NCBI GenBank assembly: GCA_030614785.1
Contig: JAUWTJ010000013.1
Coordinates: 1 to 62,508, forward strand
Direction: 5' to 3'
Source of the DNA: Alphaproteobacteria bacterium
Lineage (GTDB): Bacteria; Pseudomonadota; Alphaproteobacteria; M2410
Length of the DNA stretch: 62,508 nt
Shown here: piece by piece, positions 1-62,508 of the stretch
How positions within the stretch are numbered: position 1 is the first letter of the stretch
Layout of the letters: each line of letters starts with the position of its first letter
Translations under genes and position numbers: made by a program
The notes under the pieces: model-generated
What the model was told of the DNA's origin: nothing
Seen by the model: the letters and a program-made list of their open reading frames with translations, nothing else
Database searches by the model: none

Positions 1-395
1 AGGTCACAATGAAAATCACAGAAGCCTTCCCATGGGGGCAGGCTCCATTGTTACTTTTCATAGACAACGATGAGGCATTTGTTTTCGTCTATCAATGGAG
101 ATTGGAAGCAATGGGCATTCGAGACAGACCCACATCACCTCGATCAACCTGGCAAAACGGATATACCGAACGTGTGATTGGAACCATCCGGCGTGAATGC
201 CTCGATCATCTGATTGTCCTCAGCGAAGCGCATCTTCGTCGGATCATGTAGCTATACGTTCAGTATTACAATTTGGCGCGGACACATCTGTCTTTGGCGA
301 AGGATTCGCCGGATGGAAGAGCGATTCAGGGATCAGGTGTAATTGAATCCGTCGAGTGGCTTGGCGGATTGCATCATCAGTATGTTCGGATGTAG
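1..395 (+). pseudogene. Integrase-core (DDE) transposase remnant, C-terminal part
   Basis: The reading frame shows the C-terminal half of an rve-type integrase catalytic core. It has an IDND segment, then SPRSTWQNGYTERVIGTIRRE, whose last Glu is the usual third DDE residue. The frame is broken by a TAG at 249-251, but the downstream codons continue the family sequence (YYNLARTHLSL, then GGLHHQYVR) to a second stop at 393-395. This means a nonsense mutation in an old gene. The 5' half lies outside the window or is lost. The family is the solo integrase-core transposase common in alphaproteobacteria. The N-terminal portion of a similar protein is found at 12906-13099. Confidence 0.85.
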
Positions 396-504
396 TTTTT
401 GGTAGGGAGCGGCGGATTTCGCTCAATAGAAATTCATAACGAAGCGCTGGGCGATGAGACTGTTGCCTCCAGGTTTGTCGATCATCCGCCGGAGAGTTTC
501 CATG

Positions 505-525
505 CGCCACTTGTGGCGGCTTTTT
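505..525 (+). terminator. Possible short rho-independent terminator
   Basis: A CGCCA / TGGCG stem with a four-base loop is followed by GCTTTTT. It faces right, downstream of the transposase remnant. The stem is short, so this is tentative. Confidence 0.35.
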
Positions 526-572
526 CCTTCGACCCTTTCCAGATACTTTCGCAAAATTGAAATTCACCATCA

Positions 573-1001
573 CTAGCTGTGAATATAATGTTCGAGCTGT
601 TCGATAGAAAATTTCTGGTCGGCGATCGTACTTTGGACCAGATCACCTATCGAGATAACGCCAGCCAGATCCTCACCATCCAGCACGAGCAGGTGCCGAA
701 TTTTGTTTTTGGTCATGATCGCCATGCATTCTGTAACCGTCTGTTCCGGCAGAGCAAAAACCGGACGATCGGACATCGCATGACGAACCGAGGTCTTTGG
801 CGACGATTTGCCTTTCAGGAAAACATTTCGCGCATAGTGGCGTTCGGTAAAAATGCCAATCGGGCGTCCGCCCTCCACTACAATGAGAGAACCGACATCT
901 CTCTCTGCCATCTTTCGGATTGCGTCGAGCACCGTGTCATCAGGGCCTATTGCATGAACCTTGCGGCCTTTGTGCTTGAGTATCTGGTCTACGGTTGTCA
1001 T
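573..1001 (-). CDS. CBS-domain pair protein
   Basis: This 142-residue protein is almost entirely a Bateman module: two CBS domains, about residues 7-60 and 75-130. The typical segments VGSLIVVEGGRPIGIFTERHYAR and IRHLLVLDGEDLAGVISIGDLV are visible. Such stand-alone modules bind adenine nucleotides (AMP, ATP, NAD or S-adenosylmethionine) and sense energy state; the ligand here cannot be read. It is transcribed divergently from the P-type ATPase. A second CBS-pair protein at 12337-12780 lies at the other end of the same island. It is likely cytosolic. The family call is secure and the partner is unknown. Confidence 0.9.
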   Translation of the reverse strand: MTTVDQILKHKGRKVHAIGPDDTVLDAIRKMAERDVGSLIVVEGGRPIGIFTERHYARNVFLKGKSSPKTSVRHAMSDRPVFALPEQTVTECMAIMTKNKIRHLLVLDGEDLAGVISIGDLVQSTIADQKFSIEQLEHYIHS

Positions 1002-1252
1002 TAGCCATCCCCCTCATTCGAAGAGTTCCAGTTCTAACCTTCAACGGGTAGAATTATAGCATACTCTTGAGGTCTTGTGTAGGTTACTGAAATTCCTGGC
1101 GGGTTTGTTTCGACGCAATTGAAACTGGTCACCCAGTGTTAAAGAGGCTTTATTCCAGCTATACTATACTGCAGTCATCTTGCTATATTCCCCCTGCCGC
1201 CTGGACCGGATACAGGTTGAACACAAGTCGCTTATCGGGGTTTCAATCAGTA

Positions 1253-3907
1253 ATGGATATCACCGAGACTAAAGCGTGGCATGCTTTGACGATAGACCAG
1301 ACGCTGAACACGCTGGAGGCATCGCAAGATGGTCTTTCGTCCGGCGAAGCTGCAAAAAGGATTCGTGAGATTGGCCCGAATGTCATTCCCGAGTCGCCAC
1401 CCAAAACGCTCCTGAGTGTCTATTTCAGTCAGTTCAGGAGTGCCTTCATCTATTTGTTGCTGATTGCAGCAGCGGTGTCACTTTCGCTGGGCGAAGTGGG
1501 TGATGCCCTGTTTATCGCCGCCGCACTGCAGATCAATGCGATTATCGGCACCGCGCAGGAGTGGCAGGCGCAGGAAAAGGCTCTCGCCCTCAGAAACCTG
1601 GTTAAATCGACGGTAGCGGTGCGGCGTGATAGCAGTTGGGAAATAATCGACGGGCGCGAACTGGTTCCCGGTGACATTGTGGAAGTGGAGGCGGGCAGCC
1701 GGGTTCCGGCTGCCATGCGGCTCCTGAGCACCGAAGCGCTGGAGGCCGACGAGTCGCTGCTCACTGGCGAGTCGGTCCCGGTTCTTAAAGACGTGGCCGC
1801 CCTTCAGGGGGGCCACGTCGCCCTGGCCGATCAGACCAGTATGCTGCATGCAGGAACAACGGTGACGCGCGGCCGGGCGACCGGTGTCGTGGTCGCAACG
1901 GGCGCACGGACAGAGGTAGGCAAGGTTGCAGAGTCGCTAAAGTATACGGAGGAAATCGCACCGCCACTCATTGGACGGATGGAGAAGTTTACGCATATCG
2001 TGGCGAGTGTAATGGTCGGCGTCATCGCCGTTATAGCATTCATCGAATTATTGCGCGGGGCGGAACCTTCGGTCATCCTGCTGATGAGTGTGGCGCTCGC
2101 GGTTGCGGCGATCCCCGAGGGTTTGCCGGTGGCTTTGACCGTGGCCTTGGCGATCAGCGTTTCGCGTATGGCCAAGCGCAATGTTGTTGTGCGTAGAATG
2201 GCTGCTGTCGAAGGCCTCGGTGCTTGTACTATGATCGCTGCTGACAAAACCGGTACATTGACCTTGAACGAGTTGTCTGTCGAGAGGGTCTGCCTTCCCG
2301 GATTTGGCAATTTGACTATATCGTCACTGACCGGGGGAGCAGAGAATAATGAGTTGAATAGAGCGGTCGACCCTTTTCGCCGTCTCGTCCTGGCAGGCCT
2401 GTATTGCAATGAGGCCAGACTGGAGGAGCAGCCCGACGGCACTTCGCAATTGTTCGGCGACACAGTGGATGGCGCCTTTCTGAGGCTCGGCGAAAGAGCC
2501 GGGTTCGACCGCGCCGTTATCGATCGGGACAATCCGCGAACGGGGCGCATCCAGTATGAGCCGACGCTTGCTTTTGCCGCCTCGTTTCACGAAGCGGAGC
2601 AGGGCTTTCAGGCCTTTGTGAAGGGGGCCGCAGAAGTCGTTTTGCCGTTCTGCAAGGAGCGGGGCGGACAAGAGATACACAATCAGATTGAAGCTCTTGC
2701 CCGAAAAGGGTACCGGGTCCTCGCGCTGGCTGAGGGCCCCGTTGCCGGGATGGAGCGTGACAGTCTCAGGGAGCTTGAGTTCCTGGGCCTGGTCGCACTG
2801 ATCGACCCGTTGAGACCGAATGCTGCAAAGGCCGTGGGCCGTTGCCGCGACGCAGGTGTGGCCGTGCGCATGATTACAGGCGATCACCCCCTGACCGCTC
2901 TTGAAATCGGTCGGCAGCTCGACATGGCCGAAGGCGATGACGATGTTGTGACAGGAAGTCGGCTGGCGGACCTCGAACATGACCAGAGCGCCTTTGATTC
3001 TATTGTCGCGCGCACACGGATTTTCGCCCGCATTGCTCCGCTGCAGAAGCTGGCCATCGTCCAGTCCCTTCAACGGGCAGGACATACGGTGGCTGTAACA
3101 GGCGATGGTGTGAACGATGCATCGGCCCTTGCTGCCGCTGATATTGGCGCAGCGATGGGCCGGTCAGGTACCGATGTTGCACGTAGCGCTGCCGACCTGA
3201 TCCTTGCGGACGATGAGCTGTCGTCGTTAGCGGATGGTATCGAGGAAGGGCGGATCGCCTACGATAATATCCGCAAAGTGATCTATCTCCTGATTTCGAC
3301 CGGTGCGGCCGAACTTGTGCTTTTCCTCATGTCAATTGCAGTCGGCCTGCCGCTTCCTCTGTCCCCGGTGCAACTTCTTTGGTTGAACCTTGTTACACAG
3401 GGGATACAGGGCGTGGCCCTTGCCTTTGAGAAAGGTGAACCCGGTGTGTTGAACCGCCGACCCCGTCCCCCGAAGGAGGGTATATTCAATCGGCAGATGA
3501 TCGAGCAAACGGTTCTGTCAGGTCTCTTCGTCGGCGGGGCTGCATTTTTCCTCTTTCGATCCTACCTGGGGGCCGGACTGAGTCCCTTTGAAGCCAGCAA
3601 CCAACTGCTATTGGTTCTCATTCTTTTTGAAAATGTCCACGTCTTCAATTGCCGCTCGGAAGTGCGCTCGGCCTTCGCAACCCCAATTCGAAATAATCCT
3701 TTTCTTGTCGGCGGTGTTGTTACTCTGCAGCTTGCGCATCTGACCGCCATGCATATTCCGGGGTTGAATAATGTGTTGGATATCCGGCCTTTGAGTTTTG
3801 AAACCTGGCTCTGGTCTGCCCTGCCTGCACTCTCGATTGTCCTGGTGATGGAACTCTACAAACTTTACCTGCGCCTGAGTCGCGGGGATCACCTTTTCCA
3901 CCCGTAG
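1253..3907 (+). CDS. P-type cation-transporting ATPase (P2-like)
   Basis: This inner-membrane ion pump is about 884 residues long. Visible motifs are TGES at residues 171-174 (actuator domain), the PEGLP break in membrane segment 4 typical of P2-type pumps, the phosphorylated Asp of DKTGTLT at about residue 331, and TGDGVND at 616-622. A cation-ATPase C-terminal membrane domain follows. The ATG at 1253 is preferred: the open frame extends to a GTG at 1136, but the extra 39 residues look like no P-type N-terminus. Membrane segment 6 reads LNLVTQG, without the Asp that Ca2+ pumps carry there, so the ion is uncertain. Similar pumps sit in anaerobic or stress gene islands, as here. Confidence 0.93.
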   Translation: MDITETKAWHALTIDQTLNTLEASQDGLSSGEAAKRIREIGPNVIPESPPKTLLSVYFSQFRSAFIYLLLIAAAVSLSLGEVGDALFIAAALQINAIIGTAQEWQAQEKALALRNLVKSTVAVRRDSSWEIIDGRELVPGDIVEVEAGSRVPAAMRLLSTEALEADESLLTGESVPVLKDVAALQGGHVALADQTSMLHAGTTVTRGRATGVVVATGARTEVGKVAESLKYTEEIAPPLIGRMEKFTHIVASVMVGVIAVIAFIELLRGAEPSVILLMSVALAVAAIPEGLPVALTVALAISVSRMAKRNVVVRRMAAVEGLGACTMIAADKTGTLTLNELSVERVCLPGFGNLTISSLTGGAENNELNRAVDPFRRLVLAGLYCNEARLEEQPDGTSQLFGDTVDGAFLRLGERAGFDRAVIDRDNPRTGRIQYEPTLAFAASFHEAEQGFQAFVKGAAEVVLPFCKERGGQEIHNQIEALARKGYRVLALAEGPVAGMERDSLRELEFLGLVALIDPLRPNAAKAVGRCRDAGVAVRMITGDHPLTALEIGRQLDMAEGDDDVVTGSRLADLEHDQSAFDSIVARTRIFARIAPLQKLAIVQSLQRAGHTVAVTGDGVNDASALAAADIGAAMGRSGTDVARSAADLILADDELSSLADGIEEGRIAYDNIRKVIYLLISTGAAELVLFLMSIAVGLPLPLSPVQLLWLNLVTQGIQGVALAFEKGEPGVLNRRPRPPKEGIFNRQMIEQTVLSGLFVGGAAFFLFRSYLGAGLSPFEASNQLLLVLILFENVHVFNCRSEVRSAFATPIRNNPFLVGGVVTLQLAHLTAMHIPGLNNVLDIRPLSFETWLWSALPALSIVLVMELYKLYLRLSRGDHLFHP

Positions 3908-4001
3908 CATTTCGTTCCGTGTGAGCGTATAGTGAGACCATGCGCCTCGTGAGAGGTGGAGAATACCGGAATGAGGTCGATCCAAACATTGAGGGGCGAT
4001 C

Positions 4002-5024
4002 ATGAAGGTCAAACAACAGCTCTTTGAGCGCTACTCCGGCAACCCCATTTTGAAACCGGAACAATGGGCGCACACGGTAAATGCTGTGTTCAATGCCGGT
4101 GCGGTGAAGTTCAATGATGAGACGCTCCTGTTGGTCCGCGTTGAGGACCGCAGCGGTATCTCTCATCTTGGCATCGCGCGCAGCAAGGACGGCCTGACCG
4201 ACTGGCGCATTGAGCCCGAGCCGAGCTTTCAAATGGATCCAGGGTGCTACGAGGAAGCCTGGGGTATCGAGGATCCGCGGATCACCCAGGTTGGGGACGA
4301 ATATCTGATCGTCTATACCGGATTTTCCCGGGGCGGTCCGCTCGTCCGCCTGGTTTCGACCCACGACTTTCGGACCTTTCATCGTCGCGGCACTTTGATG
4401 CCCCCGGATGATAAGGACGCGGCCCTGTTTCCTGAAAAGTTTGATGGTCGGTGGGCACTGCTTCACCGCCCGGCGCCGCAATCCGATGCCGCGGGCAGGG
4501 TTGGATCACATATCTGGCTTTCCTGGAGCCCGGACCTTCGTCACTGGGGCGACCATTCCATTGTTGTCCATGCGCGCCGGGGTGGCTGGTGGGACGCAGA
4601 CACGATTGGTCTTGGTCCGCCGCCGCTGCTTACTGACTATGGCTGGCTCATTCTCTATCATGGCGTGCGCATGACGGTTTCAGGCGCAATCTATCGCCTT
4701 GGCCTGGCCATGCTCGACCGGGAGGATCCAGGTCGCTTGTTGGTCCGTGGCAATGAATGGATCTTTGGCCCGGAGGCTGCATACGAGCGCGTTGGCGACG
4801 TGCCGGACGTTGTGTTCCCCTGCGGCTGGGTGCTGGACGATGATGGTCAAACCATTCGACTCTACTATGGCGCCGCCGATACGACCGTCTGTGTGGCGAC
4901 GGGAAACCTCAACCAGCTCATTGACTACCTCTACTGCCATTGCATCTGCGGCGAGGTCCACGTGCCAGGAGACTGTTGTCCGATTGCGGCTCAGGAACCG
5001 GTTGAAATGACAGGCCTGCCCTGA
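4002..5024 (+). CDS. GH130 family glycoside phosphorylase (short form)
   Basis: A 340-residue five-bladed beta-propeller enzyme of family GH130, whose characterised members phosphorolyse beta-1,4- or beta-1,2-mannosides to mannose-1-phosphate. The hallmark GIEDPR occurs near residues 88-93; its Asp91 corresponds to the family's proton donor. Repeated blade motifs (FNAGAVKF, SKDGLTDW, WSPDLRHWG) are clear. The length is normal for the short subfamily. The ATG is preceded by a good GAGGGG ribosome site. It has no signal peptide, so it acts in the cytoplasm. It lies tail-to-tail with the cupin/glycosyltransferase operon and near a second GH130. The exact linkage specificity cannot be read. Confidence 0.9.
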   Translation: MKVKQQLFERYSGNPILKPEQWAHTVNAVFNAGAVKFNDETLLLVRVEDRSGISHLGIARSKDGLTDWRIEPEPSFQMDPGCYEEAWGIEDPRITQVGDEYLIVYTGFSRGGPLVRLVSTHDFRTFHRRGTLMPPDDKDAALFPEKFDGRWALLHRPAPQSDAAGRVGSHIWLSWSPDLRHWGDHSIVVHARRGGWWDADTIGLGPPPLLTDYGWLILYHGVRMTVSGAIYRLGLAMLDREDPGRLLVRGNEWIFGPEAAYERVGDVPDVVFPCGWVLDDDGQTIRLYYGAADTTVCVATGNLNQLIDYLYCHCICGEVHVPGDCCPIAAQEPVEMTGLP

Positions 5025-5034
5025 GCAAAATGTC

Positions 5035-5421
5035 TCAGGATGCTCGCCCGAAATCGTCCTCGAGACGGATGATATCGTCCTCACCGAAGTAGTCCCCGAC
5101 CTGCACTTCGATGAAAACGAGGGGCTCTGATCCCGGGTTTTCCATCCGGTGAACGCTGCCGGCCTCAATAAAAACATGCTCTCCAGCCATGAGGGGAATA
5201 GTGCGTTCGTCCAAAGTCGCGATCGCCCCCCCTCGGACGACTATCCAGTGTTCCGAGCGACGCTTGTGAGCCTGGAGACTGAGGCGCTGTTCGGGAAGCA
5301 CGGTGATCGTTTTGATCTGGTGATCAACGGCAGAATGGAGCACGTCGTAGCGACCCCACGGGCGCACATTCTCTTCGCCCATCAGCTGGCTTTCCTTGTC
5401 CCTGGTTGGAATATTTGTCAT
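5035..5421 (-). CDS. Cupin, mannose-6-phosphate isomerase type II-like
   Basis: A 128-residue single cupin closely resembling the C-terminal isomerase domain of AlgA/ManC-type bifunctional enzymes. The sequence runs RPWGRYDVL, then LSLQAHKRRSEHWIVVRGG with metal-ligand His/Glu, then FIEAGSVHRMENPG and GEDDIIRLEDDFGR. It lacks the nucleotidyltransferase half. It may interconvert mannose-6-phosphate and fructose-6-phosphate, or be a regulatory or epimerase-like cupin. It starts with an ATGA overlap with the upstream glycosyltransferase gene, so the two are translationally coupled. That fits a role in mannose metabolism alongside the GH130 enzymes. Confidence 0.85.
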   Translation of the reverse strand: MTNIPTRDKESQLMGEENVRPWGRYDVLHSAVDHQIKTITVLPEQRLSLQAHKRRSEHWIVVRGGAIATLDERTIPLMAGEHVFIEAGSVHRMENPGSEPLVFIEVQVGDYFGEDDIIRLEDDFGRAS

Positions 5422-7766
5422 GAGGCTATTTGTGAAATATCCGCCGTCCTGGTCCTTTGCTGCGGATTGTTGACCTCGACAAGACCCTCAATTGCGTGCA
5501 TCTCAGCTAATGCCTGAAGAAATGCCAGGGTCGCTTCGGCACCGCGGTTTTCGTTGGGTCGGTCTGCATGCAATCCGTCGCGGCAACTTCCCGACAAGGG
5601 ATCATAAAGAGGTTCATACAGATCATTCTGCCCGAGGAACCAATCGAATGCCCAGCGGGATTTAGCCCGCCACCCCGGATCCTCAGAAATGCGGAAAGCA
5701 TCCAGACAAGCCGACACCATGGCTTGGGCTTCTATAGGCTGCTGATCAAAGCGGGCTCGGGCTTCTCCTTTAGGATAGAAACCGTTCGACCCAATCGGCG
5801 AAAAACACGTTCCCGACAGGTTTTGAACATCCGCCAGCCACTCAAGGGCCGTGAGACCGCGCGTGATCATGTCGTCGTTTTCCATTGCTTTCCCGCTGAT
5901 CAACAGGGCATGGGGAAGGACAGCATTGGCATAGCTCAAGATGTTTTCAAACCACGGCCAGTCCTCACTTGCATAGGTATCAAGCGCCTGCTGCAAACGC
6001 CCGGCCAAAAGATTGCGCATCTGCTGCACCTTGCGGTCTCCGGAGAAGTGAGACAGATACCCGCGAATCCCGAGAAGGGTGAACGCCCAGGCCCGCGGAC
6101 TTGTTGTGTGCTCGATCGCCGGCAACGCCGCATCGAAGACCCGCGTCGCCATACCGCGATAGGCAGAAACTTCCGCCGATCCAACCACGGTTCCGAGCGC
6201 CCATAAAGCCCGGCCATGGCTGTCCTCCGATCCGACCTCTTCCAGCCAGCGTCGATCATAGTCCATGAAGTTGCGGAATCGACCGTTTGATGGATTGAAG
6301 GCATGCATCAGAAAAGCCAGGTAGCGAACGCTCAATCCTCGGGCCTGCTTGACCAGTTGCCCGGACTCTTCCAGAAGTGTCGTGACCAAAAGTCCGCGGG
6401 CATTGTCGTCGGTCGTATAACCGTCATCATAGTTTGGAACGATAAACGTTGCATGCTGGAATAGTCCGGTATCATCGGTGAGCCGCTCCAGGTGCTGTAG
6501 ATCGACTTTTACCAGCTCCCGGGGACGAATATGCAAAGGAGAGGCGTTGGAAACACGCCTCGGACTGGCGGTGCGCCCCTCGCTGACCTTTGCAAAACAA
6601 TCGATGTAATTGCCGGCGACCACAGACCAGGTCATTTCGCGCCCCAGGGCATAGGCCTGCCTGCGCAACCGGTTGGACTTTGTCTTGTTCTCCAGGACCT
6701 CGTTTACGGACCTGACCACCGCACCTGGGTCATCAAAGGGGATCAGAATACCGCGGTCGTCGCAGAGCAATTCCCTGGCATACCAATAGGGAGTGGAGAT
6801 AACGGCTTTACCCATTCCGACGGCATAGGCGAGCGTGCCGGAGACAATTTGCGCCTCGTTAAGATAGGGGGTTATGTAGATATCGGCCGCTCCAATGAAC
6901 TCCAGTAGTTCAGCGAAATCCACGAAACGATTGTAAAAGACGACATGCTGCTCAACACCAAGGTCTGCTGCCATTCGCTGTAGCGACAGGCGATAGGCTT
7001 CGCCATCTTGCTTCTTCACATTGGGATGGGTAGCGCCCAGGACGACAAAGACAACGTCAGGATGTTGCCTTGTAATCTCGGGCAGTGCCTGGATGACAAT
7101 CTCGACGCCCTTGCCGGGCGACAGCAAGCCAAATGTCAGGATAACGTTCTTGCCATCCAGTCCGAATTTATCCTTGTAGAAAATCGGATCGGTAAACGGA
7201 ACGTCCGGAATGCCATGGGGAATAAACTCGATCTTCTCATTGGGAACGCCGTAGACTTCCGACAGGATATCGGCGCCCATATGGCTCATGACGACCAGGC
7301 GATCAGAGGAAGCCGATAGCCGCTTCATAACATGCCGCTGATCTGTATTCGGGTCGCGCAAAATACTGTGTAGCACCGTGACGAGAGGGACTCTAAGTTC
7401 TTCGACGAAGCTCAACAAGTGGCTCCCTGCCGGCCCGCCGAAAATGCCGAATTCGTGTTGCAGGCAGGCAACGTCAACGTCGCTGATGTTCAGAAAGTCC
7501 GCCGCATATCGATACGAGGCGAGGTCGTTCTGTTGAATTTCAAACCGCACGGGTTCCGGATACTGATATCCCTCGTCAGTATCGGTAATGGGCACCGCAA
7601 AGCAATTTGTGCCCGGCGATACGCGGCGGATCGACTCCAGAAGGTCCGCCGTAAAGGTGGCGATGCCGCATTGCCGGGGAGGGTAATTCCCGATCAGCGC
7701 CACACGCTGCAGGGGGGGCGGGTTGTTTGCCTGGTGGAGGGTGGTTCTGTGTCTTTTATCCGGCAT
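5418..7766 (-). CDS. Glycosyltransferase (GT4-like) fused to an alpha/alpha-barrel domain
   Basis: A cytosolic protein of about 782 residues with two parts. Residues 20-400 form a GT-B glycosyltransferase: IGNYPPRQCGIATFTADLL at the start, LTFGLLSPGKG in the middle, and a donor-site region EAQIVSGTLAYAVGMGKAV. Residues about 420-780 form a helical toroid-like domain with TDDNARG and FMDYDRRW motifs, resembling (alpha/alpha)6 sugar enzymes. Members of this two-domain family are often next to GH130 genes. The ATG at 7766 is chosen; the frame extends to a TTG at 7814. A TTGAT-N4-GTCAA site lies 136 bases upstream. A role as a mannan- or mannoside-forming synthase is inferred from context. Confidence 0.88.
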   Translation of the reverse strand: MPDKRHRTTLHQANNPPPLQRVALIGNYPPRQCGIATFTADLLESIRRVSPGTNCFAVPITDTDEGYQYPEPVRFEIQQNDLASYRYAADFLNISDVDVACLQHEFGIFGGPAGSHLLSFVEELRVPLVTVLHSILRDPNTDQRHVMKRLSASSDRLVVMSHMGADILSEVYGVPNEKIEFIPHGIPDVPFTDPIFYKDKFGLDGKNVILTFGLLSPGKGVEIVIQALPEITRQHPDVVFVVLGATHPNVKKQDGEAYRLSLQRMAADLGVEQHVVFYNRFVDFAELLEFIGAADIYITPYLNEAQIVSGTLAYAVGMGKAVISTPYWYARELLCDDRGILIPFDDPGAVVRSVNEVLENKTKSNRLRRQAYALGREMTWSVVAGNYIDCFAKVSEGRTASPRRVSNASPLHIRPRELVKVDLQHLERLTDDTGLFQHATFIVPNYDDGYTTDDNARGLLVTTLLEESGQLVKQARGLSVRYLAFLMHAFNPSNGRFRNFMDYDRRWLEEVGSEDSHGRALWALGTVVGSAEVSAYRGMATRVFDAALPAIEHTTSPRAWAFTLLGIRGYLSHFSGDRKVQQMRNLLAGRLQQALDTYASEDWPWFENILSYANAVLPHALLISGKAMENDDMITRGLTALEWLADVQNLSGTCFSPIGSNGFYPKGEARARFDQQPIEAQAMVSACLDAFRISEDPGWRAKSRWAFDWFLGQNDLYEPLYDPLSGSCRDGLHADRPNENRGAEATLAFLQALAEMHAIEGLVEVNNPQQRTRTADISQIAS

Positions 7767-7901
7767 CTGTTTTTCTGCCCATCTGTCCAATGCGCGGTTG
7801 CACCAGAGCTGCAATCCAGTTCTTGAAGGCGTTGTGGAGGTGCTCGATCAACCGCAGAATTTCACTCCGCTGAAGTGTGGCAAGAGCTGCTGGTCAGCGT
7901 A

Positions 7902-7915
7902 TTGATCTGAGTCAA
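7902..7915 (-). promoter_or_regulatory. FNR/FixK-type operator
   Basis: The sequence is TTGATCTGAGTCAA, the FixK/FNR form TTGAT-N4-GTCAA. It lies between the GH130 stop and the glycosyltransferase start, upstream of the minus-strand glycosyltransferase-cupin pair. A Crp/FNR-type regulator is encoded 2.3 kb away. The site is nearly palindromic, so strand is assigned by context. Confidence 0.65.
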
Positions 7916-7940
7916 CATTGCGGGTGTAAGGGCCGGGCGA

Positions 7941-9239
7941 TCAGCTCGTTAGTTCTTGCATCAGATCCGCAATCTCAAGCGTCGCGAAATTGGTAAATGT
8001 ATCGGACACGCCGTAGGGCAGGATGATACGATTTCCGTGGCGCATGGCGCCGCAGGTGTAGACGACATTCGGCACATAACCCTCGCGCTCCCTGGGATCA
8101 GGGCGAATGAGCGGCTCGCGCGATCTGGCAAGCACCTTCGAGGGATCGTCCTTGTCCAAAAGAACCGCGCCGATGGAATACTTGCGCACCGCACCCACGC
8201 CGTGGGTCAGCAACAACCAGCAATCGTCCAGTTCGATGGGCGATCCGCAGTTTCCGATCTGGATAAATTCCCAGGGAAATTCCGGCTGGAGGATCGGTTC
8301 ACCGCCGTCCCAGTGGTAAAGATCATCCGAATAGATGAGATACAGGTTTTCATTGTCATGGCGCACGATCATGGCATAGCGACCGTTGATCTTGCGCGGG
8401 AAAAGAGCCATGCCCTTGTTCCTTGCGGCATCACCGCGCAGACGCGCCATCCGAAACGACTTGAAGTCCTCGGTTTCCAGCAGTTCGGAGCGGATTTCCC
8501 GGCCGCTGTAGGCGGTATAGGTCGCATAATAGACGGGCCGGGATGCGTCGTCGAATTTGACAAACCGTGCGTCTTCAATACCGTTTGCCTGACTGCCGGT
8601 GATCGGGAAAATAACCCGCTCGCAAAGCGGGTCGTCATAGTTGAAAGTCATCTCGACCTCGTCACTGTGGTCGTTGGTGCGGTGACTTTGGATGTCGGGC
8701 GTGGAGGCAAGACCCGTGGGCGGTTCCAGACTTATGCTTCCATCGGCGGCGACGGTTCCGGAACGGAAGGTAATCGAGGATATATGGCCTTCGCCAACAG
8801 CCCGGAGGCTGAGAATGAAACGGCATCCACCTTCAGGCACATTCGTTTGATCGGGATCCGGCACAATACTCGGGTTGAAAAGCGCTGAAGCCTCGAAGGA
8901 ATATTCGTGCAGAAAGTAGGCGCCGATCAGGCAGCGTTGCGCTTCTGTCAGAGAGTGATGCAGCCCCAGCTTCTCTTGCATTTTGGTGGCGCGGTCGTCG
9001 AATAAATCCATAAGACGCCTGTGTCGGTCCTTGAAGTCCTTGAGGACTTCCTCCAGTTTTTCCTCTGCCGTCCTTGCATCAAGCCGCAGTACCCGATCAA
9101 CAATGTGCTCGACACGGCTCTTTTCGAGGGGGTTGAGTTCGCGTGGTTCGGTTGCAGGTCTGAAGGGTCGGACAACCACCCTTGCAGGGTCAGGGTGGAG
9201 CCTTAGATCTTGTCGCTTCAGGAACCAGGACTGAGTCAT
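7941..9239 (-). CDS. GH130 family glycoside phosphorylase (long form)
   Basis: The protein has about 432 residues and a GH130 propeller preceded by a helical N-terminal extension of roughly 110 residues (LEKSRVEHIVDRVLRLDARTA and following). The proton-donor motif GIEDAR places the catalytic Asp at residue 223. Blade motifs such as IYSDDLYHWDG and IGNCGSPIELDDCWLLLTHGVG are clear. The ATG at 9239 has GGAG seven bases upstream, which favours it over an ATG 48 bases earlier. No signal peptide is seen. The extension and the divergence from the 4002-5024 enzyme suggest a different substrate or chain length. It is upstream of, and in the same direction as, the glycosyltransferase. Confidence 0.9.
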   Translation of the reverse strand: MTQSWFLKRQDLRLHPDPARVVVRPFRPATEPRELNPLEKSRVEHIVDRVLRLDARTAEEKLEEVLKDFKDRHRRLMDLFDDRATKMQEKLGLHHSLTEAQRCLIGAYFLHEYSFEASALFNPSIVPDPDQTNVPEGGCRFILSLRAVGEGHISSITFRSGTVAADGSISLEPPTGLASTPDIQSHRTNDHSDEVEMTFNYDDPLCERVIFPITGSQANGIEDARFVKFDDASRPVYYATYTAYSGREIRSELLETEDFKSFRMARLRGDAARNKGMALFPRKINGRYAMIVRHDNENLYLIYSDDLYHWDGGEPILQPEFPWEFIQIGNCGSPIELDDCWLLLTHGVGAVRKYSIGAVLLDKDDPSKVLARSREPLIRPDPREREGYVPNVVYTCGAMRHGNRIILPYGVSDTFTNFATLEIADLMQELTS

Positions 9240-9729
9240 GGCGGAGCTCCGTGGTCTGCAGCGGTGATGGTCGATTCTGGTGGCCATGACCGAATGTTAT
9301 CGAGAGGGTCTTAATTTTCTCTTTCGTATGGTGCTTATAATATCAACCCTGTCAGCACAGTCTTCATGAATCCAATTGGTCCGATTTGCAAGTGGTTTTA
9401 GCAAGGTTTCGACAATTCTCCAAGGCTGACCCCCTGGATTTTTGAAGTAACCCTGACCTTCGAAAGCCGTGTGCGTGATGGCGACCTCGCGCGCAAGATT
9501 TCAGGCTATCAATTTCCGATTTGTCTGTACGCGCGCGACGATCCATATTACTCTACACTCCTGTCTCGCCGGTATACCAGAGCAGTTGAATTGGCTGGGA
9601 GAAAATGGACCATGAACCTCACACTCTGTCATTAGTCAAAACTATCTTCGTTCACCGCACCATCAGTCGTGCGTGGAGCGTCAGGATATGAACGGCAAAT
9701 GACGGAGCGTCGGAAAGCGAGGTGTTATC
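9240..9729. other. Intergenic region between divergent genes
   Basis: About 490 bases separate the GH130 start from the host-attachment gene start. An A/T-rich patch with TATAAT at 9336-9341 could hold a promoter, but no convincing -35 partner or FNR-type site was found. No convincing coding region or RNA structure was seen. Confidence 0.5.
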
Positions 9730-10179
9730 ATGAGGAGCAAGCAGACATGGGTATTGTTGGCCGACGGCTCTCACGCGCGTATCTATCTAAATGACGGTGT
9801 TGGCAAGGGATTGACGCCCGTGCCAGACGGAACGTTCGACGAGCCCGTTTTACCGACCCGAGAAATAAACGCTGACAAATCCGGCCTGTCTTTTGGCAGT
9901 GCAGGGCCCGGTCGCCGACGCATGCAGCCGCGTACAGATCCGAACCGCCAGGCTAAATTCAACTTTGCGCGGCAGTTGGTGGCGTTTCTTGAGGACGGGC
10001 ATAACAAAAACAGATTTGACCGGCTAATCCTGGTCGCATCGCCGAAGGCACTTGGTGACCTTCGTGCCCTTTTACCGATACCGGTTCGCAATCTCGTTTA
10101 TGGCGAACTGGCCAAGGACTTGATGTATCTCGAGGCACGCGAATTGCCTGTTCACCTGGACGATTTGCTGGCGCTATAG
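9730..10179 (+). CDS. Host attachment family protein
   Basis: This 149-residue protein matches the family named for plant-host attachment. It has an N-terminal WVLLADGSHARIY strand, a basic GPGRRRMQPRTDP stretch, and a C-terminal FDRLILVASPKALGDLRALLP region. That fold resembles the translation-release-factor-like (baeRF) proteins. The name is historical and the biochemical role is unclear; the protein looks cytosolic with no signal peptide. A GCGAGGTG ribosome site precedes the ATG. In many proteobacteria such genes lie in stress or anaerobic clusters with CBS proteins, as here. Confidence 0.88.
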   Translation: MRSKQTWVLLADGSHARIYLNDGVGKGLTPVPDGTFDEPVLPTREINADKSGLSFGSAGPGRRRMQPRTDPNRQAKFNFARQLVAFLEDGHNKNRFDRLILVASPKALGDLRALLPIPVRNLVYGELAKDLMYLEARELPVHLDDLLAL

Positions 10180-10245
10180 CTACAGGGTGAGAACAGCTGC
10201 TTTGGCCACTTTTCTGGCCGCTGCAGCAAGCTGGTGGATTGTCTG

Positions 10246-11085
10246 ATGATAAACACTCTGCGAACCTGGAATTTTGACGATAATGCGAGCCCGGATGCCT
10301 TCGGGCTCGACCGGACCCCGGACCAGTCGCGCGGCGAGCGCATATGTCAACCGGAAGGGGCGAGCGCGAAGCAAGCGAAGAAATATCCTTCCAAGCATGT
10401 GCTGTTCAACGAAGGCGATGATGCCGACACGGTCTATGAGGTCGTCGATGGCATGGTGATGCTGTACACGATCTCGGAAAATGGTCGCCGGACCGTTATC
10501 GGCTTCTTGCAGAAAGGCGATTACTTCGGATTTGTCATGCGCGATGTTCATTCTTATTTTGCGCAAACCGTTGGAGTGTGTGTCGTTCGATCAATTTCGC
10601 GAGCAAGATTGTGGCGCGAGATCCGGGAGCATCACAGGGCAGCTGAAAAGTTTTTGTCCCTCGAAGGCAATGCGCTGGAGAATGCACGCAAACACATGGT
10701 CCTCTTGACCCGCAAAACACCGATTGAACGGGTCTCAATGTTTCTTCTGGAAATGGCGGCGCGCCACGGGGGCGATGGAGATTATGCGCGCGGCGTTCGT
10801 CTGCCGATGACCAGGACGGATATTGCGGATTATCTCGGGCTTGTTGTTGAAACGGTTTGCCGATGTCTCACAAGCCTGAAAGACCTTGGTATGATTAGCA
10901 TGGAAACAAGGGGGCAGATTGAAATCCTCGATGGAGAGCGGCTCCTGCGGTATGCGCTGGGCGAGGAGAGGAGCGACCCGGCGGACGAAATTTTGATCAA
11001 CGAAGGAATGGTCATGACCGGCATTTCTTTTGAGGCCTGGGCCGATTTGGTCGAGGAATCACTTCCGAGCCTTATGGCGTATTAG
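10246..11085 (+). CDS. Crp/FNR-family transcriptional regulator (FixK-like)
   Basis: A protein of about 279 residues. An N-terminal tail leads into a cyclic-nucleotide-binding-type beta-roll (VLFNEGDDADTVYEVVDG, then GRRTVIGFLQKGDYFG). A long dimer helix follows, then a winged helix-turn-helix (MTRTDIADYLGLVVETVCRCLTSLKDLG). The recognition helix reads E-T-V-C-R, keeping the Glu and Arg that FNR/FixK proteins use to read TTGAT/ATCAA half-sites, with Cys where FNR has Ser. The N-terminal four-cysteine cluster of FNR is missing, so it is more like FixK and may not sense oxygen directly. The start is uncertain; a TTG/ATG choice exists at 10234-10246. A C-terminal tail of about 45 residues is unusual. 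Confidence 0.9.
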   Translation: MINTLRTWNFDDNASPDAFGLDRTPDQSRGERICQPEGASAKQAKKYPSKHVLFNEGDDADTVYEVVDGMVMLYTISENGRRTVIGFLQKGDYFGFVMRDVHSYFAQTVGVCVVRSISRARLWREIREHHRAAEKFLSLEGNALENARKHMVLLTRKTPIERVSMFLLEMAARHGGDGDYARGVRLPMTRTDIADYLGLVVETVCRCLTSLKDLGMISMETRGQIEILDGERLLRYALGEERSDPADEILINEGMVMTGISFEAWADLVEESLPSLMAY

Positions 11086-11161
11086 CCTGTGGCATATTAG
11101 CTCGGCCCTGTTTCATTCGGGTGTTGCGGGAGGGTCCGTAAGATTGTGAACGGAGATTGAT

Positions 11162-12190
11162 ATGAACATACAAGACGAGCTTCAGGCAACAATTGAGGCC
11201 ATGGTTCAGAAAGGCAAGGGCATTCTTGCTGCCGACGAGAGCAGTCCCACAATTGCGAAACGCTTCAAGGCCATAGATGTTGAATCAACCGAGGAACATC
11301 GGCGCAGCTATCGCAGTTTGTTGCTGACGACACCGGGTCTGGGTGATTTCATCAGCGGGGTCATTCTGTTTGAGGAAACCCTCGGGCAGCTTGCTGATGA
11401 TGGGACCCCGCTGCCGGAACTGGCCAGCCAGCAAGACATCGTGCCAGGCATCAAGGTCGACAAGGGAAAATTGCCGCTGTGCGGGGCACCTGGTGATGAA
11501 ATTACGCTGGGACTGGACGGTTTGGAAGAACGTCTTGAGGGGTACAAACAGCAAGGGGCCCGGTTCGCCAAGTGGCGTGATGTTTACCACATTTCGGTAA
11601 TAACACCGAGCCGGCTGGCTATCGAGGCCAACGCCGAAGTCCTGGCCCGCTATGCCGCCGTTTGCCAGGGACAAGGCATCGTGCCAATTGTTGAACCCGA
11701 AGTGCTCATCGACGGTAATCACAGTATTGATCGCTGTGCTGATGTTGCCGAAGCGGTGCTTCATGAGGTTTTTTGTGCATTGCACCGCCATCATGTTGTG
11801 CTGGAGCACATGCTGCTGAAGCCGAGCATGGTGACACCGGGTAAAACGCACACCCACGCGGCAAGCCCGGAGGAGATCGCCGAGCAGACGATCAGGATCT
11901 TCCGGCGCACAGTCCCGGCCGCCGTCCCTAGTATTAATTTCCTCTCCGGCGGCCAAACGCCTGAAGAGGCAACCGTCAACCTCAGCGCCATGAACCGCTT
12001 GCCACAGCAGCCGTGGGAATTGAGTTTTTCCTATGGGCGTGCATTGCAGGAACCTGCTTTGCAAGCGTGGAGAGGTGATGAAGCCAATGCCGCACTCACC
12101 CAAGCGGCGCTCTACCACCGCGCAAAACTGAACGGCGCGGCACGTTTTGGTGATTACAGCCCCGCGATGGAGCTGGCTTCCTCTGGATGA
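11162..12190 (+). CDS. Class I fructose-bisphosphate aldolase
   Basis: A 342-residue Schiff-base aldolase that cleaves fructose-1,6-bisphosphate to dihydroxyacetone phosphate and glyceraldehyde-3-phosphate in the cytosol. Diagnostic segments are GKGILAADESSPTIAKRF near residue 20, the Schiff-base lysine in LEHMLLKPSMVTPGK near residue 222, and NFLSGGQTPEEATVNL. The family is eukaryote-like and patchy in bacteria. A GGAG ribosome site sits just upstream of the ATG. Its place between the FixK-like regulator and a CBS gene suggests it serves sugar metabolism under energy limitation. Function is confident; regulation is inferred. Confidence 0.94.
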   Translation: MNIQDELQATIEAMVQKGKGILAADESSPTIAKRFKAIDVESTEEHRRSYRSLLLTTPGLGDFISGVILFEETLGQLADDGTPLPELASQQDIVPGIKVDKGKLPLCGAPGDEITLGLDGLEERLEGYKQQGARFAKWRDVYHISVITPSRLAIEANAEVLARYAAVCQGQGIVPIVEPEVLIDGNHSIDRCADVAEAVLHEVFCALHRHHVVLEHMLLKPSMVTPGKTHTHAASPEEIAEQTIRIFRRTVPAAVPSINFLSGGQTPEEATVNLSAMNRLPQQPWELSFSYGRALQEPALQAWRGDEANAALTQAALYHRAKLNGAARFGDYSPAMELASSG

Positions 12191-12229
12191 GATACGTCGG
12201 GGCGCAAAACCGTGCGGCGGGAGCACATG

Positions 12230-12243
12230 TTGATTGCAGTCAA
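12230..12243 (+). promoter_or_regulatory. FNR/FixK-type operator
   Basis: The sequence is TTGATTGCAGTCAA, a TTGAT-N4-GTCAA site 93 bases upstream of the second CBS gene. It has the same half-sites as the box at 7902-7915. Confidence 0.65.
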
Positions 12244-12336
12244 CACGACCTGCCGGAATTTATTGTAGGCCTGCGTTGTCGGTCGGGGTCCGTTCTGAAT
12301 GGACGTTGGCGACGGGAAAAGGAAAGGGAGAGGACA

Positions 12337-12780
12337 ATGAATATGCTGGTAAGAGAAGTGATGTCACCGGACGTGGTCTGGGTAGCTCCATCCGAAACAA
12401 TCTGGAATGTTGCATCCAAGATGAAGGAATTTGACATTGGGGCCGTTCCGGTTTGCGAAAACAATGAAATCATCGGCATTGTGACGGATCGTGATATCGT
12501 TGTAAGAGGTCTCGTCGATGACGATGATATTGCGGAGCATTCTGTGCGTGAGGTTATGACGCTTCATCCGGTCTGGTGTTCTGAAAACGAAGACGTGGAG
12601 GATGCGATCAGGCTGATGGAGGAAAAACAGATTCGGCGCCTCCCGGTTGTTGACAGTGAAAAACACTTGATCGGACTGTTAAGCCTTGGCGACGTGAGCC
12701 AGAACACCTCGCACGAGCTATCGGGCGAGGTCATCGCAGCCGTCAGTCGGCACAGCAGCGGCTCTATGACTGCCATGTGA
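12337..12780 (+). CDS. CBS-domain pair protein
   Basis: This 147-residue protein consists of two CBS domains (about residues 6-60 and 73-128). Typical segments are DIGAVPVCENNEIIGIVTDRDIVVRG and QIRRLPVVDSEKHLIGLLSLGDVS. The GIVTDRDI stretch is the usual nucleotide-phosphate contact. The ATG at 12337 follows a strong GGGAGAGG site, so the 50-residue upstream extension of the frame is not used. An FNR/FixK-type site lies 93 bases upstream. It is probably a cytosolic adenine-nucleotide sensor. It is distinct in sequence from the CBS protein at 573-1001. Confidence 0.92.
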   Translation: MNMLVREVMSPDVVWVAPSETIWNVASKMKEFDIGAVPVCENNEIIGIVTDRDIVVRGLVDDDDIAEHSVREVMTLHPVWCSENEDVEDAIRLMEEKQIRRLPVVDSEKHLIGLLSLGDVSQNTSHELSGEVIAAVSRHSSGSMTAM

Positions 12781-12905
12781 GACCGTTGGCGGTTTTGAAA
12801 AATGCGATTTCGGCAGGGACGAGGAGCTGGTGTCTCTTGTCCCTGTCCATACCAAAAACCGGATCCAGGCGGGAGATTGTGGGAATCGTGGCATGATCGC
12901 CCTTG

Positions 12906-13099
12906 ATGATCGATACGTTGAAACATTTGATATCTGCTTTGGCCGGACTATTCAGATCGAGCTCACGGCGTGAGGCCGAGATTCTGACTTTACGCCAGCA
13001 GCTTTCGGTTTGCATCGTAAGACGCCGGGCAGGGCGCGTATCTCTCTCCTGGATCGGTTTGTCCTGGTGTGGCTCTATCGGTTTGGCCCTCGCTCCTGA
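12906..13099 (+). pseudogene. Integrase-core transposase remnant, N-terminal part, frameshifted
   Basis: The frame opens with IDTLKHLISALAGLF, then REAEILTLRQQLSV, the helical N-terminus of the solo integrase-core transposase family. After about residue 36 the match jumps to another frame (from about 13019), reading KTPGRARISLLDRFVLVWLYRFGP and ending at a TGA at 13097-13099. This shows a frameshift plus truncation before the catalytic domain. It is in the same orientation as the C-terminal remnant at 1-395. The two therefore bracket the island in the reverse of gene order. Confidence 0.8.
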
Positions 13100-13254
13100 A
13101 TTCCATTTTGATAGTAAAACTCGCAACAGCACTCTATTTCCGTCTGTTCACACACTGTGAATTTTTCTCTATTATAGTTAATTCCTGTAATGCGTGTTAC
13201 GGAAAAATTGACGCGTGTAGCCCTGCCATAACACATTGATTTGAACAGGTGAAA

Positions 13255-13983
13255 ATGATGAAGGTATCCAGAGTTCTGACAGTTTGTAGCTTCGCTCTTG
13301 CTGTATCAGCTTGCGAGACTGAAGCTTGGCATAACTTTACCCAACCCTTGCCTCCCTCGGCTGCGGAGGTCCGCGTGGCGGCCAATCTGGCCAACCTTGA
13401 CCATAGACTGGCGGAACTGGAAAACCCGAAAACAGGTCCTGCGCACGTGATCGCCAATGACTCTGATATTGACCCCCTTGTCATTGACCCCGTTGCACTG
13501 GCCGACGGCCATGGCGGCGGGCCGATCACAAAGGTGGTGAAAGAAAAAGGCAAAGAGGGCGGTGAAGACTCCAGGCCTGCTGAATTTCTGAGCGCAAAGG
13601 TCCAGCCTTCTGACGACAAAAAAGCCCCCGGGTTCATTGATGCGAGCGCGCCATCCCATTGCGCTGGCGGAGCCGGGTGCAATGATCGTCCAGTAGCGTC
13701 AGGTAGTTTTGCCATTCATCTGGCATCGTACAAACACATGCAATATCTGGAGCGAGGGTGGACGGAGCTACGAAAACAGTTCCCTGTCCTGTTGGCCCAC
13801 CAGGTGCCAAGAGCCAAAAGGTTCACAAGGGATGATGGCACTGTATACATTCGGCTGAAGGCCGGACCGTTCGAAACCAAACAACAGGTGTATGATCTGT
13901 GTAATAAACTCAAGGCGAAACAGGTATACTGTGCCCTCAGCCGTTTCGACGGAATTGACCTCGACGGATTTGTTGACCTTTAG
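13255..13983 (+). CDS. SPOR-domain lipoprotein
   Basis: A 242-residue secreted protein. The N-terminus has a short hydrophobic segment ending in a VSAC lipobox, with the Cys near residue 20, so it should be lipid-anchored in the periplasm. A low-complexity, charged middle follows. The C-terminal 75 residues (SFAIHLASYKHMQYLERGWTEL, then YIRLKAGPFETKQQVYDLC) form a SPOR domain, which binds denuded peptidoglycan at division sites. An upstream in-frame GTG exists at 13249; the ATG with AGG upstream is preferred. It stands alone between the transposase remnant and the polysaccharide locus. Its link to polysaccharide export is unproven. Confidence 0.87.
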   Translation: MMKVSRVLTVCSFALAVSACETEAWHNFTQPLPPSAAEVRVAANLANLDHRLAELENPKTGPAHVIANDSDIDPLVIDPVALADGHGGGPITKVVKEKGKEGGEDSRPAEFLSAKVQPSDDKKAPGFIDASAPSHCAGGAGCNDRPVASGSFAIHLASYKHMQYLERGWTELRKQFPVLLAHQVPRAKRFTRDDGTVYIRLKAGPFETKQQVYDLCNKLKAKQVYCALSRFDGIDLDGFVDL

Positions 13984-14070
13984 TTTCCCGTCGGCAAACC
14001 TTGTGCAATGCAATATGTTGCGTGACGGGTACCGGCGTGGAACGCATTGAGAGAAATTCCGGCAATCGAG

Positions 14071-15297
14071 TTATCGTATTTTTCTTTCGCGGGCATACAG
14101 TTGATCGTATGCCGCCAAAAGCTTTGGTCCCTCATGGTCCCAGGAGAGCATGTTGATAACCCTGTCGCGTCCATATGCGCCCATGGTCTTTCGTTTTTCC
14201 TCATCGCCCAGCAACTCGAGGATTTTCTCGGCGAAGTCGACGGGGTCGTTCTTTGCGGCATAGAGCGATGCCTCTTGCGCTGAAAACCTGCCCTCAGTGA
14301 CTTCGAACTGCACAACCGGTTTGGCCAGCACCATGTACTCCATGATCTTGTTCATGGTCGACTTGTCGTTCATTTCATTGACCCGGTCCGGGTTCACACA
14401 GACGTCGGCGGTATTCAGAGTTATCAGGAAGTCTTCCTCCGAGACCCTTCCAGTAAACGTCACGAAGTCCGTCAGATTCAGTTCACAGGACAACGCCTCC
14501 AATGTGGAAACCTCAGGCCCCCCGCCAACGATGACGAGCTGAATGTTCTCCTTGCCGCGAGTGTGAACAATATAATCCATGGCTTCGAGCAGGAGGTCGA
14601 TACCTTCCTGTTGGCCAATGACGCCAACGTATCCGAGCAGAAATTCGCGTCCGTTCTTCCACTTCGGGTCCGGAGGAACTTGTTTCATGCGCGTGAGGTT
14701 GGGGCCGGAGCGCACAACATGGACATTTTCAGGATCCATTTTGCCCCGTTCGATTGCGATCTGGCGGTAGGAATTGTTGGTCGCGATGGAAATGTCTGCG
14801 GTCCGGAAGGTCCAGGCCTCCAGGCGTTTCACCAGAGAATAGAAAAAATCTCTGCGACCAAACTTCGCCTCATAAAGCTCCGGGTTGAGATCATGATGGT
14901 CGAAGATGAATTTCTTTCTGAACAAGAGTTTGTAAAAGAGTCCAATGAGAAAGATTGTGTCAGGCGGATTGCAAGCATGGATCACGTCAAATCCCCGGAC
15001 CCGAAGAACACGTAAAGAGAGCCAGAATTCGAACATCAGGCTGGTGATATACTCCGCCGGATAGGCCCAGATCCCTCGCGCTTCGAAGGGAAGAGGGTGG
15101 CGGTAGACATGAATGCCATCCAGATATTCGTAAGCCTTGTCGGCATCCTTGCCTTTCGGGCAAATGACCGAGACACCGTAGCCCGCCTGTTGCAGGGTTG
15201 TCGCCTCGGACCAGACGCGCCTGTCAAAGGGCACCGGCAGGTTCTCGACGATGATCAGGACCTTGCGCTGCGAGCCCTTACCAGTTGACGCCGTCAT
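14071..15297 (-). CDS. GT4 family glycosyltransferase
   Basis: A GT-B glycosyltransferase of 408 residues, probably transferring a sugar to a lipid-linked repeat unit on the cytosolic face. It starts KVLIIVENLPVPFDRRVWSEATTLQQAG, a common GT4 opening. It has an acceptor-domain segment HACNPPDTIFLIG, a Rossmann start LLGYVGVIGQQEGIDLL, and the donor site ending with NKIMEYMVLAKPVV. The ATG at 15297 with GGAGACAG upstream is preferred over one 45 bases earlier. It overlaps the 3' end of the dehydrogenase gene by 20 bases. It is the last gene of the right-to-left operon starting at 18722. Confidence 0.92.
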   Translation of the reverse strand: MTASTGKGSQRKVLIIVENLPVPFDRRVWSEATTLQQAGYGVSVICPKGKDADKAYEYLDGIHVYRHPLPFEARGIWAYPAEYITSLMFEFWLSLRVLRVRGFDVIHACNPPDTIFLIGLFYKLLFRKKFIFDHHDLNPELYEAKFGRRDFFYSLVKRLEAWTFRTADISIATNNSYRQIAIERGKMDPENVHVVRSGPNLTRMKQVPPDPKWKNGREFLLGYVGVIGQQEGIDLLLEAMDYIVHTRGKENIQLVIVGGGPEVSTLEALSCELNLTDFVTFTGRVSEEDFLITLNTADVCVNPDRVNEMNDKSTMNKIMEYMVLAKPVVQFEVTEGRFSAQEASLYAAKNDPVDFAEKILELLGDEEKRKTMGAYGRDRVINMLSWDHEGPKLLAAYDQLYARERKIR

Positions 15298-16591
15298 ATC
15301 TGTCTCCGATGAGGTCTCTTTCAGGAATGCGCACGAGATCAACGAGGATTTGCGTGGCGTTCATGGATTTCGGGATGTCGTGAAATTCCGGTTCACTGTT
15401 GCCGATGACAATCACCTCGCCGTGGGCCAGCACATCGTCAAAGCTTTCGCCGATCAGGTCACTGATATGCGGAATGACCTGCAGGATATACTCCTTGTTG
15501 CCGCCTACCAGTTTGGCCATTTCAACATTTTTGTCATAGATTTTGATTTTGTAGCCCTTGCCGATGAGCCGTTCGACAAGCTCAACCTGCGGGCTTTCAC
15601 GCAGGTCGTCGGTGCCCGACTTGAAGCTGATGCCAAAGAAAGAAACGTTCTTCTTGCCATGTGCGGTAATGATTTCAATGCCGCGTTCGATCTGGGTTCG
15701 ATTACTTTCTGAAACACTTTTGATGAGAGGAACGGAAAGATCGAGCTCCTGTGCCTTATAGTTGAGAGCCCGCAGATCCTTGGGCAGGCAGGATCCACCA
15801 AAAGCGAAACCGGGCTTGAGATATGTCGGTGAGATGTTAAGTTTTGTATCCTGACAGAAGACGTCCATGACATCGTGGCTGTCGATGCCAAGCGCCTTGC
15901 AAATGTTTCCAATCTCGTTGCCGTAAGCCACCTTGAGAGCATGCCAGACGTTGTCGGTATACTTTGTCATCTCGGCCACTTCAATTGACACCTTGAAAAG
16001 CGGGGCTTCAAGACCTCGATAAAGCGCGGCGACAAGGTCAGCATCGCGTGCGTTCAAGGATCCGATTACGGTTTTGGGAGGATTGTAAAAATCATAGACG
16101 GCGCTTCCTTCGCGCAAAAACTCGGGATTGATGGCAAGGCCAAAACCCTCGCCAGCCTTCTTGTCGCTCGACGACTCAAGCGCCGGGATCACAACCTCAT
16201 GTATCGTGCCGGGCAGCATGGTTGAGCGGATGACGATACAATGGTACGCGTCCTTGAGCTTTAGGGCGGCGCCAATTTCCTTGCACACTTTTTCAACAAT
16301 GGATGTATTGAGGCTTCCGTTTTTGCGGCTGGGTGTCCCGACACAAACGAGCGACAGGCTGCTGGCAGCGACGGCCTCGGCGGCATTGGTTGTTGCCGAT
16401 AATTTTGCTTCGGCATGGGCGGTGCTCAAGAAAAATGCCACATCCTTTTCGATAACAGGGGATGTGCCCGCGTTTACGAGATCGGCTTTTGTTTCATTGG
16501 TGTCGACGCCGATGACGGTATGCCCGTCGTTTGTCAGGCATGCAGCAGAGACAACACCGACATATCCCATGCCAAATACTGAGATCTCCAT
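15278..16591 (-). CDS. Nucleotide-sugar 6-dehydrogenase, GDP-mannose dehydrogenase (AlgD)-like
   Basis: A 437-residue NAD-dependent enzyme that oxidises the C6 of an NDP-sugar to a uronic acid. Visible are the Rossmann motif VFGMGYVGVVSAACL, the acidic end of strand 2 (GVDTNETK), the middle-domain NPEFLREGSA, and the catalytic FGGSCLPKD with Cys268. Cys268 is the same position as the nucleophile of Pseudomonas AlgD. The opening residues and KADLVNAGTSPVIE resemble GDP-mannose rather than UDP-glucose dehydrogenases. If so, it makes GDP-mannuronate for the polymer. A UDP-glucose substrate is not excluded. It lies between the sulfotransferase and a GT4 gene. Confidence 0.92.
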   Translation of the reverse strand: MEISVFGMGYVGVVSAACLTNDGHTVIGVDTNETKADLVNAGTSPVIEKDVAFFLSTAHAEAKLSATTNAAEAVAASSLSLVCVGTPSRKNGSLNTSIVEKVCKEIGAALKLKDAYHCIVIRSTMLPGTIHEVVIPALESSSDKKAGEGFGLAINPEFLREGSAVYDFYNPPKTVIGSLNARDADLVAALYRGLEAPLFKVSIEVAEMTKYTDNVWHALKVAYGNEIGNICKALGIDSHDVMDVFCQDTKLNISPTYLKPGFAFGGSCLPKDLRALNYKAQELDLSVPLIKSVSESNRTQIERGIEIITAHGKKNVSFFGISFKSGTDDLRESPQVELVERLIGKGYKIKIYDKNVEMAKLVGGNKEYILQVIPHISDLIGESFDDVLAHGEVIVIGNSEPEFHDIPKSMNATQILVDLVRIPERDLIGDRYDGVNW

Positions 16592-16626
16592 TGTCTATCT
16601 TTCCTTCCGTTCTCGTCGCACTTCTC

Positions 16627-17634
16627 TCAAATCCGCGTCGGTCTGATCCGCTTCCACAAATAGGGAACAAGGGGCCCCCGGATTGTCCGATTTGCGTGAA
16701 GCGCATGAAACAGTTTGAAAGGAGTAGACAGGATAATCCCTGTTAAAGAGCTAACGCGGGGGTGAGTTGGCGTTGGTTGGTAGTGATATTGGCGCATCAA
16801 TTTGCCGCAAATGAACTGGGCCAGAAAGACATCAGACTCAGGGAGTTGGCCGCACCAGCGGTTAATACCTGTTTGGAAAATTCCGAACTCGCGCTCTTGT
16901 GCAGATGAATTGGAAAATTGTGTTTCCAGCATTTCGGGCTCGAAGGCTTCGCCGACAAATTCACATAGGTAACGAAGCGTCCTCTCAGGATCGCTAACCA
17001 GATCTTCATAGCGGCTGATTGTGACGTTCTGCGGATAAAGTTTGCGGGCTTGTTCCAGAGCGCTATTGCTTTTGCGCCATATCATCGACGTGATGACGGG
17101 GTGATAGAGTTTCTTCAGGCGGACGGCTGTTTCCTCTGACTCCCGGCGCCATTTTCCCTGGTAGGATAACAGAAAATCTCGCACATCCCGGACGCACCCG
17201 ATGATTTTGGCATCTGGAAACATTTCCAGCAAAACCTGGATCTCGAAAACCTCTCGTGGAACCTGATTGCCCCATCTGGCCTTTCCTTCACCCTCCATCT
17301 GAATTTCCATAAAAGTGGTAAAAACGTCCTTGTAGGATCGACATCCCGAAAGGGCGGAGGCAAGAGCGCCGCTGGCCAAAAATTGGTCAATACGCTCCTG
17401 ATCAGGAAGTTCATTCAGCCGGGAATAGAGGGTCGAGAGGCGGGCTGTGATAGCGTCAAGATTTTCCCGAACCCGGGGGTCGCCAAGCGCCCGCCGGCGC
17501 GCATAAACATCATTCAGGAAATGGGTTTCGCCGGGCATGAAAATATTCGAGTGATTTCCCACCAGCCGTGCTGTCAATGTTGTCCCGGATCGCGGGGCGC
17601 CGACAATGAATACGGGACTATCAGAATTTTTCAT
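16627..17634 (-). CDS. PAPS-dependent sulfotransferase family protein
   Basis: A 335-residue protein with the phosphosulfate-binding loop GAPRSGTTLTARLV near residues 12-25, and a later segment PDAKIIGCVRDVRDFLLSYQGKW matching the 3'-phosphate-binding motif. It should transfer sulfate from PAPS to a carbohydrate hydroxyl. The start at 17634 has an ATGA overlap with the upstream glycosyltransferase, showing coupling. Its presence in a polysaccharide operon suggests a sulfated polymer or lipid-linked oligosaccharide; this is inferred. No PAPS synthesis genes are in the window. Confidence 0.88.
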   Translation of the reverse strand: MKNSDSPVFIVGAPRSGTTLTARLVGNHSNIFMPGETHFLNDVYARRRALGDPRVRENLDAITARLSTLYSRLNELPDQERIDQFLASGALASALSGCRSYKDVFTTFMEIQMEGEGKARWGNQVPREVFEIQVLLEMFPDAKIIGCVRDVRDFLLSYQGKWRRESEETAVRLKKLYHPVITSMIWRKSNSALEQARKLYPQNVTISRYEDLVSDPERTLRYLCEFVGEAFEPEMLETQFSNSSAQEREFGIFQTGINRWCGQLPESDVFLAQFICGKLMRQYHYQPTPTHPRVSSLTGIILSTPFKLFHALHANRTIRGPLVPYLWKRIRPTRI

Positions 17635-18722
17635 AAGATCTGACCCCTGCAAACATCGAGATAAATCGCTTCCAGCTTTTGCTGGTAGTTGCGAATGTCA
17701 TATTCGGCTTCGAAGTCGCGACGGGCATTGGACGAGAGACGGGCACGCAGCGGCTTGTCTGCAATCAATCGCTTAAGGGCCTCGGCGATAGCCGATGCGT
17801 CATTGACCGGCACGACCAACCCGTTTTCCTCATTCCGGATGACCTCCGGCACAGCGCCCACAGGTGTCACAACGGGGCAGAGGCCCCACGCCATGCCTTC
17901 CAGCATGGCAAGCGGAAGATTTTCCACATGGGACGGCAGCAGAAGGATCTGTGAGCGGGCAAGGAGCGCCTTGACCTCATCAGGCCCGACCCAGCCGGGG
18001 ACCTCGATGCGCGCGCCAAGACCGGCGCTGGCAACGGCTTCGCGAAACTCCTCAACTGCGCCGTCGCCCGCGATTGTCGCCGTCCAGCCAAGCGCCTGAA
18101 TTTGAGGTTGGGCAAGAGCCTGAAGAAGCTCCGGGGTGCCCTTGGGCGGACCAATCATCCCGAGGAAGAGAAGGTGTGGGGATTCTGACGGGGTGTGCGG
18201 ACGATAGGTGTCCGGGCCTGCTACAGCATTTGGAACAATGACGGCGCGGCCAGGTTCGACTCCAATTTCCGAAATGATAAATTCACGCCAAACATCACCG
18301 AGCACAATGACCCGCTCCGCCTTCAGGAAGAGTGTTTTTACAGCCGTCTTAAAGGGGCCGCGCAATCCTGCGTAGAACTCCCGGTAACTGCCGCCATGCA
18401 CGTGGATGATATAGGGCAAGCCTGCCCATCGACACAGGGCTGCATAGAGGGCTTTGCGCAGCGCACTCCCTCCGGTGGACAGGTTGATGTGACAGAGCTG
18501 AAAGGACCCGGCTCTAATGGCGACAAGGAAACACAAGAGCCGCCAGGGAAACCTCAGAACCATCAGGGCTCGCTTGTCTGTGGAATTAAATATCGTCAGA
18601 CTGGTTACTGCTGCCTGGTTCTCGTGTTGCAGCAGTTGCTGGAAGAGCGAGTTGATGCCGCCGTTTCGATCGGGAACAAGGATGATGATGCGTGGCGGCG
18701 AATGGCCATTGTCTGTGTTCAT
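17631..18722 (-). CDS. GT4 family glycosyltransferase
   Basis: This is the first gene of the right-to-left polysaccharide operon, 363 residues. The N-terminal domain includes RIIILVPDRNGGINSLFQQLL and YIIHVHGGSYREFYAGL. The C-terminal donor domain includes LLFLGMIGPPKGTPELLQAL and LLPSHVENLPLAMLEGMAWGLCPVV, with the Glu-rich GT4 nucleotide-sugar site. It likely acts on a lipid-linked intermediate at the inner membrane. The donor sugar cannot be predicted. The 3' end overlaps the sulfotransferase start by four bases. Confidence 0.92.
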   Translation of the reverse strand: MNTDNGHSPPRIIILVPDRNGGINSLFQQLLQHENQAAVTSLTIFNSTDKRALMVLRFPWRLLCFLVAIRAGSFQLCHINLSTGGSALRKALYAALCRWAGLPYIIHVHGGSYREFYAGLRGPFKTAVKTLFLKAERVIVLGDVWREFIISEIGVEPGRAVIVPNAVAGPDTYRPHTPSESPHLLFLGMIGPPKGTPELLQALAQPQIQALGWTATIAGDGAVEEFREAVASAGLGARIEVPGWVGPDEVKALLARSQILLLPSHVENLPLAMLEGMAWGLCPVVTPVGAVPEVIRNEENGLVVPVNDASAIAEALKRLIADKPLRARLSSNARRDFEAEYDIRNYQQKLEAIYLDVCRGQIL

Positions 18723-18978
18723 CTAACTAACACCGCCCGAATAACTCAGATTGAATATTGATCTGTGCCAACGGGAGACAGAGTATACCCGATGGGGCCA
18801 GCCCCGCCCGGTCAAAAACAATCTCTTCTGCGGTGTTCTTGTCAAAATCCAAATTCCGGCGAAACGTTACACACTGGCATTGATTATAGAGCCGGAATGA
18901 TAAAACTTTATTGATATAGCAACCTTCTCAAGTGCAAAATGCTCGGAATTTCAGGGTGTTATTGGAGATTCATCTTCC

Positions 18979-20856
18979 ATGTGTGGTATCGCCGGGTGGG
19001 TAACCTCGAACGATATGTCGGAACCTTCCCTGGTCTTGCAACGGATGATTAACTCAATTGAGCACCGTGGGCCGGACGGGCAGGGACAGGCTTTTGCCAG
19101 GACCAGAGACGGCGCATACTCGGTTGCGCTTGGTCACTGCCGCTTGTCCATTATCGATCTGGATTTTGGCGCCCAACCCATGGTCATTGATCAAGGTCAG
19201 TTTACCATCAGCTTTAATGGCGAAATTTACAATTTCAGAGAGTTACGGCAAGAGCTCTCGGGTTTGGGTCATCAGTTTACCACCAACTCTGATACTGAAG
19301 TCATTCTGGCAGCCTACAAACAATATGGAAACAAGTGCGTTGAGAAGTTTCGGGGCATGTTTGCCTTTGCCATTTGGGATGCGGTTAAAGAGGAACTGTT
19401 TCTGGCTAGAGACCAGTTCGGCAAGAAGAACATCTACCTTTATGATGACGGCCACAGATTGTTCTTTGCCTCTGAGGCGAAAGCAATTCTTGAAGCCCCG
19501 ATTGAGCGCCCCCGACTGGATCAAAACTCGGTAAGCGACTATCTTGTTCTGCGCTATGTGCCTGGGCCTCATACGCTCTTCGATACGATTTCGAAATTAC
19601 CGCCGGGCTCTCATTTGACATGGCGGCGCGGGAAAAAGGAAGTTGTTCGATATTTTGTTCCCGAAGACATTGCCGCTCCAGCCAGGCTTGCAGCATCCGC
19701 TGATACACCTGCGGCATTCCTGGACGCTCTTGATGAGGCTGTTCAACTGAGAATGATCAGTGACGTGCCCATTGGCGCCTTTCTTTCCGGAGGGCTCGAT
19801 TCTTCGGCGGTCGTTGCGCTGATGTCGCGCCATAGCACGGCTCCCGTGAAAACGTTCTCCGTCGGGTTTTCCGAAGATACCTATAGCGAAGCAGGATATG
19901 CGCGGCAGGTGGCAAAGCTTTTCAAGACCGATCATCGCGAGCTGGTGATCTCTGCTGATGATATTATGACCTGTCTGCCTTCGCTTGTTCGCTTCAGGGA
20001 TGCGCCTGTTTCGGAATCCTCCGATATCCCGATTTTCCTGTTGGCCAGGGCCGCTGCCGAGGATGTGAAAGTTGTCCTCACCGGGGAAGGTGCAGATGAA
20101 ATATTGGCGGGTTATCCCAAACATCGATTTGAAAAATGGGCGGCTCTGTATGGGCGCTGCGTCCCCGGCGGGGTGCATCAAGGGTTGGTTTCGCCGCTGA
20201 TCGATGCTTTGCCCTACAGCTTTCGTCGGGTGAAAATTGCGGCGCGGGCCTTTGCTGAGCCCGACTTTGCCAGGAGAACCGATCAGTGGTTCGGAGCCCT
20301 GACCGATCAAACGCGACGGTCGCTTTTGCGGTTTGAACGTTACAGGGAAACAAATCTCTATCCCTACAGCGCCGATAGCAAGCAAAGTGCCGTGCGTCGT
20401 TTACTGTTTTTCGATCAAACATCGTGGCTGCCCGACAATCTACTGGAGCGCGGGGACCGCATGACCATGGCGGCCTCACTGGAGGCGCGCATGCCTTTTC
20501 TGGACACCGAACTTGCCTCATTTGCATCACGGATGCCGGAAGAATGGCGGTTGCGCGGCAAGGTTCAAAAGAGAGTCCTCAGAGCTGCCATGAGTGATAT
20601 TCTTCCCGGCAATATCCTGTCGCGTCCGAAGGTTGGTTTCCGTGTGCCCATCAATGAGTGGTTCCGGGGCCCGATGAAAGATTACATTTATGACCATCTG
20701 ACCTCTGCTGCGTCACAAACCGCAGTGCTTTATGATCGCCAGGTTCTGGAAAATATACTCGGTGAACACGTATCGGGACGGCAAAATCATGAGAAGGCTA
20801 TCTGGTCGCTCCTCAATCTGGAGCTCTTTCAACAAGAGTATCATTTGAGCCTATGA
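18979..20856 (+). CDS. Asparagine synthase (glutamine-hydrolysing)-type amidotransferase
   Basis: A 625-residue class II glutamine amidotransferase. Cys2 after the initiator Met (MCGIAGWV) is the glutaminase nucleophile, with EHRGPDGQG and FNGEIYNFRELR nearby. The synthase domain has the ATP-pyrophosphatase loop SGGLDSSAV at residues 270-278 and VVLTGEGADEILAGYPKHR. Homologues in polysaccharide loci amidate uronic acids rather than make asparagine, and the AlgD-like dehydrogenase nearby would supply a carboxyl group. It opens a forward operon with the flippase (ATGA overlap). Housekeeping asparagine synthesis remains possible. Confidence 0.93.
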   Translation: MCGIAGWVTSNDMSEPSLVLQRMINSIEHRGPDGQGQAFARTRDGAYSVALGHCRLSIIDLDFGAQPMVIDQGQFTISFNGEIYNFRELRQELSGLGHQFTTNSDTEVILAAYKQYGNKCVEKFRGMFAFAIWDAVKEELFLARDQFGKKNIYLYDDGHRLFFASEAKAILEAPIERPRLDQNSVSDYLVLRYVPGPHTLFDTISKLPPGSHLTWRRGKKEVVRYFVPEDIAAPARLAASADTPAAFLDALDEAVQLRMISDVPIGAFLSGGLDSSAVVALMSRHSTAPVKTFSVGFSEDTYSEAGYARQVAKLFKTDHRELVISADDIMTCLPSLVRFRDAPVSESSDIPIFLLARAAAEDVKVVLTGEGADEILAGYPKHRFEKWAALYGRCVPGGVHQGLVSPLIDALPYSFRRVKIAARAFAEPDFARRTDQWFGALTDQTRRSLLRFERYRETNLYPYSADSKQSAVRRLLFFDQTSWLPDNLLERGDRMTMAASLEARMPFLDTELASFASRMPEEWRLRGKVQKRVLRAAMSDILPGNILSRPKVGFRVPINEWFRGPMKDYIYDHLTSAASQTAVLYDRQVLENILGEHVSGRQNHEKAIWSLLNLELFQQEYHLSL

Positions 20857-22214
20857 TCAAAACACCCTCAGACGACGATGACCTGTCAGTATCCAGGGGC
20901 GAAGACACCGCAGTCGTCCTGGGCTCGCAGATTTTTGTCACGCTCGTCACGCTGGGAACGCAAAGTCTTCTGGCCTGGGGTCTGGCGCCGCAAGGGCGGG
21001 GTGCTTATGCGGTTTGCCTGGTCTTTTCCATGTTGCTCGGGGTGTTCTTCATCATGGGGTGTGATCGGGCGTCCCAACATTTCACGATGTCAGGAGGCCT
21101 GAGCTTGTCCCAAAGTGTCTCGGTCGCCTTGACCTGCACGGCGGTTGGCTCGTTTTTCGGCATGGTTGTCGGCTGGTTTCTTGCCGACTTGCCGTTCTCG
21201 TTCTTCGCAAATGCGGATATTGCCCAGTTCCGGCTGTCGCTTCCGCTGGTGCCGCTGATCATCCTGTTTGTGGTTTTCCAACTCCAGTTCGCCGGGCTTC
21301 GGCGTTTCGTCCGGCTTGGCGTGTTCAGTTTGATTCAGGTGGCTGCGAACCTTGTCTTTCTCGCTATCGCCCTCCTGGGCTTCGAAGCAGGTGTGTCCGG
21401 TGCCCTGCTGGCCTATGAGTGCAGTCTCGTCCTGGTCATCGTTCTCTTCATTCGCGATCTGCAGCGTCACTGTGATCTTGTGCTGAGGCTTCCTGCATGG
21501 CTGCAAATCCGGCCCGTTCTTTTTTACGGTGTGCGTTACTTTGGCGCTCGTTTTGGGACCTTGCTTGACAACCAGATCGGAGTTCTTTTCCTCAGTATAC
21601 TGGCGACGCGGGATGAGATTGGATTGTTTGCCGCGGTGGTCACGCTGGCGCTCAGGATTTGCATCATCCCGCAAAGTATTGAGTCTGCGATTTTGCCGCG
21701 TCTGTCCGCAGACCCGCAAGGGCAACACGCATTACTCGGGCGCGCAGTCCGAATTTCATCTTGTCTAACTGGCGCTGCGGTTGTCGGCCTGATGCTGTTA
21801 AGTGTTCCTTTAATTCCGTTCCTGTTTTCGCCGGCGTTTTCTGCTGCCATCCCGATCATCTGGATTCTTGGTCCGGGTATCCTGTTTCAGGGTGTGGCGA
21901 TGATTCTTATGGCGCATTTCCGCGCGGTCGATCAGCCTGGGGTCAATTCGTGGGTGATATGGCTGGCTCTGGCCGTCAACATCGCTGTGGTTCTGACGTT
22001 CTATCCCGTCATGGGGTTCAGTGCGGCTGCCTGGGCGATGACAGCCGGGTTTGCCGTGCGCATGTTTGTACTCCTGGGCCTGTATGCGCGGACAACAGAG
22101 GGGACCATCCGGGACCTCTTTCGCTTCAACGCGGGCGACGTCGCATCGATTCGCGATACGACAACAAAGATCGCCGCGCGGATGGGTCTCACAGGGAAGC
22201 GGGGGGCAGCATGA
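20853..22214 (+). CDS. Polysaccharide flippase, Wzx-like (MOP superfamily)
   Basis: A 453-residue integral membrane protein with about 12 hydrophobic segments. The first follows the leader near LGSQIFVTLVTLGTQSLLAWGLAPQGRGAYAV, a typical oligosaccharide-flippase opening. It is expected to flip undecaprenyl-linked repeat units to the periplasm for Wzy-type polymerisation. It overlaps the amidotransferase by four bases at the 5' end and the next gene by four bases at the 3' end. The family call is good; its substrate is the local polymer by context. Confidence 0.88.
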   Translation: MIKTPSDDDDLSVSRGEDTAVVLGSQIFVTLVTLGTQSLLAWGLAPQGRGAYAVCLVFSMLLGVFFIMGCDRASQHFTMSGGLSLSQSVSVALTCTAVGSFFGMVVGWFLADLPFSFFANADIAQFRLSLPLVPLIILFVVFQLQFAGLRRFVRLGVFSLIQVAANLVFLAIALLGFEAGVSGALLAYECSLVLVIVLFIRDLQRHCDLVLRLPAWLQIRPVLFYGVRYFGARFGTLLDNQIGVLFLSILATRDEIGLFAAVVTLALRICIIPQSIESAILPRLSADPQGQHALLGRAVRISSCLTGAAVVGLMLLSVPLIPFLFSPAFSAAIPIIWILGPGILFQGVAMILMAHFRAVDQPGVNSWVIWLALAVNIAVVLTFYPVMGFSAAAWAMTAGFAVRMFVLLGLYARTTEGTIRDLFRFNAGDVASIRDTTTKIAARMGLTGKRGAA

Positions 22215-22960
22215 CAAAGGCAAGGGTTGAAATCCGGGACAGGGCGGTCCTCAAATACCGCGATGTGGAAGGCGCGCGTCATGAAGTGTTGGCGAGCGAA
22301 CACGGGCGGGTTATCGGGCATGAAACCGGATTGTTTGACGTGCCGCAGGTTCTTTCCCATGACGTGTCAGGCGGTATAATTGAATTTGAGCGCATTAGCA
22401 ATGAACTCCATGTCCGGCGCGCCCTGAGCGAAGGTCGTTTGTCTGTAGACACCATAAAGGCCCTCGGTGCGTGTCTTGCGGCGATCCACAAAAGCCCGCC
22501 TCCACAAGGGGTTTGCGATATTGCCGCTGACTGGTTCACCCCTGACCTGAACTTGGCACCGGTCTTTCTCCACGGCGATTTTCAGATTGAAAATATTCTC
22601 TATGAAACGCTGCGTGGTACGTTGTTCCTCGTGGACTGGTCGGCGCCCGCATGGCTTGGCGGGCAGGGCAATCGGGGGCCTGCCTGCATTGATCTGGGCA
22701 CCTTTATCCTGTCACTGTTTGTCAGGCGGCCCTTTGAGAGGTTTCGCATTCCCCAGCCTGAGGTCTATGCCGATCACTTTTTGGCTGGCTACACGGAAGC
22801 ATACGGCGATGAGACCGAGATCGCGAATCTGAAACGATGTTTTCCCGCTCTTGTCGACGCCTATACCGCAATCCACCGCAGCCCGAAGGGGCGCCTGAGA
22901 ATGCTGGTTCGTGCCGCTTCGCTGTCGCAGGTCAGGCGGTACGTCCTTGATTGCGGCTAG
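22211..22960 (+). CDS. Aminoglycoside phosphotransferase/LPS kinase-like protein
   Basis: A 249-residue protein with the kinase-like catalytic stretch VFLHGDFQIENILYE (HGD-x4-N) and a metal-binding LVDWSAP in place of the usual IDWE. The N-terminal lobe is short, and a canonical nucleotide lysine is not obvious. It may phosphorylate a sugar or lipid, or be a degenerate kinase. The ATG overlaps the flippase stop (ATGA), which excludes the much longer open frame that begins inside the flippase gene. Its stop overlaps the convergent methyltransferase stop by four bases. Confidence 0.75.
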   Translation: MTKARVEIRDRAVLKYRDVEGARHEVLASEHGRVIGHETGLFDVPQVLSHDVSGGIIEFERISNELHVRRALSEGRLSVDTIKALGACLAAIHKSPPPQGVCDIAADWFTPDLNLAPVFLHGDFQIENILYETLRGTLFLVDWSAPAWLGGQGNRGPACIDLGTFILSLFVRRPFERFRIPQPEVYADHFLAGYTEAYGDETEIANLKRCFPALVDAYTAIHRSPKGRLRMLVRAASLSQVRRYVLDCG

Positions 22961-23685
22961 CTGTTGTTTGTCGCCCCGCGCTTCTGGCAGATGAAGAGCG
23001 TATTCTGGGCCAGGCCGGTCCAGCCGAACAGAACGGTCGCTATGGTTTCAAGGCCGGTAACAAGGCCTTGCGGCAAGAGAAGAAGATTGTCTGGCAGCGG
23101 CAGAATGGCGTTTGGATGGCTCTCGATTATCTCCAGGCCGACCGCGTCGACCATGCTGAGAACCTCTGCCTTCGACATCGTATGTTTTTCGCCTCGACCG
23201 AATAACCTTTGCGCGGCGCGCCTCAGGCTGGTTCTGTTCATGTGGTTGTTGAAAATGAAAATACCATCGGGAGCAAGGTGAGGTACAATCCCGGAGATTG
23301 CCTCTGCCCGCAGTGAGGGTTCAGCGTTGGGGAAGAAGCGGAAGGCGGTAATCAGATTAAAGGATTTACCCTCGAGGACCTTTTCACGGGTGATGTCAGC
23401 TTGCAAAATCTCGGCGCCTGCGACCGCGTCTCTTGCCACCGACAGCATTGATTCTGAAACATCAACACCGGTAGACGTCTCGGCACGATCGGCAATGTAT
23501 CCAAGAATACGGCCGGTCCCGCAGGCAAAGTCAAAGTGGCGCGGCTTGTCTGTCGCAAAGTATTTGACAAGCATTCTATCCAGAATACGTCTTTCCAGCA
23601 GCCAGACCATTGCCTGATGGGGAACGTCCTCGAATGTCTTGCTGTAATCGTGCCCTTTACGCACATGGGATTCACGATAACTCAT
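22957..23685 (-). CDS. Class I SAM-dependent methyltransferase
   Basis: A 242-residue Rossmann-type methyltransferase. Motif I reads HFDFACGTGRILGYIAD, followed by STGVDVSESMLSVAR (post-I acidic residue) and AEILQADIT (motif II region). The DNHM-like FIFNNHMNRTSLRR marks the later strand. It probably methylates a sugar or lipid-linked intermediate of the polysaccharide; the substrate is not deducible. It is the last gene of the right-to-left group that begins with the Wza gene, with a 90-base gap from the acyltransferase. Confidence 0.85.
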   Translation of the reverse strand: MSYRESHVRKGHDYSKTFEDVPHQAMVWLLERRILDRMLVKYFATDKPRHFDFACGTGRILGYIADRAETSTGVDVSESMLSVARDAVAGAEILQADITREKVLEGKSFNLITAFRFFPNAEPSLRAEAISGIVPHLAPDGIFIFNNHMNRTSLRRAAQRLFGRGEKHTMSKAEVLSMVDAVGLEIIESHPNAILPLPDNLLLLPQGLVTGLETIATVLFGWTGLAQNTLFICQKRGATNNS

Positions 23686-23775
23686 ATTTCCCCCCTTAAA
23701 AGGATACTGCTGCGATTGAAAGTCCTATGCACATTTGATGCCGAATAGCGGCGTTCCCAAAAGGCACGGTTGCGG

Positions 23776-24276
23776 TCAGGGCTGATAATCTGATGGGTCT
23801 ATCCCCTGTTTGATGATCTTGCCGGGGACCCCAACTGCGACGCAGAATGGCGGTACGTCCTTGACAATGACGGCATTGGCTCCCACCACCGAGCCTTCGC
23901 CGATGGTGATAGGGCCAATCAATTTGGCTCCGGTATGGATGATGACATTGCGCTTGATATGGGGCGCACCAATGGTGGGCGCCTTGCCTCCCATGACAAC
24001 GTGAGATCCGATTTGGCATCCCTCTTCAATGACCACCATCGGGTTCAGGACCACCGCAAGCGCATTATGACCAAAGTGGACCGAGCGATGAATTGCGACA
24101 GAGGCCGGGAGCGTTGCACTGAAAACCAGCCGGATGATAATCTCGATAACGCGCGCAAAAGGGCGGGTCAGCGGGTTTTGGGCGGCTCTGTGCGCGAAAT
24201 TCTGCAGCCCGACCAACCGTTGTCGTGGCCAGACGTATTCTGCTTCGACAGGTGCTGAAGGGTGCTGATTGATCAT
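23776..24276 (-). CDS. Hexapeptide-repeat (serine acetyltransferase-like) acyltransferase
   Basis: About 166 residues with a left-handed beta-helix: repeats around VVIEEGCQIGSHVVMGGKAPTIGAPHIKRNVIIHTGAKLIGPITIGEGSVVGANAVIVKDVPP. This arrangement is typical of serine-O-acetyltransferase-like and sugar O-acetyltransferases. The catalytic-type His appears in FGHNALAVV. The start at 24276 overlaps the ligase stop (ATGA), so the longer frame reaching into the ligase gene is not used. It is likely to O-acetylate the exopolysaccharide or an NDP-sugar, given its neighbours. Confidence 0.85.
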   Translation of the reverse strand: MINQHPSAPVEAEYVWPRQRLVGLQNFAHRAAQNPLTRPFARVIEIIIRLVFSATLPASVAIHRSVHFGHNALAVVLNPMVVIEEGCQIGSHVVMGGKAPTIGAPHIKRNVIIHTGAKLIGPITIGEGSVVGANAVIVKDVPPFCVAVGVPGKIIKQGIDPSDYQP

Positions 24277-25490
24277 AACACGTCCCAGGCCGTTTTGCTG
24301 GATGAAGAGCGACCATGGAAAAGTAGCACCAGGGTCATGAAGAAGAAAACAATAATTGTCGGTCGGGCGAGAAGTGCGTTGCTTATTGCTGATGAGCCGA
24401 TCAGGCATAGTACAAAAGGCAGCCCGTCAAACCTGGCAAATCGGAAAATGCCGATCAGATACAAGGCGACACCGGTTGCACCGATAAGGCCATCCTCCTT
24501 GAAGTGTCGGAGAAAATCATTGTGACTGTCCTTTGCGCCCCAATACCATTGGCGGGAGAAGCTGACGTCACTGCCCGGCCCGGAGCCAAACAGATGGCCT
24601 GGAATATCTCTTTGTATAAGGCCGCTTATGCGCTCGGCATAAGTCGCCAGGCGTCCACTGGAAAAATTTGAGAGGTCCTTCCACAGGCCACCGTCCATAA
24701 AGCTGAAAAGAAACAGGAGGGCCAGAAAAAGTCCTGCAAGGCCAAAGCTGATCAGAGTTGGTGCGAGGTATCGGATGCGGCCCGTCATGGCTTGAAAGGA
24801 CGCTACCAGTGCGGCAATAGTCAGTAACACAAATGCCGTACGCACTTCGTAACCAAGCAGGACCCAGGTGCCCAACATCAAGATTGGCAGCGCGATCACC
24901 GTCGCAAGGGCCCTGGTTCTCCACGCATAAAATATGCCAAGCGAGGCCAGGGCGACGGTATAGGCGCTGGAATGCAATCCTGTTTCTCCGCCTGTGAAAG
25001 GAGCCAACCGTACCACGCCACCGAGATTGACACCGGGGCGGGCCACTGCGATAGCGGCGGCTATGACAATCAGGGCGACGAAGCCGGACAGGATCAGCCT
25101 GGGATTAATTCTGTGGGCAAAACCAAGGATGGCAATTCCTGACAACAGTCCTGAAATGTTGCGAAATCCCGTGGCGAGGGAAGCACTCGCGCGTGCGGTA
25201 TTGAAGGGGTCAACAAGGGCGCCTGTTGCCCACGCCAGGACAATCAGGGTTGCGCCCATAAACATCCATCGGATCGCCGGGTCGCGACTGAACAGAACGC
25301 GTTCAAGGGACAGAGCAATGTAACCAGCGGCAATAAGGCCGGCGGACCCGAGCCGCATCTGACCGGGCAGATAGTCAAAGGCCAGGCTATAGGTAAAACT
25401 CAGGCTGATGAGTATGGAAATGGCGAGCCGATAGAGAGGCCCACTCCAGTTCACGCCTGTGCTGCCAGAAGCTGTTGCAGAGAGACTCAC
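24273..25490 (-). CDS. O-antigen ligase/polymerase-like membrane protein
   Basis: A 405-residue polytopic protein with about 10-12 hydrophobic segments. A periplasmic loop carries the Wzy_C-type pattern HLFGSGPGSDVSFSRQWYWGAKDSHNDFLRHFKEDGLIG; the His of DSHNDFLR is the hallmark. It should polymerise lipid-linked repeat units or ligate glycans. A second member of the same superfamily is at 35255-36685. One is likely the polymerase and the other a ligase or an alternative polymerase. It is translationally coupled to the acyltransferase downstream. Confidence 0.85.
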   Translation of the reverse strand: MSLSATASGSTGVNWSGPLYRLAISILISLSFTYSLAFDYLPGQMRLGSAGLIAAGYIALSLERVLFSRDPAIRWMFMGATLIVLAWATGALVDPFNTARASASLATGFRNISGLLSGIAILGFAHRINPRLILSGFVALIVIAAAIAVARPGVNLGGVVRLAPFTGGETGLHSSAYTVALASLGIFYAWRTRALATVIALPILMLGTWVLLGYEVRTAFVLLTIAALVASFQAMTGRIRYLAPTLISFGLAGLFLALLFLFSFMDGGLWKDLSNFSSGRLATYAERISGLIQRDIPGHLFGSGPGSDVSFSRQWYWGAKDSHNDFLRHFKEDGLIGATGVALYLIGIFRFARFDGLPFVLCLIGSSAISNALLARPTIIVFFFMTLVLLFHGRSSSSKTAWDVL

Positions 25491-25554
25491 AGGGATACCC
25501 CCGCGGCTCTCAACCTACTCCTTACACTCGCTATTTCAAATTGCATCATATTCT

Positions 25555-27621
25555 CTACACCTGAAATATCATGCCGGCGGTTCGCTCAGCGCCATTTTGT
25601 GTTTCGTGGTTAATCTCAAGGGCCAGTCGGCAGGTTGGTTCTTTTGATCCAAATGTCCCGGAGAACTGTGGTGGGCGCTCGTCCAGGGCGCTTTCGATTT
25701 GAAGGGGTGTTTGCTTGTCTGTTGTTGAAACGCTCAACATTTTGCCCATCGGGTGACATACATCAATGACGCCGTCCGTGTCGGTTACGGTTAGATCTGG
25801 ATGCAACAAAAGCCCGGCATGCGCCGACGGCAGGTTCGCGGTGTTGCCGATCAGCCGATCGAAAATTTCGATTTTGCCTTCACAGTGGAAACGGATTTCG
25901 CGTTGATGCTGGACCCTGAAGTCGTCCTCGTAGCCATCATGAGAAACCGCAATTGACCAAGTGCCCTCTTCCTGTTTGAGCGGGGTGACAATCTGGCACT
26001 TTGCGCGGCATCCCCAATTAAAGGCTCCGGTTATTTTGCTGCTATTGGCCTCGCCGATGGCCACAGTGTTGTGCGCTTTGGTGCTGCGGAAGTAATCTCG
26101 ACAGGCACCGCCTGAATGATAGAGGTAGGTCCCGGCATCGACAAAGACGGGTTGGTCATCAATATGCAGCCAGATGGAGAGGGCATCGGCGTGTCCGTGG
26201 GCGGCAATGGACAAATGTCCCAAAGGTCCGTGATCAAGGACTAGCAGGACCTTCTTGCTTCGCATCGTTTTTCGAAAAACCGTATAGCCGCCCGAGGCGA
26301 AGGTTCGCGCCCCTTCGAGAAAGTGTTCATTGGGCGCGGCCTGGCCAAACAACAGGTCTCGAATGTGCGGGCGAACCACCGGCGGGGCGATGGCGGGATC
26401 GTCGAGGAAGGCTGAAAGACTTGCCAGAACAGACGATACATAATTCCTTCCTTTGTCTTGCGGGGAAGCAAAAACGCTACATTCATCATCGTCGCCAATT
26501 GCAGGGACGTGGCCGCCTGTGTCCATGAGCCAGCGAAGGTGATGCCCGGCTTTGCCGAGTTGATCGCGAACGTGCACCCCAAAAGGCGCGCCGGATTGTT
26601 CGCCGATCCAAAGGCAGAGCAAATACCACTCCAGTGTAAGACTTGTGTAGCTCGGTGACTGTTCAGCGCCGACACCGTCGACATGAATCTGCTGCCCGAC
26701 CTGTTCACTGAGAACCTGTTGGCCATATTGGGCGTAGTGCGACGCCTCTTCGAGCTCCGGCCAGCAAGTGCCCAGGGCATAGAGGGCGGCGGCCTCGGCA
26801 ATGAGATGGTTATTGGCTGAAGAAAACCTTGAAGGATAACGCATTAGCCAAAACCCGTGTGCTTTGAGGCAGGCAGAGAGCCTGGAGCGTCGGTCGCTGG
26901 AAATCAGTTTCGGGTCGATGAAGCTCAAGACCGTCAAGATGCTGATGGTGCGCAGGGCGAGTTCAATTCCTGACACCCAGTTTATGCCCTGGAACGGCGG
27001 GTTTGACTCTATCCATTCATCCAGAACACCGAGGCAGAATTTGGCAGGCTCGGGATCGTTTGTCAGGGCGGAAAGGGCGGCGACGGGTTGAAGGAACTGT
27101 AGTCTGTTAAGCTCCCAGACATACTTTACATCGCCCATCTGAGTGTTGTTGCGATAGGGGATGCGGAAGCAATAGATATCGGAGGGCCAACATTTGCCGG
27201 AGACCGGATCCACATGCCAGATGTCTGCACCTGCATCATCTGGCCATTTCACATCAAAAAACTCAAATGATCTGGATTTTGCCATTGTCCAGGTTTGTCG
27301 CCACGTGTCCTGAAGGCCCTGTGGCTGTTCAGGTTTTTCCGCAGTGATCGGTAGACGTGGTAACTTGATGTTTCCGCAGTCGAAGTCCGCCCAGTCGTAG
27401 GAACGCTGCTGTGAGCCAAGCCGTTTCGTTTGTTCTACGAGGCGGTGTAAAACTTCGGGGCCACCCATGGAGCGAAGTCGATTTAAATGCCAGTTCAATT
27501 GTTTCACCTGAGTCTCGATCGATCTGTATAAACTACTTGTCGCGCGAAATCGTTCAGAAGCGTGATGCCCTGAAAACGGCAAGGAAGAATCAAATGATAT
27601 TTCTGTGCGATTAATAGGCAT
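25555..27621 (-). CDS. Heparinase II/III family polysaccharide lyase
   Basis: About 688 residues. The N-terminal half is an alpha/alpha toroid (GINWVSGIELALRTISIL, then SSANNHLIAEAAALYALG, typical of Hepar_II_III_N). The C-terminal half is a beta-sandwich domain with SIAAHGHADALSIWLHIDDQPVFVDAGTYLYH, the conserved heparinase His/Tyr region. The family cleaves uronic-acid-containing chains by beta-elimination. Such genes are frequent in Wzx/Wzy exopolysaccharide loci and may trim or edit the polymer. No clear signal peptide is visible at the chosen ATG. The start overlaps the sugar transferase stop by 11 bases. The first 45 residues look dispensable. Confidence 0.9.
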   Translation of the reverse strand: MPINRTEISFDSSLPFSGHHASERFRATSSLYRSIETQVKQLNWHLNRLRSMGGPEVLHRLVEQTKRLGSQQRSYDWADFDCGNIKLPRLPITAEKPEQPQGLQDTWRQTWTMAKSRSFEFFDVKWPDDAGADIWHVDPVSGKCWPSDIYCFRIPYRNNTQMGDVKYVWELNRLQFLQPVAALSALTNDPEPAKFCLGVLDEWIESNPPFQGINWVSGIELALRTISILTVLSFIDPKLISSDRRSRLSACLKAHGFWLMRYPSRFSSANNHLIAEAAALYALGTCWPELEEASHYAQYGQQVLSEQVGQQIHVDGVGAEQSPSYTSLTLEWYLLCLWIGEQSGAPFGVHVRDQLGKAGHHLRWLMDTGGHVPAIGDDDECSVFASPQDKGRNYVSSVLASLSAFLDDPAIAPPVVRPHIRDLLFGQAAPNEHFLEGARTFASGGYTVFRKTMRSKKVLLVLDHGPLGHLSIAAHGHADALSIWLHIDDQPVFVDAGTYLYHSGGACRDYFRSTKAHNTVAIGEANSSKITGAFNWGCRAKCQIVTPLKQEEGTWSIAVSHDGYEDDFRVQHQREIRFHCEGKIEIFDRLIGNTANLPSAHAGLLLHPDLTVTDTDGVIDVCHPMGKMLSVSTTDKQTPLQIESALDERPPQFSGTFGSKEPTCRLALEINHETQNGAERTAGMIFQV

Positions 27622-29161
27622 TACTCTGAGTCCACACAACAAACGGAGTCTGGATCAATATCCTTAGATCAAGGATCAAGGACCAGTTGACGATATAGTA
27701 AAGGTCATGTTCGACACGCTGACGCATTCGATCTGTACCCTGGGTTTCGCCGCGCAAGCCATTTACTTGAGCCCACCCGGTAATGCCCGGTTTAACATTG
27801 TGTCGCTGCGCATACCGGTCAACGGATCCAGTGTGTTCGCGGTTGTGAGCTGTAGCATGCGGACGAGGTCCGACAAGGGACATGCTCCCGGTCAACACGT
27901 TTAGCAACTGAGGCAACTCGTCCAAACTGGTTTTTCGCAAGAAATTTCCGACGCGTGTGACTCGAGCGTCGTTTCTTGTGGCCTGCGGCACCGCGTCTTT
28001 GCTTTGATCGCCATGCACCATCGTTCGAAATTTGAGGACACTGAAAATATCATGATTGAAACCATGACGATCCTGCTTGAAAATAACGGGTCCTCTTGAG
28101 TCCAGTTTTATAGCCAGTATAATCAAGAGGAAAACCGGCGTCAAAACCGCCAGCAGGGCCGCCGCAAGAGTTTTGTCCATTGTACTTTTTGCGATGCCGC
28201 GCCAGCCATCAATTGAGCGGGATTTTACTGCCAGCATTGGTATCCCTGAGATATCGGTCATTGTTGCACCTACCTTCTCAAGGGGCAGCCACTCCGGGCA
28301 GAGCTTTATTGGAACCGGAACAACAGACAATCGGTCCATGACCTCTTCGATCCGTTCCGCCGCACTCCATGGCAAGGCAATTACAATTTCATCAACCCTT
28401 GTCGTTCCGATCAGGGTGAGCAAATCGTCCAGTGATCCTGTTTCGTCAAATGAACGCCGATCCAGGCCCTGCTCAAACCTGTCATCGAACAGCCCAATAA
28501 CGGATATGTCTGAACTCAGTGGAGCGCATTTTTCGAGGAGCTGGCTTGCAAGGGGCGTTGCCCCGACAATTACTAGTCTGGATTTCAGGACGCCGCCGCC
28601 TTTTAACAGACCCTGTGCCAGGAAATGGAGAGCAGTGCGTACAATGATTAATCCTGACACGCCCAACACGAGCGTGCTGAGAATGGCGCCGCGAGAAAAC
28701 TCGTCAGAGTTCTTGAACAGGAAGGCCGCGGTCAGGAAAATGGAGGAAGCGATGAGACAGGACCGCCCAAGTCTGCGTATCTGAAAGTCAGCTGATAGCA
28801 GCTTGTCGAATGCATAACTGCCGGAATTAGAACCAATCATGACAATGATTATGCCGGCTAATGCTCCTAACGCCAGTCCCCCGGCGAGGTCGCCATGAAC
28901 CTGAAGGAACAGCAGATGGTACAGGTATTCTCCGCCAGCTCCGGCCAAAGTGCAGACGAAAAAATCACTCAGCCTGACGGCATCTGAGAAAACCCTGCGC
29001 GGATCGAGGGTTGCAGCGCCCTGTCGACGGTTCACCTGATTCAGAAACCCGCGACTACTCTTGTTTCTGGTACCATTTGCAGATGCTGAATCAGGTTTCC
29101 ATGCCCCCATGGTCTCCGCTTCTTCAGCTAAACGGCCACCCCCAAATCTAACCACACCCAT
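27611..29161 (-). CDS. Priming glycosyltransferase (polyprenyl glycosylphosphotransferase)
   Basis: A 516-residue membrane enzyme that transfers a sugar-1-phosphate to undecaprenyl phosphate, the first step of repeat-unit assembly. It has N-terminal hydrophobic segments (residues about 70-190), a central Rossmann-like CoA-binding-type region (SRLVIVGATPLASQLLEKC), another membrane segment near 335-355, and the C-terminal sugar-transferase core. The core has GPVIFKQDRHGFNHDIFSVLKFRTM, DELPQLLNVLTGSMSLVGPRPHA and GITGWAQVNG. A shorter start at 29110 is possible. It follows the Wza gene in the same direction after 130 bases. Confidence 0.93.
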   Translation of the reverse strand: MGVVRFGGGRLAEEAETMGAWKPDSASANGTRNKSSRGFLNQVNRRQGAATLDPRRVFSDAVRLSDFFVCTLAGAGGEYLYHLLFLQVHGDLAGGLALGALAGIIIVMIGSNSGSYAFDKLLSADFQIRRLGRSCLIASSIFLTAAFLFKNSDEFSRGAILSTLVLGVSGLIIVRTALHFLAQGLLKGGGVLKSRLVIVGATPLASQLLEKCAPLSSDISVIGLFDDRFEQGLDRRSFDETGSLDDLLTLIGTTRVDEIVIALPWSAAERIEEVMDRLSVVPVPIKLCPEWLPLEKVGATMTDISGIPMLAVKSRSIDGWRGIAKSTMDKTLAAALLAVLTPVFLLIILAIKLDSRGPVIFKQDRHGFNHDIFSVLKFRTMVHGDQSKDAVPQATRNDARVTRVGNFLRKTSLDELPQLLNVLTGSMSLVGPRPHATAHNREHTGSVDRYAQRHNVKPGITGWAQVNGLRGETQGTDRMRQRVEHDLYYIVNWSLILDLRILIQTPFVVWTQSNAY

Positions 29162-29291
29162 CTTGCTACTCCAAACACGCTACTCTACATACACAAAATA
29201 TCAGTCTAAATGTCGGCACTACACCGGGAAAAAGAAATACATCAGTCATCAGTTCAGGTTTGGATCCAGGTAACCTCATAGCGCTCCATAG

Positions 29292-29879
29292 CTAAAAGTA
29301 TCGCTCGGGGACCTCAATCACATCTTCCGGGAAAATCGAAACATCATCGCCAACGCGTACGGTAATTCTGGCACCGGTACGGGCTCGTGTGACGTGAATT
29401 TTTTTCTGATTGGCGCGATAGGTGAACCCCTCGGCCATTGCGATTGCCTTTATGAGGTTCATTCCGGCAACGTAGGGATATTCACCTGACTTATTCACTT
29501 CGCCGACAACATAGAACGGCCGAAAACTCACAACTTCCGCATTCACGCGAGGTTTCTTCAAATAGCCATCATTCAGCTTTTTCTCAACGACAGCCTCGAA
29601 TGCTCGAAGGGAGAGCCCCCGTGCCAAAACCTGTCCAACCAACGGCAGCGATACGTCCCCCGAGGCATCTACAGTAAACTCACCTGAAAGATCTTCTTCG
29701 CCAAAAACAATAACCCTGATTTGATCGCCGGCACCCAATTTGTAGGTATCTTCAATTCCAGGAATAGTTTTGCCCGTCCTGTTATTTGCCGCATATGCTT
29801 CGGAATGGCACGCGATCCCAACCAGGGAAACCGCAACCATCAAGAGCAAGCTGCATCTTGCCAGTCCCAATTTGTACAT
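29292..29879 (-). CDS. Polysaccharide export protein, Wza family (short)
   Basis: A 195-residue exported protein with an N-terminal signal peptide (a hydrophobic stretch to about residue 30, ending near CHSEAYA). A polysaccharide-export domain follows (YKLGAGDQIRVIVFGEEDLSGEFTVDASGDVSLPLVGQV), then one SLBB domain (RPFYVVGEVNKSGEYPYVAGMNLIKAI). It would form the outer-membrane/periplasmic exit channel with the Wzc kinase. It is much shorter than Wza (about 375 residues), lacking the second SLBB and the C-terminal transmembrane helix; such short forms are common with separate outer-membrane barrel partners, as at 30812. A sigma-54-like promoter lies about 107-121 bases upstream. Confidence 0.92.
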   Translation of the reverse strand: MYKLGLARCSLLLMVAVSLVGIACHSEAYAANNRTGKTIPGIEDTYKLGAGDQIRVIVFGEEDLSGEFTVDASGDVSLPLVGQVLARGLSLRAFEAVVEKKLNDGYLKKPRVNAEVVSFRPFYVVGEVNKSGEYPYVAGMNLIKAIAMAEGFTYRANQKKIHVTRARTGARITVRVGDDVSIFPEDVIEVPERYF

Positions 29880-29985
29880 AACTACTCGACCTCTTACGCC
29901 AAATTCCCCGGGCTCAACACGAACGGACCTTTACGATGGAGCAAATTGCCGGTTAAACTTGCAAAGTTCCATAATGGCAGAGCTT

Positions 29986-30000
29986 TCAAATTGCGTGCCA
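29986..30000 (-). promoter_or_regulatory. Sigma-54-like (-24/-12) promoter toward the Wza gene
   Basis: Read on the minus strand, TGGCACGCAATTTGA matches TGGCACG-N4-TTGC with correct spacing. The -12 dinucleotide is GA instead of GC, so it is a near match and may be weaker. Confidence 0.45.
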
Positions 30001-30057
30001 AACCTCAGATATCTTCAGACGGAAGAAAACCCTCAATTCAAGGGCTAAAAAGGTGTG

Positions 30058-30073
30058 TGGCACAAGGATTGCT
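30058..30073 (+). promoter_or_regulatory. Sigma-54-like (-24/-12) promoter toward the secreted-protein/barrel/Wzc genes
   Basis: TGGCACAAGGATTGCT has GG and GC separated by exactly 10 bases, the sigma-54 geometry. It points right and lies 153 bases upstream of the 30226 start. RpoN-dependent control with an enhancer-binding protein is known for some exosortase-type exopolysaccharide systems. No such activator is encoded in the window. Confidence 0.6.
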
Positions 30074-30225
30074 AGCATAAGGGTTAACGCTAGTTATCCG
30101 TTGCGCCTGGCAGGCCCTGCTTGTAAATTTGAACAGGGCGATTCGCAGATGCCATGTCCTGGATACTATCGAGAGCCTGACGCAGGAGCTTTTTCCATTG
30201 CTTCGGCCAAATTACGGAGGATTTC

Positions 30226-30708
30226 ATGGGACGACAGTTCAAGATCGGAGTTTGTGTGGCAGGAAGCATTCTCTTCGGCCCACCCGTATTTTTGGGAGCC
30301 CTGGCTCAAGATGATTCGCAGAGACCTCGGGAGCGGGTTCTGACCGAGGCGGTAATATTTGCGGAGGCATTGCGGTCGAATGAGTCGATTAGCGGGATGG
30401 AATTCAAGACACTGGTTTGTTCGGCGATGCAAGACGCGGTCATGGGGGGCATGTCGCCTGCGGTAGCCGTTAATATCGGCGGCATGTCTGACTGTGGGGG
30501 CTCATTTGTCAACGGATCTTCTGGTGATGTTGATGTATCTGCTGGCAGCGTTGACGAATCTGCTGCTTATGATGATGAGTCTTCCGGTGATGTTGGTGGA
30601 TCCGGTGGTGATGTTGGTGGGTCTGGTGGGCACGCTCCGGTAACACCAATAGTGGTGCCGAGCACAACAGCAGGCTCGAACGACAGTACGTCTCCAACAA
30701 GTAATTAG
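30226..30708 (+). CDS. Small secreted Gly/Ser/Asp-rich repeat protein
   Basis: A 160-residue protein of unknown family. It begins with a signal peptide (about residues 1-27, ending near GALAQ). A short helical part with two cysteines follows (residues 40-90). After residue 95 comes an acidic low-complexity tail built of imperfect units around S-G-D-V, S-G-S-V and G-G-S-G, then a Thr/Ser/Pro-rich end. A GGAGGA ribosome site precedes the ATG. It is the first gene after a sigma-54-like promoter and is followed by the outer-membrane barrel and Wzc genes. It may be a matrix or surface component; no sorting signal such as PEP-CTERM is visible. Confidence 0.7.
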   Translation: MGRQFKIGVCVAGSILFGPPVFLGALAQDDSQRPRERVLTEAVIFAEALRSNESISGMEFKTLVCSAMQDAVMGGMSPAVAVNIGGMSDCGGSFVNGSSGDVDVSAGSVDESAAYDDESSGDVGGSGGDVGGSGGHAPVTPIVVPSTTAGSNDSTSPTSN

Positions 30709-30811
30709 TCGTTTTCCTCAATCTGAACCTTAGGCTATGGCAGCTGATTGAGTTGCAGTCTCTCGGGTTGAAGGCGGGCGAGGGGAACCATTCTCTACAA
30801 GGAGAAAACAA

Positions 30812-32080
30812 ATGAAAACGATCGGTGTTAAGGCTGTACTAGGCGCGGCGTTACTGGCCTTTGGCGCATTTAAGGCCAATGCCGAGGAAGAACAAGGCGA
30901 CACAGGAGTGCTGGACAGATCTCGACCTGAGTATGACGCGCTTGGCGTGCCAGCGGGCGGATTTACATTATTTCCAAGTCTGAGTGTGGCGATCGGTTCG
31001 GACGACAATTTGTTTGCAACAGAAGGTTTCGAAGTAAGTGACACTTTCGGAAGTCTCCATCCCGAGATGATCCTGCAGTCGAATTGGAGCCGTCATCAAC
31101 TGGTGTTTGATGCCTATGCTCGATCAACGTACTACGACGAAAACCCGGATGAAGACCAGGTTGAATGGGGAGCGGGCTTGAAGGGGCGGATTGACGCCTC
31201 AAGATCAAGTATTCTTAGTGCTGATGGTCGTTTTGATAATCTGGCTGAGGCCCGGGGCTCCATTGATGCGGTGGGTTTGGCCGCGGAACCAGTCCTCTAT
31301 GATATGGCCACTGGATCACTTAGTTTTAGCCAACGTCTAAATCGGTTCAGTTTCAGTCTCGGGGGGCGTCTTACAACATTTGACTATGATGATCTGGCCA
31401 GTCTCGGCGGTGGAATGATCGATCAGGACTTTAGAGACAGGAGTGTCGCTGTTACCATTGCTACGGCCAAATATGAGTTTTCTGCCGGAAGCAATGTCGT
31501 CCTGCAGGCTGAGATTAATAGTCGAGATTACGATCTCGAACCGGGTGATGCCGGTTTTGTTCCGGGTCTGAATTTTGATCGAGATTCAACGGGGTATAAT
31601 GTGAAAGGTGGCCTCGAATTTGGAGTTACCAATCTTGTAAATGGCAAGATCATGATCGGGTATCTCGAGCAAGATTATGATGACGTCGCCTTTACAGCTG
31701 TTGAAGGCGCTTCTTTTTCCGCTGAACTCAAATGGAGTATATCGGGCCTGACTGATTTGCGGTTTGAAGGTGGGCGTAGTGCCGAAGACACAACATCAGC
31801 ACTCGCCGGGGGACGTTTGGCTACGGCGTATGGGGCAGCAATCGATCACGAGTTTCGCAGAAATGTAATCGCTACGGTCGAAGCCAGTCACACTAACTAT
31901 GACTTTGAAGGCAGTAGTCGTGACGATGATATCGCTCGCGCCGGTGCCGGTGTCAGATATTTGGTAAACCGCAGAATGTCTTTGGGCCTCGGGTATGAAT
32001 ACTCTGACAGGAGTTCGAACGTGGTTGGCGTGGATCATGCAAGACATGTCGTGCAATTGAATTACCGGGTACAGCTCTGA
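30812..32080 (+). CDS. Outer-membrane beta-barrel protein of the exopolysaccharide locus
   Basis: A 422-residue protein with a signal peptide (about residues 1-25, ending FKANAEE). It has many alternating amphipathic strands ending in aromatic residues and finishes with VVQLNYRVQL, a typical barrel C-terminus. It resembles the BBP2-type barrels that accompany short Wza proteins in exopolysaccharide clusters and may complete the export pore. An AAGGAG ribosome site precedes the ATG. Family assignment is from architecture and neighbourhood rather than a single motif. Confidence 0.82.
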   Translation: MKTIGVKAVLGAALLAFGAFKANAEEEQGDTGVLDRSRPEYDALGVPAGGFTLFPSLSVAIGSDDNLFATEGFEVSDTFGSLHPEMILQSNWSRHQLVFDAYARSTYYDENPDEDQVEWGAGLKGRIDASRSSILSADGRFDNLAEARGSIDAVGLAAEPVLYDMATGSLSFSQRLNRFSFSLGGRLTTFDYDDLASLGGGMIDQDFRDRSVAVTIATAKYEFSAGSNVVLQAEINSRDYDLEPGDAGFVPGLNFDRDSTGYNVKGGLEFGVTNLVNGKIMIGYLEQDYDDVAFTAVEGASFSAELKWSISGLTDLRFEGGRSAEDTTSALAGGRLATAYGAAIDHEFRRNVIATVEASHTNYDFEGSSRDDDIARAGAGVRYLVNRRMSLGLGYEYSDRSSNVVGVDHARHVVQLNYRVQL

Positions 32081-32154
32081 CTTCTGTTCCACTCTGGGAC
32101 AGAGAATAGTCGAGCGCTGGTGACCAAATCAGGGTGCGACTACAGTGGTGTGTG

Positions 32155-34440
32155 ATGCGGAATGAGCCAGCCAACGTCAGAGGGAGCCCGGTTTATGGCG
32201 GACGTGAATACGGGACGGGCGCCGAGATAAACCTACGAGAATTGGCAATGGTTATCCGGCGCCGGTTGAATGTCATTCTCGGTGTCATCCTGGTTGTGAC
32301 CGGTACGATAGTGCTGGTGACCCTCCAATTGCCGAAAAAATACTCGTCCACTGCGGAACTCCTGATAAAAGCACCTGAGCAGACTCTGGTTAATCTTCAG
32401 GCTTTTGATACTTCTACTTCTTCCAACAGTGCCTCGATCGATAGTCAGATCAGCATACTGCGTTCGCGAGACCTCGCTGGAAAGGTTGTTGATCAACTTG
32501 ACTTGATGAATGACCCTGAATTCAATTCCGCCCTCGAATCCAATGCAGGCACAGGCGTTTGGTTGTGGGTGAAAACCTCAATAGATGAGATAGCGGGAAC
32601 GACCTGGTTTTCTGAACCGCGGCAGGAGGCAGCGAGAGAAGACAAGGTTGAATATCAGACAGCCAGTCAACGGAGGGTCCTCGTTGTTGACAGTCTTTTG
32701 AGCAAGATCAGCGTGCGCCGTCAGGAACTGAGTTATGTGATTTTGGTGACAGCAATTACCAAATCGCCAGAGAAATCAGCGATGTTGGCTAACACTTTTA
32801 CTGATGCCTATCTGGAACATCAGATGAACTGGCGTCTCGACACGATACGCCAGACAGATAAATGGCTGGGTACCCAATTGGATGATTTGGGTGGAAAGCT
32901 GATTGAATCGGAAAGGGCTGTAGAAGACTTCCGCGCTGAAAATGGCCTTCTGAATTCGTCCGGAGTAACGCTGAATGAGCAGCAGCGATCAGATGCCAAT
33001 GCGCAACTTATCGCTGCCAACGCCAATCTGGCGGAGTTGGAAGCGCGTGATCGGCGCGTTAAACAGTTGGTTCGCGCTGGCGAAGAGGTCGGTATCGTTG
33101 CACAGATCATGTCTTCCAATGTCATCATTGAAATGAAGCAGCAGCAGACCGGGCTCACCAGAAAATTGGCAGAGATGTCAAATCGATATGGTGACAAACA
33201 TCCTGTGATGATTAATGCTCGGGCAGAGTTGGCGGATCTGGAAATGCGGATCAAGTCTGAAGTTGATCTTATTATTGACAGCCTCGAAGGTGAGGTTTTG
33301 GTTGCTCGTAGTCGTGTCAAATCTATTGAGAGGAGCCTGGCCACACTCCAACATGGAGGCGCGGAAGATGAACAATCGCGCGTGGTTTTGAATGGCCTCA
33401 TCCGGGAAGCTGACGCAAACAGACTGGTATTTGAAAACCTGCTGCAGAGTTCAAAAAAATCGACGATACTCTCTGGAACGGATTCAATTGAAGCGAACAC
33501 AAGAAAGATATCTCCCGCAAGCGTTCCACGTGACCCATCGTTTCCGAAGCCTAAACTTATCGGTAGCCTCGCCCTGGTTATATCCGCCTTCCTTGGCATT
33601 GGCCTGGCCTTTGTAATTGAGTCATTTGACAATGGCTTCAAGACGCCCCTGCAGCTGGAAGGCGCCCTGGGCATTCCCAATCTTGCAGCCATCCCTGAGG
33701 TTCAGAAGGGTGAGCGCACGATCAGGTTCCGAACCCGCACTCTGTGGGATTACCTCTTGCTGCGCCCAATGTCGGTATTCAGCGAAGGACTTCGCACGAT
33801 GCGATCTGCCCTGGAAATGTCGGATCTGGACAATCCACCGAAGCTGATTGCCGTAACGTCCAGCGTTCCAGACGAAGGCAAAACAACAACAACTTATTGC
33901 ATGGCGGTTCAGGCTGCTGATGCCGGATTGAAGACTCTTATTATAGACGCGGATTTTCGACGAGGCGCCCTGTCCAGACAATTGAAGAAGGGTAAAAAGA
34001 AGGGGCTGATTGACGTTGTCGCCGGGGCAGCCAGATTGAAGGACGTTATTTATACTGTCGACAAGAGGTCCGGATTACATTTTATACCAAGTGGTTCGAG
34101 ATCGAGAATTGCTAACGACATAATTAACTCTCCCCGGTTTGGCAGCTTGTTGAAAGCTCTTAAAGCGGAATATGATCTCGTTCTGTTTGACACTGCGCCT
34201 GTCTTGCTGGTTATAGACACGCCGATCCTAGCTGCGCAGGTCGATAAGACCATTCTGCTGGTGGCCTGGGACAAAACCCCGCAGAATGTTGTAGAAAGTG
34301 CCTTCAAAAGGCTCAGAGATTTCAACGTCGATGTTGCTGGCACTGCGCTTAGCTTACTGGATGTTCGGCAGCAAAACCGTTATTACGGGGATAGCTACTA
34401 CGGATATGGCAAAGAGTATGATGGCTACTATACCAATTAG
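32155..34440 (+). CDS. Wzc-like polysaccharide co-polymerase and tyrosine autokinase
   Basis: About 761 residues. The N-terminal Wzz domain starts with a membrane helix (VILGVILVVTGTIVLVTL), followed by long periplasmic coiled-coil (residues about 210-440) and a second membrane helix near 465-490. The cytoplasmic BY-kinase has the P-loop SSVPDEGKTTTT near residue 573, Walker A' LIIDADFRRG near 595 and Walker B LVLFDTAPVL. The C-terminal tail is a tyrosine cluster with eight Tyr in the last 20 residues, the autophosphorylation site. It controls chain length and export. The start is unsure; a GTG lies 21 bases upstream, and neither has a clear ribosome site. Confidence 0.94.
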   Translation: MRNEPANVRGSPVYGGREYGTGAEINLRELAMVIRRRLNVILGVILVVTGTIVLVTLQLPKKYSSTAELLIKAPEQTLVNLQAFDTSTSSNSASIDSQISILRSRDLAGKVVDQLDLMNDPEFNSALESNAGTGVWLWVKTSIDEIAGTTWFSEPRQEAAREDKVEYQTASQRRVLVVDSLLSKISVRRQELSYVILVTAITKSPEKSAMLANTFTDAYLEHQMNWRLDTIRQTDKWLGTQLDDLGGKLIESERAVEDFRAENGLLNSSGVTLNEQQRSDANAQLIAANANLAELEARDRRVKQLVRAGEEVGIVAQIMSSNVIIEMKQQQTGLTRKLAEMSNRYGDKHPVMINARAELADLEMRIKSEVDLIIDSLEGEVLVARSRVKSIERSLATLQHGGAEDEQSRVVLNGLIREADANRLVFENLLQSSKKSTILSGTDSIEANTRKISPASVPRDPSFPKPKLIGSLALVISAFLGIGLAFVIESFDNGFKTPLQLEGALGIPNLAAIPEVQKGERTIRFRTRTLWDYLLLRPMSVFSEGLRTMRSALEMSDLDNPPKLIAVTSSVPDEGKTTTTYCMAVQAADAGLKTLIIDADFRRGALSRQLKKGKKKGLIDVVAGAARLKDVIYTVDKRSGLHFIPSGSRSRIANDIINSPRFGSLLKALKAEYDLVLFDTAPVLLVIDTPILAAQVDKTILLVAWDKTPQNVVESAFKRLRDFNVDVAGTALSLLDVRQQNRYYGDSYYGYGKEYDGYYTN

Positions 34441-34528
34441 ACATTTGGGCATTAGGGTCGGAATCGGCAGCTCTTTTCCCGGACCCGCCCTGAAGCAGCT
34501 GAACTGGATATGAAATAGAGGAAACCAA

Positions 34529-35254
34529 GTGTTATTCTTGGGACGAACGGTTCTCATTTTAGCGGCGCTGGCTCTGGTTACAGGCAGTTGGCCTCGTTTC
34601 CTGGCGGGGCTCGGCGAGATGGGACCAGAATCTATCTACCGGGACAATAAGCAGGAAAGAAGTGTCGCCGGGAATGCCTATGAGCGCGCACTCTTATCAC
34701 TAAGGCGATCAAAAGACTTAAATCCGGCTTCTTCAATCTACTACGCCCAGTCTGCGGATGTTTCTTTGAGAAATGCAATGCGCCTTGCGGAAGACGGAAA
34801 ATTCAAGTCATCGAAAATTGAATTCGACAATAGTCGCGTTGATGCCAAAAGGGGGTTGCTTCGCGGCCCGTCGGATCCTTATGCATGGTTCGTGCTTGCC
34901 TACTCAGAACAGGCAATCGATGGCCCTTCCGAGGCAGCCCTTTCAGCCTTAAACACTTCGTTTGATGTTGGTGAGACAGAAGGAAAACTCCTGATACCCC
35001 GTATCTCCTGGTGTTTCGGCTATTGGTCGGCACTGCCTGAGAATTTGAGGAGAAGAGCAAAGGGGCAAATACAATTGGCGTTGAAGAACGATAGCTTGAG
35101 GCGCGACCTTGCGCAGTATGCAGCATCTCTCCCGTCGACTGCTCAAGAAGAGTTATTGGGGATAGTAGAGGAGGTGGGTTCCGGGGGGCCGGATAATCTT
35201 CGCAAGTTCCGATATTGGCTGCGTATTTCCAAAAGCGATCGCGGCACTCGATAG
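34529..35254 (+). CDS. Hypothetical exported protein of the exopolysaccharide locus
   Basis: 241 residues starting at a GTG with GAGGAAA upstream. The N-terminus is a hydrophobic anchor or signal (LFLGRTVLILAALALVTGSW). The rest is helical with TPR-like spacing (YERALLSLRRSKDLNPASSIYYAQSA, then DPYAWFVLAYSEQAIDG). It has no recognised catalytic motif. It follows Wzc by 88 bases and ends flush against the convergent O-antigen-ligase-like gene. That arrangement suggests a periplasmic accessory of polymerisation or export. The function is unknown. Confidence 0.75.
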   Translation: MLFLGRTVLILAALALVTGSWPRFLAGLGEMGPESIYRDNKQERSVAGNAYERALLSLRRSKDLNPASSIYYAQSADVSLRNAMRLAEDGKFKSSKIEFDNSRVDAKRGLLRGPSDPYAWFVLAYSEQAIDGPSEAALSALNTSFDVGETEGKLLIPRISWCFGYWSALPENLRRRAKGQIQLALKNDSLRRDLAQYAASLPSTAQEELLGIVEEVGSGGPDNLRKFRYWLRISKSDRGTR

Positions 35255-36685
35255 TTACCAGGACTTTGATCTCGAACTCGGAAGGGATTGAGCAACACCT
35301 ATCCCCAGCAAAAACACAAAAGACACAGTCACCGCCGGAATTTCAACGCTGAAGTCAAGCAGGGAATGGGTTGCAATCATACAGCTGGCTCCCACCGCAA
35401 TTGCCGGAAAAACTTGATTGCGGCGGCGACGTCGGAGCCCTCGCCAACAAGACAAGGCAAGAAGCAGGATTGTCGAAAAAAGAGCAAACGCAATCGGAAC
35501 TCCGAGTTCCAGTGTCTTTTCCAAATAAGTATTGTGAGCATCAAACCAGGACCTGTCCGTCAGTAATTGGTCATTCAGGTACGGATAGATGGCTTCTCTG
35601 TACGTGCCGAAACCAGATCCGAGAAACGGCCGGTCTTTGATTGCATCCATTGTGACGGCATATAAGGCCCCTCGACCATCCAAATCGAAGCTCTGGACAG
35701 TCGGCATCCTGGCCCCAAGGCCAGATCCGCTAACGGAGACAATAACGCCAACAACAGGCGCAAGCATCAGCACTGCTATAAAGGTTTGACGCAGCCTCAC
35801 AATGCCCGCGCGCGCTGTCGCGGCCAGCAGGGCGCACAAACCAATAAGGACACTCGCGTTACCCGCCCTGGATTGAGTTAACAGTAGCGCGGTGAACAAA
35901 AGAACAGTCGCGATGAGGTAAATGGCATTCCGTGTAAAAAAACCTTCCAGCACTTTCACAAAACCCTGAAATGCAGTATTTCCCGACCGAAATGGCTCGA
36001 CTGATCTGTCGATTAGCAAGGCAACGGAACAGATTAGTCCAAGACCGGCATATGTCGCATAGGAGTTTCGATTTATGAAAGTACTTGTAACCGACTCCGG
36101 ATAGAATCGTTTCTCCATCCAGAGAATATTCGAACCATCGCCAAGAAAATTCAAAATCCCGTAAAGGGCAAAGAAGACACTTGAAACTACGAAAAGTCTG
36201 ATGCCAAAACCTGCTCTTTCGGGGCTCCTGCCAAGTTGAAGAGCTAGCCAAAAGACTGCCGCTGCTGAAACAAGTGATATTAGCCCTTGCAACGTTGTTT
36301 CAGGGTTGATGCTAATGCTCCCGGGGATATCCTGGTCAAGTATTTGCGACGCTTGCAACCAGATCGGATGCTGCCAGTTTATCGGCACAAATGGAGTTGT
36401 CTGAAGTGCAATCCAAAGACAAACACACAGAAAGAGTGAAGCCGGCCAAACGATTTTTGATATGCCGACGGGGAGGGGTCGAGATGAAAAAAAATGTACA
36501 ACCGCCCAGGCAAACACCAGAACACCCATGCCAGTTGCAAATAGCATGCGCGCCCACAAATCCACTCCACCGAAAGGAACGGCGATCACAATGACGAGAA
36601 AGCACAGACCGGTGAACAGGAAATTGTCGGCACCTCTTACAGCCGCGAAAGTCCTGTTGACCTTCTGTGATTCGAACCTTGACAT
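35255..36685 (-). CDS. O-antigen ligase/polymerase (Wzy)-like membrane protein
   Basis: About 476 residues and at least 10 hydrophobic segments. The large periplasmic loop contains the Wzy_C-type pattern FLGSGFGTYREAIYPYLNDQLLTDRSWFDAHNTYLEKTLELGVP, with the conserved His in DAHNTYLE. It probably polymerises or ligates the lipid-linked oligosaccharide. The ATG at 36685 is preferred to a start 66 bases upstream. It is convergent with the 34529 gene with no bases between the stops. Together with 24273-25490 it gives the locus two members of this superfamily. Confidence 0.87.
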   Translation of the reverse strand: MSRFESQKVNRTFAAVRGADNFLFTGLCFLVIVIAVPFGGVDLWARMLFATGMGVLVFAWAVVHFFSSRPLPVGISKIVWPASLFLCVCLWIALQTTPFVPINWQHPIWLQASQILDQDIPGSISINPETTLQGLISLVSAAAVFWLALQLGRSPERAGFGIRLFVVSSVFFALYGILNFLGDGSNILWMEKRFYPESVTSTFINRNSYATYAGLGLICSVALLIDRSVEPFRSGNTAFQGFVKVLEGFFTRNAIYLIATVLLFTALLLTQSRAGNASVLIGLCALLAATARAGIVRLRQTFIAVLMLAPVVGVIVSVSGSGLGARMPTVQSFDLDGRGALYAVTMDAIKDRPFLGSGFGTYREAIYPYLNDQLLTDRSWFDAHNTYLEKTLELGVPIAFALFSTILLLALSCWRGLRRRRRNQVFPAIAVGASCMIATHSLLDFSVEIPAVTVSFVFLLGIGVAQSLPSSRSKSW

Positions 36686-36836
36686 CGTAACTTTCTCGCG
36701 AATAGCCGGGATACTCCGGGCATCTATTGTCTCAGGCCGCCAGACTACCATCCCATTGCAGTCATGCCTGGATTGTGCTTAATGTTTATCACGGTTCCTG
36801 ACAAGACGCGGGCTAAATAGCATCAAAGCACGTGAT

Positions 36837-36869
36837 TGATAATTTAAACGATTTGCGGACTGATAATTT
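36837..36869. repeat. Direct repeat upstream of the phosphatase gene
   Basis: TGATAATTT occurs at 36837-36845 and again at 36861-36869, a 24-base period, just upstream of the phosphatase ATG. It could be a regulator site or simply A/T-rich promoter DNA. Confidence 0.35.
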
Positions 36870-36877
36870 GTACTTCT

Positions 36878-37645
36878 ATGAAACATTGGTCGAAACAATT
36901 CAGGTTCAGAAAACTGAGAGTGGCGTCAGGAAAGCCAAAGGGCCCGCCTGATCAATTGGTTTGCGCGGTCGGTGACATCCATGGCCAACTGAAATGCCTG
37001 AAACGCCTGGTCGAACGGTTTGAAGAGAATATTCAAAAATACGAATCGTCGCAAGAACAGATGGTTTTTTTGGGTGACTATGTAGATCGCGGTCTGGAGG
37101 TGAGGGGGGTTTTGGACTACCTCATCGAACTTCGGTCGAGGCGAAAGTGCGTCTTTCTGCGGGGAAATCATGAGCAAATTCTTCTCAACTTCTTGAGTAA
37201 CCCTGATGTAGGTGAGGAGTGGATTCGTTTTGGCGGCCTCGAAACGCTCGCAGCATACGGAGTTGGGTTCAACCTTCTCAGGGGCACCGACATTGACTGG
37301 TTACGGATTCATGACCAATTTTGCAGTTCCTTTCCTGAAGAACACAGAGAATTTCTGGAAAGCACAGATCTCTGCTATAGCGCAGGTGATTTCTTCTTCG
37401 TCCACGCCGGAATTGATCCAGCGCGATCCTTTTCTGATCAGTCCGCCCATGATCTCTTGGGTGTGCGTGGTAAGTTTCTCAACAACAAGGATGTTCGCGA
37501 AAAGATTGTCGTACATGGACACAGCCATGTGACAAAACCGGAAATAAGACCTAACAGAATTGGAATTGATACCGGAGCTTATGCCACGAACGTCCTGTCG
37601 GCCGTTTTGATCTGGAATCAGAATATTTCGTTTATAGAATCGTAG
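36878..37645 (+). CDS. PPP-type metallophosphoesterase (serine/threonine phosphatase-like)
   Basis: 255 residues with all signature motifs of the PPP family: GDIHG (near residue 30), GDYVDRG (near 65), RGNHE (near 92), then FFFVHAGIDPA and VVHGHSHV supplying the remaining metal ligands. It would be a cytosolic two-metal phosphatase acting on phosphoproteins or dinucleoside polyphosphates. It is placed next to the Wzc tyrosine-kinase region, but PPP enzymes normally prefer Ser/Thr, so a direct antagonism is speculative. It is oriented away from the ligase-like gene across a 192-base A/T-rich spacer. Confidence 0.92.
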   Translation: MKHWSKQFRFRKLRVASGKPKGPPDQLVCAVGDIHGQLKCLKRLVERFEENIQKYESSQEQMVFLGDYVDRGLEVRGVLDYLIELRSRRKCVFLRGNHEQILLNFLSNPDVGEEWIRFGGLETLAAYGVGFNLLRGTDIDWLRIHDQFCSSFPEEHREFLESTDLCYSAGDFFFVHAGIDPARSFSDQSAHDLLGVRGKFLNNKDVREKIVVHGHSHVTKPEIRPNRIGIDTGAYATNVLSAVLIWNQNISFIES

Positions 37646-37794
37646 GTTTGAGCGTGTCCTCGTGTGGTGGTTAGCCAAAAATCTCGACCAGAAAATGTTC
37701 GCGGATAGAACATATGGAGCGCGCAAGAGGGTTCTGGTCTATGAGATGTTCGAAATTAATTTTCGCATGAATAACCCTTTTCCTGCGCGCGACG

Positions 37795-38058
37795 TTATGG
37801 CTCATCCCTGACCAATTTTTTCTTGTAGGCGCGCACAAGGCCGATCACGCTGATGGCAATCCAGAATATTTCGATGACGAATGATGAGAAGTTAAAAGTA
37901 AAAAGGAGCGACGTCAGTATCATCAGGGCACCGATCAGGTTGAGCCAGGAATAGGCAGGATTGTCGGATCGCACACGTCCCACCTGAAGCAGAAAATATC
38001 CTGCCACGATCAGAAGTACGCCCAGAGTGCCAAGAAAGTCATACCAGGCGAGTGTCAC
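37795..38058 (-). CDS. Small inner-membrane protein, CBU_0592-like
   Basis: 87 residues with three hydrophobic helices (FLGTLGVLLIVAGYFLLQ, then LNLIGALMILTSLLFTF, then VIEIFWIAISVIGLVRAY) and a basic C-terminus. The pattern W-x-N-x-x-G-A and the length match a conserved family of unknown function. It stands alone between the phosphatase and the TonB receptor. Confidence 0.8.
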   Translation of the reverse strand: MTLAWYDFLGTLGVLLIVAGYFLLQVGRVRSDNPAYSWLNLIGALMILTSLLFTFNFSSFVIEIFWIAISVIGLVRAYKKKLVRDEP

Positions 38059-38465
38059 AGCAAAGCTCCATATTTAGTTTCGAGGAGAAAAACCTACATC
38101 ACTTAGGCTAAACTCACCATTGAAAGGTATCGCACCGGATCAGCCTTCACGAAGGATCTGGGATCAGTGAGACAGGTGTCTGAACGCGATTGATATAAGT
38201 AGAGAGAGCCTGTATTAGGCAACCTTGAGTGAGGGTTGGGCGCGCGTCTTGCTCTGGATCTGGGGTCCGTGTGCTCTTCGGGTGACACTCGGGGCGAATT
38301 GAGGGTCGCCGGTTCAATCGTTGCTCTGATTCAATGAATCTCGAATGTACAAAAACTCGAAATATTGTTAACCAAGTATTAATTATCCGCGACTGTGCTG
38401 CCGAATCATCGGCGACGTGCGGTATATTGACTATTTGGTGTGGAAAAAATGGGGTTAGAGAAATC
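38059..38465. other. Long leader region upstream of the TonB receptor
   Basis: About 407 bases without a convincing gene. Two short perfect palindromes occur: CCTTC-AC-GAAGG at 38144-38155 and AGACA-GG-TGTCT at 38170-38181. The last 130 bases are open in the receptor frame but lack secretion features. Promoter elements for the receptor are expected here, but none is clear. Confidence 0.45.
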
Positions 38466-40640
38466 ATGACTGGAAATCAAACACTTCGCCGGGCCTTCCT
38501 GGGTGGAGCCGCTTCGGTGATGTTGGTCGCGGGCGGTGCTTTGGCTCCGGCCAACGCAGCAATCGAGGAAATTATCGTAACGGCGCAGAAGCGAGCGCAA
38601 AACCTTCAGGACGTGCCGATTTCGATCAGCACGCTCAATGGCGATGAACTGGAAGACATTTTTATGGCGGGTGAGGACATCCTTGCCCTTGCTGCACGGA
38701 TCCCCAGTTTCTACGCTGAATCTTCCAATGGACGGGTGGCCCCGCGCTTCTATATTCGCGGCCTTGGCAATACAGATTTTGACCTTGCCGCCTCCCAGCC
38801 AGTTTCGATGTATATCGACGAAGTCGTCATGGAGAGTGTCGTTTTGAAATCGACGCCACTGTTTGATGTGCAGCAGGTCGAAGTTCTGCGCGGTCCGCAG
38901 GGCTCGCTGTTTGGGCGCAATACCAGTGCCGGCATCATCAAATTTGCGACAAACCGTCCGAGCCAGGAAACTGAGCTTGTTGTAAATTCTTCGGTCGGAA
39001 CCTTTGGGTCTACCACCATTCAGGCAGCGGCGAATATGCCTCTGACCAGCTCGATTTCCGGGCGCATTTCGGTGCACAAACAAGATCGTGATGACTGGAT
39101 TGACAATTCATTCACCGGAGAGCAAAACGCAACGGGTGGCTTCAGAGAAAGTGCCGCTCGCGCCCAGCTCTTGTGGGAGCCGTCCGAAGCGACGTCAGTG
39201 TTGCTCAATGTTCATAGCCGGGAGCTGGAGGGTACGGCTGCGATATTCAGGGCCAATATTCTTGGCCCGAACGGCCTCACCAAATATTTTGATCGCGATG
39301 TTGTCGCCTTTGATGAGGGCGCTAACAATCCGCAGGCCTATGACGGCTTCGGTTATTCGCTTCGGTATGAGCATGAGTTCGATGGTGGTGTTGAAATGAC
39401 CTATATCGGCGCTCGTGAGGAAACTGACGGGTTTAGCCGCGGCGATATTGATGGTGGTAATCTGGTCGACAGCTATGCGCCATATTTCATTCCATTTCCG
39501 TCGGATACACAAGATGGCATTGATGAACTGGAACAGACGACACACGAGATCCGTCTGGCCCAGGGAAGCAATGACAATATCAACTGGCAAGTCGGTGCCT
39601 ATCATTTCGACTCTGAATTTCAGATCACGACCAATCCGTTCTTTGTTGCAGCGTCGACCTTGACCCACACCAACACCGCTTGGGCGCTTTTTGGTCAGAT
39701 GACATTTAATGTCGATGATGATTTCACGCTGGCTGGCGGTCTTCGCTATACGGATGAAGAAAAGGGTCTGACTGTACAGGCTTCTCCTATTCCTCAAGCT
39801 CCAGTGAATATTTCTGACGAACAGGTAAGTTGGGACTTCAGTGTCGATTGGGCCTACACAGAAAATACAAACCTTTACGCACGCGCATCCTCAGGTTACC
39901 GAGGCCCATCGATTCAGGGACGCGACGTTGCCTTTTTCGGTTCGCCGTCAACGGCAAAAGGGGAAACCAATGTTTCACTGGAAGCTGGTTCAAAATCTGA
40001 CCTGTTCAATGACCGGGCGCGGTTGAATATGGCGCTCTACAGATATGCGGTTGATGATCTTCAGGTCTCGGCCGTTGGCGGTGTTGATAACCTGATCCAG
40101 CTTGTCAATGTCGACAAGGTTGAAGGGTATGGGTTTGAAGCAGATGCTGAGTTCATGCTGTCGGATTACTTTACCATCAGTGTGGGGTATAGCTACAATC
40201 ACACTGAGATATCCGACAAAAGCCTGCGTGTAGGGACTTGCGGAACCGGTCAATGTACTGTGACTGATCCTGTCGATATCCTGGGTGCTATCGTCGACGG
40301 AAACCCGTTGCCGCAGGCGCCGGAACAGATCTTCAACCTTGTTGCAGACTTCAATCGTCCGGTATACGGCGATCATGAGTTCTTCATGACAGCCGACCTA
40401 TCCTACCAGGGTGACACAAACCTCTTCTTGTATGAGGCACGTGAGTTTTCCGTTGATGGCCAATACGAACTGGGCTTCAAGACCGGGTTTGCAAAGGACG
40501 ATGGCTCATGGGAGATTGCCTTTTTTGGTCGTAATATTACCGACGAGGAAAATATCAAGGGTGCTATTGATTTTAACAACAACACCGGTTTCGTGAACGA
40601 TCCTCGCGTCATTGGCCTGTCCATCAGTGGCAGATACTAG
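38466..40640 (+). CDS. TonB-dependent outer-membrane receptor
   Basis: About 724 residues. The signal peptide (residues 1-33, ending APANA) is followed by the TonB box EEIIVTAQKRAQ. The plug domain has VPISISTL, RFYIRGLGNTDFDLAASQPVSMYIDEV and VEVLRGPQGSLFGRNTSAGIIKFATNRP. A 22-strand-type barrel ends in VIGLSISGRY. The ATG at 38466 gives a proper signal peptide; the frame extends 132 bases upstream without one. The substrate is unknown. The adjacent nucleoside genes and NupC suggest nucleosides or nucleic-acid fragments; this is contextual inference. A strong terminator follows. Confidence 0.93.
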   Translation: MTGNQTLRRAFLGGAASVMLVAGGALAPANAAIEEIIVTAQKRAQNLQDVPISISTLNGDELEDIFMAGEDILALAARIPSFYAESSNGRVAPRFYIRGLGNTDFDLAASQPVSMYIDEVVMESVVLKSTPLFDVQQVEVLRGPQGSLFGRNTSAGIIKFATNRPSQETELVVNSSVGTFGSTTIQAAANMPLTSSISGRISVHKQDRDDWIDNSFTGEQNATGGFRESAARAQLLWEPSEATSVLLNVHSRELEGTAAIFRANILGPNGLTKYFDRDVVAFDEGANNPQAYDGFGYSLRYEHEFDGGVEMTYIGAREETDGFSRGDIDGGNLVDSYAPYFIPFPSDTQDGIDELEQTTHEIRLAQGSNDNINWQVGAYHFDSEFQITTNPFFVAASTLTHTNTAWALFGQMTFNVDDDFTLAGGLRYTDEEKGLTVQASPIPQAPVNISDEQVSWDFSVDWAYTENTNLYARASSGYRGPSIQGRDVAFFGSPSTAKGETNVSLEAGSKSDLFNDRARLNMALYRYAVDDLQVSAVGGVDNLIQLVNVDKVEGYGFEADAEFMLSDYFTISVGYSYNHTEISDKSLRVGTCGTGQCTVTDPVDILGAIVDGNPLPQAPEQIFNLVADFNRPVYGDHEFFMTADLSYQGDTNLFLYEAREFSVDGQYELGFKTGFAKDDGSWEIAFFGRNITDEENIKGAIDFNNNTGFVNDPRVIGLSISGRY

Positions 40641-40695
40641 ATTACAACGCACAGTTGCCGGCATTCGGGTGTTGTGTGAAAGCCAAGAATAATGG

Positions 40696-40729
40696 AAAAG
40701 GGCCTCGAAGGAATTCGTGGCCCTTTTTC
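40696..40729 (+). terminator. Rho-independent terminator after the TonB receptor
   Basis: The GGGCC stem pairs with GGCCC, and inner CGAA pairs with TTCG, around a GGAA loop. A run of T residues follows at 40724-40728. It ends the receptor transcript. Confidence 0.85.
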
Positions 40730-40837
40730 TTGTCGTGTCTTCTGACTGAAAAAATTGAAAGGTAAATCCCTGTGGCGCGGATATTTCAGCCCTCAACATG
40801 GTTTGGCAATGGGAACCAAAACTCCCGCAGGGGAAAG

Positions 40838-41821
40838 ATGCCCCTTGCCGAGCTACATTGCCACATTGAAGGCACTATAGCGCCGGACATGGCGCGAAAG
40901 TTGGCGAAACGTCACAAGGTCAAGATCTCGCATATCTTTGGTCCGGACGGAAATTATCAGTGGTCGACTTTTCCGGAGTTTCTGAAGACCTATGATACGG
41001 TCTCAAGCGTGGTGTGCACGCCTGAAGACTATTATGATATTGCGTTCGACTATCTGACCAGAGCGGCGAAAGAAGGATTGATCTATTCGGAAATGTTCGT
41101 TTCATCAGAACATCCCGAAGATGTTGGTCTTTCCTTCGATGCCTTCCTCGACGGTGTATCGGCGGCGCTTGATGATGTCGAGGCAAAAACCGGACTTGTT
41201 GGACGGCTTATCCTCACAGCCATTCGGCACCGCGGACCCGAGAGGGCCGAGCGAACAGCAAGAAATGCGCAACTGCACCCGCATGAAAAGGTGGTTGGTT
41301 TTGGTCTTGCGGGGGACGAGAACCAGTTTGAGCCAAAAGACTTTGTTCGGGCCTATGAAATGGCGTCGGACGCAGGTCTGAGGCGAACAGCCCATGCGGG
41401 TGAAGTCGCAGGCCCTGAGAGCATCCGCGCGACCCTGGATGCCCTGCACCCGGAACGCCTCGGGCATGGCGTGCGCCTCCTGGAAGATGCGGATCTCGTT
41501 TCAAGGGTTAAAGATGGCGGCGTTACCCTTGAGCTTTGCCCCGGGTCCAATATTGCCATCGGCATTTTTGACTCCTATGAAACTCACCCGGTTAAGGCCT
41601 TTCTTGATCAAGGTATTAAAGTTACTCTCAGTACAGACGACCCACCATTTTTCCATACCACCATTGGTCAAGAATATGCTGCCGTTGAAGTCGCACATGG
41701 ATTGTCCAGACGAGATATGATGCAGTTTACACTGAACTCAATCGATGCAGCTTTCTGCGATGAAAAAACCAGAAAACGTCTTCGCGCGCTCGTTGAAACC
41801 TGGATCAGGAAAAATATCTGA
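40838..41821 (+). CDS. add: Adenosine deaminase
   Basis: 328 residues of the amidohydrolase fold. It has the metal-binding ELHCHIEGTI at the N-terminus (HxH), AHAGEVAG in the middle, a conserved LGHGVRL, and STDDPPFFHTTI near the C-terminus supplying the last metal Asp. It converts (deoxy)adenosine to (deoxy)inosine in the cytosol for the downstream purine phosphorylase. The ATG at 40838 is preferred since AELHCH normally begins the family, with AGGGGAAAG just upstream. A GTG at 40772 with an AAAGG upstream is an alternative. The related adenine deaminase activity cannot be excluded. Confidence 0.9.
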   Translation: MPLAELHCHIEGTIAPDMARKLAKRHKVKISHIFGPDGNYQWSTFPEFLKTYDTVSSVVCTPEDYYDIAFDYLTRAAKEGLIYSEMFVSSEHPEDVGLSFDAFLDGVSAALDDVEAKTGLVGRLILTAIRHRGPERAERTARNAQLHPHEKVVGFGLAGDENQFEPKDFVRAYEMASDAGLRRTAHAGEVAGPESIRATLDALHPERLGHGVRLLEDADLVSRVKDGGVTLELCPGSNIAIGIFDSYETHPVKAFLDQGIKVTLSTDDPPFFHTTIGQEYAAVEVAHGLSRRDMMQFTLNSIDAAFCDEKTRKRLRALVETWIRKNI

Positions 41822-41856
41822 CATCATCGGGCGGAGCTGAGCAGAAACCGTTTGGA

Positions 41857-43335
41857 TCAGCGAAACGCCGGTTCATCAAAGCTTCTCAGCTTGCGCGAAT
41901 GAAGTGTTCCAGCGGCGGCTTCGTCGCGCAGGAGCGCAAGTGTTCGAATGCCAATCTGTAGATGTTGGCTGACACTTTCTTCGTAAAAGGCATCAGCCAT
42001 TCCCGGGAGTTTGATCTCACCGTGAAGCGGTCTGTCAGAAACACAAAGCAATGTCCCATAAGGTACCCGGTAGCGATAGCCGTTTGCGGCAATTGTTGCT
42101 GACTCCATGTCGATGCCGATCGCGCGGGATTGATTAAATCTCACCGCCAACTGGTCAAATCGAAGTTCCCAGTTTCGATCATCTGTAGTCACAACAGTGC
42201 CCGTGCGCAGGCGCTGCTTCATCTCAAGGCCCGATAGATTGGTGACTTCTCCAACCGCAGCGGTCAGGGCCATCTGCACCTCGGCAATGGTAGGAATTGG
42301 AATTTCGGTTGGTAAAACCTCGTCAAGGCTGTGGTCGTCGCGCAAATAGGCGTGGGCAAGGACATAATCGCCCAGTCTCTGGCTGCCGCGCAGGCCGCCG
42401 CAATGGCCAACCATGAGCCAGACGTGTGGACGCATAACAGCCAGATGATCCGTGATGGTCTTGGCATTGGAGGGGCCAACGCCAATATTAATCAGGGTTA
42501 TCCCGAAGCGCTCGTCGCGGACCAGATGATAGGCAGGCATCTGGGGAAGTTTGGTCAACGCGGGTGTTGTGGAGGGTTTTCCTTTGCGTGTCATTCGATT
42601 ACCTGGTTCAACAAAGCAATCGTATGTACCCTTTTCAATTTCATCCAATCCGTACTCAACAAATTCATCTACGTAGCGTTGGTAATTCGTAAAAATTACG
42701 AAGCGCTGAAAAAACTCCGGGCCGGTGGCCGTGTAGTGCTTTAACCTGTGGAGTGAATAGTCGATGCGCTCTGCGGTAAAAAGAGACAGTGGCTGAGGTT
42801 GGCCTGGTTTGGCGACGAAAGTACCATCGACAACATTGTTGTTGGTCTCAATCAGATCCGGCATGTGAAATGAATGTTGGATATTGCGTCGTTGCTCCAG
42901 GGATAGCGCAGCGGTTGCCTTTTCAAGAGCAAAGGTCAGAGGGATCGGCGACGTGCTGCGTCCGACGAAAAGCCTCGCCTTGTTATTCTCGACCAACAAC
43001 CGCAGTTGCTCAAGCAAATAGGACTGGAAGAGTTTCGGAGCGGCGATCGTGGTCCCGTAGACCCCGGGTGATGAAACTTTCCCGAAAGAAAGATTACTAA
43101 TTTGGGGTGGCTGTTCGGTTCCTGTTTCAATAGCAAGGTAGGGATAGGTGGTATCCAGCCTCTTTGCGGGGATGTTACCTTGTGCGAAGCGGTTAAAGTC
43201 TTGTCCGATATGGGCGAGGCTTTCTTCATAAATTCGGATGATTTGCTCCAGGGCCTCAGCTGGAGTTCCACAAGCCGTGAAGTCAGAAGCTTCGTCGAGC
43301 GCGCGAATAGTGTCAGGGATGATGTTTTTCTTCAC
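41857..43335 (-). CDS. amn: AMP nucleosidase
   Basis: 492 residues, the usual length. It has an N-terminal AMP-nucleosidase-specific domain and a C-terminal phosphorylase-type domain. In the C-terminal domain, LINIGVGPSNAKTITDHLAVMRPHVWLMVGHCGGLRGSQRLGDYVLAHAYLRDD and the SRAIGIDMESATIAANGYRYRVPYGTLLCVSDRPLHGEIK stretch are characteristic. It hydrolyses AMP to adenine and ribose-5-phosphate, controlling AMP pools. It is the last of three minus-strand purine genes. Function is confident. Confidence 0.94.
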   Translation of the reverse strand: MKKNIIPDTIRALDEASDFTACGTPAEALEQIIRIYEESLAHIGQDFNRFAQGNIPAKRLDTTYPYLAIETGTEQPPQISNLSFGKVSSPGVYGTTIAAPKLFQSYLLEQLRLLVENNKARLFVGRSTSPIPLTFALEKATAALSLEQRRNIQHSFHMPDLIETNNNVVDGTFVAKPGQPQPLSLFTAERIDYSLHRLKHYTATGPEFFQRFVIFTNYQRYVDEFVEYGLDEIEKGTYDCFVEPGNRMTRKGKPSTTPALTKLPQMPAYHLVRDERFGITLINIGVGPSNAKTITDHLAVMRPHVWLMVGHCGGLRGSQRLGDYVLAHAYLRDDHSLDEVLPTEIPIPTIAEVQMALTAAVGEVTNLSGLEMKQRLRTGTVVTTDDRNWELRFDQLAVRFNQSRAIGIDMESATIAANGYRYRVPYGTLLCVSDRPLHGEIKLPGMADAFYEESVSQHLQIGIRTLALLRDEAAAGTLHSRKLRSFDEPAFR

Positions 43336-43451
43336 AGGGGTTCTTTTCGGTGAGTTTCAAAACATAGTTGCTATATCGTAACACACTTTCGCAACGACTG
43401 TCTGTTCGGCAGTTGTTCCTCAAGTGGATCAACAGTGTAGTTTTCCGAGGT

Positions 43452-44009
43452 CTAGCGACTGGCGACGATCCTGGCAATAGTCGGCGACTTGTGCTCTGCA
43501 ATCTCCTGCGGGGAAAGACCGTGTAGCTCATGTGGAAAGACCAACCACTCGTCCGTTTCATGAACAAAATAGTCCGGCGGGGTTTCGGTTTTCCGTTTGG
43601 CTGGCTTGTAGTAGACCGTTGCCACCTTGACCATATCCGGCGTATTGCGTCGGCATTTTTCATGAAGTTCCCGAAGAACGGCATCAACGCTGAGGCCCGT
43701 ATCAAAAACATCGTCAACAATCAGAAGCCGATCATCTGCATTGATATTATCGATGATGTAGCCGAGTCCATGGACCCGAACCCGCGAGCTTCGTTGAGCA
43801 ATTCCGGTATAGGAGGACGTACGGATGGCAATGTGATCGGTACTTATGCCCGCATAGTCCATATATTCCTGCACAGCGATACCGATAGGCGTGCCGCCGC
43901 GCCAGATGCCAACGATATAGTTGGGTTCAAACCCGCTCTGCAGAATTTTGTCAGCAAGGCGAAAAGAATCATCCAGCAGACTATTTGCATCAATGTAGAG
44001 TTTATCCAT
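43452..44009 (-). CDS. Purine (xanthine/hypoxanthine-type) phosphoribosyltransferase
   Basis: 185 residues of the type I phosphoribosyltransferase fold. The PRPP loop LLIVDDVFDTGLSVDAVL is near residue 95, with an N-terminal YIVGIWRGGTPIGIAVQEYM segment that holds the pyrophosphate-binding loop. It salvages a purine base to its nucleotide; the exact base (hypoxanthine, xanthine or guanine) is not evident. It lies between the purine nucleoside phosphorylase and AMP nucleosidase genes, in the same direction. An AGGAG ribosome site precedes the ATG. Confidence 0.88.
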   Translation of the reverse strand: MDKLYIDANSLLDDSFRLADKILQSGFEPNYIVGIWRGGTPIGIAVQEYMDYAGISTDHIAIRTSSYTGIAQRSSRVRVHGLGYIIDNINADDRLLIVDDVFDTGLSVDAVLRELHEKCRRNTPDMVKVATVYYKPAKRKTETPPDYFVHETDEWLVFPHELHGLSPQEIAEHKSPTIARIVASR

Positions 44010-44097
44010 TTTCAGGAGGCTCTCCTTTTATAAGACCAGGATTGCTTCATATCTTCTTCACGTAGCAAGTGCAATCGGCATCCGGTTCGTAATCAAA

Positions 44098-44976
44098 TCA
44101 GGGCGCGAGTTGTCCGATGAAATGCGTCAGCAGAGCTTTGGTGTTCTCGTAGGCCTTATCGGCCTCCAGGATGGTATGTTCATGCGTGAGCTCCGTATGG
44201 CCAAGTCCAGCCGCAAAGTTTGTTATCAGGGAAATGGCGGCAACCCGGACGCCGCAGTGTCTTGCGACGATAACCTCGGGCACTGTTGACATCCCGACAG
44301 CTGAAGCGCCGATCACCTGAAACATGCGAATTTCGGCCGGGGTTTCGAAGTTGGGACCCGCCACCTGAACGTAGACCCCTTCATGCACGGTCACTGATGT
44401 TGCCTTTGCGGCCATCCTGATCCGGTCGCGCAAGTCCGCATCATAGGCCTCGGTCATATCGGGAAAGCGTGGACCGAACTCGGCATCATTGGGACCGGTC
44501 AGAGGATTGTGGCCAGACAGGTTTATGTGGTCGTCTATGATCATCAGTGAGCCAGGCGGCATATCGGATTTGAGGCTTCCTGCAGCATTGGTCAGAACAA
44601 GCACTTCAACACCCAGACGTTGCAGCGTCCGCACCGGGATGGCCAGTTCCAGGGGAGAATGCCCCTCATAGAGATGCATTCTCCCCTGCAAGCAGGCGAC
44701 GGGAGTGCCGCCGACAGATCCAATGATCAACTTCCCGGCGTGACCTTCTACCGTAGGCTGAGGAAAGTGGGGGATGTCAGCATAGGAAATCACAGCTTCC
44801 GGATCGATCGTCTCACCAAAGGGTCCAAGTCCGCTTCCCAGAACAAGTGCGACCCTGGGAAACGTCCCTGAATAGAGGGCCCGAATGGCAGCAAGGTTTT
44901 CATCAATTTCACGCATGAGAGGGGAGTGCCTTTGGTCTGGGGTTAAGCGGTTTTGGCGGGGCTCGTGGCTTGCCAT
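44098..44976 (-). CDS. Purine nucleoside phosphorylase (class I, trimeric type)
   Basis: 292 residues. Typical segments are VALVLGSGLGPFG, SYADIPHFPQPTVEGHAG, CLQGRMHLYEGHSPLELAIPVRTL, LVLTNAAGSL and YVQVAGPNFETPAEIRMF. It cleaves inosine and guanosine (and deoxy forms) with phosphate to the base and (deoxy)ribose-1-phosphate, the substrate of the divergently encoded phosphopentomutase. Initiation could be at 44976 or 20 codons later at 44916, where the family's usual N-terminus begins. An 83-base divergent promoter region separates it from deoB. Confidence 0.93.
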   Translation of the reverse strand: MASHEPRQNRLTPDQRHSPLMREIDENLAAIRALYSGTFPRVALVLGSGLGPFGETIDPEAVISYADIPHFPQPTVEGHAGKLIIGSVGGTPVACLQGRMHLYEGHSPLELAIPVRTLQRLGVEVLVLTNAAGSLKSDMPPGSLMIIDDHINLSGHNPLTGPNDAEFGPRFPDMTEAYDADLRDRIRMAAKATSVTVHEGVYVQVAGPNFETPAEIRMFQVIGASAVGMSTVPEVIVARHCGVRVAAISLITNFAAGLGHTELTHEHTILEADKAYENTKALLTHFIGQLAP

Positions 44977-45059
44977 ACTGGCAACGTTACCATATCATCC
45001 TGGTTTGCCTGCGATTTCAATCCCCTGGTGCTGCGGAGCAGTGAAATCTTGCAGGAGGC

Positions 45060-46343
45060 ATGAAAAACTCGAAAACAGGAAAGACGGACACAGTGCGCGC
45101 AATTATTGCTGTTCTTGATTCGCTCGGCATCGGTGCATCCGATGATGCCGCGAACTATGGCGACGAGAATGCCGATACCTTTGGTCATATTGTCGAGGCT
45201 GCCGGATGCGGGGGGGCTGATCTTGAGGGAGTAAGGTCGGGTGCGCTTGTTGCGCCCAATCTCGCAAGGCTGGGATTTGTAAAGGCGGCTGAGGCTTCGC
45301 GCGGCAAGGCTCTCGCCCTTCCACCTGCCAGTGAAGTTATGGGCGCCTGGGGTTTCGCTGCAGAGCTCAGTTTTGGCAAGGATACGCCCAGCGGTCATTG
45401 GGAAATGGCTGGATTGCCGGTTTGCTATGATTGGAAATTGTTCGAGAAGAAGCAAAAGTCGTTCCCCGAGGTGCTTCTTTCGGATCTTGTCCGCGAAGCA
45501 GCGCTTCCAGGCGTTCTTGGCAATTGTCACGCCTCGGGCACGGTGATTATTGAAGAACTGGGCGCTGAGCATCTGGCAAGCGGTGCTCCGATTGTTTACA
45601 CATCGGCTGACTCTGTTATGCAGATTGCTGCGCACGAAGAGCATTTTGGTCTTGAGCGGCTCTATGAAGTTTGTGCTGTCGCGCGCAATCTGGTTGACAA
45701 ATACAACGTCGGGCGTGTCATTGCCCGACCTTTTGTCGGAACCGCCGAAGAAGGGTTTATTCGCACGGGCAACCGCCGCGACTATGCTACACCGCCGCAT
45801 GGCTTGACTTTGCTGGACCATGTGATTGCGGCAGGTGGGTCTGTTGTCAGTATAGGGAAGGTATCAGATGTTTTTGCGCATCAGGGGTTTAGTAAGACTG
45901 TAAAAGCGCACGGCAATGAAGCCCTGTTTGATGCTCTTCTTTCAGAACTTTTGACATCACAGGACAATACGCTTCTGTTTACCAACTTTGTTGATTTTGA
46001 TACGCTTTATGGACATCGCCGCGATGTCGCCGGATATGCCGCAGCGATTGAAGCCTTCGATACAAGGCTGCCTGAACTCCTCGCCGCACTGCGGAAAACA
46101 GATATTCTGGTGATCACCGCTGATCATGGCTGCGATCCGACGGCGCCTGGCAGCGATCATACAAGAGAACACATCCCCGTGGTCTGTTTTGGGCCCTCTC
46201 TTGCCCCTGGCTACCTGGGTAAGCGGATGTCATTTGCTGATATCGGCCAGAGTATAGCCGATCATATGGGTTTGCCCGCGTTGCCAAACGGAGTATCCTT
46301 TCTGCGCGACCGCGTGAAGGAGCCGGGGCTGAGCCAGAGTTGA
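45060..46343 (+). CDS. deoB: Phosphopentomutase
   Basis: 427 residues of the alkaline-phosphatase superfamily. The N-terminal metal site is in AIIAVLDSLGIGASDDAANYGDENADTFGHI. The later conserved DTPSGHWEMAG holds the phosphorylated Thr region, and LVITADHGCDPTAPGSDHTREHIPVVCFGP supplies the C-terminal metal ligands. It converts (deoxy)ribose-1-phosphate to the 5-phosphate. A strong AGGAGG site precedes the ATG. It is the first gene of the operon deoB-deoC-aldehyde dehydrogenase-nupC. Confidence 0.95.
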   Translation: MKNSKTGKTDTVRAIIAVLDSLGIGASDDAANYGDENADTFGHIVEAAGCGGADLEGVRSGALVAPNLARLGFVKAAEASRGKALALPPASEVMGAWGFAAELSFGKDTPSGHWEMAGLPVCYDWKLFEKKQKSFPEVLLSDLVREAALPGVLGNCHASGTVIIEELGAEHLASGAPIVYTSADSVMQIAAHEEHFGLERLYEVCAVARNLVDKYNVGRVIARPFVGTAEEGFIRTGNRRDYATPPHGLTLLDHVIAAGGSVVSIGKVSDVFAHQGFSKTVKAHGNEALFDALLSELLTSQDNTLLFTNFVDFDTLYGHRRDVAGYAAAIEAFDTRLPELLAALRKTDILVITADHGCDPTAPGSDHTREHIPVVCFGPSLAPGYLGKRMSFADIGQSIADHMGLPALPNGVSFLRDRVKEPGLSQS

Positions 46344-46379
46344 GGGTAGCTGGATTATGGGTGACAGGGGCGAGATTTG

Positions 46380-47375
46380 ATGCCGAGTGACAATATTGTC
46401 GAATTGGACGCACATTGCGCATCCGGTGCCGAGCGCAATCCCGGTGTACCGCTTGACCTTGAGGGGCTGGAGCACATTCGTGTCAATCTGTCGGCCTCAG
46501 AGCGCCGTATTGCGTCGCTTTCCGGCCGCCGCAGTGTCAAGAAGGAATGGCAGGCCGCGTGGCTTGTCAAGGCGATCTCCTGTATCGACCTCACCACACT
46601 TTCGGGTGATGACACCCCGGACAGGGTACGCCGCCTCTGTGCGAAGGCCCGTATGCCTCTGCGCAAGGACTTGCAGACGTCGCTCGGCATAGAGCATCTG
46701 GGCCTCACGACCGGCGCGGTCTGTGTTTATCACGATATGGTCGCGGCTGCGGTGAGCGCCCTTCAAGGATCGGGGGTGCCGGTCGCGGCTGTTTCGACCG
46801 GCTTTCCGGCCGGCCTGTCGCCCCTTGAGACGCGTCTGCGGGAAATCGAGCTGTCTGTTGCTGCGGGGGCGCAGGAGATTGATATTGTGATCTCACGGCG
46901 CCATGTCCTGACCGGAAACTGGCAGGCGCTCTTTGATGAAATTGTTGCTTTTCGGGAGGCTTGCGGCCCGGCCCATCTCAAGACCATTCTCGCGACCGGC
47001 CAGCTTGGCTCCTTGACCAATGTGGCGAGGGCCTCGCTGGTGGCGATGCACGCTGGTGCCGATTTCATCAAGACGTCGACAGGGATGGAGGGCGTCAACG
47101 CGACCCTGCCAGTCAGCCTTACCATGGTTCGAGCCATTCGGGACTACCATGACAGGACCGGTCATGTCGTTGGCTTTAAGCCCGCCGGAGGTGTCAGCGA
47201 TGCCAAGACCGCATTGGCCTATCTCATTCTGATTAAGGAAGAACTTGGCGCGGAATGGCTGACGCCCGAGCGCTTCCGTTTCGGCGCATCCAGTCTGTTG
47301 GGTGATATTGAGCGGCAACTCGAACATTTTGTCACCGGGCACTATTCAGCTTCCAATCGTCATCCAATGAGTTAG
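46380..47375 (+). CDS. deoC: Deoxyribose-phosphate aldolase
   Basis: 331 residues, a class I Schiff-base aldolase of the DeoC family (long form). The Schiff-base lysine is in GADFIKTSTGM, with the second catalytic lysine in VVGFKPAGGVSD. VKAISCIDLTTLSGDDTPDRV is the usual first active-site strand. It splits 2-deoxyribose-5-phosphate into glyceraldehyde-3-phosphate and acetaldehyde. The ATG at 46380 directly follows an in-frame TTG; the ATG is preferred. Nine bases separate it from the aldehyde dehydrogenase gene, which could consume the acetaldehyde. Confidence 0.95.
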   Translation: MPSDNIVELDAHCASGAERNPGVPLDLEGLEHIRVNLSASERRIASLSGRRSVKKEWQAAWLVKAISCIDLTTLSGDDTPDRVRRLCAKARMPLRKDLQTSLGIEHLGLTTGAVCVYHDMVAAAVSALQGSGVPVAAVSTGFPAGLSPLETRLREIELSVAAGAQEIDIVISRRHVLTGNWQALFDEIVAFREACGPAHLKTILATGQLGSLTNVARASLVAMHAGADFIKTSTGMEGVNATLPVSLTMVRAIRDYHDRTGHVVGFKPAGGVSDAKTALAYLILIKEELGAEWLTPERFRFGASSLLGDIERQLEHFVTGHYSASNRHPMS

Positions 47376-47384
47376 GTTTTCTGC

Positions 47385-49769
47385 ATGAGTGTATCTGATA
47401 TTTATGAAACCATGTCATATGGACCGGCACCGGAAGATGCCGGTTTTGTGCATGGCTGGTTGAAGGATCATCAGGACGGCTTCAAACTCTTTGTTGGCGG
47501 CGAGTGGGTCGCCCCTCACGGGGGAGAAACCATTACAACGACGAACCCGGCGACAGGCGAACACCTTGCCCAGTTTCCGTCTGCAGATGAAACAGACATT
47601 AATCGCGCCGTGGGGGCTGCTGCAAAGGCTTTCAAGAACTGGTCGCGGCTGCCAGGGCACGAGCGGGCCAAATACCTCTACGCTCTGGCGCGTCTGGTAC
47701 AGAAAAATGCGCGCTTTCTGGCAGTTTTGGAGACTCTCGATAACGGCAAGCCAATCCGCGAAACGCGTGATATCGATGTGCCTCTGGTCGCGCGCCACTT
47801 TTATCACCATGCTGGATGGGCCCAGCTCATGGATGCCGAGCTGCCAGACCAGGAGCCGCTTGGCGTGGTCGGCCAAATCATTCCGTGGAATTTCCCACTT
47901 TTGATGTTGGCGTGGAAAGTAGCTCCTGCGCTGGCAGCGGGAAACTGTGTTGTCCTGAAGCCCGCAGAGTTCACAAGCCTTACGGCGCTCTACTTTGCCG
48001 AACTGTGTCAGGAGGCGGGGCTGCCGCCCGGCGTTGTGAATATTGTTACCGGGGCAGGGCAGACCGGTGAGCATATCGTCAATCACGATGACATCGCCAA
48101 GATCGCGTTTACCGGGTCAACCCAGGTTGGACGGTTGATTCGTCAGCGGACCGCCGGTTCCGGCAAGAAGCTCACGCTGGAGCTCGGCGGGAAATCTCCC
48201 TTCATTGTATTCGGCGATGCGGACCTTGATGGTGCTGTCGAGGGACTGGTTGATGCAATCTGGTTTAATCAGGGCGAGGTTTGCTGTGCCGGATCACGTC
48301 TTCTCGTGGAAGAAAATGTCGCCGACGAATTTATAGTGAGGGTCAAGCGTCGCCTCGAAACCTTCCGGATAGGTGATCCGCTGGACAAGGCGATCGATAT
48401 GGGGGCCATTGTTGACCGCTCGCAATGCGAGATGATTGCAGCCCTGGTGAGCGACGGTGAGAAAGAAGGCGCCGTGAAATGGCAGCCGGATATTGCAATT
48501 CCTGAAACAGGATGCTTCTTTCCGCCAACACTCCTCCTCGACGTGACGCCAAGCCACAAGGTGGTTCAGGACGAAATCTTTGGCCCGGTCCTGACTGTCA
48601 TGACGTTTCGGACAGAGAAGGAAGCGGTCGATCTAGCCAACAACACTCGGTATGGCCTTGCCGCCAGCATCTGGACTGACAATATCAACCGTGCGCTTGA
48701 TACGGCATCCAAAGTGAAAGCCGGTGTGGTCTGGGTCAACTCAACAAACCAGTTTGATGCGGCCGCAGCCTTTGGTGGATATCGCGAGTCCGGCTTTGGC
48801 CGTGAAGGGGGCAAAGTCGGCCTGTATGAATATACCAGAGACCGGAGAGGTTGGCTTGCTTCGAAAACCGACGACGAGGCCATTATCAACCCGCCCGAGG
48901 CAAGCGGCGATGGTTCCGGTGACGCTACTATTGACCGCACGGCCAAGTTCTATATTGGCGGTAAGCAGGCGCGCCCCGATAATGGGCGTACAAGAATTGT
49001 ATTGGATGCCAAAGGCGGCGTTGCTGGACGGGTCGGTGAGGGCAGCCGCAAGGACATTCGCAATGCAGTTGAAGCCGCGGTCAAATCGGATGCCTGGTCA
49101 AGAGCGACAGGTCACGGCCGGGCTCAGGTGCTTTATTTTATTGCGGAAAATCTCAGCACCCGCGCTAACGAATTCACCGCACGCCTTCAGTCTTTGACCG
49201 GGTTGAGCCGGGCACAGGCGAAAAAACAGGTCGAGCACTCAGTGTCACGACTGTTTTCCTGGGGTGCCTGGGCAGATAAATATGACGGCTCTGTGCATGG
49301 TGTCCCGATTCGCGGCGTGACCTGGTCCATCCATGAGCCGCTTGGCGTCGTCGGAGTTATCTGCCCCGATACCATGCCGTTACTCTCATTTGTGTCGCTG
49401 ATGGGCCCGGTCCTTGCCATGGGAAACCGCTGCATCATTATTCCGTCGGAACGCTATCCTCTGCTGGCGACAGATTTCTATCAGATACTGGAGACATCCG
49501 ATGTGCCTGGTGGCGCGGTGAACCTTGTCACCGGAGATCGCGATGGCCTTGCCAAAACCCTTGCCCAACATGATGGCGTTAATGCCCTGTGGTACCATGG
49601 CTCTGGTGCGGGAAGCAAAATGGTTGAAGCTGAATCCGTAGGGAACCTGAAACAAACATGGGTGAACCATGGCAAGGCGCGGGACTGGTTTTCTGCCGAA
49701 GGGGAGAGCCGGACCTTTATGCGCCGTGCGACGCAGACCAAGACGGTGTGGTTGCCTTATGGCGTATGA
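47385..49769 (+). CDS. Tandem aldehyde dehydrogenase with degenerate second domain
   Basis: 794 residues. Residues 20-490 form a complete NAD(P)-dependent aldehyde dehydrogenase: PWNFPLLMLAWKVAPALAAGN, the general-base Glu in LELGGKSP, and the nucleophile Cys300 in NQGEVCCAGSR. Residues about 525-790 resemble the N-terminal (coenzyme-binding) part of a second aldehyde dehydrogenase (EPLGVVGVICPDTMPLLSFVSLMGPVLAMGN) but stop before a catalytic Cys and lack the catalytic domain. By context it oxidises acetaldehyde from DeoC to acetate. The half-domain is probably structural. Similar two-part enzymes occur next to deoC in other bacteria. Confidence 0.92.
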   Translation: MSVSDIYETMSYGPAPEDAGFVHGWLKDHQDGFKLFVGGEWVAPHGGETITTTNPATGEHLAQFPSADETDINRAVGAAAKAFKNWSRLPGHERAKYLYALARLVQKNARFLAVLETLDNGKPIRETRDIDVPLVARHFYHHAGWAQLMDAELPDQEPLGVVGQIIPWNFPLLMLAWKVAPALAAGNCVVLKPAEFTSLTALYFAELCQEAGLPPGVVNIVTGAGQTGEHIVNHDDIAKIAFTGSTQVGRLIRQRTAGSGKKLTLELGGKSPFIVFGDADLDGAVEGLVDAIWFNQGEVCCAGSRLLVEENVADEFIVRVKRRLETFRIGDPLDKAIDMGAIVDRSQCEMIAALVSDGEKEGAVKWQPDIAIPETGCFFPPTLLLDVTPSHKVVQDEIFGPVLTVMTFRTEKEAVDLANNTRYGLAASIWTDNINRALDTASKVKAGVVWVNSTNQFDAAAAFGGYRESGFGREGGKVGLYEYTRDRRGWLASKTDDEAIINPPEASGDGSGDATIDRTAKFYIGGKQARPDNGRTRIVLDAKGGVAGRVGEGSRKDIRNAVEAAVKSDAWSRATGHGRAQVLYFIAENLSTRANEFTARLQSLTGLSRAQAKKQVEHSVSRLFSWGAWADKYDGSVHGVPIRGVTWSIHEPLGVVGVICPDTMPLLSFVSLMGPVLAMGNRCIIIPSERYPLLATDFYQILETSDVPGGAVNLVTGDRDGLAKTLAQHDGVNALWYHGSGAGSKMVEAESVGNLKQTWVNHGKARDWFSAEGESRTFMRRATQTKTVWLPYGV

Positions 49770-49805
49770 CCGTGTGCGATTGAAATCAAAAAAGGGGAAG
49801 TGCTC

Positions 49806-51035
49806 ATGCTGACCAGCGGAGTATTGGGAATTATTGCGATCCTTGGTGTGGCGGTAATTGCCTCGGAAAAGTTATCTGCGATTAATCTGAGAATTGTCCT
49901 CAGTACACTGGCGCTTCAGGCTGCAGTGGCGGGATTCGCCCTGACAACAACGACAGGCCAGTCAGTATTGGCCGTTATGACGGCAGGGGCGCAGAATATC
50001 ATTTCCTACGCGGATGATGGCATCATCTTCCTGTTTGGCGATCTTGGTGACCCTACAAAAATGTTCATCCTGGCCTTCCGGGTTCTGCCGGTCATCATCT
50101 TTGTTTCATCTCTGGTCGCGGTGCTTTACCACCTTCGGATTATGCAGGCCTTTATTCAGGGGATGGGCTTTGTGCTGCGCACGCTTGTTGGGACCAGCCG
50201 CCTTGAGTCGGTCAATGCCGCAGCCAATATTTTCGTTGGCATGGTCGAAAGCCCTATGACGATCCGGCCCTATCTTGAAAAGCTGACGCGCTCCCAGCTT
50301 TTTGCCGTTATGTCGGTCGGACTGTCCAGCGTTGCCGGCGCGGTTCTTGTCGGTTACGCAAGTCTCGGGGTCGAACTGAAGTATCTTTTGCCAGCTGCGT
50401 TCATGTCCGCCCCAGGGGGGCTCCTGATGGCCAAGCTTCTGGTTCCCGAAACCGGGACGCCGTTTGAGCCGGATGAAGGGGAATTGGCCAATGCCTTTTA
50501 TGGTGAGCACAAGCCGGTAAATGTTGTTGAGGCCGCAGCCGACGGGGCCTCGGCCGGGCTCAAGCTCTCAGCCAACATTGGTGCCATGCTGATTGCCTTC
50601 GTCGCCCTCGTGGCGTTGATCAACGGCCTTCTTGGCGGTGTCGGCGGGCTCCTCGGTTTCGAAGGGATCACGCTTGAGTTCCTGCTTGGCTATCTCTTTG
50701 CGCCGGTTGCCTTTCTCATCGGCATTCCATGGGAAGAGGCTGTTCAGGCCGGCGGCCTTCTCGGCCAGAAGGTGATCCTGAATGAGTTTCTGGCTTACAT
50801 CAGTTTTGCCGAGGTCCGCGATGTGTTCAGCCCGCATAGTCAGGCGGTCATCACGTTTGCGTTGTGTGGTTTCGCCAATCTGAGCGGGATGGCCATTCTT
50901 ATGGGCGGGCTGGCCGGGATGGTACCCAGCCGCAAATCAGAAATTGCCCAACTCGGTTTCAAGACGGTTCTTGCCGGCACTCTTTCAAATCTGATGAGTG
51001 CCTCGCTGGCCAGCGTCTTCATGACACTTGGTTGA
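49806..51035 (+). CDS. nupC: Concentrative nucleoside transporter (CNT family)
   Basis: About 409 residues with multiple membrane helices. Family signatures include FGDLGDPTKMFILAFRVLPVIIFVSSLVAVLYH, then ESVNAAANIFVGMVESPMTIRPYLEKLTRSQLFAVMSVGLSSVAGAVLVGYASLG and the C-terminal FALCGFANLSGMAILMGGLAGMVPSRK. It imports nucleosides across the inner membrane using a Na+ or H+ gradient. GGGGAAG lies upstream; the ATG at 49806 is chosen over a GTG six bases earlier. It closes the deo operon, feeding the adenosine deaminase and purine phosphorylase steps. Confidence 0.95.
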   Translation: MLTSGVLGIIAILGVAVIASEKLSAINLRIVLSTLALQAAVAGFALTTTTGQSVLAVMTAGAQNIISYADDGIIFLFGDLGDPTKMFILAFRVLPVIIFVSSLVAVLYHLRIMQAFIQGMGFVLRTLVGTSRLESVNAAANIFVGMVESPMTIRPYLEKLTRSQLFAVMSVGLSSVAGAVLVGYASLGVELKYLLPAAFMSAPGGLLMAKLLVPETGTPFEPDEGELANAFYGEHKPVNVVEAAADGASAGLKLSANIGAMLIAFVALVALINGLLGGVGGLLGFEGITLEFLLGYLFAPVAFLIGIPWEEAVQAGGLLGQKVILNEFLAYISFAEVRDVFSPHSQAVITFALCGFANLSGMAILMGGLAGMVPSRKSEIAQLGFKTVLAGTLSNLMSASLASVFMTLG

Positions 51036-51154
51036 CCCGCGCTAGTCGGAAGCTGAGGCCAGAGTCTCGTGAGTGGTATTTGGATCTTTATCAGGATTGA
51101 TGGGGCCGACGGGATCTTGAATTAAATCAATACCAGGCGGCCTTTACGTCATGA

Positions 51155-51802
51155 TTACAAGACGTGACAGGTAAGGCAAAGGCTGCTTCCGGCATTGGAC
51201 ATTCGCAAAAAGTTTCCGTTACTGGGATCATGGACATCATGGCATGTAGAGCATTCAACCTGGGTCGCCGGTCCAGTCTGGCCATTTTTTACAAAAAGTG
51301 GCAAGCCACCAACTCTTCCGTTTGTGGCGGGAGCAAAGTGGGAATCCTTTGACGGATCATATTCGATGGAGATCGGGTGATCGTTCGCCAGCCCGTCCGC
51401 GCCGATTGCCGAGGTGCCCGTCATCACGCCATTATTGGCGACGCCGGGATTGTTGATGAGGGAATCGTATGCCATCGACCCGTCGTGGCACGACAGGCAC
51501 ATGAGCGAAACATCACCGGGAGTGGCCTCGATCGTCATGTCCAGGGTGCTGCTGCTGTACATGCTGAGTGTCTTGCTGGATGTTTTTCTGTTCCACAAAG
51601 GCGTCGATCCATCAAGGGAAGCCGACATCGGTGTGTGACAATAGACGCATATTCCCTCGCCATTCACTGAGAGATCGTGCGGTGAGCCTGCTATGCTACT
51701 GGCATGAACGTCCGCAATGCCAGCGATTCCAAAAAACAGCCACGTCAGCAGAATTTGCGACGTGGTGCGGACCAAAACAATAGTGCGCGCTGACTCTCTC
51801 AA
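51155..51802 (-). CDS. Secreted tetraheme c-type cytochrome
   Basis: 215 residues with a signal peptide (hydrophobic to about residue 35, ending near DVHAS) and four CxxCH haem-binding sites: Cys52-His56, Cys102-His106, Cys184-His188 and Cys209-His213. The spacing and the SCHDGS and TCHDVHDP contexts resemble doubled-CXXCH multihaem proteins. Additional His residues could act as distal ligands. The start is a TTG with AGG seven bases upstream; no in-frame ATG precedes the signal sequence. It is periplasmic or extracellular. Its electron partner is not in the window. It lies next to the type II secretion genes, which may be coincidental. Confidence 0.87.
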   Translation of the reverse strand: MRESARTIVLVRTTSQILLTWLFFGIAGIADVHASSIAGSPHDLSVNGEGICVYCHTPMSASLDGSTPLWNRKTSSKTLSMYSSSTLDMTIEATPGDVSLMCLSCHDGSMAYDSLINNPGVANNGVMTGTSAIGADGLANDHPISIEYDPSKDSHFAPATNGRVGGLPLFVKNGQTGPATQVECSTCHDVHDPSNGNFLRMSNAGSSLCLTCHVL

Positions 51803-52077
51803 AAGCTAACCTGACCCCTTCATGTTAACCCGGGGATTCGCCCCAGATCAGGAGTGCAGAATACGTGTTCGAGATTAATCGTTCGGCGTCACATTTATTA
51901 CATTTTGACAGCTGACCTTAATGGAATATTTGCCATGTGATTGGTCCCATAGTCCTAACTTGAAACACTGTCCGGGCAAACTGCGATGTCGCATATGAGA
52001 GGCTTCGTACTGGATTTTGAGGGCCAGTCCCTTCACTATGAGTTTTACACCAGCCCGTTATAGAAGTTGAGATTGCA

Positions 52078-52818
52078 ATGCTGATAGTCTGGATCCTTGT
52101 CGCAGCGCCCTTTATTGGGAGTTTTCTCGGAGTCATTGTTACGCGTTTTGAAACCTCGGACAGCGCTTTTTCGGGGCGGTCGAAGTGTCCGGAATGTCAA
52201 CATCAGCTCGCGGTTCGCGATCTTGTACCTGTAGTGAGTTGGCTGGTTCAGAACGGCAAGTGCCGCTATTGCGAGGCGGACATATCAAGGGTCTACCTGG
52301 TGAGCGAGGCAGGAGCCCTCGTCATCGCACTCTGGGCGGTGGCGGTTGTGGACGCGCCTTTCATATTGCCAAGTTGCCTGTTGGGTTGGTCATTGCTGAC
52401 CTTGAGTCTCATAGACATCCGTGTAATGAGGATACCGGACATCATGTCCGGATTTGTCTTCGGGGCTGGTCTGGTCACGTCCCTGATCTGGTTCAGGTCA
52501 TCATTTTCGGATCATGCTCTTGGCGCCGTAACCGGTTTTGCGGTTCTCTTTCTGGTCCGACACGCCTATCACCGGCTGAAGGGCAGGCAAGGTCTGGGCA
52601 AGGCGGACGAGCGGCTGCTCGCTGCAGGTGGGATTTGGATTGGCATGACGGGCGTTTTCTCGGCGCTTTTCTTGGCTACGCTACTGGGAATCCTGGCCGT
52701 CTGTACGGCGAGGATCTTTGGGCGACAAGTCCGCGGAACAGATGCAATTCCTTTTGGACCATTTTTGGCTGCAGGGATTTGGCTGACCTGGCTCTATGGA
52801 CCGATCTTCATAAGCTGA
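52078..52818 (+). CDS. gspO: Prepilin peptidase of the type II secretion system (A24 family)
   Basis: 246 residues, a polytopic aspartyl protease that removes prepilin leaders and may N-methylate the new N-terminus. The catalytic Asp residues are D113 (SLIDIRVMRIPD) and D177 in GKADERLLAAGG, which differs from the usual GxGDxKL at Gly and Lys. The cytosolic four-Cys metal site is present: C37/C40 (CPEC) and C62/C65 (CRYC). The N-terminal IGSFLGVIVTRFE is shorter than in most homologues. It is convergent with gspD and serves the pseudopilins encoded at 58.9-61.8 kb. Confidence 0.9.
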   Translation: MLIVWILVAAPFIGSFLGVIVTRFETSDSAFSGRSKCPECQHQLAVRDLVPVVSWLVQNGKCRYCEADISRVYLVSEAGALVIALWAVAVVDAPFILPSCLLGWSLLTLSLIDIRVMRIPDIMSGFVFGAGLVTSLIWFRSSFSDHALGAVTGFAVLFLVRHAYHRLKGRQGLGKADERLLAAGGIWIGMTGVFSALFLATLLGILAVCTARIFGRQVRGTDAIPFGPFLAAGIWLTWLYGPIFIS

Positions 52819-52879
52819 CAGGTGGCCGGTCGCGATAGCGATCTTCTCTCCATCTCGCAAATCTAAAGGCGGATATCAA

Positions 52880-55012
52880 TCACTTTGCCAGCATTTCAAT
52901 CAGCAGGTTCGCATCAGGCTCGCTCTCAAGTGCTTTCAATGTTTCCAGTGTTGCTTTTAGCTCCTCGGTGGCGCGGCGGGCGTCTTCGGGGGAATAGAGG
53001 ACTTTGGGCGTGAGTAGCAGAATGAGCTCCTTCCGCGTGGACTTGATTTCCCTGCCGCCAAACAGGGCGCCGAGAACAGGGATATCTGATAATACGGGGA
53101 CACCTCTCTTGGTTCGGCTTTTCAGATTGCTGATAAGACCGCCGAGGATAATGGTCTCACCGCTCCTGACTGAAACAACGGTTTTCACCTTGCGCTGTGA
53201 AATCGTCGGCGTCAGAACACCGGAATCAACGGATTCTGAGACGTTGCTGACCTCTTGCGCAATTTCGAGGATTACATTGCCGCTGGAGCTGACATTTGGT
53301 GTGACCTCCAGAATGACACCAGTGTCCTGATATTCGACCGAATTGAGTATCGGCGCCAGCGGGTCGTCCGTGCCTTGTCTCTTCAGTGTCGTAATTGGAA
53401 CCTCGTCACCTATCTGAAGGCTTGCCGTCTGATTGTCGAGGACGAGCAGAGTGGGTGATGAGATGACATCAACTTCCGTTTCGGTCGCAATAGCATCCAG
53501 AACGGCTCTGGCGCCTGTGGCATCAGAAAGAATGAATGAAAACCCTGGAAATATGGACCCGATGGTTCCACTGTCCCCTGAACTGAGAACGCCTCGACCG
53601 GAACCGCCATTCAGCCCAAGATCGCCCGACTCAAAGGCCCATTGCAGGCCGAACTTGAATTCATCCCCAAGGGTCACTTCAGCAATCGTCGCCTCTATAA
53701 GGACCTGTAGCGGCTCAATATCGATTTTCTTGATTGCGCTCTCGATAAGACTGTAGTCAGCAGGCGATGCGACAATCATCAGGGCATTTGTTGTCTCGTC
53801 GGCGACAAAACGAATTTCTTTGCCGCCGGACAAGCGGATTGATGAAGCATCCGCGCCGCTTACTTCTGATACGCCTGACGCATCGACCTTGACGGGCGTG
53901 CGGCCCGGGGCCACGTTCTGCCCGTTTTTCTGATCGGTCTGGCGATTGCCGCCAAACAATTCCCCAAGCACGCCGGCGAGATCCGCGGCCTTGGCATTCT
54001 GGACGTAGTAGACATACAGCCTCTCGCCATCGCCGGTTCCAAGATCAAGCTTTTCAATCCATCTTTCAACATGTGCCAGGATGTTTTGACTATTAGCGAC
54101 AACAAGGATGGCATTCTGGCGTTCGATCGGCATAAGACGAAGCGGACCCTTGCCGCTTTCATCTGTATCAAGAATGGTGGATAGCTCTCTGATGATGGCA
54201 GCCGGTTGGGTATGTTGTAGGGGGAAAATGCCAACTGACCGGGCCTTTAACCAGTCGACGTCGAATGCCCGCACGGTCTGAACAATGTTGGCAAGGTCGG
54301 GCCCCGCACCGGCTACAAGAAGCAGATTGCGCTCAGGATCAACGCGCTTGATCGAGCCCTGTGGCAGGAAGGGCTCGATTAGCTCCTTGATTTTGGCGGC
54401 GCCGACATGTTGTAGCGGGATGAGAGCGATCGAGTAACCAGCCGGAACATCACCGCCGTTTCTCAACAGGCGCGGCGGAAGTGCGGAGAGTGCTGCTTCA
54501 TTGGCTGGAACAATCGTGAAGACATCCCCGCTGGGCACCAGGGCGGCATTGTTCATGCGCAAGATAATTTCCAGGGATTCCAGCGCGATCTGATAAGAAA
54601 CCGGCGCGGATGAGCGGAACGTGACTGTGCCGCCGACGCGTGGATCCAGCACGTAACTCAGGCCGAGGGTTTCCCCGAGAACCACACCAATGACTTCCCT
54701 CAGGTCCGCATTGTCAAAGTTGAGTGTGACTGTGCCCTGGGGTATTTCCGCTCCGCCGATCTTTAAGTCATCTCCCGAAACAAAGTCGCCCGATCCGATC
54801 TCAATAGTGGCGGCAGCATTTTTTGACCAGCCATTTCCCGGCGGAGTACGTTTCGGGTGTTCTACCTTTGCGGTAGCGGACTGATCAGGGCTTTGTTCGG
54901 CAACCGGCACCCCGGTTGCTGCGACGCTATCGCCCTCACCGGAAAACGTGCTGCAAGCAGACAAAGCGCCGGACATTGCCAGCAGACACAGATATTTACG
55001 CCCTACATTCAT
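52880..55012 (-). CDS. gspD: Type II secretion outer-membrane secretin
   Basis: About 710 residues. It has a lipoprotein signal with lipobox LSAC near residue 20. An N0-like domain (VTLNFDNADLREVIGVVLGETLGLSYVLDPRVGGTVTF) and repeated N-domains follow, then a Ser/Gly-containing region. The secretin core contains VPVLSDIPVLGALFGGREIKSTRKELILLLTPKVL, with the family signature and closing strand. It forms the outer-membrane gate. The ATG at 55012 has AGGGG upstream; a GTG lies nine bases earlier. It is co-directional with and downstream of the gspC-like gene (53 bases). Confidence 0.94.
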   Translation of the reverse strand: MNVGRKYLCLLAMSGALSACSTFSGEGDSVAATGVPVAEQSPDQSATAKVEHPKRTPPGNGWSKNAAATIEIGSGDFVSGDDLKIGGAEIPQGTVTLNFDNADLREVIGVVLGETLGLSYVLDPRVGGTVTFRSSAPVSYQIALESLEIILRMNNAALVPSGDVFTIVPANEAALSALPPRLLRNGGDVPAGYSIALIPLQHVGAAKIKELIEPFLPQGSIKRVDPERNLLLVAGAGPDLANIVQTVRAFDVDWLKARSVGIFPLQHTQPAAIIRELSTILDTDESGKGPLRLMPIERQNAILVVANSQNILAHVERWIEKLDLGTGDGERLYVYYVQNAKAADLAGVLGELFGGNRQTDQKNGQNVAPGRTPVKVDASGVSEVSGADASSIRLSGGKEIRFVADETTNALMIVASPADYSLIESAIKKIDIEPLQVLIEATIAEVTLGDEFKFGLQWAFESGDLGLNGGSGRGVLSSGDSGTIGSIFPGFSFILSDATGARAVLDAIATETEVDVISSPTLLVLDNQTASLQIGDEVPITTLKRQGTDDPLAPILNSVEYQDTGVILEVTPNVSSSGNVILEIAQEVSNVSESVDSGVLTPTISQRKVKTVVSVRSGETIILGGLISNLKSRTKRGVPVLSDIPVLGALFGGREIKSTRKELILLLTPKVLYSPEDARRATEELKATLETLKALESEPDANLLIEMLAK

Positions 55013-55064
55013 TCTCAGCACCCCTGTCGATACTTGTCATAACCGTCGTTGACGGTCAGCAACG

Positions 55065-55583
55065 TCAATTGCCCGGTTCGTTTCCCGATTTTGGTAGCCG
55101 GATCATTTTTTCCACGCCCTTCGCTTCAAAGCGAACAAAGTCCTCGCCGATCTCCCTGGCAACCCAGCCGCCAACATCTTCGCCCTCGGCAAGCCGCAAC
55201 GTTGTTTTCGTTGCTGGATCAACAAGTAGTGCAAGACGCTGGGCCTCTCCAATAACAATACCCTGCAAAAGATACTTTCCTATGAACTCTTCCTTACGAT
55301 CCCCGGTTTGCTGGTCCTGATTTTCGGATGGGCGTCGCGAGGGCGAGAAGAGCGGTCGATCATCTATTGCATCGAATGTCTCCAGTCCCGGCGGTGTCTT
55401 TTCCCGGGGTTCTACGGCACTATCAGTCGATATCTCGTCACTTGAAAATAGAGCGGTTTCCACATGAGGCGGGAGGGTATGTGATCGAAACTGAATCGAG
55501 GCCCACAGGCACGCGGCGAGAACAACACTCAGGCCCATCATGATCTGTTGCGGGCGACCGATCCTGCCCCAATATCCCCACAT
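55065..55583 (-). CDS. Type II secretion GspC-like inner-membrane protein (short)
   Basis: 172 residues from the ATG at 55583. There is one membrane helix near residues 14-32 (QIMMGLSVVLAACLWASIQF) and a Pro/Glu-rich linker. The HR-type domain (YLLQGIVIGEAQRLALLVDPATKTTLRLAEGEDVGGWVAREIGEDFVRFE) normally contacts the secretin N0 domain. The PDZ or coiled-coil tail of classical GspC is missing; the protein ends soon after HR. It is transcribed just before gspD. The alternative of a GspN/PulC-like truncated protein fits the same role. Confidence 0.82.
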   Translation of the reverse strand: MWGYWGRIGRPQQIMMGLSVVLAACLWASIQFRSHTLPPHVETALFSSDEISTDSAVEPREKTPPGLETFDAIDDRPLFSPSRRPSENQDQQTGDRKEEFIGKYLLQGIVIGEAQRLALLVDPATKTTLRLAEGEDVGGWVAREIGEDFVRFEAKGVEKMIRLPKSGNEPGN

Positions 55584-56000
55584 ATGATCGTTCTTTCTGT
55601 TGCACGGGAGAGGTAGCGCTATCTTGGCCCGGCAGTTGCGCAATGACAATCATACTCTAAAAAGGTCGAATATTCAAGGGCTTACGACCTCCAGCCTGGG
55701 GCGTGACGAGCGCATTGGAGGCTTGGGGGTCTAGTGACTCCAACTGGTCAGCAATGTTTTATGGTAAACGGACTGATTGGTGCGGGGGTTTAGATTTGCG
55801 TATGTCGATGCCGCAGCGGGTGCATATCTGAGGAATTAGTTTCATTGCGGAGGAAGTTTCCGATGGCGCGGGCCGCATCCTGAATGACGAGTCGAGTATA
55901 TTGGGTCGCGTGCGTCGGATTGCCCCATTTCCGTTTTTTATGGCAAGTTTTGTGCTAGATTGTGATCGAAGCAGGAACGAACAGTCAAGTTGTCTCGATG
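55584..56000. other. Divergent intergenic region between gspC-like and gspE
   Basis: About 417 bases. No convincing gene was found. It must hold promoters for both arms of the secretion locus, but no clear -35/-10, sigma-54 or FNR-type site was recognised. The GspE frame is open back to a GTG at 55962. Confidence 0.45.
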
Positions 56001-57701
56001 GCTCAAAAGAAATTAGGCGAAATACTCCTTGCCAGATCAGCGGTCAGGCCGATTGATCTTGATCGGGCTCTCAGCGCGCAGACCGAACATCAGGAGCGGC
56101 TTGGTCAGATTCTGATTCAGCTTGGTGTCGCGTCCAGAGAGGATGTGCTGGGCGCACTGGGTGAACAGTTTAATCTGGCGACGATCGGGTCTGGTGAGTT
56201 TCCGGAAGACCCGCTGCCACAAGAGCAGTGCTCCGAGCGCTTCCTGAAGGCCAATCGGGTTTTACCTCTGAGTGAGTTGGAGAGTGAAATTCATTTTGCG
56301 ATTCCCGACCCAACACAATCGTTTATCAGGCCAGCCCTGGAACTGGCCTTTGATAAACCTGTTGTGCTTCACCTTGCGCTGGAAGACGACCTCAATGAGG
56401 CCCTGGCGAAGATCTACCCGGACAAAACGGTTGCTGCTGACGTTAGCGAGATCCTCGACGGGAATAGTTTCGGGGTGGCGGACGAAGTCGATGTTGCACT
56501 TCTGCGTGATATGGCCAGCGATGCGCCGATTATTCAGGCGGTCAATGGTCTGGTATCGCAAGCAGTGGCCCTGGGGGCGTCAGATATTCATGTCGAGCCG
56601 TCCGCCGGTCGGTTGGTAGTCCGCATGCGGCGCGATGGAATCCTTGCGGAAATGGAAACTTTTCCCCTCGACCGGGCCCCTGCTATTCTTTCACGCATAA
56701 AGATCATGTCGGATCTCGACATCGCTGAACGACGGCACGCGCAGGACGGGCGTTTTCGCTTTGTCGGCGACGGCAGTGAACTTGATGTCCGTGTTTCGAT
56801 TATTCCAACGCTCCGAGGTGAGGGTGCGGTCTTGCGGTTGCTACGTCCGGGGGGCATCGCGCTTGATTTTGCCGCGCTCGGCATGTCGCCGGACGTTTGC
56901 CGTGGACTTGAGCAAGCGCTGGAGGCACGTCAGGGGATCGTTCTCGTGACCGGCCCGACCGGGAGCGGCAAGACCACAAGCCTTTATGCAGCAATGCACC
57001 GTCTCGACGCGCGTGCTCGCAAAATTATCAGTGTTGAAGATCCTGTCGAGTATCGAATTGACGGGGTGACCCAGATACAGGTCGATCCCAAAATCGATAT
57101 GGGCTTTGCCAATGCGCTGCGGTCCATATTGCGACACGATCCTGACGTGCTCATGATAGGGGAAATGCGTGACAGGGAAACCGCTGAAATTTCCGTACAA
57201 TCTGCCCTGACAGGGCATCTGGTTCTGTCAACGGTTCACACAAACAACGCGTCATCAGCGGTGACACGGCTTCTCGATATGGGCATTGAACCTTATCTGA
57301 TAACCTCAACCTTGCTCGGCGCTTTTGGACAGCGCCTTGTCCGAAAGACTTGTCCGGCGTGTAGTGTTGACGTGCCGGTAGAAAAAGAGCTGTTCGCGAA
57401 ATACGACCTGAAAGCTCATGGATTTGAACCCGGTATGGCGCTCCCCCGTGGCAAGGGATGCAAAGCGTGCTTCGACACCGGATATTCCGGCCGTATCGGC
57501 GTCTATGAATATCTGAAGGTTGATGAGCAGATCCGTCATCAAATTCTGGATCATCAGGACGCACACGAGATAGAGGCCTATGCGGTTTCTTGTGGCATGA
57601 AGACAATGTGGTCAGATGGTCTCGAGAAGGTTAGACAAGGCAAGACAACGCTTGACGAATTACTCCGTGTGGTCGGGGGTGATGATCATGCCGGCATTTG
57701 A
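56001..57701 (+). CDS. gspE: Type II secretion ATPase
   Basis: 566 residues. The N-terminal MshEN-type domain (KLGEILLARSAVRPIDLDRAL, then LGQILIQLGVASREDVLGALGEQF) is followed by the catalytic core. The core has Walker A GPTGSGKTT at residues 318-326, Asp box and His box segments, and Walker B VLMIGEMRDRETAEI. The zinc site C451/C454 (CPAC) and C487/C490 (CKAC) is typical of GspE. It powers pseudopilus assembly from the cytosolic face. The start could also be a GTG at 55962; neither has a strong ribosome site. Its stop overlaps gspF by about 14 bases. Confidence 0.95.
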   Translation, partial: AQKKLGEILLARSAVRPIDLDRALSAQTEHQERLGQILIQLGVASREDVLGALGEQFNLATIGSGEFPEDPLPQEQCSERFLKANRVLPLSELESEIHFAIPDPTQSFIRPALELAFDKPVVLHLALEDDLNEALAKIYPDKTVAADVSEILDGNSFGVADEVDVALLRDMASDAPIIQAVNGLVSQAVALGASDIHVEPSAGRLVVRMRRDGILAEMETFPLDRAPAILSRIKIMSDLDIAERRHAQDGRFRFVGDGSELDVRVSIIPTLRGEGAVLRLLRPGGIALDFAALGMSPDVCRGLEQALEARQGIVLVTGPTGSGKTTSLYAAMHRLDARARKIISVEDPVEYRIDGVTQIQVDPKIDMGFANALRSILRHDPDVLMIGEMRDRETAEISVQSALTGHLVLSTVHTNNASSAVTRLLDMGIEPYLITSTLLGAFGQRLVRKTCPACSVDVPVEKELFAKYDLKAHGFEPGMALPRGKGCKACFDTGYSGRIGVYEYLKVDEQIRHQILDHQDAHEIEAYAVSCGMKTMWSDGLEKVRQGKTTLDELLRVVGGDDHAGI

Positions 57702-58893
57702 CTATCGAGCAGTTGATGCTTCCGGTCATGAAGTCGATGGCAACCACGACGCAAATTCGATTTCGGATGTTGAGAATTACCTCTTTCAACAGGGTCTTGT
57801 TCCGATCAGTGTCAAACCATCGGGCCAAGGGTCAGGCAAAGGACGAGTTCGTCGGGTTGTTCGGGGCCAATCTGCATCCATGAAGGATCCCCTTGGCTTT
57901 ACACAGGAGCTCTCACGACTTCTCTCAGCCAGTTTTAATGTAGAGCGTGCCCTTTCCATCCTGGCTAAAGACAAGGCCTGGCCTGTTGCCAACGATCTGC
58001 TTGTCTTTGTGCGCAAGGGGGTACCCTTTTTTGAAGCGCTTCAGACCCGCCCGGATCTGTTTGACCAACTCTACATTAACATGGTGCGTGCAGGAGAGAG
58101 CGCCGGCGCTCTTGGAGAAACAGTAGCTGAGCTGACGCGGCTGCTCGAGCGTCAAAAGCGGACCAATGATTCAATTCGAAGCTCTACATTATATCCGTTC
58201 ATACTGGTGTTTGCATCAGGTGGCGCCCTGCTATTTCTTCTTGGTTACGTGGTGCCGCAATTTGAGACCCTCCTGATTTCCAGTCGGATAGAGGTTGGCG
58301 GGTGGTTGGGTTTTCTGTTTTCGTTGTCGCATGGCGTGAAGACATACTGGATTCACGGTCTTGTTGGCCTTCTGGCTGTGATCATTTCCCTCGACCAGGC
58401 CTTCAAAAGGCCACAAGCGCGAGCCAGCTGGGATGAGATAATCTTGAAAGCGCCCAAACTGGGTAGTTATGTTGCAAGGCGGGAGAGTGCGCGATTTGCA
58501 AGGGTGTTCGGCATTATGCTCAAGAGGCATATATCGCCCCTGACAGCGATTGAAATTGCAACAGGGACCGTCCGAAATGTCACCATCGCGCGATATTTGA
58601 GTGAAACACGAGACGTCATGATGCGCGGGGAGGGGCTGGCGGCACCGCTGGCCAGGGTCCAGGTGTTGCCATCCATTGTTGCGAGAATGGCAGAGATTGG
58701 AGAGGAAACCGGAGATCTCGGCAGCGCTTTTGGACATGCGGCCGACATTCTGGATGCCGAGATTGAAGCAGATCTCAAGACATTTCTGGCGATCCTTGAA
58801 CCTGCGGTAATCTTGACTGTTGGTGCTATGGTCGGCGGCATAGTAATTTCAATACTGTCGGCACTCATGAGTGTGACAGATTATATCGGCTGA
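57688..58893 (+). CDS. gspF: Type II secretion inner-membrane platform protein
   Basis: About 401 residues. It starts PAFDYRAVDASGHEVDG, the common GspF opening. Two GspF cytosolic domains follow (FTQELSRLLSASFNVERALSIL and FARVFGIMLKRHISPLTAIEIATG), with membrane helices near residues 170-190, 220-245 and at the C-terminus (ILTVGAMVGGIVISILSAL). It anchors the ATPase and the growing pseudopilus. The ATG at 57688 with GGGG nine bases upstream is preferred over one at 57682. Confidence 0.94.
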   Translation: MPAFDYRAVDASGHEVDGNHDANSISDVENYLFQQGLVPISVKPSGQGSGKGRVRRVVRGQSASMKDPLGFTQELSRLLSASFNVERALSILAKDKAWPVANDLLVFVRKGVPFFEALQTRPDLFDQLYINMVRAGESAGALGETVAELTRLLERQKRTNDSIRSSTLYPFILVFASGGALLFLLGYVVPQFETLLISSRIEVGGWLGFLFSLSHGVKTYWIHGLVGLLAVIISLDQAFKRPQARASWDEIILKAPKLGSYVARRESARFARVFGIMLKRHISPLTAIEIATGTVRNVTIARYLSETRDVMMRGEGLAAPLARVQVLPSIVARMAEIGEETGDLGSAFGHAADILDAEIEADLKTFLAILEPAVILTVGAMVGGIVISILSALMSVTDYIG

Positions 58894-58916
58894 GTGATTG
58901 AAGTGGGAGACTGTCT

Positions 58917-59384
58917 GTGGAATGGCACCTGAGGAATAAAGTGAAAGAACCTGCCGCAACGATGCCGCCGGCTACCAACGAAGATGACGACAGTGGCTAC
59001 ACACTGACAGAACTGCTTGTCGTTCTGGTTATCCTCAGCTTGCTGATTGGTGTTGTCGGCGCTCGAGTGATTGGTTACGTCGGGTCAGCCAGGACGGACA
59101 CTGCCGAGATTCAGATTGAGCAGATCAAAACGGCGCTGGACCTTTTCCTGATCGACAATGGCCGGTACCCGACGACGCAGGAGGGGTTGAAGGCACTGGT
59201 TGAAGCGCCGGGCGGGCTTGTCAGGTGGCGGGGCCCATACGTTGAAGCAACTGACCTCCCGCGTGATCCATGGGGAGCACCCTATATTTACGTTCTGCAG
59301 AACGATGGCCGGGTGTCTTTGCGAAGCCTTGGAGCAGACCAGGCGGAGGGCGGCGAAGGGGAAAATGCGGATGTCGGGAAGTGA
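58917..59384 (+). CDS. gspG: Major pseudopilin
   Basis: 155 residues starting at a GTG with GGGAGA seven bases upstream. A prepilin cleavage site occurs at G-YTLTELLVVLVILSLL, after residue 27; Glu5 of the mature protein is present. The C-terminal half has the family's calcium-site region (LFLIDNGRYPTTQEGLKALVEAPGG, then LPRDPWGAPYIYVLQNDGRVSLRSLGAD). The leader is unusually long and acidic before cleavage (Asp-Asp-Asp-Ser-Gly). It builds the pseudopilus with GspH-K and requires GspO processing. Confidence 0.94.
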   Translation: MEWHLRNKVKEPAATMPPATNEDDDSGYTLTELLVVLVILSLLIGVVGARVIGYVGSARTDTAEIQIEQIKTALDLFLIDNGRYPTTQEGLKALVEAPGGLVRWRGPYVEATDLPRDPWGAPYIYVLQNDGRVSLRSLGADQAEGGEGENADVGK

Positions 59385-59841
59385 GCCCAAATCAGCAAAC
59401 GGATATACTCTGACCGAGCTCCTTGTTGTTTTGTTGATCCTGTCAATCGCCTTGGGCGGTTCGGTGATGTTTTCATTGGGCCGTGCAGGCAAGGCTTCGC
59501 TGCCAAGGTTGTCTTCGCAAGTTGCCAGCCTGATCGGATCCGCTTCGACACGGTCAGTTCTCACACAACGCGAAGTGCTGGTCGTTATTGATCCGGTGAC
59601 CAATGAAATATCGACCATTGCAGAGGATTTAATTAGTGTTCCGGAACGATTTTCCATTGAAATTATCACTGCGAAAAGCGAGCTGTTGGGGGAGCGTCGT
59701 GCGGCAATCCGCTTTTTTCCGGAGGGAGGCTCAACCGGGGGCAGTATCCGATTGTCGGATGCCGGGAACGCAGTGTCGATAGAAGTGGATTGGCTTACCA
59801 GCCGGGTTTCAATAGTCGAGGATCCAGATGCATCGCGATAG
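59371..59841 (+). CDS. gspH: Minor pseudopilin GspH
   Basis: About 156 residues from the ATG at 59371, with AGGGG nine bases upstream; an ATG six bases earlier is also possible. The cleavage site is G-YTLTELLVVLLILSIALGG, nearly identical to that of GspG. The globular part has short beta strands (EVLVVIDPVTNEIS, then RAAIRFFPEGGSTGGSIRLSD) typical of GspH. It overlaps the end of gspG by about 14 bases. It is likely a tip or minor component of the pseudopilus. Confidence 0.88.
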   Translation: MSGSEPKSANGYTLTELLVVLLILSIALGGSVMFSLGRAGKASLPRLSSQVASLIGSASTRSVLTQREVLVVIDPVTNEISTIAEDLISVPERFSIEIITAKSELLGERRAAIRFFPEGGSTGGSIRLSDAGNAVSIEVDWLTSRVSIVEDPDASR

Positions 59842-60229
59842 TGGTTTTTCTCTGCTTGAGGCAGTCGTCGCCATAGCAATCATCAGCGCATCGATGGGGC
59901 TGATGATGCAAGGACTGGCGGCGAGTACGCGGGCGACGAAACTGACAGAGGACAAATATTTCGCGACAATCCTGGCGCGGTCAAATATCCACCGTGTCGG
60001 GTTTGAAATCCCGCTGGAGCCTTCCATTGTGAGGGACAGCGAAAACGGTCGGGACCGGGAGTTGGAAATATCGCTCCTCGAGTTGGAGGAGGTTGGTGGC
60101 GGACCCCTCGAAATATACCAAATAAAGTCGAGAGTTTTCTGGAGTGGTGCCGGTGCAGAACGATCAGTTGAGCTCGTTACCGCCAAATCCAGGAAAGGGC
60201 AACGGGTGCAGAATGAGCCGGGTCAGTGA
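59828..60229 (+). CDS. gspI: Minor pseudopilin GspI
   Basis: 133 residues with a six-residue leader, MHRDSG, then FSLLEAVVAIAIISASMGLMM, a standard GspI start. The body is compact (KLTEDKYFATILARSNIHRVGFEIPLE). It overlaps gspH by 14 bases and gspJ by 17. It forms the tip complex with GspJ and GspK. Its order in the operon (G-H-I-J-K) supports the assignment. Confidence 0.9.
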   Translation: MHRDSGFSLLEAVVAIAIISASMGLMMQGLAASTRATKLTEDKYFATILARSNIHRVGFEIPLEPSIVRDSENGRDRELEISLLELEEVGGGPLEIYQIKSRVFWSGAGAERSVELVTAKSRKGQRVQNEPGQ

Positions 60230-60890
60230 GGTTGGTAACAGGTCCGCAGACGGGTTTACACTGGCTGAGATGCTGGTGACCCTGGTCGTGTTCTCGCTTG
60301 TCATGGTGGTGATGACAAATGGCTTGCGGTCCGGGGCCGCAGTTTGGGCAAAGGTTGAAAGCAGGATGGGGCAGGCTGAGCAGATTGCCATGTCCGAACA
60401 GCTGCTTTCCGGATTTTTTGATCGGGCCTATGCCGTAAACACCCTTTCCAATTTCTCCGACGTGGCTTCGACGGCAAACACGAGTGAAAGGTTTTCCTTT
60501 GTCTACTACTCTCCTCCGTGGCCCGATGAGGCCGGCTACGTGTTCATTGAACTTCAAATCAGCGACAATGAGGCCGGCAAGAAACTTGATTTGATTCGCC
60601 GCCGCATGGTGCCGGGTGAAGGCAACGGCGTTGGTCAGATGTCGACAAGAACAAGCCGGTTGATTGAAGGTGTCGATCGCATGGAGTTTTCGTATCTTGC
60701 TCAGGACCGCAAAACAGGGGCGCCGAGCTGGCAAAGTAACTGGGATGACCCTGACACTTTGCCAAAAGGCGTCAGTCTGAAGGTAGTCCATGAGAATGAT
60801 GTTGCAGAAATTACATTTCAGATCGACAACGCCCTGGCCCCGGAATGTGTGATGGGTAGAGCTGGCTTCATATGCGAGGTTCGCCGATGA
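60213..60890 (+). CDS. gspJ: Minor pseudopilin GspJ
   Basis: 226 residues from the ATG at 60213. The leader ends SADG, then FTLAEMLVTLVVFSLVMVVMTNGL, with Glu5 replaced in register by AEM (Glu at position 5). The longer body (RLIEGVDRMEFSYLAQDRKTGAPSWQSNWDDPDTLPKGVSLKV) is typical of GspJ. The 5' end overlaps gspI by 17 bases and the 3' end overlaps gspK by four. Confidence 0.92.
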   Translation: MSRVSEVGNRSADGFTLAEMLVTLVVFSLVMVVMTNGLRSGAAVWAKVESRMGQAEQIAMSEQLLSGFFDRAYAVNTLSNFSDVASTANTSERFSFVYYSPPWPDEAGYVFIELQISDNEAGKKLDLIRRRMVPGEGNGVGQMSTRTSRLIEGVDRMEFSYLAQDRKTGAPSWQSNWDDPDTLPKGVSLKVVHENDVAEITFQIDNALAPECVMGRAGFICEVRR

Positions 60891-61756
60891 GTGATGGCAG
60901 GGTTGGAAAAGGCAGGGCGGACCGGGGGTATATTCTGGTCTTTGTCCTTGGTGTGCTGATGACCATCGGCGTGCTGCTGGCTGATGTATCAAGGCGATCT
61001 CATCTGGGGGGTAGTATCCTCCTGAATTCCGCCGAAAGGGTCGAAAGAAGGTTGATAACCAGTGGTGGGATCGAAATTGGAATTGCCGTTCTTGCAGATC
61101 GTCTGGGTGGCGCGCCCGATCGCGTGTCAATCCCGCCGTTTGAGGTTCAACTGGGTGACAGCCTCCTCGCGATTGAAATTGAAGACGAGTGTGGAAAGTT
61201 AAATCTGAAGACTGCTGACGCCGAGACGATGAAGCGTTTTTTTGGTGAAGTCGGATTTGACAGTCGGAGCGCCGAAAAGATGTCGCTTTCGATCCGCGAT
61301 AATAGAGGCGACCCCGCAGCGAAAGAAAACTCCCGGCCAGGATCTTTGGAGGAGTTGCTTTCTCTCGATCCATTTGATGCCTCGATGATGGGCGATCTGG
61401 CTCAATTTGTAACCGTGTCCTGTCCCCGCAGGAGTATTTCGGCCTGGACCGCATCCAGAGAGGTGCTTGTGAGTTTGCGTGGCTCGGACCGGCGCTCTAT
61501 TGACCAATTTGTTGATGACAGGTCATCCGACAGCGCCATTGAGCCTGCTCGGCAATTGAATGCACGGAATTTATCCAAAGAACGAGGGTGGTTGTCGGCT
61601 ACCGTTGGGCCAATCTATACGATTCGCAGTTCCATCATGAACAATGGCAAGAGGGCTTTCACGCAGGAACAGTTGGTCTATATTGGAGGAAATGATATCG
61701 GAAAACGGATGGTTTTGCGAACAACGTTCCCCAGAAGTCAGGAGAGTTTGGAATAG
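60887..61756 (+). CDS. gspK: Minor pseudopilin GspK
   Basis: 289 residues, the largest pseudopilin. The leader ends ADRG, then YILVFVLGVLMTIGVLLADV; the mature position 5 is not Glu, as usual for GspK. The GspK alpha-domain region DECGKLNLKTADAETMKRFFGEVG and SRPGSLEELLSLDPFDASMMGDLAQFVTV are present. It starts by ATGA overlap with gspJ. It is expected to cap the pseudopilus tip with GspI and GspJ. Confidence 0.92.
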   Translation: MSDGRVGKGRADRGYILVFVLGVLMTIGVLLADVSRRSHLGGSILLNSAERVERRLITSGGIEIGIAVLADRLGGAPDRVSIPPFEVQLGDSLLAIEIEDECGKLNLKTADAETMKRFFGEVGFDSRSAEKMSLSIRDNRGDPAAKENSRPGSLEELLSLDPFDASMMGDLAQFVTVSCPRRSISAWTASREVLVSLRGSDRRSIDQFVDDRSSDSAIEPARQLNARNLSKERGWLSATVGPIYTIRSSIMNNGKRAFTQEQLVYIGGNDIGKRMVLRTTFPRSQESLE

Positions 61757-62508
61757 TGGCCCTGGATGCACTGACAATGCGTGAATCTGTCGCCTTCGGC
61801 AGAGCGATCATGAAAGCATGGTGGAAGGACATCTGCAGTTATGTTCCCGCACGGTATCTCAAGTTCATTGAGGGTGACCCGGAGAGGGTTGTGATCAACC
61901 TGTCCAGAGATCGGTTGACTATTTCGCGAGGGGGGAAAACCCGGGAACCCGGATCGACTGAAGTGTTGTCCTGGCAGGATAAGATCGGTGAGCTCGAGAG
62001 CCAGCTGAAAGGGGTTCTTGGGGGAGACTCAACGAGGCGATCCGGAGCCAGCATTATTCTGGATTCGGATATGGTGCTGGTTCGGCAATTGACTTACCCG
62101 CTCCTGGCGGAAGCCTCTCTGACAAGGCTGTTTCAAGGGCAGCTGGATGCCCTGACCCCGTGGTCCAGCGAGGACGCATGGGTTGGATGGCAGGTTGCCG
62201 AGCGGCGGCTCCGGGCTCGCCAGATTGATGTTGAGTTGTATGCCGCACCGAAACTGCGGCTCGAGAACCTGGTAGAGACGGTGAGAAGAGCTGCAGGGGG
62301 TGATTTTTCTCTATCCAGTGAACATGGCCCACTGTTGCAGGAAATAGATCGACAGCCCCCGGATCGACGTATTCGGAAAATATTGCATGCTTCCATTTTT
62401 AGCCTTCCGGTCCTGCTTGCCCTGCTGATCATCTATTTGCCGCTTCATCTGGACCAAAAATATGTGAATACCCTCAAAACGGAGACCGAAACCCTTCGAG
62501 CCGATGTC
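61756..62508 (+). CDS. gspL: GspL-like type II secretion protein, truncated by window edge
   Basis: At least 251 codons, open to the end of the window. The start is a GTG that shares one base with the gspK stop (TAGTG), with GGAGAG about nine bases upstream. The visible part is a cytosolic actin-like or PilM/N-type region (VINLSRDRLTISRGG, then SIILDSDMVLVRQLTYPLLAEASLTRLFQGQLDALTPW). One membrane helix occurs near residues 212-232 (ASIFSLPVLLALLIIYLPL), followed by the start of a periplasmic coiled segment. This matches GspL topology and position after gspK. The rest, and gspM, should lie beyond the right edge. Confidence 0.85.
   Translation, partial: MALDALTMRESVAFGRAIMKAWWKDICSYVPARYLKFIEGDPERVVINLSRDRLTISRGGKTREPGSTEVLSWQDKIGELESQLKGVLGGDSTRRSGASIILDSDMVLVRQLTYPLLAEASLTRLFQGQLDALTPWSSEDAWVGWQVAERRLRARQIDVELYAAPKLRLENLVETVRRAAGGDFSLSSEHGPLLQEIDRQPPDRRIRKILHASIFSLPVLLALLIIYLPLHLDQKYVNTLKTETETLRADV

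Follow-up and report, generated by a model that had tools for sequence, protein, structure and literature searches.

A putative RpoN promoter facing one arm of a divergent exopolysaccharide export locus in an alphaproteobacterium

In the DNA analyzed in this work (hereafter the window, 62,508 nucleotides of contig JAUWTJ010000013.1 of assembly GCA_030614785.1, from an alphaproteobacterium), two groups of polysaccharide-export genes point away from each other, and the region separating them embeds an exact -24/-12 element facing right and an imperfect one facing left (Table 1). The reading that we consider moderately probable is that the right-hand element truly functions as an RpoN (sigma-54) promoter depending on an activator outside the PrsR-box system, that the left-hand one is a chance near-match, and that wza is read from elsewhere. 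According to this scheme, RpoN would use the right-hand element, the activator would act there, the resulting transcript would cover the genes for the secreted protein, the barrel and Wzc as one operon, and wza would be transcribed from a different promoter.

Table 1. Features of the divergent intergenic region and of the two flanking gene groups (window coordinates).
Feature	Position	Strand	Remarks
Sigma-54 promoter-like -24/-12 element TGGCACAAGGATTGC	30058-30072	+	Exact consensus TGGCAC-N5-TTGC with TTGCT extension
Weak look-alike TGGCACGCAATTTGA	30000-29986	-	One mismatch: A for C of the -12 GC (TTGA)
Divergent intergenic region	29880-30225	.	346 bp, between oppositely directed polysaccharide-export gene groups
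Imperfect direct repeat CAAATTGCCGGTTAAAC / CAAATTGCGTGCCAAAC	29942-29958 and 29987-30003	+	13/17 identical, 45 bp apart
WcaJ-type undecaprenyl-phosphate glucose phosphotransferase	27611-29161	-
Short Wza-type polysaccharide export protein (wza)	29292-29879	-	Poly_export plus SLBB
Small secreted-looking protein, first gene of the rightward arm	30226-30708	+	Signal-peptide-like start, Gly/Ser-rich end
Outer-membrane beta-barrel BBP2_2 (EpsL-like)	30812-32080	+
Wzc-type chain-length determinant (Wzz) and tyrosine autokinase	32134-34440	+
VpsP-like protein	34529-35254	+	Weak match

The original prediction had placed a TGGCAC-N5-TTGC sequence with exact -24/-12 geometry in front of the rightward arm, and the element is indeed there with no mismatch: GG at -24, GC at -12 and the correct spacing. 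It is the sole exact copy in the window, where dinucleotide shuffles lead one to expect 0.20, and an exact match arose in 0.05% of 2000 Markov shuffles of the intergenic region. The site is intergenic and faces a start codon at about 154 nt, with a predicted transcription start at approximately position 30084 (+); this leader is the longest of the exact-site class, whose other members have leaders of 54-101 nt. Using a scoring matrix built from seven PrsR-box promoters with the window left out (leave-one-out scores 11.2-20.7 bits), the right-hand site obtained 13.5 bits and ranked second among about 125,000 window positions. The top score, 15.05 bits, belongs to TAGCACAAAACTTGC at 55957-55943 (-), which adjoins a gene for a T2SSE-type ATPase at 55962 (+) and faces away from it, toward an open reading frame at 55065-55649 (-).

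The same pattern was followed throughout the genome (3.86 Mb in 148 contigs). Exact TGGCAC-N5-TTGC occurs 19 times, against five occurrences of a reversed control pattern, which corresponds to a roughly four-fold enrichment; according to a simple open-reading-frame heuristic, nine of the 19 sites, compared with one of the five controls, are intergenic and face a gene, about one such hit per pattern being expected by chance. The first count rises to ten of 19 if one includes a nirB-like gene, the frame of which reaches across the site solely from an upstream GTG. The class comprises the promoters of two PEP-CTERM genes and that of a flagellin gene (named by eye from its translation). It also includes a divergent exact pair on another contig (C3:4670-4684 on the minus strand and 4911-4925 on the plus strand; loci L035 and L036), lying before nitrite-transport-like and nitrite-reductase-like genes, also named by eye; this pair illustrates how a divergent sigma-54 arrangement of the kind originally proposed would look if real. 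Since the class is enriched and mostly promoter-placed, and since the matrix score falls within the promoter range, the right-hand element, taken alone, is quite likely a real sigma-54 promoter.

The leftward near match TGGCACG-N4-TTGA is likewise present where it had been proposed, 57 bp from the right-hand motif and about 107 nt from the wza start codon. Matches with at most one mismatch number 11 in the window against 5.7 expected, so that a single hit of this type means little by itself, and one appeared in the intergenic region in 3.65% of 2000 Markov shuffles. The GC characteristic of a -12 element is missing from the site. Moreover, TGGCAC-N5-TTGA exists in 16 copies genome-wide, 15 of which lie within reading frames, the window copy being the only intergenic one; its matrix score of 9.5 bits, the 23rd highest in the window, is lower than that of any of the seven PrsR-box promoters. 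For these reasons (the missing -12 GC, the location of nearly all copies of the variant in reading frames and the low score), the left-hand site is probably a chance near-match and not a promoter. For this genome, an intergenic -24/-12 match carries information when it is exact, whereas the TTGA variant does not. Of the divergent pair originally envisaged, the right member is supported, belonging to an enriched and mostly promoter-placed class, and the left one is not. The second copy of the imperfect direct repeat overlaps the left look-alike, and the repeat may represent a candidate activator site for the right-hand promoter.

The machinery required for sigma-54 transcription is encoded in the genome. 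We found one copy of rpoN and nine genes whose activator domain clearly exceeds the cut-off (one gene is truncated at a contig end), as anticipated by the suggestion that an NtrC-type activator be sought elsewhere in the genome. The enhancer-binding protein genes comprise ntrC, ntrX, a flbD-like gene, prsR and one gene each on contigs C98, C125, C135, C69 and C11. None of the nine lies on the window contig, and no enhancer-binding protein was recognized among the window proteins examined, which include a FixK/FNR-like regulator (10234-11085). In the intergenic region, no consensus site for NtrC, LuxO, TyrR, FlbD, CtrA, FNR or IHF was better than those in shuffles. The comparison with seven other sigma-54 sites for a common activator motif gave no segment clearly above shuffles, the best one being shared at 14 of 16 positions with the flagellin upstream region (11-13 in six shuffles). 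A PrsR-like enhancer-binding protein scoring under the PrsR cut-off (C98:9376-11286, L185) was discarded as a candidate, since it appears to act locally: next to it is an exact -24/-12 site facing the gene of a small secreted protein, and larger genes follow on that strand.

A more specific candidate was offered by the PEP-CTERM system. XrtA (exosortase A), PrsK, PrsR and PrsT are all encoded in one locus on contig C85, the PrsR protein scoring 643.7 bits where the cut-off is 502.6. According to Haft et al. (2006), in Proteobacteria a 17-nt box ending in TTTACA lies 32-92 nt ahead of the sigma-54 element upstream of PEP-CTERM genes (PMC1569441). The corresponding box in this genome, TGTCAGGATTCTTTACA, precedes the -24/-12 element by 50, 61-62 or 73 nt in ten promoters, located on contigs C5, C6, C9, C14, C20, C97, C106, C119, C128 and C143 (L067-L076). 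The whole window contains no match within three mismatches of the plain consensus, and the best match in the intergenic region has six; the absence of the box speaks against PrsR as activator of the exopolysaccharide (EPS) locus. Two asparagine-synthase-like amidotransferases of the XrtA type exist in the genome, one in the window (18979-20856) and one on contig C85 (26279-28204; L030:2280-4205), and the TIGR03108 cut-off is passed by the latter and missed by the former; the window proteins tested included no exosortase.

The three spacing classes of the PrsR box hint that PrsR and RNA polymerase are helically phased, with modest support from other genomes. There, 14 of 23 box-to-TGG spacings, several of which are probably chance matches, fall within 1 nt of the 50, 61-62 and 73 classes, where 7.4 would be expected (P = 0.004); the same comparison at a 2-nt tolerance gave P = 0.06, and testing the other genomes by themselves for periodicity gave P = 0.07. 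A scan with TTAACCAT around the PrsR promoters took in two loci only and was not used as evidence.

To place the locus in a comparative frame, a named genome collection was searched, which yielded 61 loci, the best being about 40% identical in the barrel. In the nearest relatives at this level of identity (Parvibaculum and others), wza, the small secreted protein, the barrel and wzc are co-directional. The taxonomic order to which the present genome belongs comprises only four genomes, the other three having no strong wza match. With respect to loci L097, L102, L105-L108, L113, L129 and L133, wza is inverted here relative to the secreted protein and the barrel. Between wza and the barrel, the relatives showed no operon-facing element even when one mismatch was allowed. 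Because the relatives are co-directional and have no facing near-consensus site, the divergent arrangement appears to be a local feature of this lineage. The small protein of the window gave no match in Pfam or NCBIfam. A small secreted protein, several times with an end rich in Gly or in acidic residues, recurs directly upstream of the BBP2_2 barrel in alphaproteobacterial EPS loci (L097:7434-7949, L099:3955-4401, L105:888-1325 and L107:3282-3782). The leftward arm, besides the Wza-type exporter and WcaJ, includes a heparinase-like protein.

The evidence listed above must be weighed against different explanations. It might be argued that both elements arose by chance and that housekeeping-type or CtrA-type promoters transcribe the locus, RpoN having no role. 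This scenario, which we regard as rather unlikely, draws on the circumstance that chance alone predicts roughly one gene-facing hit in intergenic DNA, that no activator site emerged from the intergenic region and that the relatives harbor no conserved element; it is also in keeping with a weak sigma-70-like hit at 29946-29975 (+) and with TTAAC motifs, which occur at 30083-30088 and, in several relatives, also ahead of the gene for the secreted protein. However, neither the sigma-70 hit nor the TTAAC motifs are clearly above chance, whereas the exact sites are enriched about four-fold and mostly placed as promoters, and the shuffle probability of an exact match in this intergenic region is 0.0005. 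The points that weigh against the right-hand promoter are the absence of an activator or IHF site above chance, the lack of a near-consensus element at the syntenic place in relatives (although the nearest of these share only about 40% identity in the barrel), the long leader, the higher matrix score of the site at 55957 (-) and the single gene-facing hit to be expected by chance.

If, on the other hand, two divergent RpoN promoters with common activator sites coordinated both export arms, the opposite orientation of motifs separated by so short a distance would be readily explained; the combination of an exact match and an opposite-strand match with at most one mismatch occurred in none of 2000 shuffles, and the pair on contig C3 shows that divergent exact sites do exist in this genome. 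Nevertheless, the degenerate -12 of the left element, typical of copies inside reading frames, the failure to find a common activator site and the co-directionality of the same genes in the relatives render this possibility very unlikely. The coordinated RpoN control of the two arms put forward in the original prediction is therefore not supported, with neither a PrsR box nor any tested consensus site above shuffle level in the intergenic region, no activator gene on the contig and no conserved -24/-12 site at the syntenic place in the relatives; a single rightward RpoN promoter with another activator is plausible. Still less credible, in our opinion, is a membership of the EPS locus in the PrsK/PrsR regulon by way of a PrsR box that is degenerate or far away, with expression alongside the PEP-CTERM proteins. 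The complete XrtA/PrsK/PrsR/PrsT set and the ten PrsR-box -24/-12 promoters would favor such a membership, as would a TTTACG 128 nt ahead of the right-hand site and a TTTACA 127 nt ahead of the left-hand one; yet these TTTAC words stand about 122 nt away, whereas the ten clear promoters have their box at 50-73 nt, the best intergenic box has as many as six mismatches, and the EPS biosynthesis genes of Aquincola seem to lie outside RpoN1 control (PMC9850573).

The preferred reading, that is, one rightward RpoN promoter with a non-PrsR-box activator, can be compared with known systems. In Aquincola, the PEP-CTERM gene pepA is under RpoN1 (PMC9850573). The window shares with the PEP-CTERM/PrsK-PrsR/sigma-54 promoters (PMC1569441, PMC9850573) a -24/-12 element preceding a secreted-protein gene, in a genome possessing XrtA, PrsK, PrsR and PrsT; it differs from them in that it has no PrsR box, its first gene encodes no recognized PEP-CTERM protein and the EPS cluster is apart from the XrtA locus. 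In Burkholderia cenocepacia, NtrC (PMC5491218) and BerB (PMC9684580) affect exopolysaccharide, BerB acting via the regulator gene berA and not directly on the polysaccharide genes (PMC9684580). The likeness consists of exopolysaccharide genes under a sigma-54 activator (BerB/NtrC there, predicted here), whereas in our case no activator gene lies near the locus and no activator site was recognized. More generally, an association of sigma-54 promoters with exopolysaccharide genes extends across genomes, and it is well established that RpoN governs surface and matrix genes (PMC3162934); that association is broad and cross-genomic, whereas here it concerns one site in one genome, without conservation.

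As to its biological meaning, the EPS locus is a case of ordinary bacterial gene control. We tentatively advance, as a possibility that we ourselves hold to be doubtful, that an enhancer-binding protein other than PrsR, together with one sigma-54 promoter, might drive a second exopolysaccharide system (its secreted protein, export barrel and kinase) alongside the PrsR/PEP-CTERM regulon; if so, RpoN would link two separate matrix systems via different activators. If the preferred reading is correct, RpoN would control a further operon for exopolysaccharide export, in an alphaproteobacterium also having a PrsR/PEP-CTERM regulon, and some nine candidates would be available in the search for its activator.
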